This document shows positions 1 to 64,000 of a DNA stretch of 64,000 nt, piece by piece. Positions within the stretch are counted from its first letter, which is position 1. Each line of letters begins with the position of its first letter. The DNA lies in NCBI RefSeq assembly GCF_038561955.2, contig NZ_CP138333.2:496001-560000 (forward strand), given 5' to 3'. The notes beneath the pieces are model-generated. The model saw only the letters and a list, made by a program, of their open reading frames with translations, was not told the DNA's origin and ran no database searches. The translations under genes and the position numbers were made by a program. Source of the DNA: Salinicoccus sp. Bachu38 (lineage in GTDB: Bacteria > Bacillota > Bacilli > Staphylococcales > Salinicoccaceae).

Positions 1-82
1 AAATTCTATTATTTACATTATAATATTTAACGCGATAAACTACAATGAAAGTCGGCAATAATGCCGAGAAAGAGGGAATGCA

Positions 83-346
83 ATGTTTACCCTTGTCGAG
101 TTCTGTTCATCAAATATGCTGAAGGGCACCGAGGAGGTGTACCGGACACTGGACGAAGACCCGGAGATCGATGTGCTGGATTATGGCTGTCTGAACAACT
201 GCGGGCTATGCAGCAAAGCATTCTTCGTACTTGTGGACGGTGAAATTGTCAGCGCCATGACCCCGGAGAAGCTCCTTGAGAAGATATATAAAAGAATAGA
301 CAGGAACAAAAGAGATATGGAGGAATGGACCGATGATTTGAGTTAG
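83..346 (+). CDS. YuzB-like DUF1450 family small protein
   Basis: An 87-residue cytosolic protein matching the YuzB/DUF1450 family in length and pattern: an N-terminal VEFC segment (C8), then a C36-x3-C40-x2-C43 cluster in DYGCLNNCGLC followed by FFVLVDGEIV. The fold resembles thioredoxin-like or 2Fe-2S ferredoxin-like small proteins, but no activity is established for the family. The ATG is preceded by a purine-rich ribosome site (GAAAGAGGG, near 68-76). A small hairpin (arms TCGGCA/TGCCGA, about 52-67) sits just before that site. It lies 53 bp upstream of sufA on the same strand, the arrangement I recall from staphylococci. The cysteines make a metal- or redox-linked role plausible; that is inference. 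Confidence 0.8.
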   Translation: MFTLVEFCSSNMLKGTEEVYRTLDEDPEIDVLDYGCLNNCGLCSKAFFVLVDGEIVSAMTPEKLLEKIYKRIDRNKRDMEEWTDDLS

Positions 347-366
347 ACGGCCGTTTGCTCTATAAT
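338..366 (+). promoter_or_regulatory. Probable sigma-A promoter of sufA
   Basis: TTGAGT (338-343) and a perfect TATAAT (361-366) are 17 bp apart. The -35 overlaps the stop codon of the upstream YuzB-like gene, and the -10 lies 34 bp before the sufA GTG. sufA can therefore be transcribed independently. Confidence 0.55.
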
Positions 367-399
367 TGGAAATAATAAAAAATAATTAGGGGTGATAAT

Positions 400-759
400 G
401 TGTCTCATGTAACTCTAACTGAAAGTGCCGCCTATGAAGTGAAGGATATGCTCGAAAAGAACGAAATGGAGAATGGCTACCTCAGATTCAAAGTCCAGGG
501 CGGAGGCTGCACAGGCCTGACATACGGCATGGCAGCTGAACTGGAACAGACGGACAAGGATGAAGTGTACGAATTCCATGGCGTCAAAGTACTCGTCGCC
601 AAGAAGGACATTCCCGTCATAGATGGCACTGTAATCGATTTTAAACAGTCCCTGATGGGCGGCGGTTTTACAATAGACAACCCGAACGCCACACTCGCCT
701 GCGGCTGCGGCTCTTCATTCCGCACAAAAGAGGTCGCCGGACAACCGGAAGATTGTTAA
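400..759 (+). CDS. sufA: A-type iron-sulfur carrier protein (HesB/IscA family), SufA-like
   Basis: A 119-residue HesB/IscA-domain protein that should bind or pass on Fe-S clusters to apo-proteins in the cytosol. The three ligand cysteines of the family are visible: C37 in QGGGCTGLTYG, and C101 and C103 in ACGCGSSF. The family core MGGGFTIDNPNA precedes the CGC motif. The start is GTG at 400, eight bases after the AGGGG ribosome site; an out-of-frame ATG at 398 overlaps it. It has its own promoter and is followed by an intrinsic terminator, so it is probably monocistronic. The same gene sits beside ndh in S. aureus, where it is called sufA. The main suf operon is not in this window, but sufT is about 49 kb away. 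Confidence 0.88.
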   Translation: MSHVTLTESAAYEVKDMLEKNEMENGYLRFKVQGGGCTGLTYGMAAELEQTDKDEVYEFHGVKVLVAKKDIPVIDGTVIDFKQSLMGGGFTIDNPNATLACGCGSSFRTKEVAGQPEDC

Positions 760-791
760 AGAATCAGCCAAACCGCTTGAAATATGTGAAG

Positions 792-831
792 AAAATCGCT
801 AATATTATAAGAGATTAATATTAGCGGTTTT
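792..831 (+). terminator. Intrinsic terminator after sufA
   Basis: Arms CGCTAATATTA and TAATATTAGCG flank an 8-nt loop, with A-rich 5' and TTTT 3' flanks. It separates sufA from ndh. A possible ndh promoter (TTGAAA 777-782, TAATAT 800-805) would overlap this stem and is not certain. Confidence 0.6.
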
Positions 832-887
832 AATTATGCCTAAATTCAGGTGCAATCTAAAAAATGGAGAGAAAAGGTGACGTTATA

Positions 888-2093
888 ATGAGCTTTGAGA
901 GAAAGAAAATTTTGGTGCTGGGTGCAGGGTACGCAGGCTTGCAGACAATATCCAAACTTCAGAAACTGTTATCTCATCAAGATGCCGACATTACACTCAT
1001 CAATAAGAATGAGTACCATTACGAAGCGACATGGCTGCATGAAACAGCTGCCGGAACGATCGATTGGGAAGAAGGCGTCTACCCGATCAACAAAGTGGTC
1101 GATGCACAGAAGGTCGCCTTCGTTCCAGCAGAGGTCACTGCAATCCACAAGGATGAGCAACGTGTGGAAACGACACAGGGTACATTCGAATATGACATCC
1201 TTGTCGTCGCACTCGGTTTCGAAAGTGAAACTTTCGGCATCGATGGCATGGAGGAGCATGCCCATTCTATCGTCAACCCGCAGACATCCCTTGAAGCGCG
1301 CGAGGAGATCGAGCGCAACTTCGCAAACTACAAGAAGTCCAACGACCCCAAGGATATTTCCATCCTGGTCGGCGGTGCAGGCTTTACAGGCATAGAGTAT
1401 CTGGGCGAACTGGTTGAAAGTGTTCCGGAACTTTGTGAAAAGCATGGCATCGACTACAACAAAGTGAACATTACCTGTGTGGAAGCAGCGCCTAAAATGC
1501 TGCCGATGTTCCCTGAAAATCTGGTCGACTATGCTGTAAAGTATCTGGAAGACCGCGGTGTCAAATTCATGGTCGACACGCCGATCGTGGCAGCCAATGA
1601 AGACGGCTTCGTTGTGGAAGTGGATGATGAAAAACAGCAGATCGAAGCGAACAGCGTCATCTGGACAGCCGGTGTACGCGGCAGCAGTCTGATGGAGGAA
1701 TCTTTCGACGATGTCAAACGGGGACGCATCATTGTACGTCCGGACCTTCGCATCGAAGGGTATGACAACATCTATGCCATCGGTGACGTCGCTGCAGTGA
1801 TGAACGGGGAGACTGAACGCCCATGGCCGACAACTGCCCAGATTGCAATGCAGCTAGGTGAACATACAGCGAAGAACATCGAGCTTTCGCTCAAAGGCGA
1901 AAAGCTTGAGCCGTTCTCCTATGATGACAAAGGTACTGTCTGCTCACTCGGATCAAAAGACGGCATCGGGCTCGTCATGGGCCGTGAGATCAAAGGCAAG
2001 AAGGCAGCCTTCATGAAGCGCCTCATCGATTCCAGGGCCATATTCAAAATCGGTGGACCACTGCTCGCCTATTCAAAAGGAAAACTGTTCTGA
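888..2093 (+). CDS. ndh: Type II NADH:quinone oxidoreductase (NDH-2)
   Basis: A 401-residue peripheral membrane flavoprotein that oxidises NADH and reduces menaquinone without pumping protons. There are two Rossmann motifs: the FAD-binding VLGAGYAG (residues 10-17) and the NADH-binding [15 protein letters not shown] (from residue 161). The second FAD-contact motif [10 protein letters not shown] ends at D300. The hydrophobic C-terminal third fits membrane attachment. I chose ATG 888 rather than the in-frame ATG at 864: AAAAGGTG stands eight bases before it, and the product then begins [17 protein letters not shown], aligning with the staphylococcal enzyme as I recall it. It is followed by a strong terminator. 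Its neighbours (YuiB-like protein, leucyl aminopeptidase) match the B. subtilis yum/yui cluster. Confidence 0.93.
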
Positions 2094-2108
2094 TACAACT
2101 GATAAGAC

Positions 2109-2145
2109 AGGCATGGGTATTGCTTTAATGCCCGTGCCTTTTTTT
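2109..2145 (+). terminator. Intrinsic terminator after ndh
   Basis: Arms AGGCATGGG and CCCGTGCCT, 13-nt loop, then seven Ts. Only about 20 bp separate the T-run from the yuiB start, so downstream genes depend on read-through or a promoter not visible here. Confidence 0.8.
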
Positions 2146-2165
2146 CATGTGGAGGGTAATCAATA

Positions 2166-2483
2166 ATGTCAATAATACAACTCGTAATATCCATGCTGTT
2201 GTTCTTTGTCCTATTCTATGGCATCAGTTTCATACTGAATATGATATTGAAGATGACATGGCTGATGGTGGGCGTATATCCTTTCATCGTCCTGCTCATC
2301 GTTGACGGCATATCAACAGCGGAATATTTTACAAATACATCTGAAGCTTTCAGTACCCTTGGGGAAAGGCTCGTGAATCTGCATCCGGCAGATATGCTGA
2401 TGCTTGGAAGCGGGCTTGTCGGGACGATACTTGCCGGTATGACAATCCGCTACTTGCGCAAAGCCGGGTACCAGATGTTCTAG
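2166..2483 (+). CDS. YuiB-like integral membrane protein
   Basis: A 105-residue membrane protein with three hydrophobic stretches (about residues 5-30, 32-50 and 78-95), a short extramembrane loop with ISTAEYFTNTSEAFSTLGERL, and a basic C-terminus. Length, sequence pattern and position between ndh and a leucyl aminopeptidase match B. subtilis YuiB, a membrane protein of unknown function. The start is supported by GGAGGG at 2151-2156. It ends 8 bp before pepA and is probably co-transcribed with it. No function can be assigned; its neighbourhood hints at a link to respiratory electron transport, but that is only context. Confidence 0.7.
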   Translation: MSIIQLVISMLLFFVLFYGISFILNMILKMTWLMVGVYPFIVLLIVDGISTAEYFTNTSEAFSTLGERLVNLHPADMLMLGSGLVGTILAGMTIRYLRKAGYQMF

Positions 2484-2491
2484 GAGGATAA

Positions 2492-3982
2492 ATGATGGAA
2501 TTTCAATATCGCGACAAATATGTCGCAACAGATGAACCGATCATTATCGGGCTGCCGCATGAGCCGGCCCGTATGGAGAATTACGAAGAAGTGGATACGC
2601 TGCTGGGAGGCCAGATGGAAGACATCATCAGGGAGGATGTCCTGTCAACTGAATTTTCGACAGTGACAACGACGGGTGTGACCATACAGCGGGACTACCG
2701 CAAAGTCATTGCCGTCGGGCTGGGGAAGATTGAAGCGCTTGATCCCGTGAGACTGTCGGAAGCACTGGGCAGAATGTTCCAATTCCTGAAAGACACGGAT
2801 ACAGTCCGTGGCCAGATACTGCTGGATACATTTCCGGTGGATATAGACCTGCTTGCTGAGACGATGGCCATTATGGCGGAAGTCAGTGTGTATGAATTCA
2901 ATACATATAAGACAAACCAGCCGCCCCTGTTCAGTGAGGAGGCGGTGTTCTCGATCACCAGCAGGACGGATATCGAAGACAGGATGTCACGGTATAGAAA
3001 AGTAGGCGAGGGCATCGTCATGGCGAGGAATTTCAGTGAGACGCCGCCGAACATCATGACACCCGAACATATGGCGGACAAGATTGCGGCGGTATTCCGG
3101 TCCCATCCCCATGTCACCGGAGAAGTGAAGAATGACGAAGTACTGGAAGAAGAGGGCTATGGACTGATCACTGCAGTCGGCAAGGCATCCCAGTCGAAGC
3201 CCCGGCTCGTCACCATCGAATACCGGCACCCGGAAGCGAAAGGCTACAGGCCGATTGCCCTGGTAGGCAAGGGAATCACGTTTGATACAGGCGGCTATTC
3301 GATCAAGACGAAGACCGGCATGCCTGAAATGAAGTATGATATGAGTGGGGCAGCGAATGTCGTCGGCATGATCCACGCCATTTCGGAAATGGGGCTGCCC
3401 GTCCACGTGATTGGTGTTGTAGCCCTTGCAGAAAATATGGTTGATGGAAATGCCATGCGTCCGGATGATGTCTATGTTTCCCACAGTGGCCAGTCGGTGG
3501 AAATAAAGAACACGGACGCAGAAGGGCGCCTGGTCCTTGGAGACGCGGTTTTCCACGCTTCCCAGTACGCACCGAGCCTGATCATGGATTTTGCAACGTT
3601 GACAGGTGCTGTTGTGGCAGCACTCGGAACAGAGCGCACAGGTGTGTTTACAAACAAGGATGCGGCATTCCTCACCCCGCTTGTCGAAATGACGAAGTAT
3701 ACAGGCGAAGAGGTGTGGCATCTGCCTATCTCCGATATTGAAGAGAAGAATGTGCGCCAATCACAAGTGGCCGACCTGACGAATCATGTGGAAAAGCCTG
3801 GCCGTGCGTCATTCGCGGCCTGTTTCATCAAGCAGTTCGCCAATGGCACACCATGGATCCATTTTGATATTGCAGGTACAGGCACATCGGATAAAGAAAC
3901 GCCATACGGTCCAAAAGGGGCCACCGGTGTTATGATCCGCACAATTGTAAAATTGTTCGAAACAGGGAACGTCCATGAATAG
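2492..3982 (+). CDS. pepA: Leucyl aminopeptidase (M17 family)
   Basis: A 496-residue cytosolic metallo-aminopeptidase that removes N-terminal residues from peptides. An N-terminal macro-like domain (about 1-165) precedes the catalytic domain. The di-metal ligands of family M17 are all present: K260 and D265 in KGITFDTGG, D283 in KYDMSG, and D342 and E344 in NTDAEGRLVL, with catalytic K272 and R346. Spacing is identical to E. coli PepA with a constant offset of ten residues. Start codons at 2492 and 2495 are both possible after AGGAGGAT; I use the first. Its 3' end overlaps the thioesterase gene by 8 bp, so the two are likely translated together. Confidence 0.93.
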   Translation: MMEFQYRDKYVATDEPIIIGLPHEPARMENYEEVDTLLGGQMEDIIREDVLSTEFSTVTTTGVTIQRDYRKVIAVGLGKIEALDPVRLSEALGRMFQFLKDTDTVRGQILLDTFPVDIDLLAETMAIMAEVSVYEFNTYKTNQPPLFSEEAVFSITSRTDIEDRMSRYRKVGEGIVMARNFSETPPNIMTPEHMADKIAAVFRSHPHVTGEVKNDEVLEEEGYGLITAVGKASQSKPRLVTIEYRHPEAKGYRPIALVGKGITFDTGGYSIKTKTGMPEMKYDMSGAANVVGMIHAISEMGLPVHVIGVVALAENMVDGNAMRPDDVYVSHSGQSVEIKNTDAEGRLVLGDAVFHASQYAPSLIMDFATLTGAVVAALGTERTGVFTNKDAAFLTPLVEMTKYTGEEVWHLPISDIEEKNVRQSQVADLTNHVEKPGRASFAACFIKQFANGTPWIHFDIAGTGTSDKETPYGPKGATGVMIRTIVKLFETGNVHE

Positions 3983-4352
3983 CGGAGGCCTGATTGAACT
4001 GCTGGAAATCGAGGTCGTGCGTGATGAACCTGGACTGATGGTCATGGACATGCCGGTCACGGAGAAGGTGCTGCAGCCCTACGGTTTTCTTCATGGCGGG
4101 GCGAACGTCGTGCTGGCGGAAACCGCAGCAAGCCGGGGGGCAGCAGGGTTGATTGCAGACGATGAAATCACCTTCGGCATGGAGATCAACGCCAACCATA
4201 TAAAGACGAAGCAGACGGGCAGGCTGACGGCCACAGCAAGATGCCGGCATCAGGGCAGGAGTACCCAGATATGGGAAATCGAGATCATGGATGAGGCAGA
4301 CGCACTCGTCTGCCTGTCCCGGTGCACGATGGCGGTAAAAAAGAAGAGATGA
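3975..4352 (+). CDS. PaaI-type hotdog-fold thioesterase
   Basis: A 125-residue single hotdog-domain protein. The central helix motif FLHGGANVVLAETAASRGA (from about residue 36) is the PaaI/YbdB thioesterase signature, with His-Gly-Gly at its start and the usual acidic residue (E47) that polarises water. The C-terminal strand IWEIEIMDEADALVCLSRCTMAV is typical. It probably hydrolyses a small acyl-CoA or aryl-CoA; the substrate cannot be read from sequence. It overlaps the pepA stop by 8 bp and ends at a bidirectional terminator facing the mnh operon. Staphylococci carry the same gene here, as I recall. Confidence 0.85.
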   Translation: MNSGGLIELLEIEVVRDEPGLMVMDMPVTEKVLQPYGFLHGGANVVLAETAASRGAAGLIADDEITFGMEINANHIKTKQTGRLTATARCRHQGRSTQIWEIEIMDEADALVCLSRCTMAVKKKR

Positions 4353-4394
4353 AAAAATGCGATGGATCCTTAATGGATTCATCGCATTTTTTCA
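4352..4394. terminator. Bidirectional terminator between the thioesterase gene and mnhG
   Basis: Inverted repeat with outer arms AAAAAATGCGATG and CATCGCATTTTTT (the inner part, GATCC/GGATTC, is imperfect). A-run and T-run on either side allow termination of both convergent units. It overlaps the ends of both genes. Confidence 0.8.
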
Positions 4395-4395
4395 T

Positions 4396-4800
4396 TTATT
4401 TCTTATAGTTCTTGATTGTGATCGGGTGGGCATCCGGATTGTCGGATTCGCCCATCTCGTCCCGTCTGAGTTCATTCAGTACAGTGAGCTTGTACGGCGT
4501 GACGCCGGTATGGAACGCACTGCGTGAAAGCATGTGGGCAGATACCGGGGCAGTGATGAAGATGAACAGGATGGCCAGGAAAAGCTTGCTGTCCATGTAT
4601 CCGTCCATATACCAGAAGTAGAGGAAGGTGCCGATCATCATCATCATCACCCCGAGGGTGGAGCTCTTCGAAGCTGCATGCATCCGGGAATAGACATCAG
4701 GCAGCCTGATGACCCCGATGGCACTGACAGCTGTAAAGAAGGCTCCGGCAAGGATGAAGAAGGCGATGATGCTACTCGCTATGATCTCTATCATTTTCAA
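4396..4800 (-). CDS. mnhG: Na+/H+ antiporter subunit G
   Basis: A 134-residue subunit of the seven-gene Mnh/Mrp monovalent cation/proton antiporter. Three membrane helices are visible (about 5-28, 43-63 and 70-90), with the MnhG signature IGVIRLPDVYSRMHAASKSSTLG between the first two. The C-terminal tail is polar. The first codon is probably TTG at 4800, eight bases after AAAGG; an in-frame ATG at 4794 is less well spaced. It overlaps mnhF by 29 bp and is last in the operon, ending at a bidirectional terminator. Confidence 0.92.
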   Translation of the reverse strand: MKMIEIIASSIIAFFILAGAFFTAVSAIGVIRLPDVYSRMHAASKSSTLGVMMMMIGTFLYFWYMDGYMDSKLFLAILFIFITAPVSAHMLSRSAFHTGVTPYKLTVLNELRRDEMGESDNPDAHPITIKNYKK

Positions 4801-5071
4801 AAATCACGCCTTTCTCCAGATATTTGGCAAATGCGATGGTGGCGATATAGGCCAGTATGCCGATGAGCAGGATGACCACAAGCAGATAGGTCGTGTGCAG
4901 CGTCATGGCAATCAGAGCAATCATCGCCATCAGCATGACACCGAAGGCATCAAGGGCCATGACCTTGTCGTGGAGCGAAGGACCTTTTACCATACGGTAC
5001 ACCATGCCGACCATCGAGAATGCCAGAATGATGATGCTCAATATAATGACGATATCAAGGAAAGTATTCAT
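4772..5071 (-). CDS. mnhF: Na+/H+ antiporter subunit F
   Basis: A 99-residue subunit with three transmembrane helices (about 5-25, 35-55 and 60-80). The MnhF motif VYRMVKGPSLHDKVMALDAFGVMLMA lies between helices 1 and 2. GAGGTG stands eight bases before the ATG. The start overlaps the end of mnhE by 4 bp and the end overlaps mnhG by 29 bp, indicating translational coupling. Confidence 0.93.
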   Translation of the reverse strand: MNTFLDIVIILSIIILAFSMVGMVYRMVKGPSLHDKVMALDAFGVMLMAMIALIAMTLHTTYLLVVILLIGILAYIATIAFAKYLEKGVIFENDRDHSE

Positions 5072-5547
5072 GGTTTCTTCACCTCTTTGATCGCCTGTTC
5101 AAAACTGTCCTTGATCGAGGCGATCTCCGTTTCCGAATCTTCAACGTCGAGTCCATGGACATACAGCGTGGAGTGGTCATCGGATATGGCCACCACGACG
5201 GTCCCCGGAGTCAATGTAATCAGGGCGGACAGCAGACTGACAGCCCATTCGTCTTCAAGGTCGCATGGGTATGCAAAAAATCCGGGACGTATATCTATCT
5301 TTGGTCTCAGAACAATCCTTACGACATCGATGTTGGCCAATATCATCTGCCAGATGAAAATGAAGACGAGAATGATAATCGCTTTGACCCTTCTCAAGTA
5401 GAAGGACCCCGGGAGGAAATTCCTGAGCATATAGACAGCGAGCATTCCAAGCAGGTAGCCTGCGGTGAATGAAGCCACAGTGAAATTCGAGGACAGGAAC
5501 ATCCATAGGGCCGCAAGGCCCAGGTTGATCAATATTTGTAATGCCAT
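5068..5547 (-). CDS. mnhE: Na+/H+ antiporter subunit E
   Basis: A 159-residue subunit. Hydrophobic helices occupy the first ~75 residues, and the family motif IDIRPGFFAYPCDLEDEWAV leads to the soluble C-terminal domain (LITLTPGTVVVAISDDHSTLYVHGLD). GGAGGTGG precedes the ATG. It follows mnhD directly with no intergenic base. Confidence 0.93.
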   Translation of the reverse strand: MALQILINLGLAALWMFLSSNFTVASFTAGYLLGMLAVYMLRNFLPGSFYLRRVKAIIILVFIFIWQMILANIDVVRIVLRPKIDIRPGFFAYPCDLEDEWAVSLLSALITLTPGTVVVAISDDHSTLYVHGLDVEDSETEIASIKDSFEQAIKEVKKP

Positions 5548-7041
5548 CTATTCCACCTCCGGCAGATAATTAGAGTAAGAGGCAGGATCGTAGAAGGATT
5601 GTGCTGCCATCTCGAACAACGGATAGAGTGCATCTGCAGCCAGGCCGAAGGCGATGGAAACGATCACCATCGCAAAGGAGGCGAAGATCAGCTTATCGCT
5701 TTTGACGGGCTTCAGCCTGCTGAAATCCATATCCTCGCCCCAGAATGCACTGATGAATATCCGGACGACCGAGTACAGTACGACCAGGCTCGAAACGAGT
5801 ACGATGATGCCGGCGATGTAGTTGTCATTCGTGAACGTCGACTGGACGATGAACAGCTTGCCGTAGAAGCCCGGAAATGGCGGCACTCCTGCGAGCGACA
5901 GCGTGGCAATGAAGAACATCCAGCCGGTGACCGGATGGATCTTGATCAGGCCGCCAAGCCTTTCGGCATTCGTCTCTCCTGTACGGTAGATGAGAAAGCC
6001 GACAAGCATGAACAGTGCCGCTTTGATGATCATGTCATGGATCAGATAGTAGAATGCACCGAGCATTCCGGCTTCATCCATCATTGATACACCGACCAGG
6101 ATGATGCCGACGGCGATCAGTATGTTATAGATGATGATGCGTTTCATGTCCGCATAGCTGAGTGCACCGATGGATCCCATGATGATGGTGGCCAAAGCCA
6201 GCAGAAGCAGCATCTGATGTGTGAATTCGACGTTATCTATGAAGAACAGGCTGTACGTCCTCGCAATGGCATAGATGCCGACTTTGGTAAGCAGTGCGCC
6301 GAACAGTACGAGTGCAGGCATCGGCGGTGCATAATAGGAACCCGGCAGCCAGAAGTAGAGGGGGAATACCCCTGCCTTCGTCGCAAATACGAACAGGAAG
6401 ACGACAGCGACGAGTGTCATGATGCTGTAGTTCCCCTCAAATCCTTCAAGCTTGGCATGGATATCCGCCATATTGAGTGAACCTGTCACCGAATAGAGAT
6501 AGGCAAGGCCAAGAACGAAGAAGTTCGAGGAGATCATGTTGACGAGTATATATTTGAACCCTTCCTGGAGCTGGATCTTCGTGCCGCCCAAAGTGATCAG
6601 CACATAGGAAGCAAGCAGGAAGACTTCGAAGAATACAAACATGTTGAATATATCCCCGGTGGAGAACGCGCCGTTCACACCTGAAATCATGAACATTACC
6701 ATGACATAGTAGTAGAACTTCTCACGTTCGATGCCGATGGACTGGAATGAATAGATTACAGTAAACAGTGTGATGATTGCGGTTGTAAGAAGCAGGAGTG
6801 CCGCCGCCATGTCTATGACGACACTGATGCCGAAAGGCGGTGCCCAGTTTCCAAGGAATGTCGCAATCGTGCCATTTTGATAGACAAGGACGACCAGCCA
6901 AACGGCAGAGATGATGATGAGCAGACTGCTTATTGTCGCAATCACCCTATGTGCCAATGGCCGTCGCCCTATAAATAACATGATGATTCCTGCGAAAAAC
7001 GGAATCATTATTGGCAATAGAGGCAATATGTTAGTCGTCAT
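5548..7041 (-). CDS. mnhD: Na+/H+ antiporter subunit D
   Basis: A 497-residue polytopic subunit homologous to the proton-channel subunits (NuoL/M/N) of complex I, with about 14 membrane helices. Recognisable segments are [52 protein letters not shown] with the Lys of the putative proton path, and [21 protein letters not shown] precedes the ATG. It overlaps mnhC by 11 bp. In Mrp antiporters the A and D subunits carry ion translocation. Confidence 0.95.
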
Positions 7042-7372
7042 GTGGAACTCCTTTCATCTGTTCAACGTCGTCTGTACCGAGTTCCCTGTAGCTTCTCAGG
7101 GCAAGTACCAGTATATAGGCAGTCAGTGCAAACGCAATGACGATTGCGGTCAGGATGAGCGCCTGGGGCAACGGGTCAGAGTAGTTGGATACTTCTTCAT
7201 CGAGTACGGGAATGTTCCCGCGCTTCAGCTGTCCCATGGTAAGGAGCATCAGGTGGACCCCATGACTGAGCAGTGCGGTACCGATGATGATCCTTATCAC
7301 ACTTTTCGACAGCATCATGTAGACGGCTGATCCGATGAGGATACCGCTCAATATGATTGTTATCAGTTCCAT
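7031..7372 (-). CDS. mnhC: Na+/H+ antiporter subunit C
   Basis: A 113-residue subunit related to complex I NuoK, with three helices. The motif [25 protein letters not shown] and [28 protein letters not shown] are typical of MnhC, including the conserved [13 protein letters not shown] stretch. GGGGAGG precedes the ATG. Its start shares one base with the end of mnhB. Confidence 0.95.
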
Positions 7373-7839
7373 TATTCATCCGCCTCCCCTACAAGTACGA
7401 TGATGAGCAGGGCGGTGGCAGCGACGGTCAGGAAGACGCCGATGTCAAAGAGGACGGCGGAGTGGAGTGCCACTTCCCCGAACACTGGAATCTCCACATA
7501 TGTGTGCTGATGTGTAAAGAACGGTGTGCCGAACAGGAATGACAGGGTCGGTATGCCTGCTGCAAACAGCAGGCCGATTGTGATGACCAGCCGGAAATCG
7601 ATCGGCACCATATTCTCGAGCGTCTTCCTGTCATAAGCGATCACCAGGAGTATCAGTGCCGCTGCGGCAAGCAGGCCGCCGACAAATCCGCCTCCAGGCG
7701 TATAGTGCCCTGCAAAGAACAGGTTGAAGGAGAACATGATGATGATGAAGAAGACCAATTTCGCAGTGAATTGCAGGAACACGTCGTTCATCTGTTTCTG
7801 AACTTTATTATATCCGGCTTTCTTCAGCGTGTTCTTCAC
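7372..7839 (-). CDS. mnhB: Na+/H+ antiporter subunit B
   Basis: A subunit of about 155 residues with four membrane helices and the MnhB core [26 protein letters not shown]. The start is ambiguous. An ATG at 7848 has AGAAAGG touching it, whereas a GTG at 7839 has the same AGAAAGG nine bases upstream, so I prefer GTG. A third option, ATG 7791, gives the shorter S. aureus-like product but has no clear ribosome site. With the GTG start the gene overlaps the end of mnhA by 32 bp. Function and operon place are secure; only the N-terminus is not. Confidence 0.9.
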
Positions 7840-10222
7840 TATTCTCATCCTTTCTGTTCAATCTGAGTTTCATCAGGCTGTATATGCCAATCCCTGCGAT
7901 ACCGAATACGAGTGTTTCGAAGAGTGTATCGAAACCACGGAAGTCGACAAGTATGACGTTGACCATATTGCCGCCCGCTGCAAGCTCATATACATTCTCG
8001 ATATGGAACTCGCTGATGCGGTCGAACAGACGGTTCGAGTAGGCTGTAAGCCCGATGATGATGACGATGAGTGCCACCCCGAGAGAAACGAGGAAGTTCG
8101 TCAGTTTAAATCGCATACGCTCCTGGTGCCTGCTCTTCTTCGGAAGATGATAGAAACATACCAGGAAGAGTGCTGTCGTCACCGTTTCGATGGCGAGTTG
8201 GGTCAATGCCAGGTCAGCTGCCCTGAAGAATACAAAGAACAGGGACATGGAAAAGCCGATGGCACCGAGCATGATGATGGAAACCATGCGTGATTTCGTG
8301 GCCAGAATGACCCCGATGGAAACCAGTATGATGAGTACGACGGCCATTTCGTGTATACGGACCGGCGCCATATCATCGAAGCTGATGCGTATGCCTGTAT
8401 TCAACAGCGTAAGGATGCCCATCACGATGAAGAACAGGAATATATATACCAGATATGAGCGGATGAAGCCGCTCATATACCCGTCTGTGATTTTCCGTGA
8501 ACCAAAGCGGCTGTAGATCAATCCCTGATCATACAGGTAGTTCAGGGTGAAGCGTTCCTTATGGTAGTCATAGATGAACATCCATTTGTCCCTGAAGTAG
8601 AATAGGAGTACTCCCGTAATCACTATGAAAATCGTTGCCCATAGCGCCGGGTTGGCGAACCCATGCCACATGTACAGATGGGTGCCGAGCGGTGTGTCGG
8701 ACGCCATGATGCTCATTGCAGCCGGGTCGATGATCGTCCCTGACAGTATGTTAGGGAAGAAGCCGAATACAAGGACCAGTACAGTCAGTATCGCCGGGGA
8801 GATGAGCATCAGTACAGGCGCTTCGTGCGGCTCTTTCGGCGTATCATATGTCCGTTTGCCGAAGAAGATGCCGTAGACGATCAGTATGGAATAGACGAAC
8901 GTGAATATGCTTCCCAGAATTGCGAGCAGCGGGAAGATGAGCGAAACATCCGCCAGTGCCCCGAAGTTTGCTTCACGGACATCAATCATGGCTTCCAGGA
9001 ACAGCTCCTTCGACAGGAAACCGTTGAATGGCGGCAGTCCCGCCATGGACAGCGCAGTGATCAGTGTCAGAGTGAAGGAGATCGGCATGACCGTCAGAAG
9101 ACCGCCGAGCTTCTTCAGGCTTCTTGTTCCTGCTTCATGATCCACGATGCCCGTGACCATGAAGAGTGCGCCCTTGAAGGTTGCATGGTTGATCAGATGG
9201 AATACGGCCGCAACGACGGCAATCGAGAAATATTCCTCGTTTGCGCCGGTCACCACACTCAATGCCCCAAGGCCGAGCAGTGACATGATCAGCCCGAGCT
9301 GGGATACCGTCGAGAAGGCGAGGACCGCCTTCAGGTCATCCTTGCGTATTGCATTGAAGGATGCCCAGGTCATTGTGATCAGCCCGCCGAGCAGTATGAT
9401 CCACACCCACAGTTCCGAGAAGGCGAACAGGGGTGTCAGTCTTGCCACAAGATAGATGCCCGCCTTGACCATGGTTGCCGAGTGCAGATAGGCGCTTACC
9501 GGCGTAGGCGCTTCCATCGCATCCGGCAGCCAGATGTAGAACGGGAACTGTGCGGATTTGGTGAAGGCACCAAAGAGAATGAGTACGACAGCCAGGGGCG
9601 CCAGCGGACTTTCCTGGATGGCTGAAACCTGGCTGATCATTTCCCTGATGCTGAAGGTGCCCGTCATTATATAGAGCAGTATGAATCCGCCGAGCATCAG
9701 GAATCCGCCACCCATGGTGATCAGCATGGATTTCTGTGCACCATACAATGACCGTTCCTTCATGAACCAGAAGGCGATGAGCAGGAAGCTGGAAATGGAC
9801 GTCAGCTCCCAGAAAAGATAGAGCATGAGGACGTTATCGTTCAGTACCACACCAAGCATGGCGCTCATGAACATGAGAAGATAGACATAGAAACTTCCAA
9901 GGTCTTCCTTGTGTGACAGGTAACCAATGGAGTAAAGGACGACAAGTGCTCCGATACCGGAAATAAGTATGGCAAATAAAAGCCCAAGACCATCTATGTA
10001 CACATCGAAATTCATGCCGATTCTAGGCATTATCGCCAATGATTCATAAATCAACTGGTTATTGCTCACCCTGGGCACGAGCGTGAGCAGGTAGATTACA
10101 ATAATGAGTGGGACCGGCAGAACAAACCAGCCCAGATGAAGGCGTTTATAATACCTGTAGATGACGCCGATTGCTATGGCGGCGATCAGAGGTAGTAAAA
10201 TCGCTAAATGTATCAGTGCCAA
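7808..10222 (-). CDS. mnhA: Na+/H+ antiporter subunit A
   Basis: An 804-residue subunit, the largest of the Mnh/Mrp complex. It has an N-terminal NuoL-like domain (to about residue 500: SIGYLSHKEDLGSFYVYLLMFMSAMLGVV, FTKSAQFPFYIWLPDAMEAPTPVSAYLHSATMVKAG, SMAGLPPFNGFLSKE) and a C-terminal MbhD/E-like part with NMVNVILVDFRGFDTLFETLVFGIAGIGIYSL. Length matches S. aureus MnhA1. AAAGGAGGAT precedes the ATG. It is first in the seven-gene operon, which exchanges cytoplasmic Na+ for protons at the membrane and should matter for salt and alkali tolerance. Confidence 0.96.
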   Translation of the reverse strand: MALIHLAILLPLIAAIAIGVIYRYYKRLHLGWFVLPVPLIIVIYLLTLVPRVSNNQLIYESLAIMPRIGMNFDVYIDGLGLLFAILISGIGALVVLYSIGYLSHKEDLGSFYVYLLMFMSAMLGVVLNDNVLMLYLFWELTSISSFLLIAFWFMKERSLYGAQKSMLITMGGGFLMLGGFILLYIMTGTFSIREMISQVSAIQESPLAPLAVVLILFGAFTKSAQFPFYIWLPDAMEAPTPVSAYLHSATMVKAGIYLVARLTPLFAFSELWVWIILLGGLITMTWASFNAIRKDDLKAVLAFSTVSQLGLIMSLLGLGALSVVTGANEEYFSIAVVAAVFHLINHATFKGALFMVTGIVDHEAGTRSLKKLGGLLTVMPISFTLTLITALSMAGLPPFNGFLSKELFLEAMIDVREANFGALADVSLIFPLLAILGSIFTFVYSILIVYGIFFGKRTYDTPKEPHEAPVLMLISPAILTVLVLVFGFFPNILSGTIIDPAAMSIMASDTPLGTHLYMWHGFANPALWATIFIVITGVLLFYFRDKWMFIYDYHKERFTLNYLYDQGLIYSRFGSRKITDGYMSGFIRSYLVYIFLFFIVMGILTLLNTGIRISFDDMAPVRIHEMAVVLIILVSIGVILATKSRMVSIIMLGAIGFSMSLFFVFFRAADLALTQLAIETVTTALFLVCFYHLPKKSRHQERMRFKLTNFLVSLGVALIVIIIGLTAYSNRLFDRISEFHIENVYELAAGGNMVNVILVDFRGFDTLFETLVFGIAGIGIYSLMKLRLNRKDENSEEHAEESRI

Positions 10223-10258
10223 AGTGTATCCTCCTTTATTTGCACAATATATATAGCA

Positions 10259-10287
10259 ATTATACAGTAACCAATAGGGTAAATAAA
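10259..10287 (-). promoter_or_regulatory. Probable sigma-A promoter of the mnh operon
   Basis: On the minus strand TTTATT (10282-10287) and a perfect TATAAT (10259-10264) are 17 bp apart, about 37 bp before the mnhA ATG. It diverges from the ppi promoter. Confidence 0.6.
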
Positions 10288-10297
10288 CGTATAGGGT

Positions 10298-10325
10298 TTG
10301 AAAAAAGTGAAAATATCTGTATAGT
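10298..10325 (+). promoter_or_regulatory. Probable sigma-A promoter of the peptidyl-prolyl isomerase gene
   Basis: TTGAAA (10298-10303) and TATAGT (10320-10325) are 16 bp apart, preceding the ppi ATG by about 86 bp. The A/T-rich leader contains nothing else recognisable. Confidence 0.5.
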
Positions 10326-10411
10326 ATAAATAGGAAAAAAGCAGTTTTATGTCACATATTTTTCACATTTTACGCACTGAATCTGCAATAAATGAAATCA
10401 GGAGGCATAAC

Positions 10412-11002
10412 ATGACTTACCCACAGTTAACTAAAGAAGTAGGTAGCAACGAAGTACAGGCCGTAATCCATACGAACCATGGAGATGTGAAGGTGAAACT
10501 GTTGAAGGACATCGCACCAAAGACGGTCGAGAACTTCACGACACATGCAAAGAACGGCTACTATGATGGTCAGATCTTCCACCGCATCATCAAGGATTTC
10601 ATGGTCCAGGGAGGCGATCCGACCGGTACAGGCATGGGCGGCGAAAGCATCTATGGCGGAAGCTTCGAGGATGAGTTCTCCACGGAGGCATTCAATCTGT
10701 ATGGTGCCCTGTCCATGGCGAATGCAGGGCCCGGCACAAATGGCAGCCAGTTCTTCATCGTCCAGGCCAAAGAAGTCCCTTCCCAGATGCTCAGCCAGCT
10801 GGAAGGCGCAGGTTATCCTGCTGAAATCATAGAGGCGTACGAAAAGCAGGGCGGCACACCTTGGCTCGACCAGCGCCACACCGTATTCGGCCATGTCATC
10901 GATGGTATGGATGTCGTCGAGAAGATTGCCGACGTCAAAACCGGTGCACAGGACCGTCCGGTTGAGGATGTCAAGATCGAGACGATCGAAGTCGTGGAAT
11001 AG
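10412..11002 (+). CDS. ppi: Cyclophilin-type peptidyl-prolyl cis-trans isomerase
   Basis: A 196-residue cytosolic cyclophilin that catalyses cis-trans isomerisation of Xaa-Pro bonds. Signatures: [25 protein letters not shown] with active-site FHR and [21 protein letters not shown], and [19 protein letters not shown]. No signal peptide is present. The reading frame extends upstream to an ATG at 10349, but the ATG at 10412, six bases after AGGAGG, gives the length and N-terminus (TYPQLTKEV) of staphylococcal homologues. Its own promoter precedes it and a terminator follows. Confidence 0.93.
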
Positions 11003-11013
11003 CTGTAAGAAGA

Positions 11014-11038
11014 AGAGGGCACCCCGGGTGCCCTCTTT
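11014..11038 (+). terminator. Intrinsic terminator after ppi
   Basis: Arms GAGGGCACC and GGTGCCCTC around a short CCCGG-containing tip, followed by TTT. Confidence 0.8.
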
Positions 11039-11134
11039 CTATATGAAGAAATGCTCACAAAATAGTCATTAATAAAGGATTCATGCATATATGGTGTTTG
11101 TTATACTGTATGGAGTAAAGGGGAGTGATTAATT

Positions 11135-11338
11135 ATGATGCCGTTTCTATATTTCCCTGAGGATAAGACGGAGTACATCCCTGCGTTCCTCATGCTCGCC
11201 CTGTGCATACTGCTTGCCTATCTCGCCTATCGGTTCGTAAAGAGGCATTCAGAAAAGCAGGAAGAGAAGATGAAGCGTTTCGAGCAGCAGGTGATGGAAA
11301 GAATTGAACAGGAACAGCACCATGAATCCGGAAGGTAA
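11135..11338 (+). CDS. Small single-pass membrane protein of unknown function
   Basis: A 67-residue protein with a short polar N-terminus, one hydrophobic helix (about residues 15-34, YIPAFLMLALCILLAYLAYRF) and a strongly charged, probably helical or coiled-coil C-terminal tail rich in K, E and Q. AAAGGGGAGTG precedes tandem ATGs at 11135 and 11138. Its end overlaps the following DUF1871 gene by 17 bp, suggesting co-translation. I do not recognise the family. The coding potential looks real because of the ribosome site, the codon pattern and the overlap. Confidence 0.6.
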   Translation: MMPFLYFPEDKTEYIPAFLMLALCILLAYLAYRFVKRHSEKQEEKMKRFEQQVMERIEQEQHHESGR

Positions 11339-11582
11339 TATCGAACTCTATCGGTTGCTCAAGGAATGGGACCCGCTCGGACTGGAAGCGGAGGACTTCG
11401 ACTATGATGCCGAGATCTATGACAGCATGGAAGTCCTGCACAGAACCGGGGACGCTGAACAGGCGGGCCGGGAAATACAGCAGATTTTCCTTCACTCGTT
11501 CGAAATGGAGATACCGCTTGAAAAAATCCGTCCGGTAGCCGAAAAGGGACTTGAAATCGTGGAATTATATAAAGCACCATGA
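11322..11582 (+). CDS. DUF1871 family protein (YugE-like)
   Basis: An 86-residue acidic soluble protein: NIELYRLLKEWDPLGLEAEDFDYDAEIYDSMEVLHR is the pattern of the DUF1871/YugE family. The ATG at 11322 is the likely start; upstream in-frame TTG at 11304 is poorer. The ribosome site is weak, so translation probably depends on the upstream small membrane-protein gene, which it overlaps by 17 bp. B. subtilis yugE also lies near the S1-domain gene yugI, so the neighbourhood is conserved. Function unknown. Confidence 0.72.
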   Translation: MNPEGNIELYRLLKEWDPLGLEAEDFDYDAEIYDSMEVLHRTGDAEQAGREIQQIFLHSFEMEIPLEKIRPVAEKGLEIVELYKAP

Positions 11583-11710
11583 CCGCAGGGGGAGCCAAGG
11601 CTTTCCATGCGGTTTTTTTCTTCGATCCTGCCTATGATTAGATAATCACTTCCTATTATGATAAAATAATCAATGCGTATGAACTACTGAAAGTTAGTGG
11701 GGTAATCCAA

Positions 11711-12091
11711 GTGGCAAAAAAATATCGGACAGGCCAGTTTGTGAAGGTCAAAGTAACTGGTATCCAGCCGTATGGTGCTTTTGTCAAAACCCCTGATAAT
11801 CAAGAAGGACTCATTCATATTTCAGAAGTGATGAACGATTATGTCCACGACGTCAATCAATTTTTATCCAAAGGGCAGATTGTAAAAGCGAAAGTGCTCA
11901 GCGTGGACAAGAATGGAAAACTGAATCTCACCTTGAAGGATAACGAATACTTCAAAAATGAGGAGAGAAAACGGGACAGGCGTTCAGTCCTGGATCAGAT
12001 CAGAGATACGGAAAAATATGGATTCGAGTCCCTTAGACAAAAGATGCCGGAATGGATAGAGACGGCGAAACGACGCATGAAAGAAAAATAG
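11711..12091 (+). CDS. yugI: S1-domain RNA-binding protein (YugI / general stress protein 13 family)
   Basis: A 126-residue protein. One S1 OB-fold domain (about residues 8-77) contains VKVTGIQPYGAFVKTPDNQEGLIHISEV and VKAKVLSVDKNGKLNLTLKD, followed by a basic charged C-terminal tail (NEERKRDRRSVLDQIRD ... KRRMKEK). Such proteins bind RNA or ribosomes; the streptococcal relative CvfD is a post-transcriptional regulator. The start is GTG at 11711 with TGGGG upstream; no better ATG is in frame. A terminator follows. Confidence 0.88.
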   Translation: MAKKYRTGQFVKVKVTGIQPYGAFVKTPDNQEGLIHISEVMNDYVHDVNQFLSKGQIVKAKVLSVDKNGKLNLTLKDNEYFKNEERKRDRRSVLDQIRDTEKYGFESLRQKMPEWIETAKRRMKEK

Positions 12092-12128
12092 CTGGCCAGA
12101 CTACGGAAGCACAGCCAGAAATAAGTAG

Positions 12129-12159
12129 ATCTGCAGGAGAGGACTCCTGCAGATTTTTT
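12129..12159 (+). terminator. Intrinsic terminator after the S1-domain gene
   Basis: Perfect arms ATCTGCAGGAG and CTCCTGCAGAT around AGGA, then six Ts. Confidence 0.88.
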
Positions 12160-12211
12160 GTTTCCAAAAATCCTCGCCAGTATACTGTATACAGCTTTCA
12201 TTTGAGCAAAC

Positions 12212-12305
12212 TGAAAACGTTGCCACCAATGGCATTTATATACTCATGAGCGTATAGTTATCCGTTGGTTTGAATACGTTTGCAGACCGCATGAAAGCGC
12301 TTCTG
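12212..12305 (+). promoter_or_regulatory. Three cre-like CcpA operators upstream of rocA
   Basis: Compared with WTGNAANCGNWNNCW: TGAAAACGTTGCCA (12212-12225) departs only at the first W; TGAATACGTTTGCA (12271-12284) has one mismatch; TGAAAGCGCTTCTG (12292-12305) has two. The last two are centred 21 bp apart, two helical turns. CcpA represses roc/gudB-type genes in Gram-positives, so glucose repression of rocA is the expected role. A weak promoter may follow (TTGAAA 12324-12329, then an AT-rich -10 region near 12348-12355). The dyad GTATACTGTATAC (12180-12192) lies just upstream. Confidence 0.6.
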
Positions 12306-12390
12306 ACGCCTTTATCAAAAAGCTTGAAAAAGTCTGATAAAAAGTCCATTATTATGTATAGAGATTTAATATTTTAAGGAGGTTTACTGA

Positions 12391-13932
12391 ATGATACCGT
12401 ACAAACATGAACCATTTACGGATTTTTCGAAAGAGGAAAACCGTAAGAAGCTGGAAGAAGGTCTGAATACAGTAAAAGGGTATCTTGGTCAGGATTATCC
12501 ACTGATCATCGGTGGAGAGCATGTCATGACGGATGACAAGAAGGAATCCTACAACCCTGCAAATAAACAGGAAACAATCGGCAACCTGTCCCAGGCGAAT
12601 CAGGAGCACGCCCAAAAGGCAATGGATGTGGCACTCGAGACATTCGAGTCATGGAGGAAGTATCCTTTCGAATTCCGTTCTGATGTACTGTTCAAAGCAG
12701 CAGCGATCATCCGCAAGCGCAAATTCGAATTCACTGCCCTGCTTGTGAAAGAAGGCGGCAAGCCATGGAAAGAGGCGGATGCGGATACAGCAGAAGCAAT
12801 AGATTTCCTCGAGTACTACGGACGCAATCACCTCAAGCTCAGAGATGGTGAACATGTGGAATCCCGTGCGGGCGAATACAACCAGTTCCACTACATCCCA
12901 CTCGGTGTAGGTCTCGTCATCTCCCCCTGGAACTTTGCATTCGCAATCATGGCAGGTACAACAGCCGCTTCCATGGTCACGGGCAATACGGTATTACTCA
13001 AGCCATCTTCACGCACATCCGTCATTGCGTACAAATTTGTTGAAGTGCTTGAAGAAGCGGGAATGCCGAAAGGCGTCGTAAACTTCATTCCAGGTTCTTC
13101 CCGTGATATCGGCGACTACCTTGTCGAACACAAGGATACACGCTTCATCTCATTCACAGGCTCCCGTGATGTCGGCACGAAAATCTTTGAAAAGGCTGCG
13201 GTGGTCCAGGAAGGCCAGACACATCTGAAGCGCGTCATCGCGGAAATGGGCGGCAAGGATACAATCGTCGTCGATTCCGATGCGGATCTTGAACTTGCAG
13301 CAGAGGCGATCGTCTACTCTGCATTCGGCTTCAGCGGCCAGAAATGTTCAGCCTGTTCCCGTGTCATCGCACTTGAGGACATCCATGACGAACTGCTTGA
13401 AAAAGTCGTTGAAAAAACGAAAGATCTCAAAGTCGGCAATCCGGAATCCAACGTTGATGTCGGACCGGTCATTGATGATTCTTCATTGGAAAAAATCAAA
13501 AAGTATATTGAAATTGGAAAAGAAGAAGGTAAACTTGAAGTAGGTGGAAATACCGAGAATGAAACGGGCCACTTCGTGTACCCTACCGTATTCTCGGGAC
13601 TGAAGCATGATGATGTAGTGATGCAGGAGGAAATCTTCGGACCTGTCGTCGGCTTTGCAACAGCGAAGGACTTCGATCAGGCCATCGAGTATGCGAATGC
13701 CACAGACTACGGTCTGACAGGTGCTGTCATTACACAGAACCGTCACCATATCGAACAGGCACGCCGCGACTTCCATGTCGGCAACCTGTACTTCAACCGT
13801 GGCTGTACAGCAGCAATCGTCGGCTATCAGCCATTCGGCGGATTCAAGATGTCCGGTACAGACTCCAAAGCGGGTGGACCGGATTACCTGGCACTCCACA
13901 TGCAAGGTAAAACAAGCTCCGAGCAGCTTTAA
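12391..13932 (+). CDS. rocA: 1-pyrroline-5-carboxylate dehydrogenase
   Basis: A 513-residue NAD-dependent aldehyde dehydrogenase that converts glutamate semialdehyde/P5C to glutamate in proline, ornithine and arginine breakdown. The catalytic cysteine C319 is in [10 protein letters not shown] and the general base E285 is in AEMGGKD; the NAD-site segment [31 protein letters not shown] is intact. Length equals the staphylococcal RocA type (about 514). AAGGAGG precedes the ATG. It stands directly before rocD and gudB, whose products feed and follow this step. Three cre-like sites upstream suggest CcpA repression. Confidence 0.95.
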
Positions 13933-13960
13933 TCTCCACCCCAAACAAAAAGCACAAATA

Positions 13961-13989
13961 AAACAGCGGGAATCCACCCGCTGTTTTTT
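13961..13989 (+). terminator. Intrinsic terminator between rocA and rocD
   Basis: Arms AACAGCGGG and CCCGCTGTT with a 6-nt loop and TTTTTT. Only about 15 bp separate it from rocD, so rocD expression requires read-through or an unseen promoter. Confidence 0.8.
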
Positions 13990-14004
13990 AGAAAGGAATG
14001 TAAA

Positions 14005-15198
14005 ATGACAAAATCACAAGAAATTATCAAGCAGACAGAACAGTATGGCGCGCCAAACTACAATCCTTTACCGATTGTTATCTCGGAGGCAGAGGGTGTA
14101 TGGGTCAAGGACCCGGAAGGCAACAAATACATGGATATGCTCAGTGCATATTCTGCAGTCAACCAGGGGCACAGGCACCCGAAGGTCATTCAGGCACTCA
14201 AGGATCAGGCGGATAAGCTCACCCTGACATCCCGTGCCTTCCACTCGGACAGGCTGGGTCCATGGTACGAAAAGGTGTGCAAGCTTTCCGGCAAGGAAAT
14301 GGCACTGCCGATGAACACAGGAGCAGAAGCTGTGGAGACGGCGATAAAAGCAGCACGCCGCTGGGCTTACGATGTGAAGGGCGTAGAGGACGACAAGGCT
14401 GAAATCATCGCCATGAACCAGAACTTCCATGGCCGTACACTGGCTGCCGTATCCCTCTCATCAGAAGCGGAATACCGCCGTGGCTATGGTCCACTGCTCG
14501 ACGGCATCAGACTCGTCGACTTTGGTGATATAGACCAGATCAAGGAAGCCGTTTCTGAAAATACTGCAGCGATACTGCTCGAACCGATACAGGGGGAAGC
14601 GGGCATCAATATTCCACCTGAAGGATTCCTTAAGGAAGTGAGGGAATTGTGTGACGAACACAACATCCTCTTCATTGCCGATGAAATCCAGGCTGGGCTT
14701 GGGCGTTCCGGTAAAATGTTCGCAACAGACTGGGACGATGTGAAACCGGATATGTACATTCTGGGCAAGGCGCTCGGGGGCGGAGTATTCCCGATTTCCT
14801 GCATACTTGCGGACACGGAGGTCCTGAGCGTGTTCAACCCGGGCTCCCACGGGTCCACATTCGGAGGGAACCCGCTTGCCTGTGCAGTTTCTGAAGCAGC
14901 GCTGGATGTACTCCTAGATGAAAACCTTGTGGAGCGTTCAAATGAACTTGGAGAATACTTCAAATCCGAGCTCGAAAAGATCGATACGCCCCTGATCAAG
15001 GAGATCAGAGGCCGTGGCCTGTTCATTGGAGTCGATCTGACAGAGTCGGCCCGTCCATATTGCGAGGAGCTGAAAGAGCTTGGCATCCTTTGCAAGGAGA
15101 CGCATGACACGGTCATCCGCTTTGCACCACCTCTTGTCATTTCGAAGGAAGATTTGGATTGGGCGCTTGAGAGAGTGAAGCAGGTACTGTCCAAATAA
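14005..15198 (+). CDS. rocD: Ornithine aminotransferase
   Basis: A 397-residue PLP-dependent class III aminotransferase that moves the delta-amino group of ornithine to 2-oxoglutarate, giving glutamate semialdehyde, the substrate of RocA. The Schiff-base lysine is K255 in [11 protein letters not shown]. The cofactor motif [17 protein letters not shown] and the PLP phosphate region [18 protein letters not shown] are present. GAAAGGAATG precedes the ATG. The rocA-rocD-gudB order forms a complete route from ornithine to 2-oxoglutarate. Confidence 0.95.
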
Positions 15199-15201
15199 CG
15201 C

Positions 15202-15229
15202 TTTCAAATAGTAATTAATATGTTACAAT
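15202..15229 (+). promoter_or_regulatory. Probable extended -10 promoter of the first glutamate dehydrogenase gene
   Basis: TACAAT (15224-15229) is preceded by TGT (extended -10), with TTTCAA (15202-15207) 16 bp upstream. It lies 38 bp before the ATG, and no terminator separates it from rocD. Confidence 0.5.
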
Positions 15230-15267
15230 AACAGTGAAAACAGTTCCATAAAAGAGGCGGATATAAA

Positions 15268-16512
15268 ATGTCAGAGAAATCAAATCTTATCACTTCCACA
15301 CAAGCAATCATTCATGAAGCTTTGGACAAACTCGGGTTTGATGAGGGAATGTATGAACTGATCAAAGAGCCGATGCGTCTTTTAAAAGTACGCATTCCGG
15401 TGCGTATGGATGACGGTTCCGTTAAAGTGTTTACCGGCTATCGTGCGCAGCACAATGATGCTGTTGGGCCGACAAAGGGTGGTGTGCGTTTCCACCCTGA
15501 TGTCAATGAAGAAGAAGTTGTCGCACTATCCATGTGGATGACTTTGAAATCAGGCATTGTAGACCTGCCGTATGGCGGTGGTAAAGGTGGTATCGTGTGT
15601 GATCCACGGGAAATGAGCATTGCTGAAGTCGAGCGTCTGAGCCGCGGCTATGTACGGGCAATCTCCCAGATCGTTGGACCGACAAAGGACATTCCGGCAC
15701 CGGATGTCTTTACCAACTCCCAGATCATGGCATGGATGATGGATGAGTACAGCATGATTGATGAATTCAATTCCCCAGGCTTCATTACAGGGAAACCGCT
15801 CGTTCTTGGGGGGTCCCAGGGCCGGGATCGTGCCACAGCGATGGGTGTCATCCTTTGTCTTGAACAGGCACTCGAAAAGCGCGATAAGAAGATGGACGAT
15901 ATACGCGTAGTCATCCAGGGATTCGGGAACGCAGGAAGCTTCCTGGCCAAGATCCTGTCCGATAAAGGAGCGAAGATCGTCGGCATCTCAGATGCAAACG
16001 GCGCCCTCCATGATCCGGATGGACTCGATATCGATTATCTTCTTGACCGTCGTGATAGCTTTGGCATGGTGACCAACCTTTTCGATGATGTACTTGCAGG
16101 CGACGAACTCTTCGATATTGACTGCGATGTACTGATTCCGGCAGCGATCGCCAACCAGATCACCGAAAAGAATGCAGACAACATCAAGGCCGATATCATC
16201 TGTGAAGCCGCCAATGGTCCGACGACGAAAGAAGCGACCCGGATACTGACGGATAAAGGTGTACTCATCGTACCGGATGTTCTTGCATCCGCAGGCGGAG
16301 TCACTGTTTCCTACTTCGAATGGGTCCAGAACAACCAGGGCTACTACTGGGATGAAGAAGAAGTGAATGAAAAGCTTGAGATCAAGCTTAAAAAAGCATT
16401 CAATGAAATCTATGACCTCCATGAGAAGCGACATATCGATATGCGTCTTGCGGCTTATATCATCGGCATCAAACGTACCGCAGAAGCTGCGCGCTACAGA
16501 GGCTGGGCGTAG
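15268..16512 (+). CDS. gudB: NAD-type glutamate dehydrogenase, first paralogue
   Basis: A 414-residue Glu/Leu/Phe/Val dehydrogenase that oxidatively deaminates glutamate to 2-oxoglutarate and ammonia. The active-site glycine-rich loop PYGGGKGGI carries catalytic K106; other family segments are GPTKGGVRFHP, VGPTKDIPAPDVFTNSQIMAWMMDEYS and the Rossmann motif QGFGNAGSFLAK. AGAGGCGG precedes the ATG. Adjacent rocD and rocA make the catabolic direction likely. A near-full-length paralogue follows at 16766. S. aureus has a single gudB at this place, as I recall. Confidence 0.94.
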   Translation: MSEKSNLITSTQAIIHEALDKLGFDEGMYELIKEPMRLLKVRIPVRMDDGSVKVFTGYRAQHNDAVGPTKGGVRFHPDVNEEEVVALSMWMTLKSGIVDLPYGGGKGGIVCDPREMSIAEVERLSRGYVRAISQIVGPTKDIPAPDVFTNSQIMAWMMDEYSMIDEFNSPGFITGKPLVLGGSQGRDRATAMGVILCLEQALEKRDKKMDDIRVVIQGFGNAGSFLAKILSDKGAKIVGISDANGALHDPDGLDIDYLLDRRDSFGMVTNLFDDVLAGDELFDIDCDVLIPAAIANQITEKNADNIKADIICEAANGPTTKEATRILTDKGVLIVPDVLASAGGVTVSYFEWVQNNQGYYWDEEEVNEKLEIKLKKAFNEIYDLHEKRHIDMRLAAYIIGIKRTAEAARYRGWA

Positions 16513-16525
16513 CATAAATTGGGCA

Positions 16526-16558
16526 AGGACCGGACAGAGCATCTGTCCGGTCCTTTTT
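16526..16558 (+). terminator. Intrinsic terminator after the first glutamate dehydrogenase gene
   Basis: Perfect arms AGGACCGGACAG and CTGTCCGGTCCT, 5-nt loop, T-run. Confidence 0.88.
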
Positions 16559-16600
16559 GTATGCTTATCCACTATCCTATTGATTTATTAGATTTAATGT

Positions 16601-16641
16601 ATTATTATAAATGTTTAAATATATTGAAAATTTATAATAAT
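16601..16641. repeat. 12-bp perfect inverted repeat upstream of the second glutamate dehydrogenase
   Basis: ATTATTATAAAT (16601-16612) and ATTTATAATAAT (16630-16641) are exact inverted copies separated by 17 bp, in a very AT-rich spacer between the paralogues. It lies about 40 bp upstream of the -35 at 16679. It could be an operator or simply AT-rich promoter DNA. Confidence 0.5.
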
Positions 16642-16678
16642 CATAGCATCATTGGAATCCCTTTATACTATCTGATGG

Positions 16679-16707
16679 TTGGCAATCGAACATCATATTA
16701 GTATAAA
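16679..16707 (+). promoter_or_regulatory. Probable sigma-A promoter of the second glutamate dehydrogenase gene
   Basis: TTGGCA (16679-16684) and TATAAA (16702-16707) are exactly 17 bp apart, about 58 bp before the ATG. With the terminator upstream, this gives the second copy its own transcription. Confidence 0.6.
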
Positions 16708-16765
16708 TATACATAAAAGATTCAGTTCAATGGACAGCAATGATGCCTGAAAAGGAGAGGGAAGC

Positions 16766-18010
16766 ATGACAGAAAAATCTAATCTTATCACATCCACGCA
16801 AAGCATCATCCATCAGGCACTGGATAATCTCGGATATGACGAAGGGATGTACGACCTCATCAAGGAACCGCTCAGAGTATTGAAAGTCCGCATACCTGTA
16901 GAAATGGATGATGGTTCCATCGAAGTGTTCACAGGATACCGTGCCCAACATAATGATGCTGCAGGACCGACAAAGGGTGGCATCAGATTCCACCCTGACG
17001 TCACAGAAGATGAAGTGGTCGCATTGTCCATGTGGATGACTTTGAAAGCCGGAATTGTGGACATCCCCTACGGAGGCGGCAAGGGCGGCGTCGTCTGTGA
17101 TCCTAGAGTGATGAGTACGAGGGAGCTCGAAGGAGTGGCCCGGGGCTATGTACGGGCTGTCTCCCAGATTGTAGGGCCGACAAAGGACATCCCTGCACCT
17201 GACGTCTATACGAATGCCCAGGTGATGGCGTGGATGATGGATGAATACAGCGTCAAGAATTCGGACGATCCATTCGAGTTCATTACAGGAAAGCCGCTTG
17301 CTGTAGGCGGGTCGAAAGGCCGTGAAACAGCTACCGCAATGGGAGCGGTCATATGTGTGGAGCAGGCGATGGAAAAAAGGGGCATACCGATCGAAGAGGC
17401 ACGCATCGTCGTGCAGGGATTCGGGAATGCAGGCAGCTACATATCCAAGATGCTCTATGACAAAGGTGCAAAGATCGTCGGCATCTCGAGATCTTCCCGT
17501 GCCCTGTACAATCCGGAAGGGATTGATATAGATTACGTAATCAATAATCGTGAAAAAGTCGATCTTGCAGATCATATGTCAGTCAGCGTCCTCACAAATG
17601 AGGAACTGCTTGAGGTCGATTGTGACGTCCTCATCCCGGCAGCGATCGCCAACCAGATTACCGGACTGAATGCCGAACGCGTCAAGGCGGATACCATCTG
17701 TGAAGCAGCCAACGGACCGACGACGGAAGAGGCGACACGTATCCTTACTGAAAAGGGCACACTCATCATCCCCGACGTTCTCGCTTCCGCTGGTGGGGTG
17801 ACAGTTTCCTACTTTGAATGGGTCCAGAACAAGCAGGGTTTCTATTGGGAAGAAGAGGAAATACAGGAACTGCTTGAGAAGAAAATGAAAAATGCATTCG
17901 ATGCCATATACCGCCTGCATGAAGCACGTAATATGGATATGCGGCTTGCCGCCTACACTGTAGGCATCAAGCGGACTTCGGAAGCCGTCAGATTCAGAGG
18001 GTGGGCATAG
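16766..18010 (+). CDS. NAD-type glutamate dehydrogenase, second paralogue
   Basis: A 414-residue protein, collinear and highly similar to the preceding gene, with the same length and no gaps visible. All family motifs persist: GPTKGGIRFHP, PYGGGKGGVV with the catalytic lysine, TKDIPAPDVYTNAQVMAWMMDEYS and QGFGNAGSYISK. Differences concentrate around residues 155-190 and 245-280. GGAGAGGGAAGC precedes the ATG. It has a separate promoter and an intrinsic terminator on each side, so it is an independently transcribed duplicate. It could be the RocG-like or GudB-like member of a pair; which is which cannot be decided here. Confidence 0.93.
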   Translation: MTEKSNLITSTQSIIHQALDNLGYDEGMYDLIKEPLRVLKVRIPVEMDDGSIEVFTGYRAQHNDAAGPTKGGIRFHPDVTEDEVVALSMWMTLKAGIVDIPYGGGKGGVVCDPRVMSTRELEGVARGYVRAVSQIVGPTKDIPAPDVYTNAQVMAWMMDEYSVKNSDDPFEFITGKPLAVGGSKGRETATAMGAVICVEQAMEKRGIPIEEARIVVQGFGNAGSYISKMLYDKGAKIVGISRSSRALYNPEGIDIDYVINNREKVDLADHMSVSVLTNEELLEVDCDVLIPAAIANQITGLNAERVKADTICEAANGPTTEEATRILTEKGTLIIPDVLASAGGVTVSYFEWVQNKQGFYWEEEEIQELLEKKMKNAFDAIYRLHEARNMDMRLAAYTVGIKRTSEAVRFRGWA

Positions 18011-18097
18011 TACTGGATCCGGCAGACTCCACTCGCCCACAGAACGAAGGCGGGAGGGTGCATGATCCTCGCCCCCCATCACACAGCAGACAATAAA

Positions 18098-18137
18098 AAG
18101 AGCCTGTTCTCCAGTTTTTTGGAGAACAGGCTCTTCA
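18098..18137. terminator. Bidirectional terminator between glutamate dehydrogenase 2 and the RND exporter
   Basis: Arms AAGAGCCTGTTCTCC and GGAGAACAGGCTCTT around AGTTTTTT, with flanking A and T runs. It serves the two convergent genes. The 85 bp before it (18011-18097) hold nothing recognisable. Confidence 0.88.
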
Positions 18138-18146
18138 TTTTGAAAC

Positions 18147-21100
18147 CTATTCTTTTCTTCTGTCATTCTTCATCTTGTCGATCAGGCGTTCCATCTCTTC
18201 GATGTAGTCCCTTTCTGTATCGCGGGACTCCGCGGAGGATGTATCTTCATACACTTTTGGCGCATCGTAATCTGGCGCTTCCGATTTTGTCACGTCTGAA
18301 TTATAGTCGTATTCGTTTTCGGGCTGTGCCGCTTCCTCTTCACGCTTCTGTGCATCGATCTCCTTCTGGGTGATGATTTCACCTTCCGGAGTCATGTACT
18401 TCTTGTTCATCTTGCGTGTTTCACTGTCGAAGTAGCTGTAGATGATCGGAATGATGAACAGTGTCAGGAACGTACTGCTGACGAGACCGCCGATGACGAC
18501 GATGCCCATCGGCGCGATGAGCTCTGCACCTTCTCCGATGCCGATGGCGAGCGGCAGCATGCCGAGTGCAGTCGTCAGTGCGGTAATGACGATCGGACGG
18601 AAACGGTCCTGGACACTCTTCTCGATTGCTTCCAGCACCGGCATGCCTTTTTCCTTCTGCTGGTTGATGTAGTCGACGAGCAGTATCGAGTTGTTGACCA
18701 CGATACCGAGCAGCAGGATGATGCCAACAAAGGCAATGAGACTGAGCGGGTTGTTTGTGATGAGCAGTGAGAACATCACACCGATGATGCTGAGCGGCAG
18801 TGTGAAGATGACGACGAATGGGTGCTTGAATGATTCGAACTGTGCCACCATCACGAGATAGATGAATATGATCCCGAGTGCGATGGCAAGGACGAGCTGA
18901 GGCATCGCATCCGTCAGCATTTCAAGGTCGCCGCCGATTGAAGTCTCGGTTTCATCGCTGAAGTCTGCATCATCAACGATGGATTCAACGTGGCTGCCTG
19001 CTTCGTTCAGGCTCATGTCAGAAGAATAGCTGACCGTAAGCTCGCTCGTTTCGCGCTGGTCATCACGGTTGATGAGCGGCAGCATTTCCGCTTCTTCAAG
19101 TTCAGCCACATCTCCGACGGAGACATATTCCCCCTGGCTGTTGGCAATCTGGATATTCTGAAAGGCATCCACACTGGAGAGGACGCTTTCCGGATATTTG
19201 ACGTTGATCGTGAGGTAGTCGTCGCCTTCGTCCACAGTGGAGGCGGAAACACCGTTTGTCGCTTCGTAGATCGATGTTCCGATCTCGGCTGGCTGCAGAC
19301 CGTTCTCACGTGCAGCCGCACGGTCGACGCGGACTTGGAGTTCCTCAATCATGGTTTCACGGCTGGATGTGACGTCTTCAATCTCACCGTCGTCTTCCAG
19401 TGCTTCGATGATGATGTCCTCGGACTCCTTCAGGCGGTCGGAGTTCTCATCCGCCACATTCAGGGTCAATGTGTTCGGATTCGATCCGGTACCCGCCTGT
19501 GACATCGGATTGACGCTGATGTCTGCAGACTGGTCGACGTTTTCGATTTCGCTTTCGATTTCGCGGATGAACTCATTGGTCGTTACATTGCGTTCACCTG
19601 CGTCGACGAGGGTAGCCATGACGTTTCCGACATTGCTTTCATCGACTGGACTCATCGTGGACGATGAACCGATGGTGCTCATGTAGATATCGACTTCGGA
19701 GTATTCCTCGAGCTTATCCTCTATCAGTCCGACCGTCTCTTCAGTATCGGAGAGGATGGCGTCCTGTGGCATTTCGACTTCAACCATCAATGTACCTTCG
19801 TCACTCTCCGGCAGCAGGTCGATACCCTGGATATAGATGCCGATGGCACCGATGACCAGTATGAGTGCTGTCAGGAGCAGAACGAGCATGCGGTGGGCGA
19901 GTGTCCATCGGGAGAGCTTCCTGAGCCCTCTCATATAAGATCTGTTCTGGCGCTTCCTCTCTTCGTTTTCGTCCGGCGCCTTGAGGATTCGGCTGGCGAT
20001 CATCGGTACGACAGTCAGTGCCACGAAAAGGGAGGCGAGCAGACTGGATACCACTGTGATGGCAAATGGTGTGAACAGCTGTCCGACCAGTCCGCTGACG
20101 AATACGACCGGCAGGAACACAGCGGCTGTCGTCATGGAAGAGGCGGTGATGGCCGCTGCAACTTCCTTGGCGCCATCGCTTGCCGCCTGTCTCGGTGTTT
20201 TGCCCATGGACAGATGGCGGTATATGTTTTCAATGACGACGACTGCGTTGTCGACAAGCATCCCGATTCCGAGCGCCAGTCCGCCGAGCGTCATCATGTT
20301 GATGCTGATGTCGGTGAAGTACAGCAGTGCAAATGTCGTAATCACGGAAAACGGAATTGCGATTCCGATGATCAGTGGGGATTTCAGGTTGCGCAGGAAG
20401 GCGAACAGTACGACCATCGCAAGGATGGCCCCGCTGATCAGTGACAGGTAGACGCTGTTGACGGCGACATCAATGTATTCACCTTCATCGTACAGTGTCT
20501 CCACCGTCAGGTTTTCAAACTCTTCCGTATCAAGCTGTTCCTCAAGGACGGAACGGAACTCACTGTTGACCGTCGATGCGTTCGCATCGGAGGACAGGCT
20601 CATTTCAATCTGCATCGCATCGTCCTGGTTCAGGCGTGTGATGACGTTGTTGTCCTGTTCATTTATTGCAACATCGGCCACGTCATCAAGTGTGACGGTG
20701 CCGGCGTCTTCAGGGAGATCGATCAGCACGAGTTCCTGGAGGGCTTCCACGCCGTCGATGCTGCTCACCGTACGTGTCGATATGGCCTCCTGGGATTCTT
20801 CATTGACGATGGTCGCGTTAGGAATGGAGATGTTGTTGGCTTCGATGATTCCGGCAACATCACTCTGGCCCATCTGATACTCCTCGAGCGCCTCCGTATC
20901 CAGGGTGACGGCGATCTCTTCGGTGATGTTCCCGGTTTCACTGATGGAGGCGACACCATTGATGTTTTCGAGTTCCCCGATGAGGTCATCGACCTGTCCC
21001 TGGAATTCGCTGACACTTTCATTTTCCGATGTGACGGCAAGCGTCATGCTTGGGAACATCGTGATGTCGAATTCAAGGAAGGAAGGGTCCCCGGCCTGGT

Positions 21101-21455
21101 CCGGCAGGTTCACATTCTCGATTGTCCGTGTGATTTCATTTTCGACTTCGTCTATGGTCATGTCATAGCCGAATTCGAGCAGGATGATGGACGAACTCTC
21201 CTGTGACTGGGAGGAGATGTTCGACAGGCCGCTGAGGGTCGACAGCTCCGCTTCAAGCGGTTCGGTGACATCCTCCATCACCTCTTCAGGTCCGGCGCCC
21301 TGATATGTGGTTGCCACCGCAGCGATCGGCGGCTGTACATTCGGCAGAAGCTGGAGCGGGAGGCGGGTCAGCGAAACGGCCCCCAGCAGGATCAGTATGA
21401 TCATTACTACGATGGTGAACTTGGGTCTCTTTATTGAAAAATCCGCTAGCTTCAA
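18147..21455 (-). CDS. RND superfamily (AcrB/SwrC-type) exporter
   Basis: An 1102-residue integral membrane protein of the AcrB/AcrD/AcrF family. TM1 is near residues 13-31, then a large external loop with VATTYQGAGPEEVMEDVTEPLEAELS, a TM2-7 block (about 335-545), a second external loop, and TM8-12 (about 860-1010). In TM4 the motif GMLVDNAVVVIENIYR retains D402 but has N403 where AcrB has a second Asp; the TM10 motif reads VVNNSILLVDY where AcrB has Lys. The C-terminal ~85 residues are a charged cytoplasmic tail longer than usual. Gram-positive homologues (B. subtilis SwrC) export surfactin-like or lipid molecules; the substrate here is unknown. The divergent TetR gene is the likely regulator. 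No adaptor or outer-membrane partner is adjacent. Confidence 0.9.
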   Translation of the reverse strand: MKLADFSIKRPKFTIVVMIILILLGAVSLTRLPLQLLPNVQPPIAAVATTYQGAGPEEVMEDVTEPLEAELSTLSGLSNISSQSQESSSIILLEFGYDMTIDEVENEITRTIENVNLPDQAGDPSFLEFDITMFPSMTLAVTSENESVSEFQGQVDDLIGELENINGVASISETGNITEEIAVTLDTEALEEYQMGQSDVAGIIEANNISIPNATIVNEESQEAISTRTVSSIDGVEALQELVLIDLPEDAGTVTLDDVADVAINEQDNNVITRLNQDDAMQIEMSLSSDANASTVNSEFRSVLEEQLDTEEFENLTVETLYDEGEYIDVAVNSVYLSLISGAILAMVVLFAFLRNLKSPLIIGIAIPFSVITTFALLYFTDISINMMTLGGLALGIGMLVDNAVVVIENIYRHLSMGKTPRQAASDGAKEVAAAITASSMTTAAVFLPVVFVSGLVGQLFTPFAITVVSSLLASLFVALTVVPMIASRILKAPDENEERKRQNRSYMRGLRKLSRWTLAHRMLVLLLTALILVIGAIGIYIQGIDLLPESDEGTLMVEVEMPQDAILSDTEETVGLIEDKLEEYSEVDIYMSTIGSSSTMSPVDESNVGNVMATLVDAGERNVTTNEFIREIESEIENVDQSADISVNPMSQAGTGSNPNTLTLNVADENSDRLKESEDIIIEALEDDGEIEDVTSSRETMIEELQVRVDRAAARENGLQPAEIGTSIYEATNGVSASTVDEGDDYLTINVKYPESVLSSVDAFQNIQIANSQGEYVSVGDVAELEEAEMLPLINRDDQRETSELTVSYSSDMSLNEAGSHVESIVDDADFSDETETSIGGDLEMLTDAMPQLVLAIALGIIFIYLVMVAQFESFKHPFVVIFTLPLSIIGVMFSLLITNNPLSLIAFVGIILLLGIVVNNSILLVDYINQQKEKGMPVLEAIEKSVQDRFRPIVITALTTALGMLPLAIGIGEGAELIAPMGIVVIGGLVSSTFLTLFIIPIIYSYFDSETRKMNKKYMTPEGEIITQKEIDAQKREEEAAQPENEYDYNSDVTKSEAPDYDAPKVYEDTSSAESRDTERDYIEEMERLIDKMKNDRRKE

Positions 21456-21500
21456 ATATTTTCACTCCTATTTAGTTTGAAAAAGAATGTTTAAATCCAA

Positions 21501-21512
21501 CAACATGTTGTA
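21501..21512. promoter_or_regulatory. Palindromic operator candidate between the RND and TetR genes
   Basis: ACAACATGTTGT is a perfect 12-bp palindrome in the 134-bp divergent intergenic region, and TTGTAC (21509-21514) overlapping it can act as a -35 element rightwards. A TetR dimer binding here would control both genes. Confidence 0.5.
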
Positions 21513-21589
21513 CAATACTCAATAATAGTTAAATTATAGATGTGATTCAATATACAATCCACTGCGAAGTGTTGAAAAGGAGTATGAAT

Positions 21590-22177
21590 ATGTCGAAATT
21601 AAGTCGGAAAGAGGCGACGAGGAAAAATCTTCTCGAAGCATTCTGGTCGCTCTACATCGAGAAGCCATTGGAAAAGATCACCGTCAAGGAGATTACGGAC
21701 CTTGCGGGCTATAACAGAGGTACTTTCTATACATATTTTTCTGATGTCTACGAAGTGCTGGAAATACAGAAGGCCACAGTGATGCCGACAGAGGACATGA
21801 TTCTCGACCCTTTGAAGGAGATACGGGATAACGGAGGGAAGATAAAGGAGTCCCTGAACGGTGTATCCGACTATATGAAGGAGCATGGCGACCGCATCGC
21901 CATCCTGCTGGGCCCCGAGGGGGACCCCAAATTCCCGCATGAGATGAAGGCGCGGGTGCGGAACATCATCATGAACTTCGTGCACGAACTGGGTATAAGG
22001 GAAGCCGCAGAATACGAATACATCATCGAATACCATATATCCGGCATGATCAACATGTATCAGCTGTGGGTGGAAAATGGACAGAACATTTCGGAGTGTG
22101 AACTGAGTGCGCTGTATGACCGGGTAGCGCATATCGGCACATTGAACATCACCAACAGCATGCTGAACGACCGCTAG
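21590..22177 (+). CDS. TetR/AcrR family transcriptional regulator
   Basis: A 195-residue regulator. The N-terminal helix-turn-helix (about residues 6-50) reads RKNLLEAFWSLYIEKPLEKITVKEITDLAGYNRGTFYTYFSDVYEVLE, the classic TetR DNA-binding domain. The rest is the helical ligand-binding and dimer domain. I chose ATG 21590 because AAGGAG is seven bases upstream; ATGs at 21584 and 21542 are in frame but badly spaced. It is transcribed divergently from the RND exporter, so ligand-relieved repression of the exporter is the usual arrangement. The ligand is unknown. Confidence 0.88.
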   Translation: MSKLSRKEATRKNLLEAFWSLYIEKPLEKITVKEITDLAGYNRGTFYTYFSDVYEVLEIQKATVMPTEDMILDPLKEIRDNGGKIKESLNGVSDYMKEHGDRIAILLGPEGDPKFPHEMKARVRNIIMNFVHELGIREAAEYEYIIEYHISGMINMYQLWVENGQNISECELSALYDRVAHIGTLNITNSMLNDR

Positions 22178-22196
22178 TTATATCCGTCCGTAGGGG

Positions 22197-22241
22197 TTTC
22201 AAGTTGAATCATTTCAAGTACGGCGCCTCCAGGTCTATAAT
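22197..22241 (+). promoter_or_regulatory. Promoter with direct repeat upstream of the PatB-like gene
   Basis: TTCAAG (22213-22218) and a perfect TATAAT (22236-22241) are 17 bp apart. TTTCAAGT occurs twice (22197-22204 and 22212-22219), the second copy covering the -35. The dyad TTGAATCATTTCAA (22204-22217) overlaps it. This looks like a regulated promoter; the factor is unknown. Confidence 0.45.
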
Positions 22242-22275
22242 TGTTCCATATGCGAATATTGGACAAGGAGCGGTT

Positions 22276-23469
22276 ATGATGAAATATGATTTCGATACAC
22301 CGATAAACAGAAGGAACACCTATGCCATGAAATGGGATGGGGGAGAACTGATCAAGGAATTTGGACTGACGGAGCGCTATGACGAAGATACGATTCCGCT
22401 GTTCACGGCAGACATGGACTTCCAGGTGGCCGAACCGGTCGTCGAGGCATTGAGGAAGACGGTGGACCACCAGATCTTCGGCTATACGATTGCGCCGCCC
22501 GCCTACTATGAAGCCATACAGAAGTGGTTCTCGGACAAGTACGGCTGGGAGATCGGCAAGGAGGAGATCATCTATGCCCCGGGTACGGTGCATTCCCTGA
22601 ACATTGCGGTAAAGGCATACTCCGAAAAGGGCGACGGCGTCATCATCCAGCGTCCGGTATATCCGCCATTCACGTCGGCGGTCGAAGGCAACGGCCGTAC
22701 AGTGAAGAACAATAGGCTGAAGCGGGAGGAATCGGGACATTATCGCATCGATTTCGAGGATTTCGAGAAGCTTGCGAAAGAGGACGATACATCCATGTTC
22801 ATCATGTGCAACCCGCACAATCCGACGGGCAACATCTTCCAGCCTGAAGACCTTGCGCGCCTGGCCGACATCTGCCATGAAAATGGCGTCACCATCATCG
22901 CGGATGAAATCCATGGGGACCTCATCCGCATCGGGGAGACGTTCACGCCGATCGTCAAGGCCTCAGCCCACACGGATCACATCGTTACGCTGACGGCCAT
23001 CAACAAGACGTTCAACCTTGCCGGCCTGCACTGTACGAATGTGGTGATTACAGATGAAGGATTGAGGAAGAAGTTCCAGGAGGAGCAGGGCATGAGCCTG
23101 CCGAGTCCATTTACAGTATCCGCACTCATCGCCGCCTACACGGAAGGGGACGAATGGCTCCGTCAGGTCAGGGAGTACATTGATGGCAACATCGACTTCG
23201 TGATCGACTTCCTGTCGCGCGAAATGCCGAAGGTCAAAGTCGAACGTCCGGCGGGCACATATGTGCTGTGGATGGATTTCTCGGGCTACGGCATCCCGCA
23301 GGAGGAAGTGCATGACCGCATCTACAACAGGGCCAACGTGCTGCTTGAGGATGGAAAGATGTTCGGCGAGGAAGGCAATGACTTCCAGAGGATCTGTGTA
23401 CCTTCTCCAAGATCCGTGCTCGAAGAGGCGCTGAAGCGCATCGCGTATGAGTTCCGCGACCTGCATTAG
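22276..23469 (+). CDS. PatB/MalY-type aminotransferase / cystathionine beta-lyase
   Basis: A 397-residue fold-type I PLP enzyme. The opening FDTPINRRNTYAMKWDGGELIKEFG and ADMDFQVAEPVVEALR mark the PatB/MalY subfamily, whose members cleave the C-S bond of cystathionine or cysteine conjugates. The PLP lysine is K244 in TAINKTFNLAGL; CNPHNPTGN and IIADEIHGDL bind the cofactor. AAGGAG (22265-22270) serves ATG 22276 or ATG 22279. An independent regulated-looking promoter is present. It stands just before the tryptophan T-boxes but does not belong to that operon. Substrate specificity is inferred only at family level. Confidence 0.87.
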   Translation: MMKYDFDTPINRRNTYAMKWDGGELIKEFGLTERYDEDTIPLFTADMDFQVAEPVVEALRKTVDHQIFGYTIAPPAYYEAIQKWFSDKYGWEIGKEEIIYAPGTVHSLNIAVKAYSEKGDGVIIQRPVYPPFTSAVEGNGRTVKNNRLKREESGHYRIDFEDFEKLAKEDDTSMFIMCNPHNPTGNIFQPEDLARLADICHENGVTIIADEIHGDLIRIGETFTPIVKASAHTDHIVTLTAINKTFNLAGLHCTNVVITDEGLRKKFQEEQGMSLPSPFTVSALIAAYTEGDEWLRQVREYIDGNIDFVIDFLSREMPKVKVERPAGTYVLWMDFSGYGIPQEEVHDRIYNRANVLLEDGKMFGEEGNDFQRICVPSPRSVLEEALKRIAYEFRDLH

Positions 23470-23523
23470 GGCCTGTTTCAGAGTGTAGTGTGGAAACCGG
23501 GAAAAATTTTTTCCGATTTTGGG

Positions 23524-23571
23524 TTGTAATTGTGAAGTGACTGTATTATGATAATATTCAATCAATTGAAT
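23524..23571 (+). promoter_or_regulatory. Promoter of the trp leader with an adjacent dyad
   Basis: TTGTAA (23524-23529) and TATGAT (23547-23552) are 17 bp apart. Immediately after lies the near-continuous dyad ATTCAATCAATTGAAT (23556-23571; arms of 8 bp if flanking T and A are counted), where transcription should begin. It may be an operator or an initial RNA hairpin. Confidence 0.45.
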
Positions 23572-23574
23572 AGC

Positions 23575-23831
23575 CTTTGATTGAAGAAGAGAAGTAGCAA
23601 TTTCTCCATGCTGAAGAGAGCCGGTGGATGGTGCGAACCGGTGCAATGATATTGTGAATGGACTTCTGTATAACCGGCTGCCGAAATCATGTAGGCACCG
23701 GCGTCTTTCCAACGTTACATGGTTGATGCGGAGGCAGATGCGTCCGTATCTCGAGTGGGCCGGTCACGACCGGTCAATAAAGGTGGCACCACGGCTCCCC
23801 GTCCTTTTTCAGAGACAGGGGAGCCTTTTTG
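23575..23831 (+). ncRNA. T-box riboswitch 1 (tRNA-Trp sensing)
   Basis: A complete T-box leader. Stem I has GAAGAGAAGTAG and AGAGAG landmarks, with the specifier UGG (23659-23661) in GUGAAUGGACUUC opposite. The T-box AGGUGGCACCACGG lies at 23781-23794. A terminator follows: arms GGCTCCCC (23793-23800) and GGGGAGCC (23818-23825), then five Ts. UGG is the Trp codon, and the T-box bulge UGGC pairs with an acceptor end GCCA, agreeing with the G discriminator of bacterial tRNA-Trp. Uncharged tRNA-Trp should favour the antiterminator and allow transcription onward. Confidence 0.85.
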
Positions 23832-23836
23832 TATAG

Positions 23837-24066
23837 AAAATGGAATAGAACGCATATCAGAACAAGTAGTGGAGCACCGCATGGCACAGAGAGTCGGGGA
23901 AGCTGGAAACCGATGCATGCATGTTCTGTGAATGGGCCTGATCGGGATGCGTCCGTCCGCCGCACGTTACGCGGCAAGAGCAGGGGTCCCGATGGACCCA
24001 ATGCGAGGTGGCACCGCGGTGAAATCGTCCTCCATAGACCATATTGGTTCATGGAGGATTTTTTAT
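23837..24066 (+). ncRNA. T-box riboswitch 2 (tRNA-Trp sensing), in tandem
   Basis: A second full T-box leader begins only about 10 bp after the first terminator. Stem I has AACAAGTAG and AGAGAG; the specifier UGG (23933-23935) lies in GUGAAUGGGCCUGAU, which pairs back to AUCAGAAC. The T-box GCGAGGUGGCACCGCGG lies at 24004-24020, again with UGGC. The terminator has arms TCCTCCAT (24028-24035) and ATGGAGGA (24051-24058), then six Ts. trpD starts 17 bp later. Two switches in series require both to read through. Confidence 0.85.
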
Positions 24067-24082
24067 ATTCTGGGAGGGAAAA

Positions 24083-25144
24083 ATGATGAAATCAGAAGCA
24101 GTCAATCCAACAGTTAAAAGAAGTATGAAACCATATCTGGCGAAATTGTCCGAACGTGAGGATCTGACTTTCGAGGAGATGTCGGAAGCGGTATCGATCC
24201 TGCTGCTGGATGCAGTCAGCGACAGTGAGATCGCAGCGCTCCTCATGGCACTGAAGGCGAAAGGCGAGACGGTGGAGGAGATTGCGGCACTCGTCGAAGT
24301 GCTGCGCAGGCATGCGATGCCGATCCGGCGCCATATCGAAGGTGTGATGGACAACTGCGGAACGGGTGGTGATGGCTCCAACAGCTTCAACATCTCGACG
24401 ACATCAGCCTTTGTACTGGCAGGGGCAGGCGTGAAGGTCGCCAAGCACGGCAACCGCAGCATCACAAGCAAGACGGGCAGTTCGGATGTACTGGGTGAGG
24501 TCGGTGTATCGCTGACCTTCGACACCGAAGATATCGATACCCTGCTCGACAAGAACGACATCGCATTCCTTTTTGCGCCCCATGCCCATCCAAAGATCAA
24601 GCAGATCATGAAAGTGCGGCATGACCTGAAGGTGCCGACCATCTTCAACCTGATCGGACCGCTGATCAACCCGGTGGCACTGGACTACCAGTTCCTCGGT
24701 GTCTACCGCAGGGACAAGGTGGAGATGATGGCCCAGGTGCTGAAGCGTCTCGGCAGGAAGCGCGCTGTAGTCATCAACGGAGCAGGTTCGATGGACGAGG
24801 CATCGCTGCTCGGTGAAAACCACATGACGATACTTGCTGACGGCGAGATCACCAATGTGACGTTCACTCCGGAATCGGTCGGCCTGCCGGCATATTCGAA
24901 GGAAGCGATCACCGGCGGCGACAGCGGGGAAAATGCACAAATTCTCCTTAATGTCCTTTCGGGCCGGGCCACGCCGGCCCAGCGCGATACGGTCCTTCTG
25001 AATGCGGGGCTCGGACTGTTCAGTGCCGAGCGGGCACAGACGATCGAGGAAGGCATCGAAAAGGCGCGGGAAAGCATCGATTCAGGCAGGGCACTTGCAA
25101 AACTAAATCATCTGATTACCTATACACAAGAAGGCGGGATATAA
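24083..25144 (+). CDS. trpD: Anthranilate phosphoribosyltransferase
   Basis: A 353-residue enzyme of tryptophan synthesis that joins anthranilate to PRPP. The diphosphate-binding motif DNCGTGGDGSNSFNIST and AKHGNRSITSKTGSSDVLGEVG are characteristic, with NLIGPLINP later. An N-terminal helical domain precedes the phosphoribosyltransferase fold. ATGs at 24083 and 24086 follow GGGAGG; upstream frame extension to 24044 runs into the T-box terminator and is not coding. It is the first gene of the operon; trpE and trpG, which usually precede it, are absent. About 2 bp separate it from trpC. Confidence 0.94.
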   Translation: MMKSEAVNPTVKRSMKPYLAKLSEREDLTFEEMSEAVSILLLDAVSDSEIAALLMALKAKGETVEEIAALVEVLRRHAMPIRRHIEGVMDNCGTGGDGSNSFNISTTSAFVLAGAGVKVAKHGNRSITSKTGSSDVLGEVGVSLTFDTEDIDTLLDKNDIAFLFAPHAHPKIKQIMKVRHDLKVPTIFNLIGPLINPVALDYQFLGVYRRDKVEMMAQVLKRLGRKRAVVINGAGSMDEASLLGENHMTILADGEITNVTFTPESVGLPAYSKEAITGGDSGENAQILLNVLSGRATPAQRDTVLLNAGLGLFSAERAQTIEEGIEKARESIDSGRALAKLNHLITYTQEGGI

Positions 25145-25146
25145 AA

Positions 25147-25914
25147 ATGGCGGCAATACTCGAAGAGATCATTTCACATAAACGCATTGAAATAAAGTCA
25201 CTGGATACCCAGCAGATCATCCGGAACCGGAAGCCGGTCTCCTTCAGGGAGCGGCTTGAAGCCTCAGACACGATGGCCGTCATCGGAGAGGTGAAGCGGG
25301 CGTCGCCTTCAAGAGGGGACATCAACATCAACATCAAGCCGGAAGGGCAGGCGGCAAAGTATGTGTCCGGCGGCGTGGACGCGATTTCCGTACTGACGGA
25401 CAAGAACTACTTCAAAGGATCCATGAGGGACCTTGAGGCGGTGAAATGCGCCGTCGGCGTGCCGGTATTGAATAAGGACTTCATCATCGACGAGCGGCAG
25501 ATCGACCGGGCGTACCTGTATGGCGCCGATGTCATCCTGCTCATCGTGGCAGCCCTCGACGATGCTGCGCTCAAGCGCCTGTACGATTACGCCGGGACCT
25601 ATGGCCTGGAATCGATCGTCGAAGTCCACACAGAAGCAGAGATGGAGCGGGCGCTCGCGATAGGCCCCGAGCTCATCGGCGTCAATAACCGGGACCTCAA
25701 GACATTCGAAGTGGATGTCGCAAATACCGAACGGCTGCTCGCAAAATATGGAGATGCCTCCACGCACTTCATTGCAGAGAGCGGCATAAAAACTGAAGCG
25801 GATGCCGAACGCATGCGGGATGCAGGTGCAAGTGCACTGCTTGTGGGCGAGACACTGATGCGTGCTGCGCAGCCGGACGCGACCATCCGGTCACTCAAGG
25901 TGCCGCGCAGATGA
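25147..25914 (+). CDS. trpC: Indole-3-glycerol phosphate synthase
   Basis: A 255-residue TIM-barrel enzyme catalysing ring closure of CdRP to indole-3-glycerol phosphate. Signatures: VIGEVKRASPSRGDI with the substrate lysine, LTDKNYFKGSMRDL, NKDFIIDERQIDRAYLYGADVILLI, GVNNRDLKTFEVD and AESGIKT. Length matches the family. It overlaps trpF by 4 bp (ATGA). Confidence 0.95.
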   Translation: MAAILEEIISHKRIEIKSLDTQQIIRNRKPVSFRERLEASDTMAVIGEVKRASPSRGDININIKPEGQAAKYVSGGVDAISVLTDKNYFKGSMRDLEAVKCAVGVPVLNKDFIIDERQIDRAYLYGADVILLIVAALDDAALKRLYDYAGTYGLESIVEVHTEAEMERALAIGPELIGVNNRDLKTFEVDVANTERLLAKYGDASTHFIAESGIKTEADAERMRDAGASALLVGETLMRAAQPDATIRSLKVPRR

Positions 25915-26546
25915 AGATTAAAATCTGCGGCATCCAGTCGGTGGAAGCGGCCCGGTGGGCAGTGGAAGCAGGTGTGGACATGATCGGTCTGATGTTCGCC
26001 GACAGCCGCCGGAAGATTGATGTCCAGCAGGCGCGTGAAATCGTCCGTGCCGTCGGGGGTGACATAGAAAGTACCGGTGTCTTTGTCAATGCACCAATCG
26101 ATGAAGTGAAGAGGATATATGAGACGGTCGGCCTGGATTACGTCCAGCTGCACGGGGACGAACCACGGACATACGTTGAAGCGCTGGATATTCCCACAAT
26201 TAAAGCCTTCTCCATCCGTCAGACGGATATCCGGGAGATGTTCCGCTACAGTGCAGACTATATACTGGTCGACAGTCCGCCGGGCAAGTACCGGGGCGGT
26301 ACCGGCCACACCTTCGACTGGTCGGCGCTTGATCATCCGGACGTGGACCAAAGCCGCCTCATTCTGGCGGGCGGCATCAACAGCGGCAATATACGGCAGG
26401 CATATGAAGCCGTATCACCGGCATATGTCGACATCTCAAGCGGCGTGGAGACAGATGGTGTGAAAGACAGGAAGAAAATATTCGAATTGACCGAACAGAT
26501 GAAAGGTGTGCATATAAATGAAACAGATCTACACTCAGCCGAATGA
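25911..26546 (+). CDS. trpF: Phosphoribosylanthranilate isomerase
   Basis: A 211-residue TIM barrel that isomerises PRA to CdRP. The N-terminus MKIKICGIQ has the catalytic cysteine (C6); the general acid Asp is in YVQLHGDE or VDSPPG context typical of Trp[14 protein letters not shown] and [10 protein letters not shown] form the phosphate site. Translationally coupled to trpC, it overlaps trpB by 29 bp. Confidence 0.93.
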
Positions 26547-27723
26547 AAACGGCCACTATGGAGAATACGGCGGCAGATATGTCCCGGAAACACTGATGGG
26601 TGCCATCAAGGAACTGGAGGTGGAATATAAATCTGCCCAGTACGATGAAGCATTCCAGCAGGAGCTCAACCACTACCTGAAGGACTATGTCGGCAGGGAA
26701 TCCCCGCTCTATCATGCAGCGCATCTGTCGAAGAAGGCGGGCGGCGCCAAAATCTACCTCAAGCGCGAAGACCTGAACCATACGGGGGCACATAAAATCA
26801 ACAATACGATCGGCCAGGCGCTGCTCACGAAACGGATGGGCAAGAAGAAGGTCGTTGCCGAAACGGGCGCCGGCCAGCACGGGGTGGCGACAGCGACGGT
26901 ATGTGCTCTGCTGGATCTGGAATGCGTGGTCTTCATGGGCAAGGAGGATGTGAAGCGCCAGGAGCTGAACGTCTTCCGGATGGAGCTGCTCGGCGCCAAA
27001 GTCGTCAGCGTCGACCAGGGCAGGGGCACGCTCAAGGACGCCGTCAACGAAGCGCTGCGCTACTGGGTCGCGAATGTCGAGGATACGCACTACATCCTCG
27101 GTTCGGCGATGGGACCGCATCCGTTCCCGCAGATCGTCAGGGACCTGCAGTCGGTCATCGGCAAGGAGACGAAGCAGCAGATGCTCGACAAGGAAGGCAG
27201 GCTGCCTGATGCGGTCGTAGCGTGCATCGGCGGGGGGAGCAATGCCATCGGCATGTTCCACCCATTCATCGATGACAGTGATGTCCGTCTTGTCGGCGTC
27301 GAGGCATCCGGCCATGGCATACCATCCGGAGAGCATGCGGCTTCCTTGAACGAGGGGCATGTCGGCATCCTTCACGGCGCCAAGATGCACCTGCTGCAGG
27401 ATGAGGCGGGCCAGGTGCAGGAGGCCTACTCCATTTCAGCCGGCCTGGACTACCCGGGCATCGGACCGGAGCACAGTCACCTGAAGGATATCGAACGGGC
27501 GGAATATGAACATGTGACGGACGAGGAGGCGCTCGAAGCCTTCAAACTCCTGTCGCATACCGAAGGCATCATCCCGGCACTGGAGAGTGCCCATGCGGTA
27601 TCGCACGCAATGAAGATGGCGGCAGGGATGTCACCGGATGAAATACTGGTCATCTGCCTGTCGGGACGCGGAGACAAGGACGTGGCACAGATCAAGGCAC
27701 GAGAGGAAGGAAGGGAACTATGA
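26518..27723 (+). CDS. trpB: Tryptophan synthase beta chain
   Basis: A 401-residue PLP enzyme that condenses indole with serine. The PLP lysine is in [37 protein letters not shown] and the phosphate-binding [12 protein letters not shown] are intact, and the N-terminal [10 protein letters not shown] begins the COMM domain partner. It forms a complex with TrpA, whose start it overlaps by 4 bp. The length and motifs are of the TrpB1 type. Confidence 0.96.
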
Positions 27724-28517
27724 GCAGAATGGAATTGGAAAAGGCATTCGGCACACTAAAGGCACAGGACGAGAAGGCGTTCATCGCATACATCATGGCG
27801 GGCGACGGCGGTCTCCAGAATCTGAAGGGCCAGATACAGTCGCTTGAAGCAGCCGGAGTATCGATCGTGGAGCTCGGCATCCCATTTTCAGACCCCGTTG
27901 CAGATGGCCCGGCCATACAGGCGGCCGGCCAGCGCGCACTGGCACAGGGCGTCACGCTCGAGAAGGTACTGGCAGAACTTGCACGGATCCGTCAGGAGGT
28001 CTCCATCCCGGTCGTAATCATGACCTATGCCAATCCGGTGCTGCGCCTTGGTGCCGACCGTTTCGCGACACTGGCACATGAGGCGGGCGTTTCAGGCGTC
28101 ATCATCCCGGATGTGCCCCTCGAGGAAGAGAAGGAATTTGGAGCGCCCCTTGCGAAGTATGACATCGCGATGATCCGCTTCATCACACTGACCAGCTCGG
28201 AAGCGCGCATCAAGGAAGTCATCGAAGGCGCTGAAGGCTTCATCTATGCAGTGACGGTCAATGGTACGACCGGCGTGAGGGACGGATTCGAAGACTCCCT
28301 CTACGACCACCTCGAGAAGATCAGCCGTGCAAGTGATGTGCCGGTGTGTGCAGGTTTCGGCATCAATGATGCCCAGCAGGCCGAGAAGATCGGTGCACAC
28401 TGCGATGGTGTCATCGTCGGCAGCCGCATCGTCAACCTGCTGAACGCGGGACGGGCGGAAGAAATAAAGTCGCTCATCCCGGGAAATAGGGATGTTGCGG
28501 CAAATGCGTCAAAATAA
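27720..28517 (+). CDS. trpA: Tryptophan synthase alpha chain
   Basis: A 265-residue TIM barrel that cleaves indole-3-glycerol phosphate and channels indole to TrpB. Catalytic Glu and Asp lie in [44 protein letters not shown] and [13 protein letters not shown] follow family order. It is last in the operon. No clear terminator follows; the pgi promoter begins one base after its stop. Confidence 0.95.
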
Positions 28518-28547
28518 TTGAAATGGGTTCCTGTTTTTATCTACAAT
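28518..28547 (+). promoter_or_regulatory. Probable sigma-A promoter of pgi
   Basis: TTGAAA (28518-28523) starts right after the trpA stop, with TACAAT (28542-28547) 18 bp downstream and 33 bp before the pgi ATG. Confidence 0.55.
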
Positions 28548-28580
28548 GTGAATGAGGGATAAACTTTTTGGAGGATACCT

Positions 28581-29903
28581 ATGACACATATTAAATTCGA
28601 TTATTCAAATGCAACATCATTCATGAGTGAAGAGGAGCTGTCAGGACTCGCACCTTTCGTTTCAAGCGCACATGATATGATCCACAAAGGCACAGGCGCC
28701 GGCAGTGATTTCCTCGGCTGGGTGGACCTTCCCGAAAACTACGACAGGGAAGAATTCTCCCGCATCCGCCAGTCTGCAGAAAAGATCCGCTCGGACTCCG
28801 ATGTGCTGGTTGTCATCGGTATCGGCGGTTCCTACCTCGGGGCGAAGGCGGCAGTTGAAATGCTGACGCCGACATTCGGCCAGGATGGGCCCGAAATCAT
28901 ATTCGCGGGACATCATCTCTCGAGCCATTATATGAATGAACTCAAGGCCTATCTGAAGGACAAGGACTTTTCGATCAATGTCATCAGCAAGTCCGGCACG
29001 ACGACCGAACCTGCCATTGCGTTCCGCGTCTTCAAAAAATTGCTCGAGGAGAGATACGACAGTCCGGCAGAACGCATCTATGTGACGACTGACAAGGAGA
29101 AGGGCGCGCTCAATACGCTCGGACGTGAAAAGGGATATGAAATGTTCGTCGTACCGGATGATGTCGGCGGCAGATATTCGGTGCTGACGGCAGTGGGACT
29201 GCTGCCGATTGCGGCCGCAGGCATCGACATCGAAAAGATGATGGAAGGTGCACAGGGCGCAATGGGCGACCTCGCGGAGGAATCGCTCGAAAAGAACCCG
29301 GCATACCAGTATGCGGTGGTCCGCAATGCCCTCTACAACAAGGGTTACGATGTGGAGATGCTGATCAACTATGATGCGCGCCTCTCCTACTTTGGAGAAT
29401 GGTGGAAGCAGCTCTTCGGCGAAAGTGAAGGCAAGGACAACAAGGGCATCCTGCCGCACAGTGCCAACTTTACGACGGACCTCCACTCACTCGGCCAGTA
29501 TATCCAGGAGGGCAGGCGCATGCTGATGGAGACGGTCATCAATGTGGAGACGCCCGAGAGCGATGTGACGATCGAAGCGGAAGAACAGGATCTGGACGGC
29601 CTGAACTACCTCGAAGGCATGACGGTGGACGAAGTGAACCATCAGGCCATGAGGGGGACGATACTCGCCCACGTGGATGGTGGCGTGCCGAACATGATTG
29701 TGAATGTGCCGAAGTTTGATGCATATACATTCGGCTACATGGTCTATTTCTTTGAAACCGCCTGTGCGATGAGCGGGTACCTGCTCGGTGTCAATCCGTT
29801 CAACCAGCCGGGCGTTGAAGCATACAAGCAGAACATGTTTGCACTCCTCGAAAAATCAGGATTTGAGGACCTGCGAAAACAATTGAATGACAGACTCAAA
29901 TAA
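28581..29903 (+). CDS. pgi: Glucose-6-phosphate isomerase
   Basis: A 440-residue cytosolic enzyme interconverting glucose-6-phosphate and fructose-6-phosphate. Two SIS-type segments [15 protein letters not shown] and [17 protein letters not shown], then [22 protein letters not shown] and the C-terminal [14 protein letters not shown] are diagnostic. Length is that of the short Gram-positive form. TTGGAGG precedes the ATG. S. aureus has pgi in the same neighbourhood, before the signal peptidase genes. Confidence 0.96.
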
Positions 29904-29926
29904 AAATTATATAATTGGAAGATACT

Positions 29927-29956
29927 CAGGCTATATTACACTGTAATATAGCCTTA
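29927..29956 (+). terminator. Stem-loop terminator after pgi
   Basis: Arms AGGCTATATTAC and GTAATATAGCCT with a 3-nt loop. The T-run is short (TATT), so termination may be partial. Confidence 0.6.
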
Positions 29957-29978
29957 TTAAATGTGCGAGGTTATGTGT

Positions 29979-30590
29979 GTGGAACTGGAAACACTGTTGG
30001 AAAAATTGACGACCCAGGAAGGGTTGGAGTCACTGTTCGAAGAGGTGGAAGCACTCGGCATCATCGTGGGCTTCCTGCTTGCACTGGGCGAGGCCTTCCT
30101 CCCCTTCCTTCCGCTATTTGCCATTGTCATCATCAACATCAATTCGTATGGCTTCATATTGGGCTTCCTGTCGAGCTACTCGGCCACTGTACTCGGAAGC
30201 TATCTGGTATTCCTCACCGTCAGGTATTTCTTCAGAAAACCGGCGCAGAGGTATATACTGAAGCATGAGCGGCTCAGGAAGATGCTGGACTTCATCGACC
30301 TGAAGGGCTTCTCGTTCCTGCTGATTCTGCTGTCCCTGCCGTTTACGCCAAGTTCAATCATCAATGTGATTGCGGCTTTATCCAATATGAAAAAAACCGT
30401 ATACTTATCTATATTGATTGTAGCAAAAGCGATTATGATTCTGCTGATGTCAATCGTCGGATATGACATCACATCATTTTTCACTTCACCGCTGCAGTTG
30501 ACGCTGTCAGTCGTCTTCCTTGTGGTACTCTATTTCTTCTCGAAATGGTACCAGAAATATATAAACCGTAAACTAGAGAAACAGGGGTGA
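29979..30590 (+). CDS. TVP38/TMEM64 (VTT domain) membrane protein
   Basis: A membrane protein of about 203 residues with five or six hydrophobic helices. The motif GEAFLPFLPLFAIVIININSYGFILGFLSSYSATVLGSYLVFLTVRYFFRK and the later LSLPFTPSSIINVIAALSNM are typical of the SNARE-associated/VTT (DedA-like) superfamily, implicated in lipid scrambling or transport. The frame opens at ATG 29961, but GCGAGG (29965-29970) best serves GTG 29979; ATG 29973 is too close. It ends 6 bp before the signal peptidase gene and is probably co-transcribed. Substrate unknown. Confidence 0.82.
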   Translation: MELETLLEKLTTQEGLESLFEEVEALGIIVGFLLALGEAFLPFLPLFAIVIININSYGFILGFLSSYSATVLGSYLVFLTVRYFFRKPAQRYILKHERLRKMLDFIDLKGFSFLLILLSLPFTPSSIINVIAALSNMKKTVYLSILIVAKAIMILLMSIVGYDITSFFTSPLQLTLSVVFLVVLYFFSKWYQKYINRKLEKQG

Positions 30591-30596
30591 AGTTGA

Positions 30597-31130
30597 ATGA
30601 AGAAGGAAATAGGCGAATGGCTGGTTGCGATCCTGATTGCTGTCGTGCTCATCGTCCTGATCCGGTCATTTCTTTTCGTCTCCTATACAGTGGACGGGCT
30701 CAGCATGGACCCGACCTTTGAAGACGAGGACCGGGTGGTTGTAAACAAGCTTGTGGACAATTTTGGCGAATATGAAACGGGCGATGTCATCGTCTTCCAT
30801 TCGGAAGCGGGACCCGCCTATGTCAAGCGCATCATCGGTACGCCTGGGGATACGGTGACGATGGAGGACAAGCAGGTCTATGTGAATGGAGAGCCGCTGG
30901 AAGAGGATTACGTGGTGCACAGAACAGATTCGTACATGGATAACTTTACGCTCCAGGACCTTGGGGTCGAGGGGGATACCATACCGGAAGGGCAGTATCT
31001 CGTGCTTGGGGACAACAGGCCGCTGAGCCGCGACAGCCGCGACTTCGGGGTGGTCGATGAATCCCAGATTGTCGGGGAAGTACAGCTCAGATTCTGGCCA
31101 TTCAACAGGATTGCAGTAAATTTTGAATAA
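30597..31130 (+). CDS. spsB: Type I signal peptidase
   Basis: A 177-residue membrane-anchored serine protease that removes signal peptides of secreted proteins. One N-terminal helix (residues 8-28) precedes the external catalytic domain. The nucleophile S36 in GLSMDPTF and general base K77 in YVKRIIGTPGD fall at exactly the S. aureus SpsB numbering, and box E GDNRPLSRDSRDFG is present. AGGGGTG precedes the ATG. S. aureus carries an additional inactive copy (spsA) beside it; only this active one is seen here. A terminator follows. Confidence 0.93.
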   Translation: MKKEIGEWLVAILIAVVLIVLIRSFLFVSYTVDGLSMDPTFEDEDRVVVNKLVDNFGEYETGDVIVFHSEAGPAYVKRIIGTPGDTVTMEDKQVYVNGEPLEEDYVVHRTDSYMDNFTLQDLGVEGDTIPEGQYLVLGDNRPLSRDSRDFGVVDESQIVGEVQLRFWPFNRIAVNFE

Positions 31131-31157
31131 AAAAGGCACCCCGCCGGGGTGTCTTTT
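31131..31157 (+). terminator. Intrinsic terminator after the signal peptidase gene
   Basis: Arms AAAGGCACCCC and GGGGTGTCTTT (one G-T pair) around GCC, then TTTT. Confidence 0.8.
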
Positions 31158-31181
31158 GTCTACTCATAAGGAGTGAAATAC

Positions 31182-34100
31182 ATGGGAATCAATATTTGGA
31201 CGGGAATCAGTGGCACCGGAAAGACGCAGCGCATGTTCGATGAGATAGACGCCATCACCAGTGAGGCGCCGCTCGGCTCGAGCATCTATATCATTACCCC
31301 CACGCAGAACACATTGAGGTATGAGAACATCATCACCAACCCGACAGGACAGAACCCGAGTGTCGGAAGCCTGCGTACCGCGGTCTTCAGTTTTGCACGT
31401 CTGATGTGGCATGTCTTCAATGAGACGGGCCATTCCACACGGGATGCACTGTCGGAGAGCGGCCATATCATGCTGCTCCATAAGATGATGAACGAGATGA
31501 AATCGGAGTTCGATTTCTACCGGGACAGTGCACAGTACATAAAATTCTCGGGGAAGGTGCTGGATATGCTGAGCGAATTCCGCGCCTACCGTGTGTCGCC
31601 GGATGATTTCGGCCGCATCGAGACACCGTCCGGACGAATCCGCGACAAGATGCATGACCTCGAACTCATCTACCGCAATTGGGAGCAGCGAATCACGCAA
31701 CTCCAGATCGAGGACATCAACTTGGCGGACCAGTTCATCGACCTGCTGTATTCGGATACACCGATCCGTTCGCTTGAGGATGCCGTCATCTATATCGACG
31801 GTTTCCACAACTTCACGGAAAGCGAATTCGCACTGATTCAGGCGCTTGAGACGCGGGTCAGGGAAATCAACCTGCTGCTGACCCACCAGGGGACGAACAA
31901 GCAGCTGTTCAGAAAGACGGATTCCGTCATCGAACGCATGCGCTACCATATGGGCGATCACAGGCTCTCCTTCGAGCATTTCGGGGAGGAATTCAGGCGC
32001 TCTGAGAGGAATGGACTCATCCAGGTCGAACGGTACTTCGACCGTAGCGAAGACATCTACGACTATGATGGCGTCATCTTCACCGAGGCACCGAACGTCC
32101 TCGAGGAGGTCAATGACGTGGCCCGGGAGATCGAGTCGCTCGTCTTCGACGGCAAGGCCTACTATACGGATATCGGTGTACTCTACCGGGACGCCAACTA
32201 TGAGCCGGTGCTCCAGTCGGTCTTCCGCCGGTATGGCATCTCCTATCACATTGACCAGAAAGTGCCCATGCATTCTCACCCGTTCATCCAGTTCATTATG
32301 AGCATCCTGGAGTGCTACATGAGGAACTATGAATTCGGCGCATTCATGAATGTCCTGAAGACGGGCTACCTGTGCGAAGCGTCCGAACGCCACTACATCG
32401 ATCAGCTTGAGAACTTCGCGCTGGAGCGCGGGCTGAGCGGGTCCGCGCTGTTTGATGACGAACAGTTCCGCTACCATACCGAGGTGACGGATGAAGGCAT
32501 CAGGCGGGTGGACAAAAGTGAAGCCTATGCCGGTATGATCGCCTTCAAGAATGAAGTGCTCGGAAAACTCGAAAAGATCTTCAGGGAATTCAGGAAGGAC
32601 GGCACGGTGCGCGACTACATCAACGTCATCTATGACTTCATCGTGGACGAGGGCATCATCGAGGTGCTTGCTGAAGAGATGAAGGCACTCGATGAAAGGA
32701 ATGCGATACAGACGCGGGATGAGACCGAGCAGGCCTACAACATGTTCGTCCGTCTGCTTGATGATGCCTATACGGTGTTCGATGATGAAAAGGTGCCATT
32801 CGCGCTTTTCTATGAAACTTTCATCGATGGCCTGAAGAATGCGGAGTTCAGCCTGCTGCCATCGACGATCGACCAGGTGATGGTCGGCTCCCTCGACCTG
32901 TCTAAGGTGGAGAACAAAAAATACATCTTCATCATCGGTCTGAACCGGGACGTTATGCCGCGGGAGAGCCGCAATACGGAAATCATCTCGGATGAGGAGA
33001 AGACGGTGTTTGAACATGCAGACATCGAGCTCTCTCCAAGCTCCAGGACCCTTGCGCAGGATGAGCGCTTCGTCTTCTATCTCGGGGTGACCCGGGCGAC
33101 GGAGGGGCTCTACCTCAGCTGGTCGGGCACTCTGCCATCCGGTGAAGCCACGAAGGTCAGCCCATTCCTTGAGGAGCTGATGCCCGGTGAGGCGCGGGTG
33201 AAGCACTACGAATACAGACGGACGGCAGAATACGACCGCTTCAACCCGTCCCGTCTGATCACATCCATAGAAAGCATGGAGCCGCTTCTGCACCTGAAAG
33301 TGCGGGAGATGATGACCGCCCCCGTCAGGAGGCCGGAAGAATTCCTTGAACTGCCGGAGTACAGGGGGTGGATCGAAGCCTACCATGTACTGATGAAGGA
33401 GCGCTGGCACGATGTGTATCCGCGCCTCAAGCGCAACCTGACCTATGACAACCGGGCAGATCCGCTGACGCGCGAAGCGGCAGAGGCACTCTATACCGCC
33501 GAAATGAATGCCAGCGTCTCGAGGTTCGAATCGTTCTTCAGATGTCCATTCCAGCATTTCAGCCGATATGGCCTGAAGCTCAAGGTGCGTAAACCGTATC
33601 AGGTGGCCCCGCTCGAACTCGGCAACCTGTATCATGAGGTGCTCTATGATGTCGTCAAGTCACTCGACTATACGCTGCTCCACCCGGACGCACGGATCCG
33701 CGAACAGGTGGCCGAATCCATCGAGCGATTTTCGCAGGCCATCCAGTTCGGCATATTCGAGCATACCGGATACTATAAATCCCTAAAATCGAGAGCCCGC
33801 GACGCCATCATCAAACTGCTCATGTTCATGAAGGACATCGAGGCGCTCGGGCACTACAGGATCGCCGATGTCGAGCTGTCATTCGGTTTCAGGGACAGTC
33901 CGATGGAGGAGGTCACGCTGACGAGCAATGACGGCTACCGGATCCACCTGCGCGGGAAGATCGACCGCGTCGACATGTACGAGACGAAGGACGGGGCCTA
34001 TGTCAACCTGATCGACTATAAATCGAGCACCCGCAGCATCTCGCGGGAAGGCGTCCTGAACGGACTGGAGCTGCAGATGATGACCTACATGCATGTGCTG

Positions 34101-34691
34101 ATGGACCAGGGGAGGGGACACTTCGGCAAGGAGAAGATCATGCCGAACAGCATGCTCTTCTTCCCGGTCAGGGATCCGCTGCTCTCACTCGACGACGAAG
34201 CCGCCCTCGAGGTTGCAGAATCCGAACACAAGAAGCGCATGCGGCCAGATGGCGTATTCATCAATGAACATGAAGCATACGACAGCCAACTTGATGAAAC
34301 ATCCATCGGAATCCAGGGAATGCTTGCGGACCTGGATGATTTCAAGGCATACAACAGGTATCTGCCGATTTCCGTATCGAAGAACGGAAAGATCAATGCA
34401 CGGACAAAGAGCAAATACTTCAGTCCGGAGCTGTTCCGGCATTATGCCGACCGCATCATGGACATGTACAGGAATGCAACGGATGAGATTTATGGCGGTG
34501 AGGTCCTCGCGTCGCCGATGGCGACGGACGCCGGAAACACCCGGCTGGCATGTGAAATGTGCGACTTCAAGTCTGCATGCCACATCGATGCGCTGATGAA
34601 CCGCCAGGATATACGGAAGAATGAATTGGACGAGGAAGCAGTCAGCCTATTTGAAAGTGAGGTGTCCATCGATGGTCCAGTGGACAGATAA
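31182..34691 (+). CDS. addB: AddB (RexB) subunit of the AddAB helicase-nuclease
   Basis: A 1169-residue subunit of the double-strand-break resection complex (RecBCD analogue). The Walker A-like GISGTGKTQ has K14. The C-terminal RecB-family nuclease domain has D945-Y-K947 in LIDYKSS. The Fe-S staple is complete: C788 in FRCPF, then C1124, C1127 and C1133 in CEMCDFKSAC, with spacing like B. subtilis AddB. A GTG at 31173 opens the frame, but ATG 31182 lies eight bases after AAGGAG. It overlaps addA by 20 bp. As an Fe-S protein it depends on SufA/SufT-type assembly. Confidence 0.94.
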   Translation: MGINIWTGISGTGKTQRMFDEIDAITSEAPLGSSIYIITPTQNTLRYENIITNPTGQNPSVGSLRTAVFSFARLMWHVFNETGHSTRDALSESGHIMLLHKMMNEMKSEFDFYRDSAQYIKFSGKVLDMLSEFRAYRVSPDDFGRIETPSGRIRDKMHDLELIYRNWEQRITQLQIEDINLADQFIDLLYSDTPIRSLEDAVIYIDGFHNFTESEFALIQALETRVREINLLLTHQGTNKQLFRKTDSVIERMRYHMGDHRLSFEHFGEEFRRSERNGLIQVERYFDRSEDIYDYDGVIFTEAPNVLEEVNDVAREIESLVFDGKAYYTDIGVLYRDANYEPVLQSVFRRYGISYHIDQKVPMHSHPFIQFIMSILECYMRNYEFGAFMNVLKTGYLCEASERHYIDQLENFALERGLSGSALFDDEQFRYHTEVTDEGIRRVDKSEAYAGMIAFKNEVLGKLEKIFREFRKDGTVRDYINVIYDFIVDEGIIEVLAEEMKALDERNAIQTRDETEQAYNMFVRLLDDAYTVFDDEKVPFALFYETFIDGLKNAEFSLLPSTIDQVMVGSLDLSKVENKKYIFIIGLNRDVMPRESRNTEIISDEEKTVFEHADIELSPSSRTLAQDERFVFYLGVTRATEGLYLSWSGTLPSGEATKVSPFLEELMPGEARVKHYEYRRTAEYDRFNPSRLITSIESMEPLLHLKVREMMTAPVRRPEEFLELPEYRGWIEAYHVLMKERWHDVYPRLKRNLTYDNRADPLTREAAEALYTAEMNASVSRFESFFRCPFQHFSRYGLKLKVRKPYQVAPLELGNLYHEVLYDVVKSLDYTLLHPDARIREQVAESIERFSQAIQFGIFEHTGYYKSLKSRARDAIIKLLMFMKDIEALGHYRIADVELSFGFRDSPMEEVTLTSNDGYRIHLRGKIDRVDMYETKDGAYVNLIDYKSSTRSISREGVLNGLELQMMTYMHVLMDQGRGHFGKEKIMPNSMLFFPVRDPLLSLDDEAALEVAESEHKKRMRPDGVFINEHEAYDSQLDETSIGIQGMLADLDDFKAYNRYLPISVSKNGKINARTKSKYFSPELFRHYADRIMDMYRNATDEIYGGEVLASPMATDAGNTRLACEMCDFKSACHIDALMNRQDIRKNELDEEAVSLFESEVSIDGPVDR

Positions 34692-37600
34692 ACAGCTTGA
34701 AGCCATTGAATATGAAGGATCGGATGTGCTGGTAGCCGCAGCAGCGGGCAGCGGAAAGACGACGGTCCTGGTTGAACGCATCATCCGCAAGATCCTCATG
34801 GGCCGCTACAGCATCGACGAAGTATTCGTCGCCACCTTCACCAACATGAGCGCGCGGGACATGAAGGACAAGATCGAAAAGGCATTGCGCAAGGCGTATG
34901 GGGAGAAGCGGGATCCGGCCATCTACACCGAGATGCTCAAGCTGAAGGAGGCGCATATCTCCACACTCCACAGCTTCTGCCTGCACCTCATACAGATGCA
35001 CTACAATACGGTCGGCCTGTCCCCGGACATGCGGACGCTCGGGGATGTCGAGATGAAGATCCGCCTGGACCAGGTGATATCCAATGTGCTCGAATCCTAC
35101 TATGCGGAAGGGACGGAGGATTTCAACACGCTTTCGATGATGCTGTCGACCGACAAGAACAATGACGGGCTGCTGAATACGATCCGCGACCTGTACTATA
35201 CGGCCGTGGCAAGCCCCGATCCGGAAGGCTACCTGGAGGGGAACATCGACCAGTATCTGAATGAAGATCACCTGCAGGATATTCTGGATGCGCACAACCA
35301 CAACATAAAACTGAAGCTCGAAGCCCTGATGGCCGATATCGACCAGCTGCGCGACCACTATCATGTGGTGACGCATGAATCGATCAAGGAAACGCAGGTC
35401 CGGGATGCCTTCGATGCCCTCGAGGGACTCGGCCGCACCGTCATGCGGGCGATGGAGGAGAACCGGGGCGGGCGGCCGGTTGAACTGCCGCCGTTCGGTC
35501 TCAAGGATGGCCGCTCTGCATTCATCAGGAACATTGAAGACCCGGATGCCAAAGCGCAGCTGCTCGCAATCCAGAACCGGGTGAAGAAGCGGTACGCGGA
35601 AATCAGGGAAACTCCCGCCTATACGCTCCAGCGTGTAAGTGATGAACTCGCCCCTCTGAACGGCTACAGCAATACCCTGATCGATATCGTCGCAGAAGTC
35701 ATCACGCGATTCCGCAAACAGAAGCTCTCGCGCAATGAAATGGACTTCTCCGACTATGAACATTATGCACTGGCCATCCTCAATGCGGCTGATGGGGCGG
35801 TCCGTTCGATGTACCAGCAGCAGTTCAAGGAGATCATGATCGATGAATACCAGGACATCAACCGTGTCCAGGAAGCCATCATCCAGTCCCTGAAAAGCGG
35901 GGATGAAGCGACGGGCAACCTGTTCATGGTGGGGGATGTCAAACAGTCCATCTACAAATTCAGGCAGGCGGACCCATCCCTGTTCATCGAAAAATCCGAA
36001 CGCTTCCGTGAGCCCGGCAGCGGCAGGGTCATCAGCCTGAACCACAACTTCCGCTCCCGGGGGGAAGTGATCGACCTGACGAATACAGTATTTGAACGCA
36101 TCATGGACAGGGAAGTCGGAGAGGTGGAGTACGATGAGACACACCGCCTCGTCCAGGGAAACTACCTGGATACGGCACCACTCGCCTCGGAATGCCACAT
36201 CATCGAGGATGCCGAGGGCAAGGGGGAGGATGCGGAAATCCTCCATATCGTCCAGGTGGTGAAGCACCTCAGGAAATCGGGGGCGGACTACCGGGACATC
36301 GTGATACTGACACGGAATACCAGGGATAACGAAGCATACCGCAAGCTGCTCTCCGAAGCGGAACTGCCGGTGTTCGTCAACAACCGCTCCGGCTATCTCG
36401 ACACTCTGGAAATCCGTACGATGATCAGCCTCCTGTCCATCGTCGACAATCCGCTCCAGGATGATCACCTGGTCGGTGTCATGCGCCTGCCGATGTTCAA
36501 CTTCTCGGAGAATGATATCGCACTCATCCGGGCCGCGTCCGACCGGGAATACATGTACGAAGCCCTCGTCAGCTACGGGGGGCCGGCCCTCGTGATGAAG
36601 AAGATAGAAGAGTTCCTGGCCACGCTCCGGACGCTGCAGGACTATGCAAGATACATGAGTGTGCCGGAGTTGATCGATGAAATCTATCTGGAGCTCAACA
36701 TCCTGGAGTATTTCGCAGGCCTCAAGGGCGGCCTCACACGGCGTGCCAATCTGAACGGCTTTGTGGAGAAGGCGATGGATTTCGAGAAGATGTCCCACCT
36801 TTCCCTGTATGAATTCATCACCTACATCGACCGCATGATCCAGGATGGTCAGGATTTCGGGGAGGAGAACACGGTCTCCGATGATGCGGATACGCTCCGC
36901 GTAATGACGATCCATGCATCCAAGGGACTCGAATTCAACTACGTCATCTATGCCGGTCTGCACAGGCAGCTGAACATGATGGATGTCATGAAGAAGGTGA
37001 CGATCCATCCGGGTGGGGGCATCGCCTTCAAACGCTTCATACCGGAGCACCAGGTGCTCCTGCCGAGCATCCATGCCCAGGTCGTCAAACAGATGATCCA
37101 GCAGGAACGCATCAGTGAGGAGATGCGTCTGGTCTATGTGGCATTGACGCGGGCCATCGACCAGCTGATCATCCCGCTCGTCTACAAGGGGGAGATGAAG
37201 GAGAAATTCACCTACGAAGGCGGCAAGGTCCATGCAGACGACAGGCTCTCCATCCGCAGCATCCAGGATCTTCTGGCACCGGTGCTCGTCAATACGCAGA
37301 TGGATGCACTCGAGGTGCATAATATCGAGGAAGTGGAGGCAGAACCACAGGCCGTAGAATACACTTCCCTTGAAGAGCTGGAGGACTTGAAGATCAGCGG
37401 GAACCAGCTGCTGAAGGAACGCATCCTCCACCGGTATCCGCACAGGGAGGCGACCGAGACGGTATACAAGGAGTCCGTGACGGAAATCAAGCGCCGCAAC
37501 GAAACGCCGCCTGATGACAGTGCCGTCATCAGGCATGATCGTACGCCGAACTTCCGTGCACCGAACTTCCGCAACGAATCGCTCGATGCACCGGTTTTCG

Positions 37601-38115
37601 GGACGATGATGCACCAGATGATGATGCATCTGCTCAACCGCTACGATGCCCTGCGCACGCTGGATGAGGAAGAACAGGCGGCATTCATCGAACGGATGAT
37701 CTTCGAACAGACGGCGGACGACCCGCTGATCACCCCGGCGCACCAGAAGCAGATGATCCGGAACATCCACCAGTTCCTGGCGGATGACACGATGCGGCAG
37801 CTGCTCAGGGATCAGCAGTCGATCCATACGGAAATCCCGTTCATCATGAACCAGAAGGCCATCGGCTATTCCGGTTTCGACCGGCAGATGGTGCAGGGGA
37901 TCGTCGATGCGCTCCTCGAGATGGACGATGATTTCGTCATCATCGACTATAAGACGGACCGGGTGGCGCACACCGGTCTGAATGAAGCCGACCTCGTGGA
38001 AAAGTACCGTACGCAGATGGATATATACAGGCGCTCAATAATGCAGGCGCTCAGGAAAGATGTTACGGTATATCTATATTTCTTTGACTATGGAGCGATT
38101 AAATTTGATAACTGA
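34672..38115 (+). CDS. addA: AddA (RexA) helicase-nuclease subunit
   Basis: A 1147-residue UvrD/PcrA-type helicase fused to a RecB-family nuclease. Walker A VAAAAGSGKTT carries K29; helicase motifs FTNMSARDMKDKI, IDEYQDINRVQ, VGDVKQSIYKFRQADP and MTIHASKGLEFNYVI follow in order; the nuclease motif is D1092-Y-K1094 in VIIDYKTDR. Together with AddB it processes broken ends for RecA loading and recognises Chi. The frame extends upstream to 34621, but ATG 34672 follows GAGGTG by seven bases and matches the family N-terminus (WTDKQLEAIE). It overlaps the next gene as well. Confidence 0.95.
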   Translation: MVQWTDKQLEAIEYEGSDVLVAAAAGSGKTTVLVERIIRKILMGRYSIDEVFVATFTNMSARDMKDKIEKALRKAYGEKRDPAIYTEMLKLKEAHISTLHSFCLHLIQMHYNTVGLSPDMRTLGDVEMKIRLDQVISNVLESYYAEGTEDFNTLSMMLSTDKNNDGLLNTIRDLYYTAVASPDPEGYLEGNIDQYLNEDHLQDILDAHNHNIKLKLEALMADIDQLRDHYHVVTHESIKETQVRDAFDALEGLGRTVMRAMEENRGGRPVELPPFGLKDGRSAFIRNIEDPDAKAQLLAIQNRVKKRYAEIRETPAYTLQRVSDELAPLNGYSNTLIDIVAEVITRFRKQKLSRNEMDFSDYEHYALAILNAADGAVRSMYQQQFKEIMIDEYQDINRVQEAIIQSLKSGDEATGNLFMVGDVKQSIYKFRQADPSLFIEKSERFREPGSGRVISLNHNFRSRGEVIDLTNTVFERIMDREVGEVEYDETHRLVQGNYLDTAPLASECHIIEDAEGKGEDAEILHIVQVVKHLRKSGADYRDIVILTRNTRDNEAYRKLLSEAELPVFVNNRSGYLDTLEIRTMISLLSIVDNPLQDDHLVGVMRLPMFNFSENDIALIRAASDREYMYEALVSYGGPALVMKKIEEFLATLRTLQDYARYMSVPELIDEIYLELNILEYFAGLKGGLTRRANLNGFVEKAMDFEKMSHLSLYEFITYIDRMIQDGQDFGEENTVSDDADTLRVMTIHASKGLEFNYVIYAGLHRQLNMMDVMKKVTIHPGGGIAFKRFIPEHQVLLPSIHAQVVKQMIQQERISEEMRLVYVALTRAIDQLIIPLVYKGEMKEKFTYEGGKVHADDRLSIRSIQDLLAPVLVNTQMDALEVHNIEEVEAEPQAVEYTSLEELEDLKISGNQLLKERILHRYPHREATETVYKESVTEIKRRNETPPDDSAVIRHDRTPNFRAPNFRNESLDAPVFGTMMHQMMMHLLNRYDALRTLDEEEQAAFIERMIFEQTADDPLITPAHQKQMIRNIHQFLADDTMRQLLRDQQSIHTEIPFIMNQKAIGYSGFDRQMVQGIVDALLEMDDDFVIIDYKTDRVAHTGLNEADLVEKYRTQMDIYRRSIMQALRKDVTVYLYFFDYGAIKFDN

Positions 38116-39214
38116 CAGCACACGTTCAAGCATTATCCTCGGCATCCTGTTCTTCGGTGTACTGCTGATGAACGGCCTCTATTTCATGATGCCCTATGAA
38201 GCGTTGAACCCTTATGAATACTTGAGCGGCAGCAATCTGAGCACCTTCCAGGTGCTGGATATCTTCATCGGCGGAGCCATCGTGCCGCTTGTGGCCCTGT
38301 CCACAGGCTATCTCATCCATGCCTTCAGGCATTACGGCATCGGCAACCTTGCCAAAGTGGCGGCTTTCGTGCTGGCACTCGGCATCGTCCAGACTTTCTT
38401 CATCTTCGCCTTCGACTTCCTGCCCGGTCTGGCGCTGATGGCACTGGTTGCGCTGCTCTTCCTGAAGGCGCACTGGGCGGTATCCCTCATTTCGGCGATG
38501 CTGCTGTTCCTCTTCCATCTGACTGCCAACGTCCTTGTCGGCTTCTTTGCAAGCATCGGCTCGCCGACCGACATCATCTATACGGCCCTGCAGGATGTCC
38601 AGGAGTTCACGAGTGTCTTCAGGAGTACGGATTACTTCGCAATCATTGCACTGAACATCGAACTGTTCTCAAGAAATGTGATCAGTGAAATGTACGGGCT
38701 CCTCTTCACCGTGCTGCCATGGCTGCTTGTGGGCATCAGCCTCGGACAGCTCAATATTGTCCGCTTCATCCGGTCGAATCCGGTGATGCACATCATCCTC
38801 TTCGTCGTGCTCGCCGGCGGCGGAATGGCGGTCAAGATGATCCAGGTGCTGACACTCGGCAGCTACAGCGGCCGCCTTCTGGCAGAAAACTTCGGCGGGC
38901 CCGTACTCGCCCTCGGTTATTTCCTGCTGCTGATGTACCTTACGGTCGCCGTACCGCCTGCCATCCTGGAAGTGTTCAGGCGCACGGGCAGATATGCACT
39001 GACCCTGTATATCCTGTCCAACATCGTGTTCATGCTGATATTCTATGGAATTGGCGCCGGTCTGTATGGGGAAATGGAAATTTCCACCATGATTTGGACG
39101 GCACTCGTCGTCCATGTTTTCGTGGTGGTGCTCGCCACGGTCATGCACCGGTACCGGATCAGAAGCATCGAGGATTTATTTACGAATAATTCTGAAAATG
39201 GAATCAACAGATAG
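38090..39214 (+). CDS. Polytopic membrane protein, DUF418-like
   Basis: About 374 residues with roughly nine or ten hydrophobic segments. The C-terminal stretch ILEVFRRTGRYALTLYILSNIVFMLIFYGIGAGLYG resembles the DUF418/YeiB membrane family (GRxALTxYxxQS...FYGxGLGL). The start is uncertain: ATG 38090 lacks a ribosome site, while TTG 38105 has GGAG nine bases upstream. Either overlaps the end of addA, so it is probably co-translated. A membrane protein follows rexA in S. aureus too, as I recall. No function is known; the family is sometimes linked to transport or acyl transfer. Confidence 0.65.
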   Translation: MERLNLITDSTRSSIILGILFFGVLLMNGLYFMMPYEALNPYEYLSGSNLSTFQVLDIFIGGAIVPLVALSTGYLIHAFRHYGIGNLAKVAAFVLALGIVQTFFIFAFDFLPGLALMALVALLFLKAHWAVSLISAMLLFLFHLTANVLVGFFASIGSPTDIIYTALQDVQEFTSVFRSTDYFAIIALNIELFSRNVISEMYGLLFTVLPWLLVGISLGQLNIVRFIRSNPVMHIILFVVLAGGGMAVKMIQVLTLGSYSGRLLAENFGGPVLALGYFLLLMYLTVAVPPAILEVFRRTGRYALTLYILSNIVFMLIFYGIGAGLYGEMEISTMIWTALVVHVFVVVLATVMHRYRIRSIEDLFTNNSENGINR

Positions 39215-39231
39215 ACATTGTCTGTTATAAT
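39213..39231 (+). promoter_or_regulatory. Extended -10 promoter with palindrome upstream of the FAH gene
   Basis: TGTTATAAT (39223-39231) is an extended -10 element. Directly upstream and sharing a base lies the palindrome AGACATTGTCT (39213-39223). The -35 region is poor (TCAACA), consistent with an extended -10 or activator-dependent promoter. Confidence 0.5.
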
Positions 39232-39262
39232 GAAGTAAATACACACATAAGGAGCGTATTCC

Positions 39263-40165
39263 ATGAAATTTTTAACATTCGATTATGGGAATCATACGTA
39301 TTACGGCGTCAAAGTGAAGCGTGAGGAAAGTGTCTGGATTCTTCCGAAACTGTTTGAAGCGTTCGGGGACGAAGCGGATTATCCTAAAACCCTGCTTGAA
39401 GGCATTTCCAGATACCACACGCTGGATTTCCAGGAACATGTCCGAAAATTAGTGGAAAAAGCACAGAATTCAGGGGACGCCGACAAGTACAAGGCGCCTT
39501 TCAACGATATTACATTCCGTGCGCCGGTGACGCCGCCGAACAATGTGATCGCCTTTGGCAGGAACTACAAAAAGCACGCTGAAGAGCTGAACAATGAAGT
39601 GCAGAGCCTGTATGTATTCACGAAGGCGGCGACCAGCCTGGTCGGTGATGAGGCGACGATTCCGAACCATCAGGATATCACCAGCGAGCTGGATTACGAA
39701 GGGGAGCTCGGTGTCGTCATCGGAAAGCGCGCAGAAAAGATCCAGAGTTCCATGGCGCTGGATTATATATACGGCTACACGATCATCAACGATATCACTG
39801 CCCGCGACCTGCAGAAGGAGCACCATCAGGCCTTCCTTTCCAAGAGCCTGAAGGGCGGATGCCCGATGGGACCTTTCATCGTCACGAAGGATGAGTTGCC
39901 GAACCCTGAGCAGACGGCCATCGTGACCAAGGTCAACGGCGATATCCGACAGGATGGCAGCACCCGCGAGATGGTGTTGAAACTCGATGAACTGATCGCT
40001 GAAATCTCCAAATATGTCACGCTCGAGCCGGGCGACATCATCGCCACAGGTACACCAAGCGGCGTCGGTGCCGGCATGAACCCGCCGCAGTTCCTGAAGC
40101 CCGGGGATGAAGTCCGCGTATCCATCAATGGCATCGGCACATTGACGACATATATTGATAAGTAA
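39263..40165 (+). CDS. Fumarylacetoacetate hydrolase family protein
   Basis: A 300-residue cytosolic protein. The FAH C-terminal domain (about residues 85-298) shows [14 protein letters not shown], the metal ligands in [13 protein letters not shown] and [10 protein letters not shown], and [22 protein letters not shown]. Such enzymes act as acylpyruvate hydrolases or oxaloacetate decarboxylases with Mg2+ or Mn2+; the substrate here is not known. AAGGAGCG precedes the ATG. The same family occurs after rexA in staphylococci. Confidence 0.9.
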
Positions 40166-40219
40166 TCTCTCCTGAAATATGATAAGATATTCTTGATTCA
40201 TATTTGAAAGGAAGATTAA

Positions 40220-40594
40220 ATGATACACTTGCATCTGACATCGCTCGTCCTTGCGATCATCCTATTCATCATCACGTATAATTCGATCGATCGTCCGGAT
40301 GGCGAATCCAAGTATTCAAAAGCATTGCATATGGTCCTGAGACTGATCTATCTGATCATCCTGTTCACTGGTCTCATGCTGTTCCTGGACTTCAGCAGTG
40401 GCGACCAGATGATGTATGGACTCAAATTCCTTGCAGGTCTCATTACAATCGGCCTGATGGAGATGGCATTGATCAAACAGCGTAAAAAAGGTACAGGGCG
40501 CAACCTCGTCATCGCGCTGGTCATTTTCCTGGTCGTGACGATTGCACTTGGAATCTATTTACCGGCAGGCCCGTTGAGCGCATTGTTCGCATAA
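40220..40594 (+). CDS. YisL-like DUF1516 (UPF0344) membrane protein
   Basis: A 124-residue protein with four membrane helices (about 4-20, 38-60, 65-83 and 96-118). HLHLTSLVLAIILFIITYNSI and KALHMVLRLIYLIILFTGLML match the UPF0344/YisL family, function unknown. AAAGGAAG precedes the ATG. It follows the FAH gene by 54 bp and is followed by a terminator. Confidence 0.83.
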   Translation: MIHLHLTSLVLAIILFIITYNSIDRPDGESKYSKALHMVLRLIYLIILFTGLMLFLDFSSGDQMMYGLKFLAGLITIGLMEMALIKQRKKGTGRNLVIALVIFLVVTIALGIYLPAGPLSALFA

Positions 40595-40607
40595 TCGGAA
40601 TGGGGCC

Positions 40608-40635
40608 AGGCACTCTTTTACAGGGTGCCTTTTTT
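40608..40635 (+). terminator. Intrinsic terminator after the YisL-like gene
   Basis: Arms AGGCAC and GTGCCT (plus weaker inner pairs), then a run of seven Ts. Confidence 0.72.
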
Positions 40636-40725
40636 CATGCAAATTTGTGAACGTTTATTGAAATGATGCTTTTTTCAAATTTTATCTAGTATACTGGCAG
40701 TATAAAAATAGAAGGTAGGATAGCA

Positions 40726-42138
40726 ATGAAGAGAATAATGATATATATGGCGGTTCTGCTCATGGGCATGTCCGTGTCGAACGGCGAAGCAGCGGCCCAG
40801 GAGGCAGATGAGGCACGGATCTATACGATTGTCGTCGACCGCTTCCTGAATGGAAATTCCGGCAATGACATCAATGTCACGGATGATGAAGATGCGCCAC
40901 TGCCATTCGGTGGGGACTTCGAGGGCATCCAGAACAACCTGGACTACATACAGGGCATGGGCTTCGATACGCTGATGCTTTCTCCGGTATTTGACAGGGC
41001 GGATGACGATTACCTCGGCTACGATGTTGAAAGCTACGGGGAGATCGAAGCGGCATTCGGTGGCGCAGAAGCATTCCAGAACCTGATCGACGCTGCACAT
41101 GAGAGGGATATGGAAGTAGTCGTCGATATGCCGGTCACCTCAACTGAGGGCTACGCGACACTCGCAAACCCGGTGCTGAACGATCTTCAGCAGAGCTACT
41201 ACGATATGATAGACGCCGAATTCATCGACCTGAACAACGCGGACAATCAGGCACGATACCAGCAGATGGCCCAGACATTCGTCGATGAATATGATGTCGA
41301 TGGGCTCAGCATGACCGTCGTCCAGGATGGCATCGACGCCGGCACTTTCATGCCGGAAGGTGTAACGACCTACGGCATCATTCCTGACGCGTCACTCTCT
41401 GCAGAAGGGTTCAGCCACATGAGTGATCCGTCCATGACGGACGCATTGGCGGAATCCTTCAGTACGACAGACAGGGAGATTCCTGCACATCCGACGGACG
41501 GCACGCTGCTGCTTGCCGACCACTGGTTCACAGACCGCTTCACGAAGCATGCGGTCGAAGAGAACATGTTCCCGGGCACACGCATCAGCCAGCTCACCGC
41601 CTATCTGTATGCATATCCGGGACCGATCGCCTTCCAGTATGGTACGGAAGTCGCCCTGAACGGTGACGATATTCCCCATGTGCACCGGCAGATGGACCTA
41701 TGGACCGATCAGGAAGTCGTGGATTACATTGAATCACTCCATGGTGTGATTTCCCAGCATCCAAACATGTTCGAGGGTGAGATGGATATCCTGAAGAATG
41801 AAGGGGGACACTATGTACAGAGATACCGTACTTCCGATGTCGACTTCATTTTGAATCTGAATGACACTTCCGTCACGGAAAATGTCGAGATCCCCATCGA
41901 ATCACAGGATGAAGGGAAGATGCTCAGCGGTCTCCTGATCGGTGACCTGCTTCGCAGTGGAGACATGGAAGGGGATGCTTTCCTGGCGGTACTGGACCGC
42001 GAAGAGGCGGAACTGTATGCAGTAATCGAGGAAAGAGGCTTCAATAACGGCTATATCTATGCCGGCCTCATCATCTTCGGCGGGTTCGGCATCTTCATCT
42101 GGCTCGTTGCGAGGAAAAGAAGACCGGGACAAGAATAG
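40726..42138 (+). CDS. Membrane-anchored alpha-amylase-like (GH13) protein with degenerate active site
   Basis: A 470-residue protein: signal peptide (1-24, GEAAAQEA cleavage region), a GH13-like TIM barrel (about 30-365), a C-terminal beta domain (about 366-435), one transmembrane helix (about 443-461) and a basic tail RKRRPGQE. IYTIVVDRFLNGNSGND, GGDFEGIQNNLDYIQGMGFDTLMLSPVF and LTAYLYAYPGPIAFQYGTEVAL place it clearly in the alpha-amylase superfamily. The catalytic signatures have decayed. Region I V-N-H reads V-T138-S139. In region II (DGxRxD) the Arg is S195 and the nucleophile Asp is T197. Region IV NHD reads H266-W267-F268 within DHWFTDRF. A Glu (E211) may remain at the acid/base site. 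It is probably a pseudo-enzyme facing the outside. AAGGTAGG precedes the ATG. A weak cre-like site lies near 40645-40659. Confidence 0.85.
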   Translation: MKRIMIYMAVLLMGMSVSNGEAAAQEADEARIYTIVVDRFLNGNSGNDINVTDDEDAPLPFGGDFEGIQNNLDYIQGMGFDTLMLSPVFDRADDDYLGYDVESYGEIEAAFGGAEAFQNLIDAAHERDMEVVVDMPVTSTEGYATLANPVLNDLQQSYYDMIDAEFIDLNNADNQARYQQMAQTFVDEYDVDGLSMTVVQDGIDAGTFMPEGVTTYGIIPDASLSAEGFSHMSDPSMTDALAESFSTTDREIPAHPTDGTLLLADHWFTDRFTKHAVEENMFPGTRISQLTAYLYAYPGPIAFQYGTEVALNGDDIPHVHRQMDLWTDQEVVDYIESLHGVISQHPNMFEGEMDILKNEGGHYVQRYRTSDVDFILNLNDTSVTENVEIPIESQDEGKMLSGLLIGDLLRSGDMEGDAFLAVLDREEAELYAVIEERGFNNGYIYAGLIIFGGFGIFIWLVARKRRPGQE

Positions 42139-42387
42139 TTGAATAGTGGCAGAATGGCAGACGGCCGGGATATCCATCCCGGCCGTTTTCCTGTTCATGG
42201 AACGGGGACGGTAATCCATCATCTTCCGGGTCATTAATGAGGCTTCGAATTATATTGATACAGTGTAATGTTTTGAGTAGTTTTACATCGATATAATTAG
42301 ACTATTCAGAAATATGGGTTATAATGAGAAATATGATATTTTATTAACATTTGCAGTAAAATAATTCATGCATGAGGAGGACAACCG

Positions 42388-43074
42388 ATGGACGCACAGA
42401 TTGCCGTCATCACAGGAGCAGGAAGCGGCCTTGGTGCCGCGCTTGCAGGGAGATATTCAGAAGAGGGGTCTCACGTATGCCTGCTCGGAAGAACACGCAA
42501 AAAGCTTGAACGTACGGCTGAAGGGCTGTCTGGCAGCCATTCGATCCACGAAGTGGACATCGCTTCAAAAGGGAATGTCAAGGAAGTGATGGATGCAATC
42601 GGGGAGACATATGGCCCCATCGACCATCTGGTGAATAATGCCGGCGTCGGCATATTCAGGCTGGCGGAAGAACTGGATGGGCAGTCCGTCGACCGGATGA
42701 TCGATACGAACCTTAAGGGGACCATACATTGCACCCAGGCGGTGCTCCCCACGATGAAGCAGCGGAACTCGGGATCGATCGTCAATATCGTCTCCGCTTC
42801 AGGAAAAGTGGCGAAGGAGTATGAAAGTGTCTATAGTGCCAGCAAGTTCGGTGTCCGCGGCTTCGCTGAAGCGCTGTCGGAGGAGCTGAAAAGTCATGAT
42901 GTCAAGCTTTTCTCCGTCTATATGGGCAACATGCAGACGGATCTGTGGCAGGACGATCATCCTGCAGAACAGGATGACTATATGTGTCCGGAGGATGTTG
43001 CAGAGGTCATAGTGGAGAATCTGAAGATACGAAGGAACCTTTCGGTCAGTGACATTACAATATTGAACCGCTAG
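42388..43074 (+). CDS. Short-chain dehydrogenase/reductase
   Basis: A 228-residue classical SDR. The nucleotide motif VITGAGSGLG (7-16), the structural LVNNAGVG, the catalytic serine in IVSASGK and the YSASK active-site Tyr/Lys are all present. The R-T-R-K segment after strand 2 (LLGRTRKKL) suggests NADP preference. It is a little shorter than typical (about 245). GAGGAGG precedes the ATG. No terminator separates it from the symporter gene 116 bp downstream. Substrate unknown. Confidence 0.9.
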   Translation: MDAQIAVITGAGSGLGAALAGRYSEEGSHVCLLGRTRKKLERTAEGLSGSHSIHEVDIASKGNVKEVMDAIGETYGPIDHLVNNAGVGIFRLAEELDGQSVDRMIDTNLKGTIHCTQAVLPTMKQRNSGSIVNIVSASGKVAKEYESVYSASKFGVRGFAEALSEELKSHDVKLFSVYMGNMQTDLWQDDHPAEQDDYMCPEDVAEVIVENLKIRRNLSVSDITILNR

Positions 43075-43088
43075 AACGGTGCATGAAG

Positions 43089-43142
43089 TGCGGAACAGAA
43101 GACATCTGAAGGGGAGGCATCATGTTCCGCAAAAGCACATGA
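43089..43142 (+). other. Leader hairpin and possible 6-codon leader peptide before the first symporter
   Basis: Arms TGCGGAAC (43089-43096) and GTTCCGCA (43124-43131) enclose the ribosome-site-like GGGGAGG and an ATG at 43122 that would encode MFRKST before a stop at 43140-43142. It may be a regulatory leader; no T-run follows. Confidence 0.35.
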
Positions 43143-43190
43143 CGTAACAGCGCAGTGAAATGAAGATATCAAAAACATGGGGGAATACGT

Positions 43191-44672
43191 ATGTCGGACT
43201 TTTTAAGTTATCTGAGTGGACTGGTATGGAACCAGTACTTCATTTATGGATTTCTGCTGATAGGCCTTGGATTTACAATCGCGACGAAATTTGTGCAGGT
43301 GACCCATCTCAGGGATATGGTGCGCCTGACATTCAGCAGGGACAGCTCGGAAAGCGGGATATCCTCGTTCCAGGCAATCTCCCTCTCACTCGGAAGCCGA
43401 GTGGGTACCGGAAACATCGCCGGGGTGGCAACCGCCATCGCACTTGGGGGCCCGGGGGCGGTCTTCTGGATGTGGCTGATGGCTTTCTTCGGTGCAGCGA
43501 CATCCTTCATCGAGGTCACACTCGCCCAAATATTCAAAAGCGAACAGAATGGCAAGTACAGGGGCGGTGCGCCCTACTATATCGACAAGGGCCTGGGATT
43601 CAGGAAATTTGCGGTTACATACGCCATTGTGGCGATCATCGCCAAAGGCCTGATGCTGATGAACATCCAGTCCAATACCGTCGCTCTCGGATTCGAGGAG
43701 GCCTTCGGCATCAACAGGATATTCGTCGGCCTGTTCCTTGTCGGTGTGCTGATACTGGTAGTGTACGGTGGGGTCAAAAGGATTGCCCGGACGGCAGAAG
43801 CCATCGTGCCTTTCATGGTCGTCGGCTATCTCGTGCTCTGCCTGGTTATCATCATAGCGAACTTCGGACAGATTCCAGAAGTGTTCACGCTGATATTCTC
43901 CAGCGCCTTCGGAGCCCAGGCGACATTCGGCGGGATGGTCGGATCCGCCATCGCCTGGGGCGTCCAGCGCGGCTTCTTCTCCAATGCGGCAGGCTCCGGT
44001 GGTGAGACATTCGAAGGGGCGGCAGCGGAAGTCTCCCACCCGGCGAAGCAGGGGCTTGTGCAGAGCTTCGCAGTCTACATGGACACCTGGGTCATCTGTA
44101 CGATGACGGCCTTCGTGATACTGATCACCGGCATGTACAATGTCGAGGAAGCAGGCGTCAGCAATGTGCCCGGTGTGGTCGCAGGACCTGCCAATGTCCA
44201 GCTTGCGATAGACAGCGTCTTTACAGGATTCGGCAGCGCCTTCCTGGCCATTGCCCTCCTGTTCTTCTGTTTCACGACGATGCTTTCATACTACTATAAG
44301 GCAGAGACAAGCCTGATGTATCTGAACTCCATCAAAAGGATTCCTCTGATGGACAGCCTGCTCAAATTCGGCATCATCGTCTTTGCACTGATAGGCAGCA
44401 TCGTTTCCGCTGAAAACGCATGGACAATCGGAGACATCGGCCTTGGCAGTATGGGCTACCTGAACGTCATCGCCATCGTCCTTCTGGCAAGAGTGTCACT
44501 GAAAGCGCTGAAGGATTACGATGAGCAGAAGAAGGCGGGCCTCGATCCCGTCTTCGATCCGGTAAAGCTCGGCATCAGGAACGCAGACTTCTGGGAGCAC
44601 CAAAATCCTTATATCGACAAGAAAGAGGATGGAAATAAAAATTCCAGAAGCGATGAAAATCGAAGTGAATAG
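43191..44672 (+). CDS. Alanine/glycine:cation symporter (AGCS family), first paralogue
   Basis: A 493-residue Na+- or H+-coupled transporter of alanine or glycine with about 11 membrane helices. Family signatures: SLGSRVGTGNIAGVATAIALGGPGAVFWMW, FIEVTLAQIFK, YRGGAPYYIDKGLGFRKFAVTYAI, AFVILITGMYN and FCFTTMLSYYYKAETSLMYL. The GSRVGTGNIAGVA segment and the helix SAIAWGVQRGFFSNAAGSG line the substrate and Na+ sites in the family. A GGGGGAA ribosome site precedes the ATG. A strong terminator follows, then a close paralogue. The preceding leader carries a hairpin. Confidence 0.93.
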   Translation: MSDFLSYLSGLVWNQYFIYGFLLIGLGFTIATKFVQVTHLRDMVRLTFSRDSSESGISSFQAISLSLGSRVGTGNIAGVATAIALGGPGAVFWMWLMAFFGAATSFIEVTLAQIFKSEQNGKYRGGAPYYIDKGLGFRKFAVTYAIVAIIAKGLMLMNIQSNTVALGFEEAFGINRIFVGLFLVGVLILVVYGGVKRIARTAEAIVPFMVVGYLVLCLVIIIANFGQIPEVFTLIFSSAFGAQATFGGMVGSAIAWGVQRGFFSNAAGSGGETFEGAAAEVSHPAKQGLVQSFAVYMDTWVICTMTAFVILITGMYNVEEAGVSNVPGVVAGPANVQLAIDSVFTGFGSAFLAIALLFFCFTTMLSYYYKAETSLMYLNSIKRIPLMDSLLKFGIIVFALIGSIVSAENAWTIGDIGLGSMGYLNVIAIVLLARVSLKALKDYDEQKKAGLDPVFDPVKLGIRNADFWEHQNPYIDKKEDGNKNSRSDENRSE

Positions 44673-44676
44673 GTTC

Positions 44677-44712
44677 AGCCCTGTATCCCATGGTGGGTAC
44701 AGGGCTTTTTTG
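44677..44712 (+). terminator. Intrinsic terminator after the first symporter gene
   Basis: Arms AGCCCTGTA-TCCCA and TGGG-TACAGGGCT (one bulged T), TGG tip, six Ts. Confidence 0.85.
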
Positions 44713-44759
44713 CGCCGAGCGAAGAGCAGCAGAACGTCCATCCCCTCAAATCGGAGGAG

Positions 44760-44919
44760 CCGCAAGGCCTTGCGGGGTATGGATTTACACGGTCAGGATA
44801 ATTATACATGATGCGTTTATTTCATTCACAAAATGGATATAGAGGTGAGTACAAATTGGTCTTCTTCATACGAATTGCAAACAGCACAGGGTCTGTGCAT
44901 CGCGTATAGGCCGGAAGAC
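44760..44919 (+). other. Structured leader before the second symporter gene
   Basis: CCGCAAGGCCTTGCGG (44760-44775) is a 16-bp perfect palindrome, flanked by TCCATCCCC and GGTATGGA, which can extend it. Further on, GTCTTC (44859-44864) and ATACG (44868-44872) pair with CGTAT (44903-44907) and GAAGAC (44914-44919), enclosing GCACAG-GGT-CTGTGC (44884-44898). The symporter start follows 32 bp later. It does not match a glycine riboswitch or another class I know. Confidence 0.4.
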
Positions 44920-44951
44920 TGGAACAGACAAGAAGCTATAGGAGGCAAAGC

Positions 44952-46457
44952 ATGGAGGCGTTTTTAAGCTGGTTGAGTGGTATGATATGGAACCAGTATT
45001 TCATATATGCATTTCTGATCATCGGGTTGGGATTCACCATCGCCACCGGGTTCGTCCAGGTGACCCAACTGAAGGATATGGCAAAATTGACATTCAAGAG
45101 GAATGAATCGAAAAGCGGGATATCCTCCTTTCAGGCGATTACACTGTCACTCGGAAGCCGGGTGGGCACAGGAAATATCGCTGGGGTTGCGACGGCAATC
45201 ACTCTGGGAGGGCCGGGGGCGCTGTTCTGGATGTGGGTCATGGCATTTTTTGGAGCGGCCACATCATTCATCGAGGTGACCCTCGCCCAGATTTATAAGA
45301 ATAAGCAGAATGGCAGCTACAGGGGCGGCGCCCCATTCTATATCGACAAGGGCCTCGGATTCAGGAAATTTGCGGTCACATATGCCATCGTGGCGATCAT
45401 CGCAAAGGGGTTCATGATGATGAATATACAATCCAACACGGCCGCGCTCGGCTTTGAAGAGGCATTCGGCATCCATCGGGCGTTCATCGGAGTGTTCCTT
45501 GTCGCTGCGCTTGGCCTGGTCGTATTCGGCGGGGTCAAACGGATTGCCAAAACAGCAGAAACGATCATCCCCTTCATGGTCGTCGGCTACCTTCTGCTGT
45601 GTGCCATCATCATTACGGTCAATTTCTCCCTGATTCCCGATGTATTCACGCTCGTGGTATCCAGTGCATTTGGTGCAGAAGCCACATTCGGCGGTCTGGT
45701 GGGCTCCGCCATCGCCTGGGGTGTGCAGCGCGGGTTCTTCTCGAACGCTGCAGGCTCCGGCGGCGAAACGTTCGAAGGGGCGGCGGCGGAAGTCTCCCAC
45801 CCGGCGAAGCAGGGGCTTGTGCAGAGCTTTGCGGTCTATATGGATACTTGGATCATCTGTTCGATGACCGGTTTTGTGATACTTATTACTGGAATGTTCA
45901 ATGTGGAAGCGGCAGGGGTGAGCAACATCCCGGATGTGACGGCGGGACCGGCCAACGTCCAGTTCGCCATAGACAGCGTCTTCCAGGGATGGGGCAGCGC
46001 CTTCCTGGCCATCGCTCTCCTGTTCTTCTGCTTTACGACGATGCTTTCATACTATTATAAGGCTGAGACCAGCCTGATGTACCTGAATTCCATAAAGGAC
46101 ATGCCGTGGACACTGAACGTGCTCAAACTGGGCATCCTCGTCTTTGCCCTGGTCGGCAGCATCGTTTCCGCCGAAGCGGCCTGGACGCTCGGGGATATTG
46201 GCCTCGGGAGCATGGCATACCTGAATATCATCGGCATCACCCTGCTGTCCAAAGTGGCCCTCAGGACACTTTCGGACTATAAGGCCCAGAAGAAAGCAGG
46301 CCGGGACCCGGTCTTCGACCCGGTGGAACTGGGCATTGAAAATGCCGATTTCTGGGAAAAGAAGACTTATGAAAAAGAGGAGGAAGAGGAAAAGGTATAT
46401 ACCGTTCCCAAATCGGACGGCAAAGCGAAATATGGCATGCCGAAGAATGGCTACTGA
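44952..46457 (+). CDS. Alanine/glycine:cation symporter (AGCS family), second paralogue
   Basis: A 501-residue transporter, collinear with the preceding gene and very similar along its whole length; long stretches such as AAGSGGETFEGAAAEVSHPA are identical. Family motifs GSRVGTGNIAGVATAI, YRGGAPFYIDKGLGFRKF and FCFTTMLSYYYKAETSLMYL are intact. The C-terminal tail is longer and more charged (KKTYEKEEEEEKVY). GGAGGCAAAGC precedes the ATG. It has its own 245-bp structured leader and a strong terminator, so it is a separately regulated duplicate. Confidence 0.93.
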   Translation: MEAFLSWLSGMIWNQYFIYAFLIIGLGFTIATGFVQVTQLKDMAKLTFKRNESKSGISSFQAITLSLGSRVGTGNIAGVATAITLGGPGALFWMWVMAFFGAATSFIEVTLAQIYKNKQNGSYRGGAPFYIDKGLGFRKFAVTYAIVAIIAKGFMMMNIQSNTAALGFEEAFGIHRAFIGVFLVAALGLVVFGGVKRIAKTAETIIPFMVVGYLLLCAIIITVNFSLIPDVFTLVVSSAFGAEATFGGLVGSAIAWGVQRGFFSNAAGSGGETFEGAAAEVSHPAKQGLVQSFAVYMDTWIICSMTGFVILITGMFNVEAAGVSNIPDVTAGPANVQFAIDSVFQGWGSAFLAIALLFFCFTTMLSYYYKAETSLMYLNSIKDMPWTLNVLKLGILVFALVGSIVSAEAAWTLGDIGLGSMAYLNIIGITLLSKVALRTLSDYKAQKKAGRDPVFDPVELGIENADFWEKKTYEKEEEEEKVYTVPKSDGKAKYGMPKNGY

Positions 46458-46462
46458 CAGAC

Positions 46463-46502
46463 AGAATGAAAAGCCCCTCCGCTCGGAGGGGCTTTTCATT
46501 CT
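46463..46502. terminator. Bidirectional terminator between the second symporter and cdr
   Basis: Perfect 19-bp arms (AGAATGAAAAGCCCCTCCG and its complement) with a CT loop. The internal A and T tracts serve both convergent units. It overlaps the cdr stop codon. Confidence 0.9.
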
Positions 46503-47844
46503 ATTCATGCAGCTTTTTCATTTTCTCTATCGACTTGTATCCCACCATGTTGAGCACGCTTTTCGGGCTGGAGTATGGTGGGGAATAGGCGACTTCAATG
46601 TTGGCGAGGTCCATGGCAGTTCCTCCGAGACGGATGTGGGCCGACAGGATGTCGATACGCTTGTCGACGCCTTCGGTGCCGACGACGACGGCACGCAGTA
46701 TCTTGCCATCCGCTTTGCCGACATAGGCGCGGACATGGATCGGTACGCTGTCCGACATGTATCCGGCCTTGTTCTTCTGCCTATGATCGACAATGAAGTG
46801 CGGATAGTCCAAAAGCTCCGGCACCGTCAGTCCGAGGGTGGCGATATCATAGTCGAAGAAGCGCATGATGTTGGTGCCGAGCAGCCCTTCGAAGCAGACC
46901 GAGCTGTCTCCGCTGATCTGGTTGCTGATGACATATGCCATCCTATGGGCGCCCCACGCAAGCGCAACATGGACCGGACGGTCGACATGGTGGTAGTTCG
47001 TTTCGATCGCATCCCCGACAGCATACACATTTTCCCTGTTGGTACTGCCGTGCTTATCGGTGCAGATATAGCCATCTTCATTCAATGTTATGCCCGAGCC
47101 CTCGAGGAAATCGGTGCGCGGTGTAATGCCGATGCCCGCGATGATGATCGGCGCTTCGATCTCCTCGCCGTTCGAGAGGGTCGCAGTATCCCCGTCGACT
47201 TCAACAATTTCCGTATCAAGTTTCACGCCGACACCGCGGGACTTCAGCTCCTCCATGAAGAAATCGCTCATGTCCGGCTCGAGTGGGCGGTAGATTTCTG
47301 TCTCCCGGTGTACCAGCGTCACCTCGATGCCACGATGCACAAGGTTCTCGGTCATTTCAAGGCCGATGTAACCTGCACCTACGACGACCGCGCGAGTGAC
47401 ATTCTTCCGCTCGATATGGGCCATGATGGCATCAAGGTCCTCCAGTGAGTGGAGGACGAAGGCCTGTGGTACATCGATCAGTGCAGGGACAAGGCGGGGG
47501 GAACTGCCGGGGGAGAGCACAAGATAATCATATTCCGCATCGAAAGTGCGGCCATTCCTGATATCCTTCACCTGGACCGTCCTGTTCTCCGTATCGACAC
47601 CAGTCACCTGGTGATGGGTTTTGACGGTGACATTGCGCTTCCCGAAACTTTCGGGCGTCGCTGCGACCAGCTGGTCGCGTTCCTCGACTTCACCGCCGAT
47701 ATGGTAGGGGAGTCCGCAGTTGCCGTAGCTGATATCACGGCCCTTTTCATAGATGGTGATGTCAATTTCCGGATCGATCCGCCTGAGCTGGGCGGCTGTC
47801 GTCGCCCCTCCGGCCACACCGCCCACAATAATAACTTTTGCCAT
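46501..47844 (-). CDS. cdr: Coenzyme A-disulfide reductase
   Basis: A 447-residue flavoprotein of the pyridine nucleotide-disulfide oxidoreductase family that reduces CoA disulfide with NADPH; CoA is the main low-molecular thiol of staphylococci. The FAD motif VIIVGGVAGGATTAAQLRR (4-22), the single catalytic C43 in SYGNCGLPY, the NAD(P)H motif VVVGAGYIGLEMTENL and VYAVGDAIE are present. The C-terminal AYSPPYSSPKSVLNM contains the tyrosine region used in catalysis. AAGGAGTG precedes the ATG. It begins 2 bp after degV. Confidence 0.92.
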   Translation of the reverse strand: MAKVIIVGGVAGGATTAAQLRRIDPEIDITIYEKGRDISYGNCGLPYHIGGEVEERDQLVAATPESFGKRNVTVKTHHQVTGVDTENRTVQVKDIRNGRTFDAEYDYLVLSPGSSPRLVPALIDVPQAFVLHSLEDLDAIMAHIERKNVTRAVVVGAGYIGLEMTENLVHRGIEVTLVHRETEIYRPLEPDMSDFFMEELKSRGVGVKLDTEIVEVDGDTATLSNGEEIEAPIIIAGIGITPRTDFLEGSGITLNEDGYICTDKHGSTNRENVYAVGDAIETNYHHVDRPVHVALAWGAHRMAYVISNQISGDSSVCFEGLLGTNIMRFFDYDIATLGLTVPELLDYPHFIVDHRQKNKAGYMSDSVPIHVRAYVGKADGKILRAVVVGTEGVDKRIDILSAHIRLGGTAMDLANIEVAYSPPYSSPKSVLNMVGYKSIEKMKKLHE

Positions 47845-47846
47845 GC

Positions 47847-48689
47847 TTACACTCCTTCGTTGAAATAGAACATCGCTACCGTGCCATTACCGGTGTGGCT
47901 GCTGATCGTCGGTCCGATTGTACTGATTTTGACATCAGTGATATCCGTCCCGTCCAATATCTTCTGCTTCAGCTGTTCCGCCTGGGATTCTGCATTGGCC
48001 TGGGTGATGTGAACCTCACGGGACACATTGTCTGCAATCAGGTGCTTGACCATGCTGCTGTGGACCTTCTTGATGCCGCGGTGCTTCTCAAGCGGCACGA
48101 GTTTTCCCTCTTCGACATGGAGCAGCGGCTTGATGTTGAGCAGGCCGCCGAGGAATGCCTGCCCTTTGGAGAGACGACCGCCTTTTGCCAGATAGTCGAG
48201 GTCATCGACGGTGAAGAAGTGGCGGATCGCCTTGACGTCCTTTTCCACTTTGGCAACCACTTCCTCTTTGGCCAGGCCTTCCTTCACATAGCCGTGGGCA
48301 CGCTCCACGATGAGGCCGAGGCCGTAGCTTGCCGCCTTCGTATCGATGATGGTGATGTCTGCATCCGGATGATCATCGAGAATCGTATCCCGGGCGATCA
48401 CTGCGCTCTGGTAAGTACCCGAGAGTTCGCTCGAGAGCGCCATGTAGAGTGTGGGTTCATCCTGGTCCACGTATTTCCTGAAGACTTTCGTGAAGTCTTC
48501 AGGGTTCGCCTGGCTCGTCAGCGGCCGTTTGCCATCCGAGATGGCGTCAAGCACCTCCGTGCTCGAAATTTCATACTGGTCCAGATAATCCTCGTCGTCA
48601 ATCGTGATCTTCAAGGGGATCATTTCAACATCCATCCTGTTCAATTCGTCTATGGAAATGTCTGAACAGCTGTCTACAATCAATTGCAT
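47847..48689 (-). CDS. DegV family fatty-acid-binding protein
   Basis: A 280-residue two-domain DegV (FakB-like) protein. Family markers are IVDSCSDIS at the N-terminus, PLTSQANPEDF, ALSSELSGTYQSA with fatty-acid carboxylate contacts, IDTKAASYGLG, LAKGGRLSKGQAFLGGLLNIKPLL and GPTISSHTGNGTV. FakB proteins present fatty acids to the kinase FakA for phosphorylation; whether this paralogue does so is inferred. AAGGGAGCAG precedes the ATG. It lies between the HAD gene and cdr with almost no spacing, so the three are likely one operon. Confidence 0.9.
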   Translation of the reverse strand: MQLIVDSCSDISIDELNRMDVEMIPLKITIDDEDYLDQYEISSTEVLDAISDGKRPLTSQANPEDFTKVFRKYVDQDEPTLYMALSSELSGTYQSAVIARDTILDDHPDADITIIDTKAASYGLGLIVERAHGYVKEGLAKEEVVAKVEKDVKAIRHFFTVDDLDYLAKGGRLSKGQAFLGGLLNIKPLLHVEEGKLVPLEKHRGIKKVHSSMVKHLIADNVSREVHITQANAESQAEQLKQKILDGTDITDVKISTIGPTISSHTGNGTVAMFYFNEGV

Positions 48690-48708
48690 ATCATCTGCTC
48701 CCTTCTTT

Positions 48709-49521
48709 TTATAGTTTCAATTTGAAAAAGTCATTCAGGAATTGGCCGATACCCTCATTATTGTTGGTATCCGTCATGTAGTCCGCCACCGTCCTGATTT
48801 CATCGATGGCATTGCCCATCGCCACACCATGCTCGACATAGCGGAGCATCTCCGTATCATTGTCCTCATCGCCGAAAGCAATCGTATGCTTTTGGTCGAT
48901 GCCGAGGTAGCCCCGGCAGTAGTCGACGCCGACCGCCTTGTTGATGCCCTTCTTGACGATTTCAATGACCGGGTAGGGCGCACCCCAGCGGCGGTGCTCG
49001 ATCGTCTCGGCGAACAGGTCGTCCAGCGCCTGCCTGATCGCCGGTACTTCCGGCTCTTCGGCCTGGATCAGTATGGTCGTCGGACCGGATTCGATGTTCT
49101 GTGTCAGATCCCCGATCTTGACCTGCGGATTTCCCATACTGAAGGCTTCGAACAATACCTCGTCATGATAGTGGATATATACATTGTCCTTCACTTCGGC
49201 AATGATGTTCTGTATATTCAGGTCCGGTACACGCTTGACGATCTCCTGGGCGACTTCGAGATCGAGTTCCTCGTGTACGGTCTTGAAATAGAGATCCTGG
49301 GGATGGTGCACGAAGGCACCGTTGAAATTGACGATTGGTGTGTCCATGCCCAGCTCCCTGTAGTAGGGTTCGCTTGCTCTATAGGGGCGGCCGGTTGAAA
49401 TCATGATTTCGTGGCCGCGGGTCTTCAGTTCAAATAGTACTTTTTTGGTGAATGGGCTGACTGTCTTTTCGTCTGTCAGCAGCGTCCCATCCAGGTCCAA
49501 ACATATAAGATGCTTTTCCAT
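48709..49521 (-). CDS. Cof-type HAD-IIB family phosphatase
   Basis: A 270-residue HAD hydrolase. Motif I is CLDLDGTLL (nucleophile Asp 9), motif II ISTGRPYRA, and motifs III/IV the lysine region plus FGDEDNDTEML. The C2B cap domain spans about 85-185. Members dephosphorylate sugar phosphates or flavin precursors; substrate not determinable. GGAGA precedes the ATG. First gene of the HAD-degV-cdr unit. Confidence 0.88.
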   Translation of the reverse strand: MEKHLICLDLDGTLLTDEKTVSPFTKKVLFELKTRGHEIMISTGRPYRASEPYYRELGMDTPIVNFNGAFVHHPQDLYFKTVHEELDLEVAQEIVKRVPDLNIQNIIAEVKDNVYIHYHDEVLFEAFSMGNPQVKIGDLTQNIESGPTTILIQAEEPEVPAIRQALDDLFAETIEHRRWGAPYPVIEIVKKGINKAVGVDYCRGYLGIDQKHTIAFGDEDNDTEMLRYVEHGVAMGNAIDEIRTVADYMTDTNNNEGIGQFLNDFFKLKL

Positions 49522-49580
49522 TACGGCAAATCTCCTTGTCCAACATTCATAAAACTATCATAACTATCATATCATTTATG

Positions 49581-49609
49581 TTTATATAGTGTAATTTTTT
49601 TGATATATT
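49581..49609 (+). promoter_or_regulatory. Possible sigma-A promoter of sufT
   Basis: TTTATA (49581-49586) and TATATT (49604-49609) are 17 bp apart, 31 bp before the ATG, in an AT-rich divergent region. Confidence 0.4.
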
Positions 49610-49640
49610 ATTAGTATATACTCTAAAAGGAGTGAGATAA

Positions 49641-49949
49641 ATGGATAAAGCAATGGAAGAAAGCATGATGGGTGCCCTTGAGAACGTCATCGACCCGGAA
49701 CTCGGCATCGATATCGTCAACCTTGGCCTCGTCTATGGTGTCCATCTTGATGAAGATGGCAATGCAGGTGTTGAAATGACACTTACATCCATGGGCTGCC
49801 CGATGGGACCACAGATTGTGGACCAGGTCAAAACTGCACTCTCGGAACTTCCCGAAGTCAAAGAGACGGAAGTCAACATCGTATGGAATCCGCCATGGGA
49901 TAAAGATAAAATGAGCCGTTACGCCAAGATTGCACTCGGTGTAACATAA
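49641..49949 (+). CDS. sufT: SufT-like DUF59/MIP18 Fe-S assembly protein
   Basis: A 102-residue DUF59 (MIP18) domain protein. VIDPELGIDIVNLGLVYGVHL and TLTSMGCPMGPQIVDQV, with the single conserved Cys (C53 region), define the family; NIVWNPPWDKDKMS ends it. SufT in S. aureus helps Fe-S maturation under high demand, such as for aconitase. AAAAGGAG precedes the ATG. It is monocistronic with a terminator. Its partner SufA is encoded at the other end of the window. Confidence 0.9.
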   Translation: MDKAMEESMMGALENVIDPELGIDIVNLGLVYGVHLDEDGNAGVEMTLTSMGCPMGPQIVDQVKTALSELPEVKETEVNIVWNPPWDKDKMSRYAKIALGVT

Positions 49950-49966
49950 GCTGGTCAGCATATAGG

Positions 49967-50002
49967 AAAATCCCGCAGCCTGGAGGTTGCGGGATTTTTT
50001 TG
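49967..50002 (+). terminator. Intrinsic terminator after sufT
   Basis: Arms AAAATCCCGCA and TGCGGGATTTT with a 10-nt loop and continued Ts. Confidence 0.88.
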
Positions 50003-50042
50003 TGTCCAATCCCCCTTATACGGGTATGGAGGATGCAGAATG

Positions 50043-50068
50043 AATAAAGCCCCTCAATAATGAGGGGC
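50043..50068 (-). terminator. Intrinsic terminator after uppP
   Basis: On the minus strand, arms GCCCCTCA and TGAGGGGC with a TTAT loop, then TTTATT. Confidence 0.8.
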
Positions 50069-50071
50069 AGT

Positions 50072-50896
50072 CTACAGGAAGAATATATGATACAGGATGG
50101 CGAATGAACCCAGCGCAAAACAGTAGTAGGTGAATATTGCGAGATTCCCCCGCTCCATCACACCCTGCAGCCACTTCAGACCGAAGTATGTGGCGATGAT
50201 GCTGGCGATGAAGGCAAGTGCGTAAGGAACGGCGAGCGACATGATCTCGGGGTCGTTTACAAGGTCCCCGACGGAGATCAGCGCTGTGCCGAGCGACACC
50301 GGAATGTAGAGCAGGAAGACGAACCGGAGGGCGTTCTTCTGGTTCATGCCGACAGCCATCGAACCGACGAGTGCCGCACCGCTGCGACTCACACCAGGCA
50401 TCAGTGCGACGCACTGGGCCAGTCCGACGATGATGGCATCCTTGACGTTCAGGTCCCCATCCCGCTTTACACCCCGTTTGTTCTTGATGAACCAGAGTGC
50501 AATGCCGGTGACGAACAGCATCAGGCCGACCGTCAGCATGGAGACGTTGTCCCCGATGATGTCCTTGAGCAGGATGCCGAGGACGCCGACCGGAATGGTG
50601 GCGATGACGAGATAGATGGTATAGCGGAAGTCTTCTGTCGCCTCCTCATCCCGTGCCCCTTTGAAAAGAAACCGGCTCAGATTGATGACAATTGCCGTAA
50701 TGTCCATCCGGTAGATGAACAGGATTGCGACGAGCGAAGCGGTGTTCAGCAGTATTTCGAATGACAGCCCCCGCGCCTCGATTCCGAATATTTCCCGGGC
50801 GATGACGAGATGGCCGCTGGATGAAACGGGTATGGGTTCAGTGAACCCCTGCAGCAGCCCTAAAAATATGTAACGGATAATTTCCATGATGTCCAT
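50072..50896 (-). CDS. uppP: Undecaprenyl-diphosphatase (UppP/BacA)
   Basis: A 274-residue polytopic membrane enzyme with about eight helices that regenerates undecaprenyl phosphate for cell-wall synthesis and confers bacitracin tolerance. The two active-site motifs are present: LLQGFTEPIPVSSSGHLVIA (Glu-rich, residues about 14-33) and PGVSRSGAALVGSMAVGMN (about 157-175). The 5' end lies in the 100-bp divergent region with clpB. Staphylococci carry bacA/uppP elsewhere or nearby; the family call is firm. Confidence 0.93.
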   Translation of the reverse strand: MDIMEIIRYIFLGLLQGFTEPIPVSSSGHLVIAREIFGIEARGLSFEILLNTASLVAILFIYRMDITAIVINLSRFLFKGARDEEATEDFRYTIYLVIATIPVGVLGILLKDIIGDNVSMLTVGLMLFVTGIALWFIKNKRGVKRDGDLNVKDAIIVGLAQCVALMPGVSRSGAALVGSMAVGMNQKNALRFVFLLYIPVSLGTALISVGDLVNDPEIMSLAVPYALAFIASIIATYFGLKWLQGVMERGNLAIFTYYCFALGSFAILYHIFFL

Positions 50897-50964
50897 GATT
50901 CAACCTCCTATGAAACCCTAGAATATTAATATAAAATAAATGCCGTATAAAAGCCATCAATTAC

Positions 50965-51018
50965 TTGAAAATTCATGTCGAGAGTGTATAATATAGTTAA
51001 AGGTCAAAAAAGGTCAAA
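50965..51018 (+). promoter_or_regulatory. clpB promoter with CtsR operator
   Basis: TTGAAA (50965-50970) and TATAAT (50987-50992) are 16 bp apart. Then GGTCAAA-AAA-GGTCAAA (51002-51018) matches the CtsR heptad direct repeat exactly. The operator covers the start-site region, where CtsR would block transcription until heat or thiol stress. No CIRCE element was seen. Confidence 0.88.
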
Positions 51019-51078
51019 CATTATTCCCATGAATTTTGAGAAAAACAGCCCTTTATTTTCGCAGAAGAGGTGATGAAT

Positions 51079-53667
<2,589 letters not shown>

Positions 53668-53683
53668 TACAGAGGCAAGCAGG

Positions 53684-53712
53684 CCGTATCCCAGGCGGGG
53701 TACGGTTTTTTT
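53684..53712 (+). terminator. Intrinsic terminator after clpB
   Basis: Arms CCGTATCCC and GGGGTACGG (G-T pairing) around AGGC, then seven Ts. Confidence 0.82.
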
Positions 53713-53764
53713 GTGCAGTCCGGCAACTCTTTATACGAAGAGAAAGTATCATTTTACAACTTAA

Positions 53765-53797
53765 AATTCAAAGAAAAATTTGAATTATCTGTAATTT
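53765..53797. promoter_or_regulatory. Dyad and CodY-box-like site upstream of the ehu operon
   Basis: AATTCAAA (53765-53772) and TTTGAATT (53779-53786) form a perfect 8-bp inverted repeat. Overlapping it, AATTATCTGTAATTT (53783-53797) matches the CodY consensus AATTTTCWGAAAATT with three mismatches. It is about 90 bp upstream of the promoter, in a 304-bp gene-free stretch whose remaining sequence shows nothing else clear. Confidence 0.35.
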
Positions 53798-53885
53798 TAT
53801 AATAAAATTGATTCAAGTCCCATCAGATTTTTGCAGATGGGTACGGTACATCATTTCTCCCCTTTTTCTCCATTACATCCTGAAT

Positions 53886-53913
53886 TTGACATAACACGTC
53901 ACTCTTGTATACT
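53886..53913 (+). promoter_or_regulatory. Strong sigma-A promoter of the ehu-like operon
   Basis: A perfect TTGACA (53886-53891) and TATACT (53908-53913) are 16 bp apart, 58 bp before the TTG start. Confidence 0.7.
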
Positions 53914-53971
53914 AACCATGTACTTGTTCTTGAGTAGGGAAAGATAACCAACTTACTAGGAGGAGATTTAT

Positions 53972-54907
53972 TTGAAGAATTACACACTGTTACTTATGCT
54001 CGGTCTTATTCTCGTACTGGCAGCCTGCGGCAATGGAGGCTCTGAAGGGGGAGGCTCTGAAGGGGGAGACTCCGCAGAAGGGGAATCCAGTGGAGATTCT
54101 GGAGCTGAATCCGGCAAGCTGGCTGAACTTCAGGAAAGTGGCACAGTAAGTGTCGGGTTTGCGAATGAACCGCCGTACGCATATGAAGATTCCGAAAGTG
54201 GAGAACTTGAAGGCGCGGCAATCGACATTGCGACAGCGGTGTTCCAGGAAATGGGCATCGACAATGTAGAAGGTCACCTGACCGACTGGGGAGAGCTGAT
54301 TCCAGGCGTACAGGCTGGACAGTATGATGCGATCACCGCCGGTATGGCAATCCTGCCGGACAGATGTGAAAACGCATTGTTCGCAGAACCGGAAATGCAG
54401 TACGGTGAAGGTCTCGTCGTCGAAGCAGGCAACCCGCATGATATTCACAGCTATGCAGATATCGCAGAAAATCCTGACGTGACAGTGGCACTGATGGAAG
54501 GAACAACACAGTTCGACTTCCTGGATCAGGAAGGCGTGGATCCAAGCCAGATCATGTCAGTCGGAGACATCCCTGCACAGCTTTCAGCGGTACAGTCCGG
54601 CAATGCAGATGTTACAGCAGCAACCGAAGCAACATTGAGGGCGGCATATGAATCACTGGATAGTGAGGATGTGGAAATCGTCGAAGATTTTGAACAACCG
54701 GATATCGATGGAATTCCAAGTTATGGAGCAGCAGCCTTCAACCTTGAGGACGAAGAGTTGCGCAATGCATATAACGATGCGCTCGAAACGTTGAAGGAAG
54801 AGGGGACAATCGACGAGATTCTTGATGAGTCCCAAGGCTTTACTGCTGAAAACAACCGGGTGGAAGTCGGAGAAATGACAACTGCGCAACTATGTGAAGC
54901 CGAATAA
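53972..54907 (+). CDS. ehuB: Ectoine/amino-acid ABC transporter substrate-binding lipoprotein (EhuB-like)
   Basis: A 311-residue lipoprotein. Signal peptide with lipobox LAAC (C19), then a low-complexity Gly/Ser/Glu linker (20-50) and a family 3 solute-binding domain. VGFANEPPYAYEDSESGELEGAAIDIATAVFQEMG, GVQAGQYDAITAGMAILPDRCE and the terminal TTAQLCEAE resemble EhuB of the ectoine/hydroxyectoine importer, including the two cysteines expected to form its disulfide. Start is TTG with AGGAGG eight bases upstream. First gene of ehuBCDA-like order; an attenuator-like hairpin follows, which would raise binding protein over permease. Polar amino acid uptake is the alternative substrate. Confidence 0.82.
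   Translation: MKNYTLLLMLGLILVLAACGNGGSEGGGSEGGDSAEGESSGDSGAESGKLAELQESGTVSVGFANEPPYAYEDSESGELEGAAIDIATAVFQEMGIDNVEGHLTDWGELIPGVQAGQYDAITAGMAILPDRCENALFAEPEMQYGEGLVVEAGNPHDIHSYADIAENPDVTVALMEGTTQFDFLDQEGVDPSQIMSVGDIPAQLSAVQSGNADVTAATEATLRAAYESLDSEDVEIVEDFEQPDIDGIPSYGAAAFNLEDEELRNAYNDALETLKEEGTIDEILDESQGFTAENNRVEVGEMTTAQLCEAE
54035..54079 (+). repeat. 15-bp tandem repeat within the lipoprotein linker
   Basis: GGAGGCTCTGAAGGG occurs twice in succession (54035-54049, 54050-54064), followed by a degenerate third copy. It encodes the G-G-S-E-G linker after the lipid-anchored cysteine and is prone to length change by slippage. Confidence 0.8.
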
Positions 54908-54914
54908 TCTTTTC

Positions 54915-54951
54915 AGGTCCAGTCATTCCTTGGGAAACACTGGGCCTTTTT
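54915..54951 (+). terminator. Attenuator-like terminator between ehuB and ehuC
   Basis: Arms AGGTCCAGT and ACTGGGCCT with a 15-nt loop, then TTTTTATT. It lies inside the operon 8 bp after the ehuB stop, where partial termination would favour the binding protein. Confidence 0.7.
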
Positions 54952-54975
54952 ATTGGCAGATAAGGAGTGAGGAAA

Positions 54976-55638
54976 ATGTTTGATACCGGGGTGAACATAC
55001 TGACCTACCTGTCCCAGGGTGCATGGACGACCATCAGCATATTTCTGACAGCCACATTCTTTTCCTTTGTGATGGCTTTCATTGCCGGCCTCTCACGGCT
55101 GGCGAAAAATCCATTGATTCGTGGATTTACTACAGTATATGTTGAAATCTTCCGGGGGACATCGCTGATAGTCCAGCTTTTCTGGCTCTATTATGCCGTG
55201 CCGATGCTGTTCAATATCGATCTTGGAAGCAACTGGTGGGTAGGGGTCGTTGCGATTGCACTGAACTACGGGGCCTATATGTCGGAAGTGGTCAGAAGTT
55301 CCATTCTTTCCATCGACAAAGGGCAGACGGAAGCGAGTATCGCACTGAATCTTTCGAGATTCCAGCGCATGAGACATATCATACTGCCTCAGGCGCTCAG
55401 GCTGATGCTGCCTGAGTTCGGCAACTATTCAATTCAGATACTTAAAGGGACTGCACTTGTTTCACTGATCGGCCTGACGGACATCCTCTATTATGGGGAC
55501 ATATACCGTTCTTCCAATCTTTCCGAAGGCCCGCTGGCATATCTGATGGTGCTCGTCATGTACTTCATCATTGCATTGCCGCTCATCTGGCTTTCCAAAC
55601 AAGGTGAGAAAATGTCCAGGAGAGGGGTGGCGAGCTGA
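54976..55638 (+). CDS. ehuC: ABC transporter permease, EhuC-like
   Basis: A permease of about 220 residues of the HisM family with five helices. The EAA loop TEASIALNLSRFQRMRHIILPQALRLMLPEFGN and VEIFRGTSLIVQLFWLYYAVP are typical of polar amino acid and ectoine importers. The frame opens with GTG 54967, but ATG 54976 follows AAGGAG by eight bases. It overlaps the next permease by 1 bp. It should pair with EhuD to form the channel. Confidence 0.87.
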   Translation: MFDTGVNILTYLSQGAWTTISIFLTATFFSFVMAFIAGLSRLAKNPLIRGFTTVYVEIFRGTSLIVQLFWLYYAVPMLFNIDLGSNWWVGVVAIALNYGAYMSEVVRSSILSIDKGQTEASIALNLSRFQRMRHIILPQALRLMLPEFGNYSIQILKGTALVSLIGLTDILYYGDIYRSSNLSEGPLAYLMVLVMYFIIALPLIWLSKQGEKMSRRGVAS

Positions 55639-56345
55639 TGTCAGCAACATATTGGAGTTGGGAAACATTCGTCGATGCATTTCCGATCATACTGGAAGGA
55701 CTCAAAATCACGCTGGGTCTCACCATTGCGAGCTATCTGCTGGCAATGGTGGCTGGATTCATCTGGCTGATACTCGAGTCCACACCGGTCAAGCCGTTCA
55801 ATTTCATCGTCTACTGGATCAAGGAATTCATACGGTCCACGCCACCGATCGTACAGATTTTCTTCCTGTACTTTGCGTGGCCGATGGTTCCGTATATCGG
55901 AACATCGTTCACACCATTCGTCGCTGCCATGCTGGCTCTGGGCATCCACTTCTCGACCTACATCAGCGAAGTGTACCGTTCCGGTATAGAAAGTGTGGAC
56001 AAGGGGCAATGGGAGGCATCAACGGCACTCAACTTTTCAACAAGGGACAAATGGTCTAAAATCGTCCTGCCACAGGCACTGCCACCAACGATACCGATGC
56101 TCGGGAACTACCTGATCATCCTGTTCAAGGAAGTGCCGCTTGCAGCAACAATCGGGGTGGTCGGCATACTGAGTATCGCACGGAGCTACGGCGCGCAGAC
56201 ATGGTCCTATATCGAACCGCTGACCATCGTCGCCATCCTGTTCCTCCTGCTCAGCTATCCTTCTGCACTGTTGATCAGAAGGCTTGAAAATAAAATGAAT
56301 CGTCGATTCGACAAAAAGCCAAAGAAAGTGAAGGTGGCCGAATAA
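55638..56345 (+). CDS. ehuD: ABC transporter permease, EhuD-like
   Basis: A 235-residue HisM-family permease with five or six helices. The EAA motif WEASTALNFSTRDKWSKIVLPQALPPTIPMLGNYLI and IKEFIRSTPPIVQIFFLYFAWP are present; the C-terminus is basic (KKPKKVKVAE). The ATG overlaps the ehuC stop, and its own stop overlaps the ehuA ATG, showing tight coupling. Confidence 0.88.
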   Translation: MSATYWSWETFVDAFPIILEGLKITLGLTIASYLLAMVAGFIWLILESTPVKPFNFIVYWIKEFIRSTPPIVQIFFLYFAWPMVPYIGTSFTPFVAAMLALGIHFSTYISEVYRSGIESVDKGQWEASTALNFSTRDKWSKIVLPQALPPTIPMLGNYLIILFKEVPLAATIGVVGILSIARSYGAQTWSYIEPLTIVAILFLLLSYPSALLIRRLENKMNRRFDKKPKKVKVAE

Positions 56346-57121
56346 TGGAACCAATCGTACAATATAAGGATGTTCATAAGTCATTCGGTGATACACATGT
56401 CCTGAAGGGCATCAATCTCGATATCTACCCGACTGAAAAGATTGCGATCATCGGACCAAGTGGCTCAGGGAAGACGACAATCATCCGTCTGCTGATGACA
56501 CTGGAGGAGCCGACCGATGGGGACATCATCGTCGCCGGCGAAAACCTCTGGAAGATGGAAGTGGGCGGAAAGATGAAGACGGCGAGCGAAAAGCACCTGC
56601 GTGCAGTAAGAAAGAATATCGGCATGGTCTTCCAGCACTTCAACCTCTTCCCGCACAAGACGATACTGGACAACTGCGTCACGCCGCTTGTCCAGGTTAA
56701 GAAGATGAAGAAGTCGGAAGCGGTGGAACTGTCCAAGCAGATGCTTGATCGCGTGGGGCTTGGAGACAAATACGAAGCATATCCTTCCAACCTTTCGGGC
56801 GGCCAGAAACAGCGTGTCGCCATGGCACGTGCACTGGTCATGAAGCCGAAGATCATGCTTTTCGACGAAGTCACCTCAGCACTCGACCCGGAACTCGTGG
56901 GGGAAGTGCTCGAAGTCATCCGCGACCTTGCAGAACAGGACGATATGGCCATGGTTCTCGTCACCCATGAGATGGATTTCGCTCTGGAAATCGCAGACCG
57001 CGTCCTCTTCCTCGATGACGGTGTCATCGCCGAATCAGGAACAGCTGACGAAGTCATCAACAAATCCGACAACCCGAGACTTCAGGATTTCCTGAGAAGG
57101 TTCAGAAAAGAAGAAGTGTAA
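56345..57121 (+). CDS. ehuA: ABC transporter ATP-binding protein, EhuA-like
   Basis: A 258-residue ATPase. Walker A GPSGSGKTT (37-45), Q-loop FQHFNLFPHKTIL, signature LSGGQKQRVAMARAL, Walker B IMLFDEVTSALDP and H-loop VLVTHEMDFA are all intact. It is of the polar amino acid (HisP/GlnQ) type used by EhuA. Last in the four-gene unit, followed by a strong terminator. Energises import of the ligand bound by the EhuB-like lipoprotein. Confidence 0.92.
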   Translation: MEPIVQYKDVHKSFGDTHVLKGINLDIYPTEKIAIIGPSGSGKTTIIRLLMTLEEPTDGDIIVAGENLWKMEVGGKMKTASEKHLRAVRKNIGMVFQHFNLFPHKTILDNCVTPLVQVKKMKKSEAVELSKQMLDRVGLGDKYEAYPSNLSGGQKQRVAMARALVMKPKIMLFDEVTSALDPELVGEVLEVIRDLAEQDDMAMVLVTHEMDFALEIADRVLFLDDGVIAESGTADEVINKSDNPRLQDFLRRFRKEEV

Positions 57122-57128
57122 AGATGGA

Positions 57129-57165
57129 AGCGCCGGCTGCAGTGAACTGCAACCGGCGCTTTTTT
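57129..57165 (+). terminator. Intrinsic terminator after ehuA
   Basis: Arms AGCGCCGGCTGCAG and CTGCAACCGGCGCT (two unpaired As) around TGAA, then six Ts. The next 100 bp (57166-57268) hold nothing recognisable. Confidence 0.85.
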
Positions 57166-57268
57166 GGTTTGTTCGGAGGACGGGGATGAGTTGGACCATT
57201 AATTCATCATCGTAGACGTTACAATGGCAAGTTGGTCATTCCATTGCCCATCACTTTATTAAAATCGA

Positions 57269-57297
57269 CAAAAAAACCCGCCCCGAAGCGGGGCAGG
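57269..57297 (-). terminator. Intrinsic terminator after glpD
   Basis: On the minus strand, arms CCTGCCCCG and CGGGGCGGG around CTT, then a run of Ts (A-run at 57269-57276 on the plus strand). Confidence 0.85.
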
Positions 57298-57307
57298 TGT
57301 CCATTAC

Positions 57308-58981
57308 TTATGCGTGTTCCATGGCGGTAGCGCCTTTTGCCTGGCGGGAGGCGATTTCAAGTTCGTCCTTATAGGTCTGACGTGTGGCGTCATCCCATTC
57401 GAGGATGTCGCCCATCAATTGGATGACGCCCTCTTTGTATTTTTCTACATTGGCGATGTCGAAGTAAAGTTCACCTGTGCGTCTGACGAAGTAGTCGCGT
57501 GGATTTGCAGCCATTTCGTGCTGAATGCTGTAGATGACTTTCGCATGAACATCCTTCGTCAGTCCATAGTGCTCTGAAGCCTCACCAAGTCCGCCGATGA
57601 TTTCGTATATCCGTTCGACATTGCTGCCGTAATGTGATGCAAGTTTCTGGCCATTTGTGATGGAGAGGCCGTATGATGGGGCGCGGTCTCCCATATGTCT
57701 CACGAAATCATTGAAGCCCTCGCTGCCCCCGACGTCACCGCCTGAAATCGGCTGGTGTTCGGTATCGCTCTTCCTGAATTTGAGACCGTAGTCCTTGGAC
57801 AGGCGTTTGGCGACGAGGTCGACGATTTCCTCGGCCATGTGACGGTAGCCTGTCAGTTTGCCGCCGGCAATGGTGATGAGGTTGGTTTTGGACTCCCAGA
57901 TCTCATCCTTTCTGGAAATTTCGGAAGGATCCTTGCCTTCTTCATGGATAAGGGGCCTGATGCCTGCCCATGTGGACTCTATATGCTCCTCGCCGAGGCT
58001 GAGACCCGGGAACATGTCGTTCGCCGTATCAAGAAGGTACTGGCGGTCTTCGGTCGTTGTGACGGGATTCTGCTTGTCACCCTCATAGTGCGTATCCGTA
58101 GTTCCGACATATGTCTTGCCGTCCCTCGGAATCGCGAAGATCATGCGGCCATCTGATTTGGCATCGAAATAGACCGCCTGATGGAGCGGGAAATCCTTCT
58201 CGTCGAAGACGAGGTGTACACCTTTTGAAAGGAATAGCTGCTTCTTGCCCTTCTTGGCTTCCTCGTCATGGGAACGGACATCATCCACCCATGGTCCGGT
58301 TGCATTGATGACGCGGCGGCCGAGAATCTGGTATGTCTCCCCGCCGAGCTGGTCTTCAGCGTGTATGCCGACGATTTTGCCTTCATCATAGACGAAGCCG
58401 ACGGCTTTGACATGGTTGATCGGGTCTGCGCCGAACTCTGCCGCCTTCTTCATGACTTCGATCGTCATGCGGGCGTCATCCGTCCTGTACTCTACATAGT
58501 AGCCGCCGCCAAGCAGTCCGTCCCGTTTGACGAGTGGCTCCTTCTCCAGCACATCATCCACGCTCAGCATCTTGCGCTGCTCGCTCCTTTTGACTTCGGC
58601 GAGCATATCATAGACCCGCAGGCCGATGCTCGTCGTAAACTGGCCGAATGTGCCGCCTTTGTGGAAGGGGAGGAGCATCCATTCAGGGGTCGTTACATGC
58701 GGGCCGTTTTCATATACGATGGCGCGTTCGATTCCGGTTTCACGTACGACGCCCACCTGGAACTGCTTCAGATACCGCAGTCCACCATGGACGAGTTTCG
58801 TGCTCCGGCTGCTCGTCCCTTCAGCAAAATCCTGCATCTCGACAAGCGCAACCTTCATGCCGCGCTTCGCCGCATCGAGGGCAATCCCCGCTCCAGTGAT
58901 TCCACCACCAACGACAACGATATCGTAATCGACTTTCTCCATATGCTGTAATTGGTCTTTTCTGGTCAATGTGTTCAGCAT
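57308..58981 (-). CDS. glpD: Aerobic glycerol-3-phosphate dehydrogenase
   Basis: A 557-residue membrane-associated flavoenzyme oxidising glycerol-3-phosphate to DHAP with electrons passed to menaquinone. FAD motif [21 protein letters not shown] (about 22-42), [18 protein letters not shown], and [26 protein letters not shown] are family markers. TAGGAGGTAG precedes the ATG. It lies 51 bp after glpK with a stem-loop between, last in glpFKD. Confidence 0.95.
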
Positions 58982-59005
58982 TGTTCTACCTCCTAGTTTT
59001 ATAGC

Positions 59006-59032
59006 AAATAAAGACCGGGCGTACCCGGGTCC
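59006..59032 (-). terminator. Stem-loop between glpK and glpD
   Basis: On the minus strand GGACCCGGG and CCCGGTC pair around TACG, followed by TTTATTT. It overlaps the glpD leader and may be a weak terminator or a second GlpP-controlled point. Confidence 0.5.
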
Positions 59033-60559
<1,527 letters not shown>

Positions 60560-60603
60560 TTATTCCCCTTTACTTTTTATGTGTTGTTCAAAAAGGCCGG
60601 ATC

Positions 60604-61422
60604 CTACATCAATTCTGAGGCCTCTCCTTTAAGTAGGCTTTTATTAAGAAATACCCCTAACGCAAGAACCAAAACAGTGAAGACGATTGCAATGGCAAGG
60701 AACAGGTCCGGCGAGCTAAGGAATACCGCATTGTAGACCGCTGCACCGAGTGCACCGCCGGACAGGGGACCGAGTATCGGTACGATGGCGTATACGAAAT
60801 TCGACTTCCCTTTGCCCGGAATCGGCATGAGGAAGTGGGCGAGTCTCGGACCGAAGTCACGGGCCGGATTGATGGCATATCCGGTCGTACCACCGAGGCT
60901 GAGGCCTATTGCTGTAATGAGGAAGCCGACGATGAGTGGATTCAGGCCTTCGGTGAATTCATTGGCACCGATGAACAGGAGCCCCATGACGAGGATGAAT
61001 GTGCCGATGATCTCACTTGTGAAGTTGGCGACATAGTTGGGGAAGGCGGGACCGGTGGCGAATACGCCGAGTTTCGTCCCGTCATCCTCCTCCGCCTTGA
61101 AGTGCGGCATGAAGTGCAGCCAGACGAGAAATGCACCGGCCATCGCGCCGAGTACCTGGGCGATGATGTAGGGAATCACTTTTGCCCATTCGAACTCACC
61201 AGCAAACGCGAAACCGAGTGTAACGGCGGGGTTGATGTGGGCCCCCGAGAACTGGCCGACCGCATAGACGGCAAAAGCCACCGCAAAGCCCCATCCGAAT
61301 GCGATGACTACCCAATCGGATCCTTTTGCCAGGGATCCTTTCAAATTGACGTTGGCAACGACGCCTGCCCCGAACAGGATGAGTATTGCCGTACCAACAA
61401 ATTCTGCAACGAGTTCATTCAT
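60604..61422 (-). CDS. glpF: Glycerol uptake facilitator (aquaglyceroporin)
   Basis: A 272-residue MIP-family channel with six helices and two NPA half-helices: NPA at 64-66 in AHINPAVTLG and NPA at 185-187 in YAINPARDFGPRLAH. The Asp after the second NPA (D189) marks a glycerol-conducting member. AAAGGAGTG precedes the ATG. First gene of glpFKD, under a promoter with a cre and a terminator that GlpP should control. Confidence 0.95.
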   Translation of the reverse strand: MNELVAEFVGTAILILFGAGVVANVNLKGSLAKGSDWVVIAFGWGFAVAFAVYAVGQFSGAHINPAVTLGFAFAGEFEWAKVIPYIIAQVLGAMAGAFLVWLHFMPHFKAEEDDGTKLGVFATGPAFPNYVANFTSEIIGTFILVMGLLFIGANEFTEGLNPLIVGFLITAIGLSLGGTTGYAINPARDFGPRLAHFLMPIPGKGKSNFVYAIVPILGPLSGGALGAAVYNAVFLSSPDLFLAIAIVFTVLVLALGVFLNKSLLKGEASELM

Positions 61423-61463
61423 TGCAAACCACTCCTTTGTTTGATTGATCCGCTAATAAAACA

Positions 61464-61510
61464 TAAAAAAACCCACACTGGTAGCTATGTAAAAGCTACA
61501 AATGTGGGCT
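61464..61510 (-). promoter_or_regulatory. GlpP-controlled terminator in the glpF leader
   Basis: On the minus strand, AGCCCACA-TTTGTAGC and GCTACCAG-TGTGGGT form an interrupted stem with a 9-nt loop, then seven Ts, about 40 bp before glpF. Antitermination by GlpP with glycerol-3-phosphate at such leader terminators is established for B. subtilis glp genes. Confidence 0.8.
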
Positions 61511-61542
61511 CTGTCTCTCCGTGTCCTATTAACTTACTTTAT

Positions 61543-61571
61543 AATATATCCTATAATGGTAGCGCTGTCAA
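61543..61571 (-). promoter_or_regulatory. glpF promoter with overlapping cre
   Basis: On the minus strand, a perfect TTGACA (61566-61571) and TATATT (61543-61548) are 17 bp apart. TTGACAGCGCTACCA (61557-61571) matches the cre consensus WTGNAANCGNWNNCW with one mismatch and covers the -35, so CcpA binding should block RNA polymerase. Confidence 0.75.
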
Positions 61572-61583
61572 TTTTTATATCCT

Positions 61584-62135
61584 TCAGGGGGCATGATTTG
61601 CCGGGTTGAACCAGAGATCCGTCTTGCTCGTCGTCACATACTTGGCTCCGGCGGCGATGGCGTCATCGACTTCACCCTGTGTCTCGATCAATCCGCCGGC
61701 AATGACATCGGCCTCCACTTCAGACTTGAGCAGGTGAATCACCTTCGGTACGACACCCGGCAGGATTTCAATCAGTTTGGGTTCCGTCTGCCTGATGAGT
61801 TCGATGCTTTTTTCAAGGGCGGAAGAGTCGATGACGAAAATGCGCAGGACAGTCTCCATGCCGAGCTGGTTGGCCTTTCTGATGATTCTTCCACGCGTGG
61901 TTACGATCCCTGTCGGTTTGTATTTCTGATGAATGTACTCGAGTGAAGCGGTGTCCACCGCGAGCCCCTTGATCAGGTCCAGATGGAGGTAGACATCGAA
62001 CCCATGCTTTTTGATGGTGGTGATGTGACTGTCCAGATGTCCGATATGGATGTCGAGGATTACACATGACCGATAGGGACTGTCGATCAGCTTTTCAAAA
62101 TCTTTCATGGAACGGATTGCAGGCAGGATTTTCAC
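61584..62135 (-). CDS. glpP: GlpP glycerol-3-phosphate-responsive antiterminator
   Basis: A 183-residue regulator. ILPAIRSMKDFEKLIDSP, VILDIHIGHLDSHITTIKKHGFDVYLHLDLIKGLA, GIVTTRGRIIRKANQLGMETVLRIF, EILPGVVPKVI and AGGLIETQGEVDDAIAAGAKYVTTSKTDLW are diagnostic of GlpP, a TIM-barrel-like RNA-binding protein. It binds glycerol-3-phosphate and lets RNA polymerase pass leader terminators of glpF and glpD. Start is GTG with AAGGTG seven bases upstream. It lies directly upstream of glpF on the same strand. Confidence 0.93.
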   Translation of the reverse strand: MKILPAIRSMKDFEKLIDSPYRSCVILDIHIGHLDSHITTIKKHGFDVYLHLDLIKGLAVDTASLEYIHQKYKPTGIVTTRGRIIRKANQLGMETVLRIFVIDSSALEKSIELIRQTEPKLIEILPGVVPKVIHLLKSEVEADVIAGGLIETQGEVDDAIAAGAKYVTTSKTDLWFNPANHAP

Positions 62136-62226
62136 ACCGTTGCACCTTCATTTCAAAATTATTATTTCATTTATCATAGAATAGATATGTAAAATTGTAT
62201 AGTATTTGGAAATTCGGGTATAGATA

Positions 62227-62292
62227 ATCACAATGTGGGCCATTGTGATGAAGAAGTTTTTTAGTGGACAGACCACTTCTCTATATTATAGT
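62227..62292 (+). promoter_or_regulatory. Dyad and promoter upstream of the nitronate monooxygenase gene
   Basis: ATCACAATG and CATTGTGAT (62227-62249) are perfect 9-bp inverted repeats with a 5-bp spacer, 15 bp before a promoter with TGGACA (62265-62270) and TATAGT (62287-62292), 16 bp apart. The dyad is a good operator candidate. The rest of 62136-62336 shows no other signal. Confidence 0.5.
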
Positions 62293-62336
62293 AGAAATAC
62301 GTCTGAAGGATACAGGAACAGAGGGGGTAGGGGCAA

Positions 62337-63425
62337 GTGAATATATCACGCAATAACGGGATGCTCAAAGAGCTGCTCGGGGTGGAGCATGCGATAATAC
62401 AAGCACCGATGGCAGGGGGCATCACGACCGAAAAACTGGTGGGTGCCGTCTCCGAAGCCGGCGGGCTCGGCATGATCGGCGCAGGAGGAATGGATACAGG
62501 TGCACTGCGCGATATGATCCATGCATTGAAAAGGAAGCATGAAGGGTCATTCGGTGCCAACCTGTTTGTACCATGGGACTTCAAAGTCACTGAAGAAAAT
62601 GTTGCCGAGGCCTATGAAGCACTCAGGCCCCTGTATGAGCTCTTTGGTCTGGAGCAGGAATCTTTCACGCCGCCGGACTTGGAAGATGTCAAAATGAAGT
62701 TCAACGCACAGATTGATGTCATCGTAGAAGAGAAGGTGCCTGTATGCTCTTTCATTTTCGGGATTCCGGAGAGCCATCACATCGAGCGCCTGAAAGAGGC
62801 GGGTACGATCCTGATCGGCACTGCAACCACGGTCGAGGAAGCTGAAGCCATCGAGCGTGCCGGTTTCGATGCTGTCGTTCTGCAAGGGGCTGAAGCAGGC
62901 GGGCACCGGGGGACATTTCTCAGCCCGGTCGATGACAGTCTGGTGGGCCTGATGAGTCTGATTCCGGAAGCGGCAGACCAACTCTCCATTCCGGTCATCG
63001 CAGCCGGCGGCATCATGGATGGACGCGGTGTCGCGGCCGCGAGGATACTCGGTGCAGCAGGGGTCCAGCTGGGTACGGCTTTCATCTCCACAGAAGAAAG
63101 TGGAGCGCATCTGGTACATAAGAATGCGCTGTCGGAAAATCGGCATATCCCGTCCGTATTGACCCGTGTCTTCACCGGGCGCGCTGCCCGGGCAATCAAA
63201 AACACATTCATCAGGGATATGGCCGAACATACGAAAAGCATGGTCGACTATCCTGTCCAACGGCGGCTGACCCAGCCGATACAGGATGCCTCCAAAGAGA
63301 GGAACAGTACAGAATATGCCATGCTCCTCGCCGGGCAGGGAAAGAGCATGGCGCGGACCATGTCAGCCGGCGAACTTGTGCGGCAGCTCGTGCTGGAGGC
63401 GAAGGAGTTTGGCGTGGAGGTATAG
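62337..63425 (+). CDS. Nitronate monooxygenase (2-nitropropane dioxygenase family)
   Basis: A 362-residue FMN-dependent TIM barrel that oxidises alkyl nitronates such as propionate-3-nitronate. IIQAPMAGGITTEKLVGAVSEAGGLGMIGAGG binds FMN; the catalytic His lies in GAEAGGHRGTF; VIAAGGIMDGRGVAAARILGAAGVQLGTAF completes the FMN site. Start is GTG 62337 after GGTAGGGG; no better ATG is in frame. Staphylococci have a homologue in this region. Physiological role probably detoxification. Confidence 0.9.
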   Translation: MNISRNNGMLKELLGVEHAIIQAPMAGGITTEKLVGAVSEAGGLGMIGAGGMDTGALRDMIHALKRKHEGSFGANLFVPWDFKVTEENVAEAYEALRPLYELFGLEQESFTPPDLEDVKMKFNAQIDVIVEEKVPVCSFIFGIPESHHIERLKEAGTILIGTATTVEEAEAIERAGFDAVVLQGAEAGGHRGTFLSPVDDSLVGLMSLIPEAADQLSIPVIAAGGIMDGRGVAAARILGAAGVQLGTAFISTEESGAHLVHKNALSENRHIPSVLTRVFTGRAARAIKNTFIRDMAEHTKSMVDYPVQRRLTQPIQDASKERNSTEYAMLLAGQGKSMARTMSAGELVRQLVLEAKEFGVEV

Positions 63426-63513
63426 GCATGATGGGTTTTGAAGAGATGCGGAATGGCTTGAAGTACAATCCATTTAAATAGATGAAGCGCATAGTCCCAT
63501 CTGCTTCAACCAC

Positions 63514-63545
63514 AAAAAGACTCACCGCGACGGGTGAGTCTTTTG
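63514..63545. terminator. Bidirectional terminator between the nitronate monooxygenase and DUF2929 genes
   Basis: Arms AAAAGACTCACC and GGGTGAGTCTTTT around GCGAC, with A and T tracts on either side of the stem. Confidence 0.85.
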
Positions 63546-63551
63546 CTATGA

Positions 63552-63749
63552 TTAATGATTATGCTGTGCTTCGTTCGTCTCGTCCGGCTTGAGCATGAAA
63601 TCCAGAACGATGATCGTCAATGTGACAAGTACTGCAAGCAGTACGCCGCTCCAGATATTGAGTGGTCCGCCGCCGCCAAGGCTGTTCAAAACGAAGTTGA
63701 CCATTTGAGTCAGCATGAGTGCCCAGATGAAACTGATGATATACTTCAT
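63552..63749 (-). CDS. DUF2929 (YjzD-like) small membrane protein
   Basis: A 65-residue protein with two hydrophobic helices (about 3-22 and 34-52) and a short polar His-containing tail. MKYIISFIWALMLTQMVNFVLNSLGGG resembles the DUF2929/YjzD family, which lies next to fabH in several Firmicutes including S. aureus. GGAGG stands seven bases before the ATG. Function unknown. In that synteny, fabH would begin just beyond the right edge. Confidence 0.75.
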   Translation of the reverse strand: MKYIISFIWALMLTQMVNFVLNSLGGGGPLNIWSGVLLAVLVTLTIIVLDFMLKPDETNEAQHNH

Positions 63750-63888
63750 GGTCCTGCCTCCACTACATATTTATATAAGCTAATGATAACTTAAAACGTT
63801 TTCGATGTATAGTGCTAATCTCGAGCTTGAGGAACAAAAATAACCTTTTCACATAATAAGTCCCGAAGACGGTCATGAACACAAATTT

Positions 63889-63962
63889 ATTGTAACCGCT
63901 TTCATATATAAACGTAAATAAATGGAAAATAAGTTGAAAACCACTATTCATTGGTGTATATT
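63889..63962. promoter_or_regulatory. Right-edge regulatory region with a perfect cre
   Basis: TTGTAACCGCTTTCA (63890-63904) fits the cre consensus at every defined position. A plus-strand promoter TTGAAA (63934-63939) with TATATT (63957-63962), 17 bp apart, reads off the window. On the minus strand TTTACG and TACAAT (63889-63894), 18 bp apart, overlap the cre and would drive the DUF2929 gene. Which unit the cre controls is open. Confidence 0.55.
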
Positions 63963-64000
63963 TAATTTCTGTAAATGCTCAAATATTGTTGCAATTCAAA

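Follow-up and report, generated by a model that had tools for sequence, protein, structure and literature searches.

What becomes of a glycoside hydrolase fold once its catalytic residues are lost? 4F2hc and rBAT raise this question, and it is raised again by a gene at positions 40,726 to 42,138 (+ strand) of the window, by which we mean the whole stretch of DNA analysed here, 64,000 nucleotides long. The gene encodes a 470-aa protein with a GH13 fold that lacks the catalytic residues and is predicted to be membrane-anchored, and we refer to it as the pseudo-amylase. Since it matches alpha-amylase models, it would readily be annotated as an alpha-amylase. An earlier note on this DNA had proposed a retained non-catalytic role and not decay, a proposal that is favoured by presence across the order, purifying selection, invariant replacement residues and a division of dead and intact copies by locus.

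The encoded protein and its former active site

The reading frame runs for 470 codons without interruption and is preceded by a ribosome-binding-site-like AGAAGGTAGG 5′ of the ATG (40,710 to 40,719, +, read from the sequence); the earlier note had described both features and had also recognised the GH13 scaffold. Pfam assigned the protein to Alpha-amylase (E 7.9e-24, best stretch residues 35 to 135) and found a domain C, Alpha-amylase_C_2 (PF22026, E 4e-8), at residues 351 to 431 (41,776 to 42,018, +). In a profile search the closest solved structures were 5a2b, 5a2a and 4e2o (E 1.7e-52 to 1.8e-45), which match in two pieces, one at each end, with the middle unaligned. The two named loci among the matches are those of Salinicoccus luteus (92%) and S. 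cyprini (75%). Sequence profiles align over the barrel and domain C, and AlphaFold2 models, for which the input was three sequences, have mean pLDDT values of 36.1 (full length) and 37.0 (residues 27 to 377).

Hydropathy predicts both a signal peptide and a C-terminal membrane anchor, as had been claimed. The N-terminal hydrophobic stretch (residues 4 to 22, mean 1.34) is followed by AAAQ, giving a predicted signal peptide of residues 1 to 24 (40,726 to 40,797, +). The C-terminal helix, at about residues 443 to 461 (42,052 to 42,108, +; 444 to 462 by the hydropathy stretch), is the strongest hydrophobic stretch of the protein (mean 2.24) and is followed by RKRR. Because of this combination of signal peptide and C-terminal hydrophobic helix with RKRR, the barrel would lie outside the membrane. 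The protein is strongly acidic, with 85 Asp and Glu to 23 Lys and Arg, as expected for an exported protein of a salt-loving organism, and it contains zero cysteines.

We aligned 19 of the 57 distinct homologues from the order with eight catalytically intact relatives using hhalign, which gave 460 columns at E 3.7e-74 and an alignment that is clear in the strands. The GH13 triad, an Asp nucleophile, a Glu acid/base and an Asp stabiliser on strands 4, 5 and 7, is replaced in the window protein by T197, about P220 and F268, the second of these lying in a gappy stretch where the alignment is less certain. The remnant of region I (residues 134 to 139, D-M-P-V-T-S; 41,125 to 41,142, +) keeps the Asp column as D134 and has T138-S139 in place of N-H, and that of region II (residues 192 to 201, including Q200; 41,299 to 41,328, +) has S195 for the Arg and T197 for the nucleophile. 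Region III, with its less certain column, falls at residues 217 to 222 (41,374 to 41,391, +). In region IV (residues 265 to 273; 41,518 to 41,544, +), N-H-D has become H266-W267-F268, with F268 in the column of the transition-state Asp. The replacements of N-H, Arg, nucleophile and N-H-D that the earlier note had read from the sequence fall in these same columns; the note did not mention the acid/base Glu.

The loops between these regions have also changed. Judged by region spacing, the domain B stretch (residues 140 to 190; 41,143 to 41,295, +) is shortened: regions I and II are 58 residues apart, compared with 71 to 73 in the eight intact relatives, and regions II and IV are 73 apart, compared with 99 in the intact proteins. 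The extent varies among dead copies, as the spacing of regions II and IV is still 94 to 99 in L086, L113, L135 and L138, and regions I and II are only 24 residues apart in L115 and L116 (genomes G199 and G158), where domain B is nearly lost. A protein that lacks the triad, the Arg, the N-H pair and part of domain B is very unlikely to hydrolyse by the GH13 mechanism.

Distribution and selection

Of the 157 genomes surveyed in the order, 57 carry a full-length or nearly full-length homologue: 32 of the 33 genomes of the window's family (f1), the single genome of f2, and 24 of 24 in genera g10 to g13 of f4, a count that includes one homologue clipped by a contig end (G018). The gene is thus kept in 57 of the 58 genomes of these groups, and the sole miss, G010, is an assembly 81% complete in 250 contigs. 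No pseudo-amylase was found in the 84 genomes of g14, presumably Staphylococcus, where what matched were short pieces of other GH13 proteins, or in the 15 genomes of f3, which are presumably Gemella-like; two scans of viral contigs likewise returned zero relatives. Because it is missing from 84 of 84 g14 genomes, the gene is dispensable, which counts against reading it as a kept scaffold.

Neither a nucleophile Asp nor a transition-state Asp occurs in any of the 57 distinct order proteins, position 198 is Asp in none of them, and the acid/base Glu column is variable. D134, P136, S195, Q200, D265 and F268 are invariant (57/57), and R271 is counted among the invariant polar residues. Position 197 itself is Tyr in 20 proteins, Asn in 14, Phe in 11, Thr in 6 and Met in 6. 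The substitutions first read in the window protein are therefore conserved across homologues as regards loss of the nucleophile, S195 and F268, with a varying residue at 197. On this sequence evidence, the window protein and the order-wide family would be unable to use the GH13 mechanism as known. Mean column identity in the order is 74% in the former active-site segments and 58% in the rest of the barrel; the corresponding values in family f6 are 66% and 60%, and this conservation may be partly structural. Family f6 keeps Arg195 in 30 of 33 proteins (Lys in 3), has Thr, Gln or Ser at the nucleophile and is variable at 268. Since these residues differ from those of the order, the site has been altered in different ways in the two large dead branches.

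The pseudo-amylase is under strong purifying selection: within the genus, pairwise dN/dS is 0.053 to 0.182 in those listed pairs for which dS is defined, and saturation affects some pairs. If the gene were a functionless relic in decay, this would account for the lost catalytic residues and loops, and for two g14 loci in which no remnant of the gene is visible between yisL and the next gene. We consider this very improbable, given that frames are open in the full-length order matches listed, that dN/dS is far below 1, and that the groups described above keep both the gene and its invariant replacement residues. Because homologues are order-wide, all 57 lack the nucleophile, S195, Q200 and F268 do not vary and dN/dS is low, the state of the window gene is not local decay; the selection signal has largely refuted the decay reading.

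The same constraint could instead reflect a protein that is still an enzyme, with a rebuilt or aberrant active site that acts on another glycan or by other chemistry. The constrained former active-site segments and the invariant polar residues D134, S195, Q200, D265 and R271 would fit this idea, and BmaN1 provides a precedent. Like the pseudo-amylase, BmaN1 is a BaqA relative with catalytic residues missing; Sarian et al. 2017 (PMC5347038) report amylase activity for it with an aberrant triad of Lys202-Asp203, Glu231 and His294, a report that also weighs against a non-catalytic reading. However, BmaN1 keeps Glu231 and the Asp after the nucleophile position, and the pseudo-amylase keeps neither, having T197-V198, about P220 and F268 at these positions. 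In addition, position 197 is variable and the cleft-forming domain B is shortened. We therefore regard an altered enzyme as unlikely, and prefer to read the pseudo-amylase as non-hydrolytic.

Dead and intact copies by locus and by descent

A class-wide search of 398 genomes at a cut-off of E <= 1e-25 gave matches in 82. Of these, 72 lie outside the order, and we examined at least one copy from each of the 72. We typed loci by their neighbours, a sugar operon being defined by a solute-binding protein, a transport permease and a LacI regulator according to the Pfam matches of the neighbouring genes; 31 copies are untyped, and L163 (a duplicate of L130) and L145_1 (a different GH13 protein) were excluded from the count. 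In sugar-ABC/LacI (mal) operons, Asp/Glu/Asp is kept in all 24 typed copies. Beside yisK and/or yisL, by contrast, none of 68 copies is intact, 63 having lost all three positions and five having lost two; 35 of the 68 come from the order. The five that keep one catalytic residue are a point against the non-catalytic reading. Copies at other loci are also without an intact triad (0/9; six lost three positions, one lost two and two lost one), and two of these nine, L051 and L059, sit at contig ends. One genome, G441, carries both kinds, a dead copy (L080, identical to L120) and an intact one (L162). This sharp division by locus lends itself to comparison, down to a pair of dead and intact paralogues within one genome, for asking what the glycoside hydrolase fold does after catalysis is lost. 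A further aberrant triad was seen in L145 (3040 to 4575, genome G234), a GH13_45-type protein outside any typed operon in which HED places His at the nucleophile and the Glu and third Asp are kept.

Trees without an outgroup place the eight intact proteins in one clade, and with 45 sequences they separate 31 dead copies from 14 others by one branch with support 100, L145 (one position lost) being counted as active. The rooted tree holds 76 sequences, with 15 of the 57 order proteins kept and 16 others dropped as near-duplicates, and its outgroup consists of three distant GH13 proteins with long branches. Here the intact amylases are basal and the main dead clade of 51 sequences hangs on one branch (support 97), and three dead copies from family f32 (L086, L135 and L151) are placed among the intact ones. 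One loss suffices for the main dead clade, and a second loss is possible; because the outgroup-rooted tree puts the f32 copies among intact proteins, it is not certain that all dead copies arose once. If that tree is true, catalysis would have been lost repeatedly beside yisL, and selection at this locus would then favour dead amylases. Such repetition is not needed by the tree built without an outgroup.

Neighbours, relatives and a possible role

Upstream of the pseudo-amylase, all on the + strand, lie a helicase-nuclease that we take to be AddA-like (34,621 to 38,115), a DUF418 membrane protein (38,060 to 39,214), a YisK-like fumarylacetoacetate hydrolase family protein (39,263 to 40,165) and a YisL-like protein (DUF1516; 40,220 to 40,594), assigned by locus comparison and, for the last three, by Pfam. 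This block, which begins with addA, is kept at many loci, in groups ranging from the genus of the window out to family f6, with yisK and yisL as conserved neighbours and DUF418 in many loci but not all. Its synteny is better read as vertical descent. Where yisL is directly upstream, the gap to the pseudo-amylase is 27 to 398 bp. In the window this gap contains a terminator-like hairpin (40,608 to 40,630, +), 1 such hairpin being found in the region versus 2.8 expected by chance. The pseudo-amylase gene is probably transcribed alone.

We considered two of these neighbours as obligatory partners and rejected both. YisK persists in 84 of 84 g14 genomes without a pseudo-amylase, and a yisK search at E <= 1e-40 came back empty for the f2 genome. 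In g10, g11 and g13 the place between addA and yisK that DUF418 takes in other genera is occupied by a 301- to 347-aa protein without a Pfam match (for example L042, 2315 to 3346). According to a review (PMC12372405), the target of YisK in B. subtilis is Mbl, and our analysis gives no evidence linking the pseudo-amylase to this action. In most of the wide loci of the order, the gene after the pseudo-amylase encodes a disulphide oxidoreductase. The window has this gene at 46,501 to 47,844, separated from the pseudo-amylase by a short-chain dehydrogenase and two tandem, similar sodium:alanine symporter-like genes (43,191 to 44,672 and 44,952 to 46,457; Pfam on the first only), all of which are missing from wide loci of the same genus. 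The symporters were rejected as partners of the kind that 4F2hc has, since none adjoins the pseudo-amylase in those wide loci.

The nearest known relatives are the GH13_45 amylases (5a2a, 5a2b and 4e2o; BaqA), whose features are described in PMC11448133 and PMC11239784. The 460 aligned columns cover the barrel, domain C and the hydrophobic C-terminal segment. Unlike the pseudo-amylase, however, these enzymes keep Asp/Glu/Asp, N-H, the Arg, a longer domain B and a W-W pair (AKWWIKE in L132, AQTFVDE in the window protein), and the intact copies in operons adjoin a sugar-type ABC transporter and a LacI regulator. The LPDlx motif of CSR-V reads LPDLA in L132 and FIDLN in the pseudo-amylase, with D and L kept and P lost. 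The C-terminal segment, some 30 residues long and bearing conserved aromatics, is present, with F439, Y443, F451, F454 and F457. This "aromatic motif", thought to bind starch, overlaps the hydrophobic helix in intact and in dead proteins alike; as the two coincide, the motif may be mainly a membrane anchor. For BmaN1, PMC11448133 places a TM helix in the C-terminal segment.

Aberrant or dead GH13_45 relatives have been partly known since 2017, as PMC5347038 mentions seven (Nos 28-34) with all three triad positions substituted without obvious regularity. In the open-licence literature searched, we did not find an order-wide dead family under selection and divided from intact paralogues by locus, nor any description of a pseudo-amylase at a yisL locus or in Staphylococcaceae. 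Elsewhere in GH13, PMC11239784 mentions GH13_48 members without catalytic residues and names rBAT and 4F2hc as non-enzymatic.

The heavy chains of heteromeric amino acid transporters, 4F2hc and rBAT, suggest by analogy that the pseudo-amylase could be a bacterial counterpart whose dead amylase ectodomain and single helix stabilise or place a polytopic membrane protein. As described in PMC8537225, they are single-helix membrane proteins with a GH13 ectodomain, and 4F2hc has no triad, no domain B (reduced in the pseudo-amylase) and no proven glycan binding. This shared outline, together with the small or polytopic membrane proteins YisL and DUF418 upstream in many loci, speaks for a counterpart. 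We nevertheless judge it improbable, as no obligatory partner emerged: yisK occurs in all 84 g14 genomes and yisL in both g14 loci examined (L164 and L165) without the pseudo-amylase, DUF418 is not at the locus in three genera, and AgcS symporters adjoin only in this window. The architecture differs too, with a C-terminal helix and a signal-peptide-like N-terminus in place of an N-terminal helix, and without a cysteine for the covalent link to an SLC7 light chain. The kin of 4F2hc are oligo-1,6-glucosidases, and those of the pseudo-amylase are GH13_45 amylases. If the counterpart were real, bacteria would have evolved, separately from animals, a 4F2hc-like dead-amylase scaffold or chaperone of an envelope machine.

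With moderate confidence, we favour the reading that a membrane-anchored amylase of GH13_45 type was duplicated long ago and that this copy has been retained in the envelope, where it would bind or act as a scaffold without hydrolysing. This builds on what the sequences show: the sequence state, conservation, purifying selection, the division by locus and the hydropathy signals for export and anchoring. We hypothesize that an amylase with a C-terminal anchor, like those in sugar ABC-transporter operons today, was duplicated and that one duplicate ended up behind yisL in the addA-yisK-yisL block. There the three catalytic residues (nucleophile, acid/base and transition-state stabiliser) would have been lost along with sugar-holding residues, presumably after duplication, and the loops walling the cleft would have shrunk. 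The product would be exported and held by its C-terminal helix on the external face of the membrane. We infer that it is non-hydrolytic, and the constraint on its altered site points to binding at the cleft face. It most likely acts by such binding, with glycans of the wall or capsule and other proteins of the envelope as candidate targets, for which it could be a receptor or scaffold.

Two smaller observations concern gene and protein boundaries. The DUF418 ORF as listed begins within the end of addA, and nine listed homologous matches have one in-frame TAA over the aligned span, so the true DUF418 start may be further downstream. L064 (876 to 7250, genome G001), which we excluded from the family set, is a protein of 2124 aa; its amylase-like segment shares 47% identity with residues 18 to 144 of the window protein.
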